The notes beneath the pieces are model-generated. The model searched no databases. It had not been told where the DNA came from and saw only the letters and a program-made list of their open reading frames with translations. DNA of 14,755 nt from Nocardioides sp. (GTDB taxonomy: Bacteria > Actinomycetota > Actinomycetes > Propionibacteriales > Nocardioidaceae), in NCBI GenBank assembly GCA_021166815.1, contig JAJPEO010000266.1, positions 1 through 14,755 of the forward strand, read 5' to 3'. Positions 1-14,755 of the stretch are shown piece after piece. The first letter of the stretch is position 1. Every line of letters begins with the position of its first letter. A program made the translations under genes and the position numbers.

Positions 1-599
1 GAGTCGACGGTCTCGCCGCGCGCCTGCTCGGGGGAGAGGTACTGGGCGGTGCCCACCACTGCGGCGGTCTGCGTCATCGTCGACGACGCGTCGGAGATCG
101 CCCGCGCGATGCCGAAGTCCATGACCTTGACGTCGCCGCTCGGCGTCAGCATGACGTTGCCGGGCTTGATGTCGCGGTGGATGATCCCCGACCGGTGGCT
201 GTAGTCGAGCGCCGACAGCACGCCGCTGGTGATCTCGAGGGCGCGCTCGGGCAGGATGCGGCGGCCCTCTCGCAGGATGTCGCGCAGGGTGCGGCCCTCG
301 ACGCACTCCATGACGATGTAGGGCTGGGCGACCCCGGACCCGTCGGTGGCCATCTCCTCGCCGGTGTCGTAGACCGACACGATCGCCGGGTGGTTGAGCG
401 AGGCCGAGGACTGCGCCTCCCGGCGGAACCGCGCCTGGAAGGTGGCGTCACTGGCCAGGTCGGTGCGCAGCCGCTTGACCGCGACCGTACGGCCCAGTCG
501 CAGGTCCTTGCCCTTGCGGACCTCCGCCATGCCACCACGGCCCAGCAGCTCGCCGAGCTCGTAGCGACCGCCGATCAGGGTCGGCTCCGACTGCGTCAT
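1..599 (-). CDS. pknB: Serine/threonine protein kinase PknB, N-terminal part (cut by window start)
   Basis: This is the last gene of the operon. Only 199 residues are inside the window, all kinase catalytic domain; the expected membrane helix and extracellular PASTA repeats lie beyond the left edge. Visible kinase elements are a glycine loop (LGRGGMAEV, about 19-27), catalytic lysine in VAVK (K42), the HRD loop with D143, DFG at 161-163, and a TQT activation-loop pair (T176 and T178) matching the autophosphorylated threonines of mycobacterial PknB. SPEQ follows near 189. The start ATG overlaps the pknA stop as ATGA, and AAAGGG lies about 9 bases upstream. In the family, PknB is an essential membrane kinase that senses peptidoglycan fragments and phosphorylates division and wall-synthesis proteins. 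Identity is firm from sequence and gene order. Confidence 0.95.
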   Translation of the reverse strand, partial: MTQSEPTLIGGRYELGELLGRGGMAEVRKGKDLRLGRTVAVKRLRTDLASDATFQARFRREAQSSASLNHPAIVSVYDTGEEMATDGSGVAQPYIVMECVEGRTLRDILREGRRILPERALEITSGVLSALDYSHRSGIIHRDIKPGNVMLTPSGDVKVMDFGIARAISDASSTMTQTAAVVGTAQYLSPEQARGETVD

Positions 600-2056
600 T
601 GCTGATTGCCCTTTCCGTTCCCGGAGCCCTGCCCCGGGTGGTCGTCCTTCGGTGGCTTGCCGTAGTAGGTGACGACCACCGTGTCACCCTCGGCCAGTGT
701 GCCGGTCGGGGCCACACCGGCCACCTCGTCCTTGTCGTGATCGCCCGGGTTGTCGATCTCCTCGGTGTCGACGTCGAGCCCGAGGGCCTTCAGCTGCTTC
801 TCGACGTCCTTGCGGTCGGCTCCGACGTAGTCGGCCTCGTCGACCTCGATGCCCGGCTCCTGGGTCTGCGTGGGGCTGGGCTGGGTCGGGCTGGGCTGGG
901 TCGGGCTGGACTGCGTGGGGCTCGAGGGAGCGGGGTCGGCTGACGGCGTCGGCTCGTCGGAGCCCTGCCCGGAGAGGAGCGCGGCCAGCACCATGGCGGC
1001 GATGATCGTCAGCAGCCCCACCACGAGCGGCCACGGGACGGGCATGCCCGTACGGCGCCTCGTCGGCCTCGGGCCCGGCGGTGGCGGCACGACCGGCATC
1101 GACTGGGTCGCCGGGTCGGCCGCCTCGGCGCTGGTCGTGCCCGCTCCCAGCACCTGCGTGGCCGCGACCCCGGCCGCGGCGCCGGCTGCGGCACCCGCCG
1201 CGGCACCCGGCACGGCCGAGGAGCCCCGCAGCGCGGCGGCGAGGGCGGCCCCGTCGGGGTAGCGCTCGGCGGGGTCCTTGGCCAGGCACCGGAGCACGAT
1301 GTCGGCCAGGTCGCTCGGCACGGTCTCGGGCAGGGTCGGCACCGGCTGGCGCAGGTGGGCGATCGCGGTCGCGACGGCGGTGCCGGCGCTGAACGGGTTC
1401 GTGCCGGTGAGGCACTCGTGCGCGACCACGCCGAGGCTGTAGACGTCGGAGGCGGCGGTGGCGGTGCCGCCCTCGGCCTGCTCGGGGGAGAGGTACGCCG
1501 GCGTGCCCAGGACCTGGCCGGTCTCGGTGAGGGCGACCGCCTGGGCGGCGCGGGCGATGCCGAAGTCGGTGACCTTCACCCGGCGGTCGGGGGTGACCAG
1601 GAGGTTGGCCGGCTTCACGTCGCGGTGCACGATCCCCTGGGCGTGGGCGGCGCCCACGGCGCCGGCCGCCTTCGTGATGAGGTAACGGACCACCTCGGGG
1701 TCCAGGGGCTGACCGGCGCGCAGCAGCGCCGACAGCGGCTGTCCCTCCACCAGCTCCATCACCAAGAACGGCCGGGGGGCGCTCGAGCCGTCGGCGGGCT
1801 CGGCCTCGCCGAAGTCGAAGACCGCGGCGATCCCCGGGTGGTGCAGGGAGCCCGCGTGGCGCGCCTCGGTCAGGAAGCGGTTGCGGAAGTGGGCGTCGTC
1901 GGCGTACTCGGGCTTGAGCACCTTGATCGCCACCGGGCGCCCCAGCACGGTGTCACGGGCACGCCACACCACGCCCATGCCACCGGTGGCGATGCGCGAC
2001 TCGAGGAGGTATCGGCCGGCGTCGTCGGCGAAGCTCCCCGGCTCGAGCCGGGTCAC
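596..2056 (-). CDS. pknA: Serine/threonine protein kinase PknA with one PASTA domain
   Basis: This 486-residue membrane kinase partners PknB in controlling division and cell shape. The kinase domain spans about 16-275: glycine loop ATGGMGVVW (23-31), K45 in VAIK, E65 of helix C, HRD with D146, DFG at 164-166, and TET in the activation loop (177-179). An Ala/Gly-rich and Pro-rich juxtamembrane stretch leads to one membrane helix (about 342-362). Outside the cell there is a Ser-Pro-Thr-Gln repeat linker (about 370-400) and then one PASTA-like unit (about 402-466) with a hydrophilic tail. M. tuberculosis PknA lacks PASTA domains, so this architecture differs from that reference. The start is GTG, overlapping the pbpA stop as GTGA; no closely spaced ribosome site is seen, which suggests coupled translation. 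The pknA assignment rests mainly on its position between pknB and pbpA. Confidence 0.93.
   Translation of the reverse strand: MTRLEPGSFADDAGRYLLESRIATGGMGVVWRARDTVLGRPVAIKVLKPEYADDAHFRNRFLTEARHAGSLHHPGIAAVFDFGEAEPADGSSAPRPFLVMELVEGQPLSALLRAGQPLDPEVVRYLITKAAGAVGAAHAQGIVHRDVKPANLLVTPDRRVKVTDFGIARAAQAVALTETGQVLGTPAYLSPEQAEGGTATAASDVYSLGVVAHECLTGTNPFSAGTAVATAIAHLRQPVPTLPETVPSDLADIVLRCLAKDPAERYPDGAALAAALRGSSAVPGAAAGAAAGAAAGVAATQVLGAGTTSAEAADPATQSMPVVPPPPGPRPTRRRTGMPVPWPLVVGLLTIIAAMVLAALLSGQGSDEPTPSADPAPSSPTQSSPTQPSPTQPSPTQTQEPGIEVDEADYVGADRKDVEKQLKALGLDVDTEEIDNPGDHDKDEVAGVAPTGTLAEGDTVVVTYYGKPPKDDHPGQGSGNGKGNQQ
863..922 (-). repeat. 15-bp tandem repeat encoding the SPTQ linker of PknA
   Basis: Four consecutive units encode SPTQ plus one variable residue (S, P, P, T) at about residues 379-398 of PknA. 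The middle two units are nearly identical in DNA. The segment lies between the membrane helix and the PASTA domain, so it probably acts as a flexible wall-spanning spacer. Such short in-frame units can change copy number by slippage, so length may vary between strains; that part is inference. Confidence 0.8.
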
Positions 2057-3513
2057 CTGGTGATCACCGCCTCCATGACCGCCTTCGCGATCGGGCCGCC
2101 GAGGAGGCCGCCGGCGATCTCGTTGCGGGCGGTGGCACTGGCCTCGACCATCACCGCCACGGCGACCTGGGGGTCGTCGGCGGGGGCGAAGGAGACGAAC
2201 CAGGCGTAGGGCGGGCGGTCCTCGGTCGACTGGGCGGTGCCGGTCTTGCCGCCGACCTCGACGCCGGGGATCTGGGCCACCGTGGCCGTGCCCTGCTCCA
2301 CGGTCGAGACCATCATGTCCTTGAGCTCGGCCGCGGTGCTCGCCGAGACGGCGTTGCTCAGGGTCTCGGGGTCGGTGCGGTCGAGCACCGAGAGGTTGGG
2401 GGCACGGACCTCGTCGACGACGTACGGGCGCATCACGTCGCCGTCGTTGGCGATCGCCGCCACCACCATGGCCATCTGCAGCGGCGTCGAGGTGACGTTG
2501 GACTGGCCCATCCCCGACATCGCCGTCTGGGGCGCGTTCATGTCGCGCGGGTAGAGCGACTTCGCCTGGCCGGGGAGGTCCTCGAGCTGGGTGGAGTTGA
2601 AGCCGAAGGCCTCGGCCTGCTCGGCCATCGCCTCGGTGCCGAGCTCGTTGGCCAGGCTGAGGAAGGCCACGTTGCAGGAGACCTCGAGCGCGCGGGTGAG
2701 CGTGATCCGCGGCCCGCCGCAGTTGCCGCCGTCGTGGTTGCCGATCGTGGTCTCGGACTCCGGCAGCTGGAACTTGTAGCCGCCCGGCACCAGGGAGCCG
2801 GCGTCGTACTTGCCGGACTCGATCGCGGCCGCCGCGGTGACGAGCTTGAACGTCGAGCCGGGCGGGAGCGTGGTCGCGATGGCCCGGTTGACCAGCGGCT
2901 GGTTCTCGGCGTCGTTGAGCTTCTCGGCGACGTCGGCGACCTCGCCGAAGTCGTGGGAGGCCAGCCGGTTGGGGTCGAACGTCGGCGTCGACGCCATCGC
3001 GAGGACCCGTCCGGTGGACGGCTCGAGCGCGACCACCGCGCCCTGCGCATCCCCGGGGAGGGCCTCCAGCCCGGCGAACGCCGCGTCCTGGGCCTTCGCG
3101 TTGACGGTGAGCTGGACGTTGCCGCCCTTCGGCTCGCTGTTGCTCAGCATGTCGACCAGCCGGGTCACGAACAGCCGCGAGTCGTCGCCGGAGAGCACCC
3201 GGTTCTGCGAGCGCTCCACACCCGTCTGGCTGTAGTAGGAGAAGTAGCCGGTGAGGGGGGCGTACTTGAAGGGCTGGGGGTAGGTGCGCTGGAACTTGTA
3301 CTTCGTCTCGATCGGGACGCTGCGCGCCACCGCCTCCTTGCCGACCAGGATCGCGCCCCGCTCCCGCGAGAACGCCGCGGAGATCACCCGTCGGTTGCGG
3401 GGGTCGTCGGCGAGGCCGTCGGGGCGGACGTACTGGACGTACGTCGCGTTGACCAGCAGCAGCATGAACAGCGCCAGGCAGAAGACCGCCACCACGCGGA
3501 TCGGCTTGTTCAT
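2053..3513 (-). CDS. pbpA: Class B penicillin-binding protein PbpA (peptidoglycan transpeptidase)
   Basis: This 486-residue protein cross-links peptidoglycan stems outside the membrane. It has an N-terminal membrane anchor (about 7-24), a dimerisation/pedestal region (about 25-150) and a transpeptidase domain (about 155-486). The three penicillin-binding motifs are intact: STFK with nucleophile S220, SCN at 279-281 and KTGT at 423-426. These positions nearly coincide with those of mycobacterial PBPA, and overall length fits the family. The ATG overlaps the rodA stop (ATGA) and the stop overlaps the pknA GTG. Adjacent rodA indicates a SEDS-PBP pair in which RodA polymerises glycan and PbpA cross-links it. 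In mycobacteria PBPA is a PknB substrate; whether that holds here is not visible. Confidence 0.96.
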   Translation of the reverse strand: MNKPIRVVAVFCLALFMLLLVNATYVQYVRPDGLADDPRNRRVISAAFSRERGAILVGKEAVARSVPIETKYKFQRTYPQPFKYAPLTGYFSYYSQTGVERSQNRVLSGDDSRLFVTRLVDMLSNSEPKGGNVQLTVNAKAQDAAFAGLEALPGDAQGAVVALEPSTGRVLAMASTPTFDPNRLASHDFGEVADVAEKLNDAENQPLVNRAIATTLPPGSTFKLVTAAAAIESGKYDAGSLVPGGYKFQLPESETTIGNHDGGNCGGPRITLTRALEVSCNVAFLSLANELGTEAMAEQAEAFGFNSTQLEDLPGQAKSLYPRDMNAPQTAMSGMGQSNVTSTPLQMAMVVAAIANDGDVMRPYVVDEVRAPNLSVLDRTDPETLSNAVSASTAAELKDMMVSTVEQGTATVAQIPGVEVGGKTGTAQSTEDRPPYAWFVSFAPADDPQVAVAVMVEASATARNEIAGGLLGGPIAKAVMEAVITR

Positions 3514-4913
3514 CGCAGCTTCACCACCTGGGTGTGCTCCTCGTCGGGACCGCCGGGCTCCGGCTCCAGCCGCGGCACGGGACGCCGCGCCTGGTCGGAG
3601 ACGCGCAGCAGCAGCGCCACGATCACCCAGTTGGCGATCAGCGAGGAACCGCCGTACGACAGGAACGGCGTGGTCAGGCCGGTCAGCGGGATGAGGCTCG
3701 TGACGCCCCCGATCACCACGAACACCTGCAGGGCGACGACCGAGCCCAGGCCGACGGCCAGCAGCTTGCCGAAGCCGTCGCGCGCGATCAGTGCGATGCG
3801 CAGCGCCCGCTCGACGATGAGGCCGTAGCAGAGGATGATCGCCATGACCGCGGTCAGGCCCAGCTCCTCACCGATCGCGGCGACGATGAAGTCGGACTCG
3901 GCGAAGGTGATCCGCTCCGGCATGCCGTTGCCGAACCCGCGGCCGATCAGGCCGCCCCAGCCCATGCCGAACAGCGCCTCGGTGGGCTGGTAGCTGCCGC
4001 CGACGGAGTCGTAGTAGTCCTGCGGGTTGAGCCAGATGTCGAAGCGACGCCCCACGTGCGGGACCAGCGCCCACGCGAGCAGCGCGCCCAAGGAGAACAT
4101 CAGCCCGCCGACGACCAGCCAGCCGGGACGCTCGGTGGCGACGTAGAGCATCACCAGGAACAGGCCGAAGAACAGCAGCGAGGAGCCCAGGTCGCGCTGC
4201 AGCACCAGGATCATCATCGAGACGCCGAACATCGCGAGGATCGGCCCCAGGTCGCGTCCGCGGGGGAGGTCGATGAACAGCACCCGACGGCCGGCCAGCG
4301 CCAGGGCGTCACGGTGCAGGACGAGGTAGCCGGCGAACGCGATGACCAGCGCCACCTTCGCCACCTCGCCGGGCTGGAAGGAGAAGCCGGCGACGTTGAT
4401 CCAGATCCGGGCGCCGTAGACCTCCTTGCCGATGAACGGCAGGAACGGCAGCAGGAGCAGCACGATGCCGGTGAGCCCGGCGGTGTAGGTGAAGCGCTGC
4501 AGGAAGCGGTGGTCGCGCAGCAGCACCAGCACGCCGATGAACAGCACCACCCCCAGCGTCATCCAGGTCAGCTGCTGCTGGGCGAAGTCGTGGTTGGGCT
4601 TGTCCATCGCCTCGTAGGTGATGTCCATGCGGTGGATGACCGCGAGGCCGAGCCCGTTGAGCGCCGCGACGAGCGGCAGCAGGACGGGGTCGGCGTACGG
4701 CGCGACGATCCGGACGGTCACGTGGGCGGCGACGATGAGGAGCACGAGCCAGCCGCCGTAGCCGACGATGTCGGCCGGGATGGTGCCCTCCATGCCGAGC
4801 CCGACCGCGGCGTAGGCGCCGATGCCGACCGCGAGGGCCAGCACGAGCAGGAACAGCTCCGCCCCCCGGCGCTGCCGGTGGACGAAGCCCATCAGGGATC
4901 CGGTCTGGGTCAT
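3510..4913 (-). CDS. rodA: SEDS-family peptidoglycan glycosyltransferase RodA/FtsW
   Basis: A 467-residue polytopic membrane protein with many hydrophobic helices (about ten to twelve), the SEDS enzyme that polymerises lipid II into glycan. Family signatures include QRDLGSSLLFFG in the middle, an ESDFIVAAIGEELG segment whose D341 aligns with the catalytic aspartate of RodA, and SYGGSS beginning at S419. The charged C-terminal tail is cytoplasmic. The frame stays open far upstream in antisense of pstP, but the true start is the ATG just after the pstP stop, leaving an 11-base gap. Little Shine-Dalgarno sequence precedes it; a second ATG seven codons downstream, with GGA six bases upstream, is an alternative. 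Position between pstP and pbpA matches the mycobacterial rodA locus. Confidence 0.94.
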   Translation of the reverse strand: MTQTGSLMGFVHRQRRGAELFLLVLALAVGIGAYAAVGLGMEGTIPADIVGYGGWLVLLIVAAHVTVRIVAPYADPVLLPLVAALNGLGLAVIHRMDITYEAMDKPNHDFAQQQLTWMTLGVVLFIGVLVLLRDHRFLQRFTYTAGLTGIVLLLLPFLPFIGKEVYGARIWINVAGFSFQPGEVAKVALVIAFAGYLVLHRDALALAGRRVLFIDLPRGRDLGPILAMFGVSMMILVLQRDLGSSLLFFGLFLVMLYVATERPGWLVVGGLMFSLGALLAWALVPHVGRRFDIWLNPQDYYDSVGGSYQPTEALFGMGWGGLIGRGFGNGMPERITFAESDFIVAAIGEELGLTAVMAIILCYGLIVERALRIALIARDGFGKLLAVGLGSVVALQVFVVIGGVTSLIPLTGLTTPFLSYGGSSLIANWVIVALLLRVSDQARRPVPRLEPEPGGPDEEHTQVVKLR

Positions 4914-4924
4914 CGCCGCGCCCG

Positions 4925-6172
4925 TCAGTCGACTTCCTGGCGCGCGGCGTAGTTGTCGACGGTGACCCGCGCGTCGTCGAGGTTGCTCGCCTCGATGCCC
5001 TCGCGCACCTGCTCGGCGTCGATGTCGCTGAGCCGGGCCAGGTCGACGTCGGTGGTCTCGTACGGCCGGGACAGCTCGATGCCCGGGACGTCGGCGTTGA
5101 GACCGCGGAAGATCGCCACGCGCCCGTCGTGCTCGCCGACGTAGAACTGCTGCTGGCTCCACGCCCACGCGCCCGCGACGACGATCCAGCCGAGGCCCAG
5201 GAACACCAGGGTCAGCAGGGCGCGCCGCAGCCACGTGAAGCGTACGGGCGGACGCGGCGCGTAGCGCGCGGTCTCGGGGTCGATCGGGTCGGCGGCGAAC
5301 GCGCCGGGCGGTGCGTCGGCGGGGATCGGCTCGATCTCGCCGGTGTCGCCGGAGCGGTGACCGCGGAAGAGCCCGCCCACGGCCTCGGTGAGCGGCGCGC
5401 GCCGCGGCAGGTCGGAGGCGGCGCCCACGAGCAGCGGCTGGAGGTCGTCGGGCGCGGGCTCCTCGCGCACCTCGGCGACGACGCAGGTGACGTTGTCGGT
5501 GCTGCCGGCCTCCAGGCTCGCGCGGACCAGCTCGACGGCGGCGTAGTCGGGGGTGCCGGAGCCGAGGATCTCGGCGAGCCGGTCGTCGGTGAGGTAGCCG
5601 CTGGCGCCGTCGCTGCAGACCAGGATGCGGTCGCCGGGCTGGGCGGGCACCTCGAAGAGGTCGGGCTCCTCGTGGCGGACGCCGTCGAGGGCCTTGAGGA
5701 TGAGGTTGCGGTGCGGGTGGGTGCGGGCCTCGGCCTCGGTGATGCGGCCCTCGTCGATCAGCGTCTGGACGAAGGTGTGGTCGCTGGTGAGCTGGCGCAG
5801 CCCGCCCTCGCGCAGGAGGTAGGCGCGGCTGTCGCCGACGTGGCCGAAGCCGAACTTCTCGCCGTCGAAGAGCGCCACGGTCGCCGTGGTGGACGTACCG
5901 CTCAGTGCGGGGTCGTGCTCGACCAGCTCGCTGATGCGGTCGTCGGCGCGGTGGATCGCCCCCGCCACCTGGGCGAGCAGGTCGTCGGCCGGCTCGGCGT
6001 CGAGCTTGCGCAGCGCCTGCACCGCCGTGCTCGAGGCGAGGTCGCCGCGTGCCGCGCCGCCCACGCCGTCGCAGACCGTCAGCAGCCAAGGACCGGCGTA
6101 GCCGCTGTCCTGGTTGTCGCGGCGCACCCGACCGACGTCGGAGATCGCGGAGTAGTGCAGGTGCAGGCTCAT
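4925..6172 (-). CDS. pstP: PP2C-family Ser/Thr phosphatase PstP
   Basis: This 415-residue membrane phosphatase reverses PknA/PknB phosphorylation. The PP2C domain spans about 5-235 with the metal-binding motifs in place: RRDNQDS (17-23), CDGVGG with D35, GDSRAY with D114, SDGAS with D188 and STDNVT with D226 and N227. After a variable acidic linker (about 236-310) one membrane helix lies at about 317-337. The C-terminal extracytoplasmic part (about 338-415) resembles the small outer domain of mycobacterial PstP. GAGGAAG at the end of fhaB serves as ribosome site, and the two genes are separated by only four bases. The single phosphatase among two kinases suggests it sets the phosphorylation balance of the whole operon's products. 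Confidence 0.95.
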   Translation of the reverse strand: MSLHLHYSAISDVGRVRRDNQDSGYAGPWLLTVCDGVGGAARGDLASSTAVQALRKLDAEPADDLLAQVAGAIHRADDRISELVEHDPALSGTSTTATVALFDGEKFGFGHVGDSRAYLLREGGLRQLTSDHTFVQTLIDEGRITEAEARTHPHRNLILKALDGVRHEEPDLFEVPAQPGDRILVCSDGASGYLTDDRLAEILGSGTPDYAAVELVRASLEAGSTDNVTCVVAEVREEPAPDDLQPLLVGAASDLPRRAPLTEAVGGLFRGHRSGDTGEIEPIPADAPPGAFAADPIDPETARYAPRPPVRFTWLRRALLTLVFLGLGWIVVAGAWAWSQQQFYVGEHDGRVAIFRGLNADVPGIELSRPYETTDVDLARLSDIDAEQVREGIEASNLDDARVTVDNYAARQEVD

Positions 6173-6176
6173 CGAC

Positions 6177-6650
6177 TCACTTCCTCAGCTCGAGGATGGT
6201 CTTGCCGACCCGGATCTGGACCCCGAGGCCGACGGTGGTCGGCTGGGTGATGCGTGCAGCGCCCACGTAGGTGCCGTTGGTGGAGCCCAGGTCCTCGACG
6301 AACCACTCGTCGCCGCTGCTCGCCACCCGGGCGTGGCGGGTGGAGACGTAGTCGTCGTCGAGCTTGATCGCCGCGTCGCTGCCGCGGCCGATGAGCAGCG
6401 GGGCGTCGGCCAGCTCGGCCCGGGCGCCCGAGTTCTCGCCGCCGGTCACGATCAGGTGGGTCGGCGACCCACGGCGGGCCTTGGTGGGCTTGCTGCGCTT
6501 GCGGCCGGAGGGTACGGCGCCCTCGCGCAGCGTCTCCGGCACGCGGGCGCCGAACATGTCGGAGCGGATGACGGAGATGGCGCTCAGCACGAAGATCCAC
6601 AGGACCGCCAGGAAGGCGACGCGGATGAGGAACATCGTCAGCTCAGACAT
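6177..6650 (-). CDS. fhaB: FHA-domain protein FhaB (FipA-like)
   Basis: A 157-residue protein with an N-terminal membrane helix (about 8-28), a basic linker rich in Lys and Arg (about 41-62), and a C-terminal FHA domain (about 64-157). FHA signature residues are visible: GRGS (88-91), STRH (103-106) and STNGTYVG (123-130). FHA domains bind phosphothreonine, so this protein reads kinase marks at the membrane. In M. tuberculosis FhaB/FipA is phosphorylated by PknA and links FtsZ with FtsQ; that role is family knowledge, not seen here. Its ATG lies inside the end of fhaA, overlapping by eight bases (ATGTCTGA), and a run of five G bases five bases upstream acts as ribosome site. Confidence 0.94.
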   Translation of the reverse strand: MSELTMFLIRVAFLAVLWIFVLSAISVIRSDMFGARVPETLREGAVPSGRKRSKPTKARRGSPTHLIVTGGENSGARAELADAPLLIGRGSDAAIKLDDDYVSTRHARVASSGDEWFVEDLGSTNGTYVGAARITQPTTVGLGVQIRVGKTILELRK

Positions 6651-7374
6651 TCCAGCCCCCGGCCTCGTCGCGGCCCCTCGGCTCGTCCGGGGCGTCGATG
6701 TGGACGGTCATCTCGGTGTGGCCGATCCGGATCACCGAGCCGTCCCGCAGCCGGGCCCGTGAGACCTTGCGGCCGTCGACGAGGATGCCGTTGGTGGAGC
6801 CCAGGTCGACCGCCTCGACACCCTCGGCGCTCACCTCGAGCTCGACGTGTCGGCGGCTCACCCCGGGGTCGGCGATGCGCAGGTCGGCCTCGGTGCCACG
6901 ACCGACGACCAGGCCGGGCGCACGCAGCGGGTGGCGGGTGCCGTTGACCTCCAGGGTCGCCTGGGCCGCGCGGGTGCGGGTGCGCTGGTCGTTGTCGGTG
7001 ACCTCGGCCGCGGCCTTCGAACGGATGCGGAAGCGGCCCGTCGTCAGGTCGTCGGCGGTCTCGAGGTCGACGGAGACCGGGCCGGTGAAGACGTAGCCCT
7101 GCGCGACGGCGTGGTCGCGGAGTTGGTCGACGAGGTCGTCGACCAGGGCGTGACCGAGTCCGGCGAGGCGCTCGTGGTCGGAGCCGGAGAGCTCGACGTG
7201 GAACTCGTTGGGCACCAGCCGGCGCTGCCTGCTGAGGACCTGGGCGTTGTTGTCGCACTCGCGCTGCAGCGCGGCGGCGATCTCGACAGGCTGCACCGCG
7301 CTGCGGAACGCCTTGGCGAACGTGCCGGAGATGAGCTGCTCGAGCTTCTGCTCGAAGCGCTGCAGGCCGTTCAC
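6643..7374 (-). CDS. fhaA: FhaA: DUF3662 plus FHA domain protein
   Basis: First gene of the operon, 243 residues. An N-terminal DUF3662 domain (about 1-115, beginning NGLQRFEQKLEQ) is followed by a short linker and a C-terminal FHA domain (about 140-226) with GRGT (158-161), SRRH (173-176) and STNG (193-196). I chose the GTG at 7374 because AGGAG lies eight bases upstream and the protein then starts like mycobacterial FhaA; the frame stays open upstream to 7524, but those residues look non-coding. M. tuberculosis FhaA is about 527 residues because of a long low-complexity linker that is almost absent here. In mycobacteria FhaA binds phosphorylated MviN (MurJ pseudokinase) and restrains wall synthesis. 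No membrane segment is seen. Confidence 0.92.
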   Translation of the reverse strand: MNGLQRFEQKLEQLISGTFAKAFRSAVQPVEIAAALQRECDNNAQVLSRQRRLVPNEFHVELSGSDHERLAGLGHALVDDLVDQLRDHAVAQGYVFTGPVSVDLETADDLTTGRFRIRSKAAAEVTDNDQRTRTRAAQATLEVNGTRHPLRAPGLVVGRGTEADLRIADPGVSRRHVELEVSAEGVEAVDLGSTNGILVDGRKVSRARLRDGSVIRIGHTEMTVHIDAPDEPRGRDEAGGWNV

Positions 7375-7474
7375 CCGGGGCTCTCCTCTCGCCGTGAGTG
7401 GCTGTCGTCGATCGTCTCGGTGCGTGACGGATCCGGGCACGCGACAACGGTGCGGGGCGGGGTCCGTGCGGACG

Positions 7475-7480
7475 AGCGTA
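7475..7480 (-). promoter_or_regulatory. Candidate -10 element for the fhaA-pknB operon
   Basis: On the minus strand this reads TACGCT, a common actinobacterial -10 form. It would give a leader of roughly 90 bases before the fhaA GTG. I see no clear -35 hexamer 16-18 bases upstream, so the call is weak. A second candidate on the same strand is TGTAAT at 7550-7555. Confidence 0.3.
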
Positions 7481-7549
7481 CCGGCCAGTCGCATGGGCTC
7501 TCGGGAAGCGGGTCGCCGACTCACCCTTTCACGGGGCGCGACTCACTCG

Positions 7550-7555
7550 ATTACA
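7550..7555 (-). promoter_or_regulatory. Alternative -10 element for the fhaA operon
   Basis: On the minus strand this reads TGTAAT, the most AT-rich hexamer in the fhaA-tRNA gap and close to the consensus TATAAT. It lies about 175 bases ahead of fhaA. It abuts the inverted repeat at 7554-7572 and points away from the tRNA promoter. No good -35 is visible. Confidence 0.25.
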
Positions 7556-7572
7556 CGCCCCCGCGGGGCGTG
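7554..7572. repeat. Perfect 8-bp inverted repeat between divergent genes
   Basis: The arms CACGCCCC and GGGGCGTG are exact reverse complements separated by CGC. The repeat sits just upstream of the tRNA-Leu -10 element and next to a minus-strand TGTAAT. It could be an operator for one or both divergent transcription units, or a chance GC palindrome; no factor can be named. Confidence 0.5.
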
Positions 7573-7575
7573 GGG

Positions 7576-7581
7576 TAGCCT
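7576..7581 (+). promoter_or_regulatory. -10 element of the tRNA-Leu promoter
   Basis: TAGCCT ends 14 bases before the first base of the tRNA, the usual distance for a stable-RNA promoter with a short leader. A possible -35 is the TTACAC at 7551-7556, but its spacing of 19 bases is long, so the -35 remains uncertain. Confidence 0.5.
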
Positions 7582-7595
7582 GTCCACCGCTTCAC

Positions 7596-7679
7596 GCGCG
7601 AGTGGCGGAATAGGCAGACGCGCACGGTTCAGGTCCGTGTGTCCGAAAGGACGTGGGGGTTCAACTCCCCCCTCGCGCA
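7596..7679 (+). tRNA. tRNA-Leu (anticodon CAG)
   Basis: An 84-base class II tRNA that reads CUG codons, the major leucine codon in high-GC genomes. The acceptor arms GCGCGAG and CTCGCGC pair fully, with A as discriminator. The anticodon stem CACGG/CCGTG encloses the loop TTCAGGT, giving anticodon CAG at 7630-7632. A long variable arm (about 7640-7654) contains the GTCC/GGAC hairpin typical of tRNA-Leu. The T arm is GGGGG/CCCCC around TTCAACT. The 3' CCA is not encoded, as is common in actinobacteria. It is divergent from the fhaA operon and followed by a strong terminator. Confidence 0.97.
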
Positions 7680-7710
7680 CGTGGCGGCACAGCCGCTGAG
7701 CAGCACACCG

Positions 7711-7750
7711 GGAAGCCCCGGCCCGAGAGGGTCGGGGCTTCCTGCGTTTT
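7711..7750 (+). terminator. Intrinsic terminator of tRNA-Leu
   Basis: A 14-bp stem (10 perfect outer pairs, GGAAGCCCCG with CGGGGCTTCC, then four inner pairs including one G-U) closes a GAGA tetraloop. TTTT at 7747-7750 follows four bases after the stem. The T-run lies only on the plus-strand side, so it serves the tRNA and not the minus strand. Confidence 0.88.
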
Positions 7751-7821
7751 CCCGCCCCGCTCACCACCGTGGATCGAAGAAACCGTCAGGGAACGAGAGG
7801 AAACCTGCGGTCGAACGTGTC

Positions 7822-7851
7822 TTGCGACACCTCACGGCCCGGGCGTAGAAA
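7822..7851 (+). promoter_or_regulatory. Candidate plus-strand promoter in the intergenic region
   Basis: TTGCGA (7822-7827) and TAGAAA (7846-7851) are separated by 18 bases, a reasonable spacing for the housekeeping sigma factor. A transcript would start near 7858, ahead of the tandem G6 motif and the 7911-7927 hairpin. The -35 overlaps the GTGTC/GACAC hairpin. There is no accepted gene downstream on this strand, which lowers confidence. Confidence 0.3.
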
Positions 7852-7870
7852 GGTCTCACGAGACCCCGCA

Positions 7871-7888
7871 GGGGGGATCAGGGGGGAT
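7871..7888 (+). repeat. Tandem GGGGGGAT motif, two copies 10 bases apart
   Basis: Two exact GGGGGGAT copies are separated by CA. On the plus strand the first copy could act as a ribosome site for an ATG at 7887. On the minus strand the same sequence presents two CCCCCC runs four bases apart, which recalls the actinobacterial 6C RNA. That RNA needs each C-run in its own hairpin loop, which this spacing does not allow. Confidence 0.6.
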
Positions 7889-8003
7889 GGCTCCGAGGAG
7901 AAGGCCCACACGCAGGCAGCGCCTGCGCGGCGGCGGGGTGACTACGCCGTCGGGACCGGACAAGAAGAGTCTTGGATTGGGAGCGTCACCGTCACCGATC
8001 ACC

Positions 8004-8040
8004 GAAGGGCTCTTGCGACTCATACTCGCAAGGGCCCTTC
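8004..8040. terminator. Long hairpin, probable terminator of the DUF1876-like gene
   Basis: Arms of 15 bases (starting GAAGGGC and ending GCCCTTC) pair with one mismatch position around a 7-base loop. It lies 28 bases past the stop of the minus-strand gene at 8069. No T-run follows on either strand, which is common for actinobacterial terminators. It could stop transcription from both directions. Confidence 0.6.
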
Positions 8041-8068
8041 ACCACGTCAGCGCCAACGCGCCCTGGCC

Positions 8069-8338
8069 TCAGTGGTCCAGGAAGACGTCCTCGTGGGTCG
8101 CGTCGGAGATGTCGTCGGACGTCGTGCCCAACAGCTGCCTGGCCAGGTCGGCCAGGGCGCGGGAGACCGCGAGCTCGTCGCCGATCTCGGGGATGTCGCT
8201 GTCCTTGCGGCCCAGCCGCGCGACCCCCCGCCCGGCGAGGCGTGTGGCCCCCGGTTCGGTGTGGAGGTGGGCGATCGCGTGGGTGACGCCGTCCTCCTCG
8301 GTGATCGTGATCGGGACCGTCCAGGTCTTGGTGTGCAT
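8069..8338 (-). CDS. DUF1876 (dsRBD-like) small protein
   Basis: An 89-residue soluble protein resembling the actinobacterial DUF1876 family, whose members adopt a dsRBD-like alpha/beta fold; function is not established. Recognisable features are the opening strand KTWTVPITITEEDG (4-17), the histidine-containing AIAHLHTE (about 21-28), the conserved PEIGDELAVSRAL stretch (about 50-62) and a C-terminal helix with an acidic tail. AAGGGGG lies seven bases before the ATG, supporting this start. It reads in the same direction as the accessory operon but is separated from it by 108 bases, and a strong hairpin follows. No membrane or signal segment is seen. Family assignment is from remembered family pattern, not a search. 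Confidence 0.85.
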   Translation of the reverse strand: MHTKTWTVPITITEEDGVTHAIAHLHTEPGATRLAGRGVARLGRKDSDIPEIGDELAVSRALADLARQLLGTTSDDISDATHEDVFLDH

Positions 8339-8446
8339 CGTCAGACCCCCTTCTCGCCAGTGGTCCGTCCATCGTGCGGCTGCGTCCGGCAGGCGGACTA
8401 GAGCCGATGGACCCTTTCGGCGCGCGACCCCGCCGAGGTGGGGGCC
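8339..8446. other. 108-base gap between accessory operon and DUF1876-like gene
   Basis: The gap holds the ribosome site of the DUF1876-like gene and two weak GC hairpins. One is GTCCG/CGGAC (8384-8398, loop GCAGG); the other is a CCCC/GGGG pairing within about 8428-8444, just past the stop of the 691-residue gene. Neither has a T-run. No clear promoter is visible, so read-through from the operon into the small gene cannot be excluded. Confidence 0.35.
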
Positions 8447-10522
8447 TCAGCGACCGGCTCCGGCCGGAAGGCGGGTGTTGAGGTAGGCCTGCTGGTCGGC
8501 AGGGATGGGAGGCGTGGCCACCGCCACGTCCGGGCCCCGTCGCACGATCTCCTCCGGCGCCGCCGGCAGCATCCAGTCGGCGAAGGACCGCGAGACGACC
8601 TGGTGCGGTCGTACCCATCGGATGCCGCCGAAGGCGTTGAGCTCGATCTCGCCCTCGAACTCGAACTTCCCGTTGTCGACCGGGTCGTAGGTGCCGGCGT
8701 AGCGGTAGGTGAAGGGCCAGGCCCGCGGGTCGGTGCCGCTGGGGATCCGCCCCATCAGCGACACGGTCACCGACAGCTCGGAGACCGTCCAGTCCGATGA
8801 CTCGCCCTGCGCCTTCTTGAAGACCGGCGTCTCGATCTCCCCGTACGCGTTTCCACCCCACTCGACGACGAGCTCGGCGTTCGCGTTGCCGACGTAGAGC
8901 TGCGGGAAGGACAGGAAGCGACGGGTGTACGTACGCCGCGCCGCGGGAGCTCCCGGCATCGCCAGCCGTGCCGGGGGGTCCAGGAGGCGGTCGGCCTTGT
9001 CGAAGCTGAGGGACAGGTTGCCGCGCTCGGCCTGGTACTGCGCCTGGGCGATGGACCCGGCTGCCAGCCCCCACTCCACCGCCTCGACGAGGCCGATCGC
9101 GGCGGCGGGGTTCTGCTGGTAGGAGTAGTCGCGGACCTCGCGCGACGCCGGCACCGTGACGGCGGGGACCGGGCCGGTGAAGAGCTCGGCCTCCGCGCGG
9201 CGTCGGACCTGGAGCGCGGCGCTGTCGACCAGCACCCCGTTGCGGCGCACCTTCGTCCACCTCGCGATCTCGGCCGGCACCTGGTCGAGCCGTCCCTCGC
9301 CGAGGAGCCGGTAGGCCGTCGAGGCGAGGAATGCGCGCCTGCCGATGCCGCACGCGAACGACACGAGCGCGTCGATCTGGGGCTGGGTGAGCGCCACCGG
9401 GATCTGCTCGGCGACGAGGTGCTCGGCGGCGGCGATCCGCCGGGCCAGCTCGGCCTCGCCCTCGGCGTCCCGCGGGGCGAGCGGTCGCTCCCATCCCTCG
9501 ACGAACGTCTTGCCCTGGGGCGAGAGCCGGCGTCCGGTCGACAGCGAGTACGCCGTGGCCACGGGCCGCAGCGCGCTCATCGCTCGGGTCGGCAGCACCG
9601 TCGTCACCAGGCTCATCCCGCTGGCGGCCGGCGCTGCCGGCAGCGCGTCGGTGGAGACGGTGAGGGATCCGTCACCGGCCACCTCGGGCCGGCTCGCGGC
9701 GATGACGTCGAGCCCGGACACGTCGATCGCCGGGGCGATGAGGCTGCCACCGGGCAGCACCGCCTGCGCGATGCTGCGCACCGCGTCGTTGAGCATCTCG
9801 ATGGTGCGGCGGTACGCCGACGTCACGGCGGTCTCGAAGGACGTCCCGCCCTTCCACGCGGTCCAGAAGAGGTGGGTGGCCGGTTCCGGCAGGTTGTTGT
9901 TGCGCACGGTCCCGGCGCTGGCCCGGGCGCCGGCATCGAGCCAGGCCTGGTTCAGGCTCGCGCCCACGCAGCTCATCATGTAGACGGTCCTGATGTTCAG
10001 GGGTCCTCCGAGCTCGGTGCGCAGGCCGCGGATCTTCGCCGCGTCGATCCCGCTGCCGGCGGCGATGTAGCCGCTGTCGCCGTGGGTGAGGACCAGCACG
10101 TCGACCACGTGGCCGGCCCGGGTCGCGGCGAAGAGCTTGTCGCGGAGCTCGGCGTACGTGGCCGTCGAGTTGCGCAGGACGTGCACCGCCCCGTAGGTCG
10201 CGGGTGCGGCGGCCTGGTAGCGGTTGAGGGTCAGCTCGGCCGACTCGAGCAGGTCGTCGGTGACGCCCTTCAGCCACTCCCGCAGCCGGGCGGCGACCGA
10301 GCCGCGGATGTCGTCGGAGACCAGCGACGACCCCGGCAGCAGGTCGACGACGCCGTCGATGAACGGCCGCAGGTTGAGGTCGATGCCGCCGTTCTCGAGC
10401 AGCACGACCAGCTCGCGGGACGTCGCTGCCTGGGGCACGACCCAGGAGGGCGTGGGGCGGTGGCCGTACGACGTCCGGCGCCGGGCGGTCGTGAGGAAGC
10501 GGTTGTCGTAGCCCATGGTCAT
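8447..10522 (-). CDS. Caspase/CHAT-like protease fused to a degenerate GH24 lysozyme-like domain
   Basis: A 691-residue cytoplasmic-looking protein, last of the accessory operon. The N-terminal part (about 105-255) has the clan CD cysteine-protease pattern: a hydrophobic strand ending in THG (H147) and, 38 residues on, a second strand ending in MMSC (C185), then AWLDAGARASAG, as in CHAT and caspase folds. The middle part (about 331-450) resembles phage lysozyme GH24: FVEGWE (340-345), LTQPQIDALVSF (378-389), a STAYRLL helix and an RRRAEAELF end (440-448). The segment that should carry the catalytic Asp and the Thr-Ile-Gly-Tyr-Gly loop is missing. The C-terminal 230 residues are beta-rich and unrecognised. 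AGAGAGGA precedes the ATG, one base after the preceding stop. A second ATG two codons in is an alternative start. Protease activity is inferred from motifs only. Confidence 0.8.
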   Translation of the reverse strand: MTMGYDNRFLTTARRRTSYGHRPTPSWVVPQAATSRELVVLLENGGIDLNLRPFIDGVVDLLPGSSLVSDDIRGSVAARLREWLKGVTDDLLESAELTLNRYQAAAPATYGAVHVLRNSTATYAELRDKLFAATRAGHVVDVLVLTHGDSGYIAAGSGIDAAKIRGLRTELGGPLNIRTVYMMSCVGASLNQAWLDAGARASAGTVRNNNLPEPATHLFWTAWKGGTSFETAVTSAYRRTIEMLNDAVRSIAQAVLPGGSLIAPAIDVSGLDVIAASRPEVAGDGSLTVSTDALPAAPAASGMSLVTTVLPTRAMSALRPVATAYSLSTGRRLSPQGKTFVEGWERPLAPRDAEGEAELARRIAAAEHLVAEQIPVALTQPQIDALVSFACGIGRRAFLASTAYRLLGEGRLDQVPAEIARWTKVRRNGVLVDSAALQVRRRAEAELFTGPVPAVTVPASREVRDYSYQQNPAAAIGLVEAVEWGLAAGSIAQAQYQAERGNLSLSFDKADRLLDPPARLAMPGAPAARRTYTRRFLSFPQLYVGNANAELVVEWGGNAYGEIETPVFKKAQGESSDWTVSELSVTVSLMGRIPSGTDPRAWPFTYRYAGTYDPVDNGKFEFEGEIELNAFGGIRWVRPHQVVSRSFADWMLPAAPEEIVRRGPDVAVATPPIPADQQAYLNTRLPAGAGR

Positions 10523-10523
10523 C

Positions 10524-12653
10524 TCACGGGTCCTCTCTCATCTTGCCGCTGTCGATCAGTGCCCTGACCAGCGAGTCGAGCTGGGCGGTCACCAGTGCTG
10601 CGGTCGCCGTCACGAGCTCGGCGTTGTTGGGGTCGGTGTAGGCCTCGATCGCACGCGTGATGGCGGCGCGGCCGCTGCTCGTCGGGTGCGGGGTGTAGCG
10701 CCAGACCTTCTGCTGCAGGCCCGAGGGGTTGAGGTTGCTGACCTGGATCGACGGGTCGCTGAGGTTGTCGACGGACTGCTGGACCGCCTTGCGCATGATC
10801 GCCAGCGAGGTGGGGTTCATCGAGCCGTCGCCGGTCGCCGTCCAAGCGGGGTCGCCGGCGTCGTTGACCACTTCCACGCCGTCGCGGTTGAGCTTGTCGT
10901 GGATGATCTTGACCGCCAGGTTCGCGATCCTGACCGGCTCGGCCTCGGCGGCCTGCTGGAGCACCTCCGCGAACATCCGCCAGTGCCGGATGTTGGGGTG
11001 CAGGTCCACGCAGTAGCCGTACGCGCACAGCGGTGCGCTGGACTCCAGTTGGCTGAAGCGCTGCGCCACGCGTCCGGTGTACGAGCGCTCGGCGACCTTG
11101 CTGAAGAAGGACCTCGCCGCGTCGTTGAGACCACCGCCGGAGAAGAAGCGGCTCCGGAACCGCGCGATGACGGACTCCTTGTTGATGAGGTGTCCCGCGG
11201 CGAAGGCGTCGGTGAGGAAGTGGTCCGCGAAGGCGTTGGTGATGAGCGGTCCCTCGAGGAACGGGCTCGCGTTCGGGTGCTGCAGGACCAGCTGGGAGGC
11301 CTCGTTCAGTGCCTGCTCGTGAAGCTCCTCCCAGCGTCGGCGGTTGTCCTGCTCCCGGCCGGCGGTCATCCCGGTGAGGGCGGCCGGGGAGAAGTGGTCG
11401 TAGTTGGTCTCGGCCAGCTGGAGGTAGCGACCACCGGTGGCGGAGTCCCACTCGCTGTTGCTGACGTCCTTGCCGGGATCACGCCGTCCGTCGCGGTAGT
11501 ACTCGGTGTTCCGGGTGATCAGCGCCTTGAGCCGGGAGAGCTCGGCGGGCGCGGCGTTCTTCAGCTCGGCGACGGAGCCGAAGAAGTCGCCCATCGCGAT
11601 CACCTGGCCGTACGAGAACGGCACGCCCTGCCCCGAGCCGACGCGCAGCTGGTCGGGGTAGAGGTCACCCGCCGCGAGCACGTGCTCGCCGGTGTCGAAC
11701 ATCGCGGTGCTCCGCTCGGGAGCCACGGTGAGCGCCAGCGAGGAGGCCCCGCAGCCGGCGTGCCAGTCGGGGATCGAGTCCCACGGGCCGCGCTGGTGGT
11801 ACGCCGCGATCGTCGCCGGCGGTGTGGGCCGGTTGCGGTCGATGGCCTCGAGGTCGTGGATGAACTCAGCGGTCCCGGTGCTCGCCGGCACCGCCGCGAC
11901 CACGGGGGCGCTCGAGGCCGCGGCGGGCGTCGCCTTCTCCACGTGGCGCTGGTCCTCGAGCCGGTCGAAGACGTCGAAGCGGCGGCGCAGCTCGACCTCG
12001 CCGAGGTCGAACGTGTTCGAGTGCTCGAGGCTGGCCGCGATCCGGTCGAAGATCGCGTGCTGGTCCGAGGGGCTCGGGCCCGGAGGCGGGGGTGGGGGCG
12101 GCGCGGCCTGGCCGCGCTCGCGCAGGCCCCCCGTCTGGGGGTCGTAGACCTTGCGACCGGAGAGGATCGCCTCCATGTCGGCTGCCAGCTGGTCGTCGTC
12201 GGGCGTGGTGGGCTTCGCAGCGACCGGCTTCTCCCCGCCCGGCGCCGCGTCGGGTGCGGTCACGGGTGGGGCTGCCGGGGGTCGGGAGGGCGTGGGGTCG
12301 CTCGTCCGCTGCTGGGCCTGCTCGGGCACCGGTGGCGGGGCTGCTTCCGGTGCAGGAGTCGGCGGTGCGGGCTCGAGCGGCGGCGCGGGCGCTGGGGCGG
12401 TGTCGACGGGCGGCGCGGTGTCGATTGGCGGCGCGGTGGCCGTGGGCGGCTCGGGCCGGTCGACGACGTACTCCTCGAGCGGGGCCTCGGGCGTCGCCGG
12501 CTCCAGCACCTCGGCGCCGGTGTCGGCCGAGAGGCTCAGGGCCACCGGGCCCGCGGTGGCCGCTCGCGCCGGCCGCCGGCGTCGCGGAAGGCCGTAGTGC
12601 CCGCCCACCAGGGCGGCGTAGTCATCGTTGCGGGTCATCGGTCGTGCGTACAT
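10524..12653 (-). CDS. Pro/Ala-rich protein with phospholipase C/S1-P1 nuclease-like metal motif
   Basis: A 709-residue protein with no signal peptide or membrane helix. Residues 1-195 are low complexity, dominated by Pro, Ala and Thr and ending in a seven-proline run (185-191). A conserved-looking helical segment HAIFDRIAASLEHSNTFDLG follows (199-218). The globular part starts near 285: MFDTGEH (318-324), a YGQVIAMGDFFGS segment (348-360), and then ADHFLTDAFAAGH, in which H478, D482 and H488 form HxxxDxxxxxH. That spacing equals the His118-Asp122-His128 zinc ligands of Bacillus cereus phospholipase C and the related S1/P1 nucleases. Further His/Asp candidates are D419-H420, H445 and H585. 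Hydrolase activity is unproven. The start ATG lies six bases after the previous stop; an in-frame ATG five codons later is the alternative. Confidence 0.75.
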   Translation of the reverse strand: MYARPMTRNDDYAALVGGHYGLPRRRRPARAATAGPVALSLSADTGAEVLEPATPEAPLEEYVVDRPEPPTATAPPIDTAPPVDTAPAPAPPLEPAPPTPAPEAAPPPVPEQAQQRTSDPTPSRPPAAPPVTAPDAAPGGEKPVAAKPTTPDDDQLAADMEAILSGRKVYDPQTGGLRERGQAAPPPPPPPGPSPSDQHAIFDRIAASLEHSNTFDLGEVELRRRFDVFDRLEDQRHVEKATPAAASSAPVVAAVPASTGTAEFIHDLEAIDRNRPTPPATIAAYHQRGPWDSIPDWHAGCGASSLALTVAPERSTAMFDTGEHVLAAGDLYPDQLRVGSGQGVPFSYGQVIAMGDFFGSVAELKNAAPAELSRLKALITRNTEYYRDGRRDPGKDVSNSEWDSATGGRYLQLAETNYDHFSPAALTGMTAGREQDNRRRWEELHEQALNEASQLVLQHPNASPFLEGPLITNAFADHFLTDAFAAGHLINKESVIARFRSRFFSGGGLNDAARSFFSKVAERSYTGRVAQRFSQLESSAPLCAYGYCVDLHPNIRHWRMFAEVLQQAAEAEPVRIANLAVKIIHDKLNRDGVEVVNDAGDPAWTATGDGSMNPTSLAIMRKAVQQSVDNLSDPSIQVSNLNPSGLQQKVWRYTPHPTSSGRAAITRAIEAYTDPNNAELVTATAALVTAQLDSLVRALIDSGKMREDP

Positions 12654-12659
12654 CTCATC

Positions 12660-13394
12660 TCACGCCTTCACGTTCACTCTCACCACGGCATACGGGTCGA
12701 AGGTCACGACGACCTCGTTGTCGGCGCGGAGCGGGTGCTCCGGGTCGACGAGCAGCTCCAGGTGGCCCGGCCCGCTGGAGAGGACCTCCACGAGCCGCCC
12801 GTTGAGCACGGCCACCGGGGGGAACGTCGGGTCGACGCTCAGGTTGCGTCCCTCCATCAGCAGGCACGGACGCCCGGCCGAGGTCGCGATGCTCATGCCC
12901 TCCAGCCGCGGTGCCTCGTTGCTGCGCCGGGCCTTGCGGATCTTGCGGGCCAGCTCGGTGTAGTCGAGCGCCGAGTCGGTCGCCTGCTTGAGGTTCACCT
13001 TGCGCTCCTCCAGCGCCTGCAGGTCGTCGACGGAGCTGACGCCGATGCGGCGCAACTTGCTCCGTGTCGTCGGGTCGACGTCGAGCTCGTCGATGCTGGG
13101 TGACGGCGCCGTGCCCTCCACGGGCTTCGAGCTGGCCCGCACCTGCTGGTCGGTCACCGAGCCGAGCTGGATGGTGAGCCGCGACGCGCCCTCCTCGCCC
13201 GGCCGCGCGGTGGTGAACCGCACCTGGTCGCCGTCGTAGGTCGGGAACGCGTTGACGTCGAGCGCGACCTCCTTGACCGAGTAGGTCAGCTTCTTGTTGA
13301 TGGCCTTCACCGCGAGCGTCTCCCTCGTCTTGTCCAGCTCGACCACGAGCGAGTCCACGAAGTCCTCGAGTCGCCAGGCAGCGTTCGCGGTCAT
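12660..13394 (-). CDS. Three-part protein: trypco2-like, helix-hairpin-helix-like and Ig-like regions
   Basis: A 244-residue protein. Residues about 8-85 show one helix followed by paired strands (LTYSVKEVALDVNAF, then RLTIQLGSV), a pattern like the trypsin-co-occurring domain 2 (trypco2) described in bacterial conflict systems. Residues about 101-157 contain PTTRSKLRRIGVSSVDDL, which reads as a helix-hairpin-helix, then a basic helix ending in KIRKARR. Residues about 165-244 look like an Ig/TIG-type beta sandwich (LLMEGRNL, then FPPVAVLNG). I chose the ATG at 13394 because GGAGG lies seven bases upstream and it overlaps the preceding stop as ATGA; the frame stays open upstream but there it is the antisense-like shadow of the neighbour. 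It may act as an adaptor binding DNA or protein; all domain calls are pattern-based. Confidence 0.75.
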   Translation of the reverse strand: MTANAAWRLEDFVDSLVVELDKTRETLAVKAINKKLTYSVKEVALDVNAFPTYDGDQVRFTTARPGEEGASRLTIQLGSVTDQQVRASSKPVEGTAPSPSIDELDVDPTTRSKLRRIGVSSVDDLQALEERKVNLKQATDSALDYTELARKIRKARRSNEAPRLEGMSIATSAGRPCLLMEGRNLSVDPTFPPVAVLNGRLVEVLSSGPGHLELLVDPEHPLRADNEVVVTFDPYAVVRVNVKA

Positions 13395-13666
13395 GGGTCC
13401 ACCTCCCCGCGCACGGCGGTGAACCGGACCTGGTGGAGCACCGGCAGCCAGCTGGTCTCCACGTGGTAGAGCGGGGGCGCCCCGCCCAGGACGACCCGTC
13501 CGCTCGCGTCGACGACGACGTCGAGCTCCACCGGCGTCTCGATCTCCAGCCCGGTCACCGTCGACCGCACGCCGGCCACCTCGTCGACCAGGTCGGGCAG
13601 GTCGGGGAGCAGCAGCGGCACCAGCTCGCCGACCGGTACGAACGCCTCGTCGATGCGGGCGTTCAT
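13391..13666 (-). CDS. Small conserved-looking protein of unknown function
   Basis: A 91-residue protein that I do not recognise. An N-terminal hydrophobic helix segment (ELVPLLLPDLPDLVDEVAGV, about 14-33, too broken by Pro and Asp for a membrane span) is followed by strands (LEIETPVELDVVVD, about 40-53) and a C-terminal strand pair ending in QVRFTAV. The helix-then-strand order resembles the N-terminal region of the next gene, so the two may be related small domains. GGAG lies six bases before the ATG. Both ends overlap neighbours as ATGA, which indicates fixed-ratio coupled translation with the upstream beta-rich protein and the downstream three-part protein. Confidence 0.75.
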   Translation of the reverse strand: MNARIDEAFVPVGELVPLLLPDLPDLVDEVAGVRSTVTGLEIETPVELDVVVDASGRVVLGGAPPLYHVETSWLPVLHQVRFTAVRGEVDP

Positions 13667-14755
13667 CCCGCGCTCCAAGGTGCGATCGAGCGCGCGGGTT
13701 CCAGGCCGACCAGGGTGTCCGAGACGACCTGGTGGCCCTCGAACGCGTACGCCGAGCCCGGGCCGTCCGCAGCCTGGTCCTCGCCGTCGCCGGTTCCCCC
13801 GTCGTCTGCCCCGGCCCCGCTGGTGGACACCAGCCCGAGCACCCGTACGGCCTCGACCACCGGGAACGTGACCTCGCTGGTGGTGACGGCGAGCACCTGG
13901 CCACGCGGGTCGACGTCCTGGGGCCGGGCGACGGTGAACGTGCGCAGCGCCGGCACCGGGACCACCCAGACCAGGCCGCGGGTGTGCCGCCGCCCGTCGA
14001 AGCGCACCGCGAGCTCCGCGTCGCCGCCCTGCGAGGCGAGCCACGCCGGGGCGGCGAACGCAGCCGCGGTGGTCTCGTCGATCGGTGCCGCCTCGGGCCA
14101 CAGCGCCCTCAGCTTCGCCAGCTCGTGCACGCTGACCTGGAGGCCGCTGCGCATCCGGCCGGTGGTCGTGGCCCGCAGGCCGCCCTGGGCCTCGCCGGCG
14201 AGGGCACGCACCTCCATCAGCGCGTTGGCGGGGTCGGCCGTGAGCACGACGCTGTAGCGCATCGTCACGTCGATCCCCCACAGCGGCCGCTCCTTCGTCG
14301 GCGGCGTCGAGGACCAGACCTTGTTCCAGAACGGCCGGAACCGGGTCATGTCGGTGAGCTCGACCCGCTCACCGGCCGGTGCGCCGGCGGCGACGACGTA
14401 CGCCCCGCCGGTCAGGACCACGACCTGGCTCGCCGTGCACTGCCGGGAGCCCGCGGCGGTCGGCCAGCGCAGCTGGGCGAACACCTCGAGCTCGGCGTCG
14501 GCCGGCAGTGCCTCGAGCGCGGTCGGCTCGAGCTGGACCCCGACCTCGGAACCGGGCGCCACGTCGGTGAGCCGTTCGTCGCGCTGCAGCAGGTCTGGTC
14601 CGGCACCCGCGCGGCGTACGACGACGCGCAGGATCGCGCGCGGCAGCGGCGTGGCGGGGCCGCCCGCGCCGGTCTCCACGCGCCACCGCAGGGACACCGC
14701 CCGGTCACGGACGAACACCGGGCGCGGGCAGTCGAGCCAGGCCACCGGTTCGGCC
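13663..14755 (-). CDS. Beta-rich protein of unknown function (5' end beyond window)
   Basis: At least 363 residues, continuing past the right edge. The first in-window start codon, a GTG at 14745, has no ribosome site, so the true start probably lies outside. Counting from that GTG, residues 1-112 alternate strands as in an Ig-like fold (VSLRWRVE, ILRVVVRR, LEVFAQLRW). A central part holds an aromatic motif RFRPFWNKVW (135-144) and MRYSVVL (162-168). Strands continue to about 305, then an acidic Gly/Asp linker (about 310-330) and a short tail. No catalytic motif, signal peptide or membrane helix is visible. It is the most upstream visible gene of the accessory operon and its stop overlaps the next ATG. 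It could be structural or a binding protein; function unknown. Confidence 0.75.
   Translation of the reverse strand, partial: AEPVAWLDCPRPVFVRDRAVSLRWRVETGAGGPATPLPRAILRVVVRRAGAGPDLLQRDERLTDVAPGSEVGVQLEPTALEALPADAELEVFAQLRWPTAAGSRQCTASQVVVLTGGAYVVAAGAPAGERVELTDMTRFRPFWNKVWSSTPPTKERPLWGIDVTMRYSVVLTADPANALMEVRALAGEAQGGLRATTTGRMRSGLQVSVHELAKLRALWPEAAPIDETTAAAFAAPAWLASQGGDAELAVRFDGRRHTRGLVWVVPVPALRTFTVARPQDVDPRGQVLAVTTSEVTFPVVEAVRVLGLVSTSGAGADDGGTGDGEDQAADGPGSAYAFEGHQVVSDTLVGLEPARSIAPWSAG

Follow-up and report, generated by a model that had tools for sequence, protein, structure and literature searches.

A caspase-type protease joined to a degraded lysozyme, the last member of a multi-gene bacterial cassette

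The DNA analysed here, referred to as the window, is a stretch of 14,755 nucleotides that makes up an entire contig (C333) of a Nocardioides sp. assembly, which comprises 2.83 Mb in 400 contigs and is 89.7% complete. It holds part of a multi-gene cassette, in which gene A is the last member; the product of this gene is a caspase-type protease joined to a degraded lysozyme. Genes B, C and D and the C-terminal part of E precede it in the window; a LuxR-type gene, a gene for an S8 subtilase (E 2.7e-46), gene G and, at the contig end, the first ~90 residues of F are located on another contig of this assembly, C2 (L025; Table 1). Directly downstream of gene A is a gene for an Rv2632c-like small protein (PF08962, E 6.1e-28, Pfam; positions 8069-8338, minus strand), and a tRNA-Leu(CAG) gene (7596-7680, plus strand) adjoins the downstream end of the cassette. 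This tRNA was considered as an integration site and rejected, because 21 other loci scanned gave just tRNA-Thr (L006) and tRNA-Tyr (L010). Further downstream is an apparent operon for a kinase, a penicillin-binding protein, RodA/FtsW, a PP2C phosphatase and FHA proteins, all named from reading of the open reading frames. Foreign base composition was not seen in the cassette, whose genes have a GC3 of 93-96%. The search for terminator-like sites returned two, both intragenic, against 1.2 expected by chance, and that for promoter-like sites returned none.

Table 1. Cassette features in the window; positions marked L025 are on contig C2 of the same genome.
Feature	Position	Strand
Gene A, 691 aa: caspase-fold protease, shortened GH24, conserved C-terminal domain	8447..10522	-
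Gene A, conserved C-terminal domain, residues 451-686	8465..9172	-
Gene A, remnant of GH24 (Phage_lysozyme), residues 352-444, covering positions 37-125 of the 125 in the Pfam model	9191..9469	-
Gene A, Glu345 codon, aligned with Glu of full GH24 relatives, kept in 51/51 rows	9488..9490	-
Gene A, caspase-fold (CHAT/gingipain/separase-like) module, residues 31-311, including the conserved tail S277..P311	9590..10432	-
Gene A, putative catalytic Cys185 codon	9968..9970	-
Gene A, putative catalytic His147 codon	10082..10084	-
Gene B, 709 aa: conserved segment within a proline-rich N-terminal part, followed by an exchangeable C-terminal domain	10524..12653	-
Gene B, C-terminal domain, residues 318-709, motif NAFADHFLTDAFAAGHL	10527..11702	-
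Gene B, conserved N-terminal segment, ~residues 196-235, retained despite differing C-terminal payload	11949..12068	-
Gene C, 244 aa; best marker of the cassette, ending in a weak TIG match below threshold	12660..13394	-
Gene D, 91 aa, 4-base overlaps with C and E	13391..13666	-
Gene E, C-terminal part, running off the contig	13663..14755	-
Gene G	L025 324-2282	-
LuxR-type regulator (GerE, E 3.7e-17), directly upstream of S8	L025 3646-4377	-

The N-terminal module of gene A has a clan CD (caspase-hemoglobinase alpha/beta) fold, with a strand at residues 139-145 followed by His147 and a strand at 177-182 followed by Cys185. A preliminary description of this DNA had proposed such a protease, with these two residues as its dyad, and both the relationship of the fold to caspases and the conservation of the dyad among homologues hold. 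His147 and Cys185 do not vary in any of 51 near full-length rows, one of which is the window's. When the 180 proteins collected were searched with a profile of the module, every one was matched, with the cysteine kept in 180/180 and the histidine in 178/180; these comprise 91 proteins from a first search (the window's own among them), most of which had also served to build the profile, and 89 new ones among the 120 listed of 153. In the first search, scoring was limited to the 8000 candidates sharing most words. An alignment of 90 rows contains 23 invariant columns within a 330-residue stretch, which places Cys185 among the most constrained sites. The segment that follows the protease is also strongly conserved (S277, P279, G283, D292, L294 and T307-P311) and remains joined to it even where the module is C-terminal; it may serve as a pseudosubstrate or a cut site. 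With the window protein (E up to 1) and with 14 divergent members (E up to 10, a range in which the filters of HMMER drop most matches above 0.1), Pfam gave no match to its CHAT, Peptidase_C14 or C25 families. Caspases in the PDB were likewise not matched by the sequence profile. We infer that the module is proteolytically active, with His147 and Cys185 as the putative catalytic dyad.

The lysozyme-like part that had been read in the same chain is a GH24 domain by a Pfam match well above the cut-off (PF00959, E 5.9e-14, 52.9 bits against 22.3), and the PDB lysozyme 6h9d is matched at E 1.8e-8 by the window protein and at 3.5e-21 by profile. The Pfam match of the window protein begins at position 37 of the 125 in the model, that of the L014 and L013 relatives at position 2 or 1. 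This shortening is reflected in the spacing between Glu345 and Leu378, which is 32 residues in the window, 23-36 in 45 of 51 rows and 67 in six full forms. The catalytic residues of GH24 are Glu, Asp and Thr. Glu345 is present in every one of the 51 rows, and the stretch absent from the shortened forms contains the GYGT hairpin of the full ones, so that the complete Glu-Asp-Thr site is lacking. The lysozyme module has thus lost its active-site hairpin in the window's clade, and the GH24 domain of the window is probably inactive. Sorting of the 91 first-search proteins by text pattern gave 52 short forms, 21 with GYGT and 18 with neither, classes that are approximate, since P0035, P0048, P0051 and P0082 fall into the last one though Pfam gives them GH24. 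Beside the protease, 14 of the 91 proteins have no recorded Pfam domain, which indicates that the protease, rather than the lysozyme, is the constant part of the family; together with the probable inactivity of the window's GH24, this means that wall cleavage cannot be the sole job of gene A. The conserved C-terminal domain is present in 13 of these 14 proteins and was detected in 135 of the 180. It forms a separate open reading frame upstream of the protease-GH24 gene in L012, and in L016 the match is limited to this domain.

Around the protease, modules are exchanged. In the precomputed Pfam domains of the 91 proteins, GH24 occurs in 77 (alone in 59, with C70 in 15, with C92 in 2 and with a hedgehog-type domain in 1), and Peptidase_M15 is a further partner module in other relatives. 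Other partner accessions among the listed relatives are PF01183 (P0258), PF01832 (P0284) and PF13529 (P0222), which we take to be GH25, GH73 and a C39-like family, respectively. The lone protein of L015 has an OmpA domain (E 3.3e-8) fused to the protease. Module order varies as well: the protease is located behind GH24 in P0089 and P0090 and forms the final 283 residues of P0231. Exchange extends to gene B: its C-terminal domain follows the protease in the same chain in 12 of 180 A-type proteins. Matches to this domain in P0042 and P0091 are set apart, since these two look like a read-through and a record with a shifted frame. Gene B of L014 has a Peptidase_M15 domain in place of its usual C-terminal domain, and that of L013 is reduced to the N-terminal part. 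The interchangeable parts of the cassette are largely cell-wall-cutting enzymes, and the arrangement of exchangeable toxin-type modules beside a conserved part is the one known from polymorphic toxins.

Two further features of these proteins were observed. The hedgehog-type case, the protease-GH24 protein P0083, matches the amino-terminal hedgehog family HH_signal of Pfam (E 4e-52, residues ~540-660 by reading), and bacterial hedgehog-like DD-peptidases exist. In addition, the tripeptide QS(L/M/F) recurs in linkers of A-, B- and E-type proteins, often at module borders. In 25 A-type proteins it was counted 42 times, against a mean of 9.8 and a maximum of 18 in 200 shuffles, a count inflated by homologous positions in related proteins and by a GQSF inside the protease module. 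It could be a processing or docking signal.

As an account of what lies in the sequence, the preliminary description was accurate and understated, one chain holding the protease, a lysozyme-type module and a conserved C-terminal domain. Its statement that no named family has this architecture agrees with the Pfam, PHROGs, NCBIfam and PADLOC scans, which returned none. Its interpretation stands in part. The idea of an effector fits, because relatives carry other wall-active module types within the same protein. The lysozyme part as a mere recogniser of wall damage found no support: relatives have complete GH24 domains, hairpin included, and the shortened domain of the window's clade keeps its glutamate. 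Action of the protein on its own was not supported either. Gene A belongs to a conserved cassette, which was invisible to that first reading, in part owing to its division between two contigs of the assembly.

Scans of genomes, represented by one-per-species contigs, gave no loci with a single protein as query and 15 loci encoding relatives with an alignment. The order S8 subtilase-G-F-E-D-C-B-A is common to Mycobacterium, Agromyces, Chloroflexota, Caballeronia, Acidobacteria, Chromatiales and Chitinophagales. A Gammaproteobacterium has a partial cassette on a contig that stops within E. Contig breaks divide the cassette of Microbacterium, Nocardioides zhouii and Streptomyces ureilyticus, and S8-G-F-E-D-C lie on the complementary contigs. 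No gene B was seen in Streptomyces, whose two contigs terminate around it. Assemblies break inside the cassette in E/F in the window and around B in L002, L004 and L005 (Microbacterium, N. zhouii and Streptomyces). Gene presence was counted in 12 genomes, namely the window's and those of 11 of the 15 loci, all selected for carrying A: genes A, C, D and E are present in 12/12, S8 and G in 11/12 and F in 10/12, the absences falling at contig ends, one of which also cuts the window's copy of F. Left out of this count were L009 and L012, on contigs of 3.7 and 3.1 kb, as well as L015 and L016. When gene C was searched by genome, one copy was found in each of 11 others and none in the L015 genome, which has the protease module, so that C occurs in 12 of 13 searched genomes with A. 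Comparison of the cassettes showed no small conserved gene other than D.

The spacing and divergence of these genes are consistent with inheritance as a unit. Junctions measured in three loci range from -11 to +41 bases, plus one of 132. Pairwise distances of the cassette genes correlate across genomes (r 0.50-0.90); for 17 of 21 gene pairs, none of 2000 permutations reached the observed r, and for the other four, all involving F, 1-17 did. The cassette is co-inherited from Bacteroidota to Actinomycetota. A LuxR-type gene was matched directly upstream of S8 in 6/6 actinobacterial genomes, the window's included, and in 0/5 upstream stretches outside the actinobacteria, that of L029 being just 2.1 kb long.

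The five cassette proteins G, F, E, D and C have no convincing relative in the scans made and match no Pfam family above the cut-off. Several candidate identities were considered and rejected. For gene F as DUF2589, Pfam returned no match to this family with the F proteins of L003 and L014, and a relation of F to gene C was not supported, as no similarity appeared on comparison. For gene C as the Trypco2-like partner known from vWA-MoxR/Trypco conflict systems, hhalign against three Trypco2 proteins gave a probability of 0.4% (E 0.17), and Trypco2 was absent from the Pfam matches of 32 gene C members at E up to 1. Sub-threshold Pfam matches to Endonuclea_NS_2 in F of L014 (E 0.0028) and to Ribosomal_S17e (0.0011) and Phasin (0.0089) in some gene C members were set aside. 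Against the PDB, the best match of gene C was NusA (E 0.044), and gene F had none. In gene B, the motif HFLTDAFxxGH and further invariant His/Asp in 8/8 aligned rows are suggestive of a metal site. The C-terminal motif presumably resembles that of zinc phospholipase C or S1-P1 nuclease, an assignment that was dropped when B gave neither a Pfam family above the cut-off nor a meaningful PDB match. Gene G ends in (D/E/P)W(D/N)F after a poorly conserved linker in 11/11 cassette genomes that hold this end (L025 of the window's genome, L003, L006, L007, L010, L011, L013, L014, L033, L034 and L035), and in DWDV in L021 of Tolypothrix; this peptide looks like a docking tail.

Among 293 genomes of the order, the gene A alignment A1 gave matches in three, namely the window's own, N. 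zhouii and a third in which just the lysozyme part was matched (43 bits). A search of 396 genomes of the phylum for gene C yielded the window's own and no other. In the protein collection, 778 proteins match gene C at E <= 0.001; among the 120 of these listed, the sources are mostly jgi, lgn and ena. The L018 locus, from the same genus, is identical to that of N. zhouii over 2031/2031 bases. For A and C, the Streptomyces and N. zhouii copies lie at roughly the same distance from the Chloroflexota and Acidobacteria copies as from most of the other actinobacterial ones, a pattern of sequence distances that points to horizontal transfer of the cassette. The protease module was not found on plasmids. 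Gene C occurs in 4 of 72,556 plasmid records, three of them cyanobacterial (Tolypothrix/Microchaete) and one from Burkholderia pyrrocinia, a distant relative at 28% identity near S8 and an Amidase_2-C92-C70 protein. The Tolypothrix plasmid (L021, 4606-14777) holds a version of the core in which S8 and G are separated by a PG_binding_1 protein, with an IS701 transposase after C. The B. pyrrocinia plasmid (L022, 8407-22975) holds a distant, rearranged version of the cassette with DUF3467, the Amidase_2-C92-C70 protein, an F-like gene (by eye), a D-sized gene, C and S8, together with genes that have F- and G-like matches.

Comparison with known systems gives partial likenesses. The gingipains RgpB and Kgp (family C25), which are secreted host-directed proteases, share 11-13% identity with the module and lack the GH24 domain found here. 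GH24 endolysins and SpmX resemble the window protein in its matches to PF00959 and 6h9d and differ from it in the hairpin, with its Asp and Thr, that is missing in the window's clade. The CHAT proteases of SAVED-CHAT and of Craspase (TPR-CHAT; PMC9729208) differ in that no TPR or SAVED sensor was recognised here and wall-active modules are joined to the protease. In polymorphic toxins, caspase-like domains have been proposed to free toxin modules (Zhang et al. 2012, PMC3482391), so that the working principle has a precedent. The same account describes a caspase-fold peptidase with exchangeable toxin-type modules, including peptidoglycan-cleaving ones, in one chain and a broad, patchy distribution, both as observed here. 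The differences from those toxins are that the peptidase of gene A is usually N-terminal and constant, that no secretion leader or immunity gene was recognised, and that a fixed multi-gene cassette with a subtilase travels along. The NucA/trypsin 'System 3' conflict systems couple several peptidases to lysozyme-like and papain-like peptidoglycan peptidase effectors (Kaur et al. 2020, PMC7159879), which is a further likeness; the EAD1 and trypsin components given there were not recognised in the cassette scans. A description of the cassette itself was not recognised in the open literature searched, which is weak evidence of novelty, as the queries were partly of rare words.

Taken together, these observations suggest a tentative model, which we hold with less than even confidence, in which gene A encodes a multi-domain effector. 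G, F, E, D and C would assemble into a complex, on which the A and B proteins would ride as exchangeable cargo. Upon a trigger or the delivery of the complex, the subtilase, acting in trans, and the caspase-fold module, acting in cis, would cut the cargo free, and the released wall hydrolases would then act. The complex is proposed to be cytoplasmic because a simple hydropathy scan gave no segment above threshold in A-D of the window, S8 and G, and no clear signal peptides or membrane helices; the threshold was slightly exceeded in E of L003, L006 and L007 and in A of L003, which makes membrane contact possible. Co-inheritance within one operon does not prove a single complex. The larger proposition, that the whole cassette LuxR-S8-G-F-E-D-C-B-A specifies an undescribed cytoplasmic multi-protein particle, built from five families without known relatives and carrying a caspase-armed, wall-degrading cargo with two-protease release, is rather doubtful. 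In the cassette we recognised no gene for immunity, no holin or ATPase, and neither a secretion leader nor a tail-like protein, which leaves delivery conjectural; the Pfam, PHROGs and NCBIfam scans likewise showed no delivery-system domain.

Other readings explain parts of the same evidence. Programmed self-lysis, in which stress or a phage would be sensed through the LuxR-type regulator and the complex, and the proteases would activate the hydrolases for altruistic or developmental death, is unlikely. It would account for two protease classes beside wall hydrolases that lack clear secretion signals, for the constant LuxR-type neighbour in actinobacteria and for the patchy distribution, and a CHAT protease is linked to a death effector in another system (PMC9729208). 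It is weakened by the lack of a PADLOC match for A-E of the window, by the failure to recognise a sensor NTPase, nucleotide-binding module or holin, and by the fact that cytoplasmic wall hydrolases need to cross the membrane, for which no route was seen. A regulatory protease, held at the envelope by peptidoglycan-binding relics such as the shortened GH24 domain or the OmpA domain of L015 and cutting, for example, a regulator, is improbable, given that many relatives add catalytic-type hydrolases rather than binders and that the export signal to reach the wall is absent. Extracellular scavenging or predation, with the enzymes released by an unrecognised route and the cell feeding on other bacteria whose walls, proteins and perhaps lipids they digest, is decidedly improbable: a payload that combines glycosidases with DD-peptidase types, papain-like enzymes and a putatively phospholipase-like domain would suit it, as would one homologue from Sandaracinus, which we take to be a myxobacterium, whereas signal peptides were not seen in the hydropathy scan and five conserved operon proteins without recognised enzyme domains exceed the needs of simple secreted enzymes. 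Derivation from a phage lysis or tail module, with GH24 and M15 as endolysin relics of a domesticated prophage, is very improbable, because the resemblance to phage endolysins, which give the top scores for the payload domains, is limited to these lysins, while the search of 50,697 phage records found no homologue of C, that of IMG/VR no confirmed one of A, and no convincing PHROG match was obtained for G, F, E and D of L003 and F and E of L014 (best E 0.014) or for C together with D and E of the window (best 0.079).

A divergent branch of the caspase fold, undetected by the sequence searches made, is tied to peptidoglycan-hydrolase modules in several phyla, and a clan CD protease fused to wall enzymes in a multi-phylum cassette merits experimental work. 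The particle proposed above, if it exists, would act as a machine for delivery or lysis that has no relation to contractile, type VI or phage systems. If the model of proteolytic release is true, a caspase-type protease would be linked directly to wall destruction; if it is wrong, the cassette is still a defined gene set that can be tested by deletion and expression.
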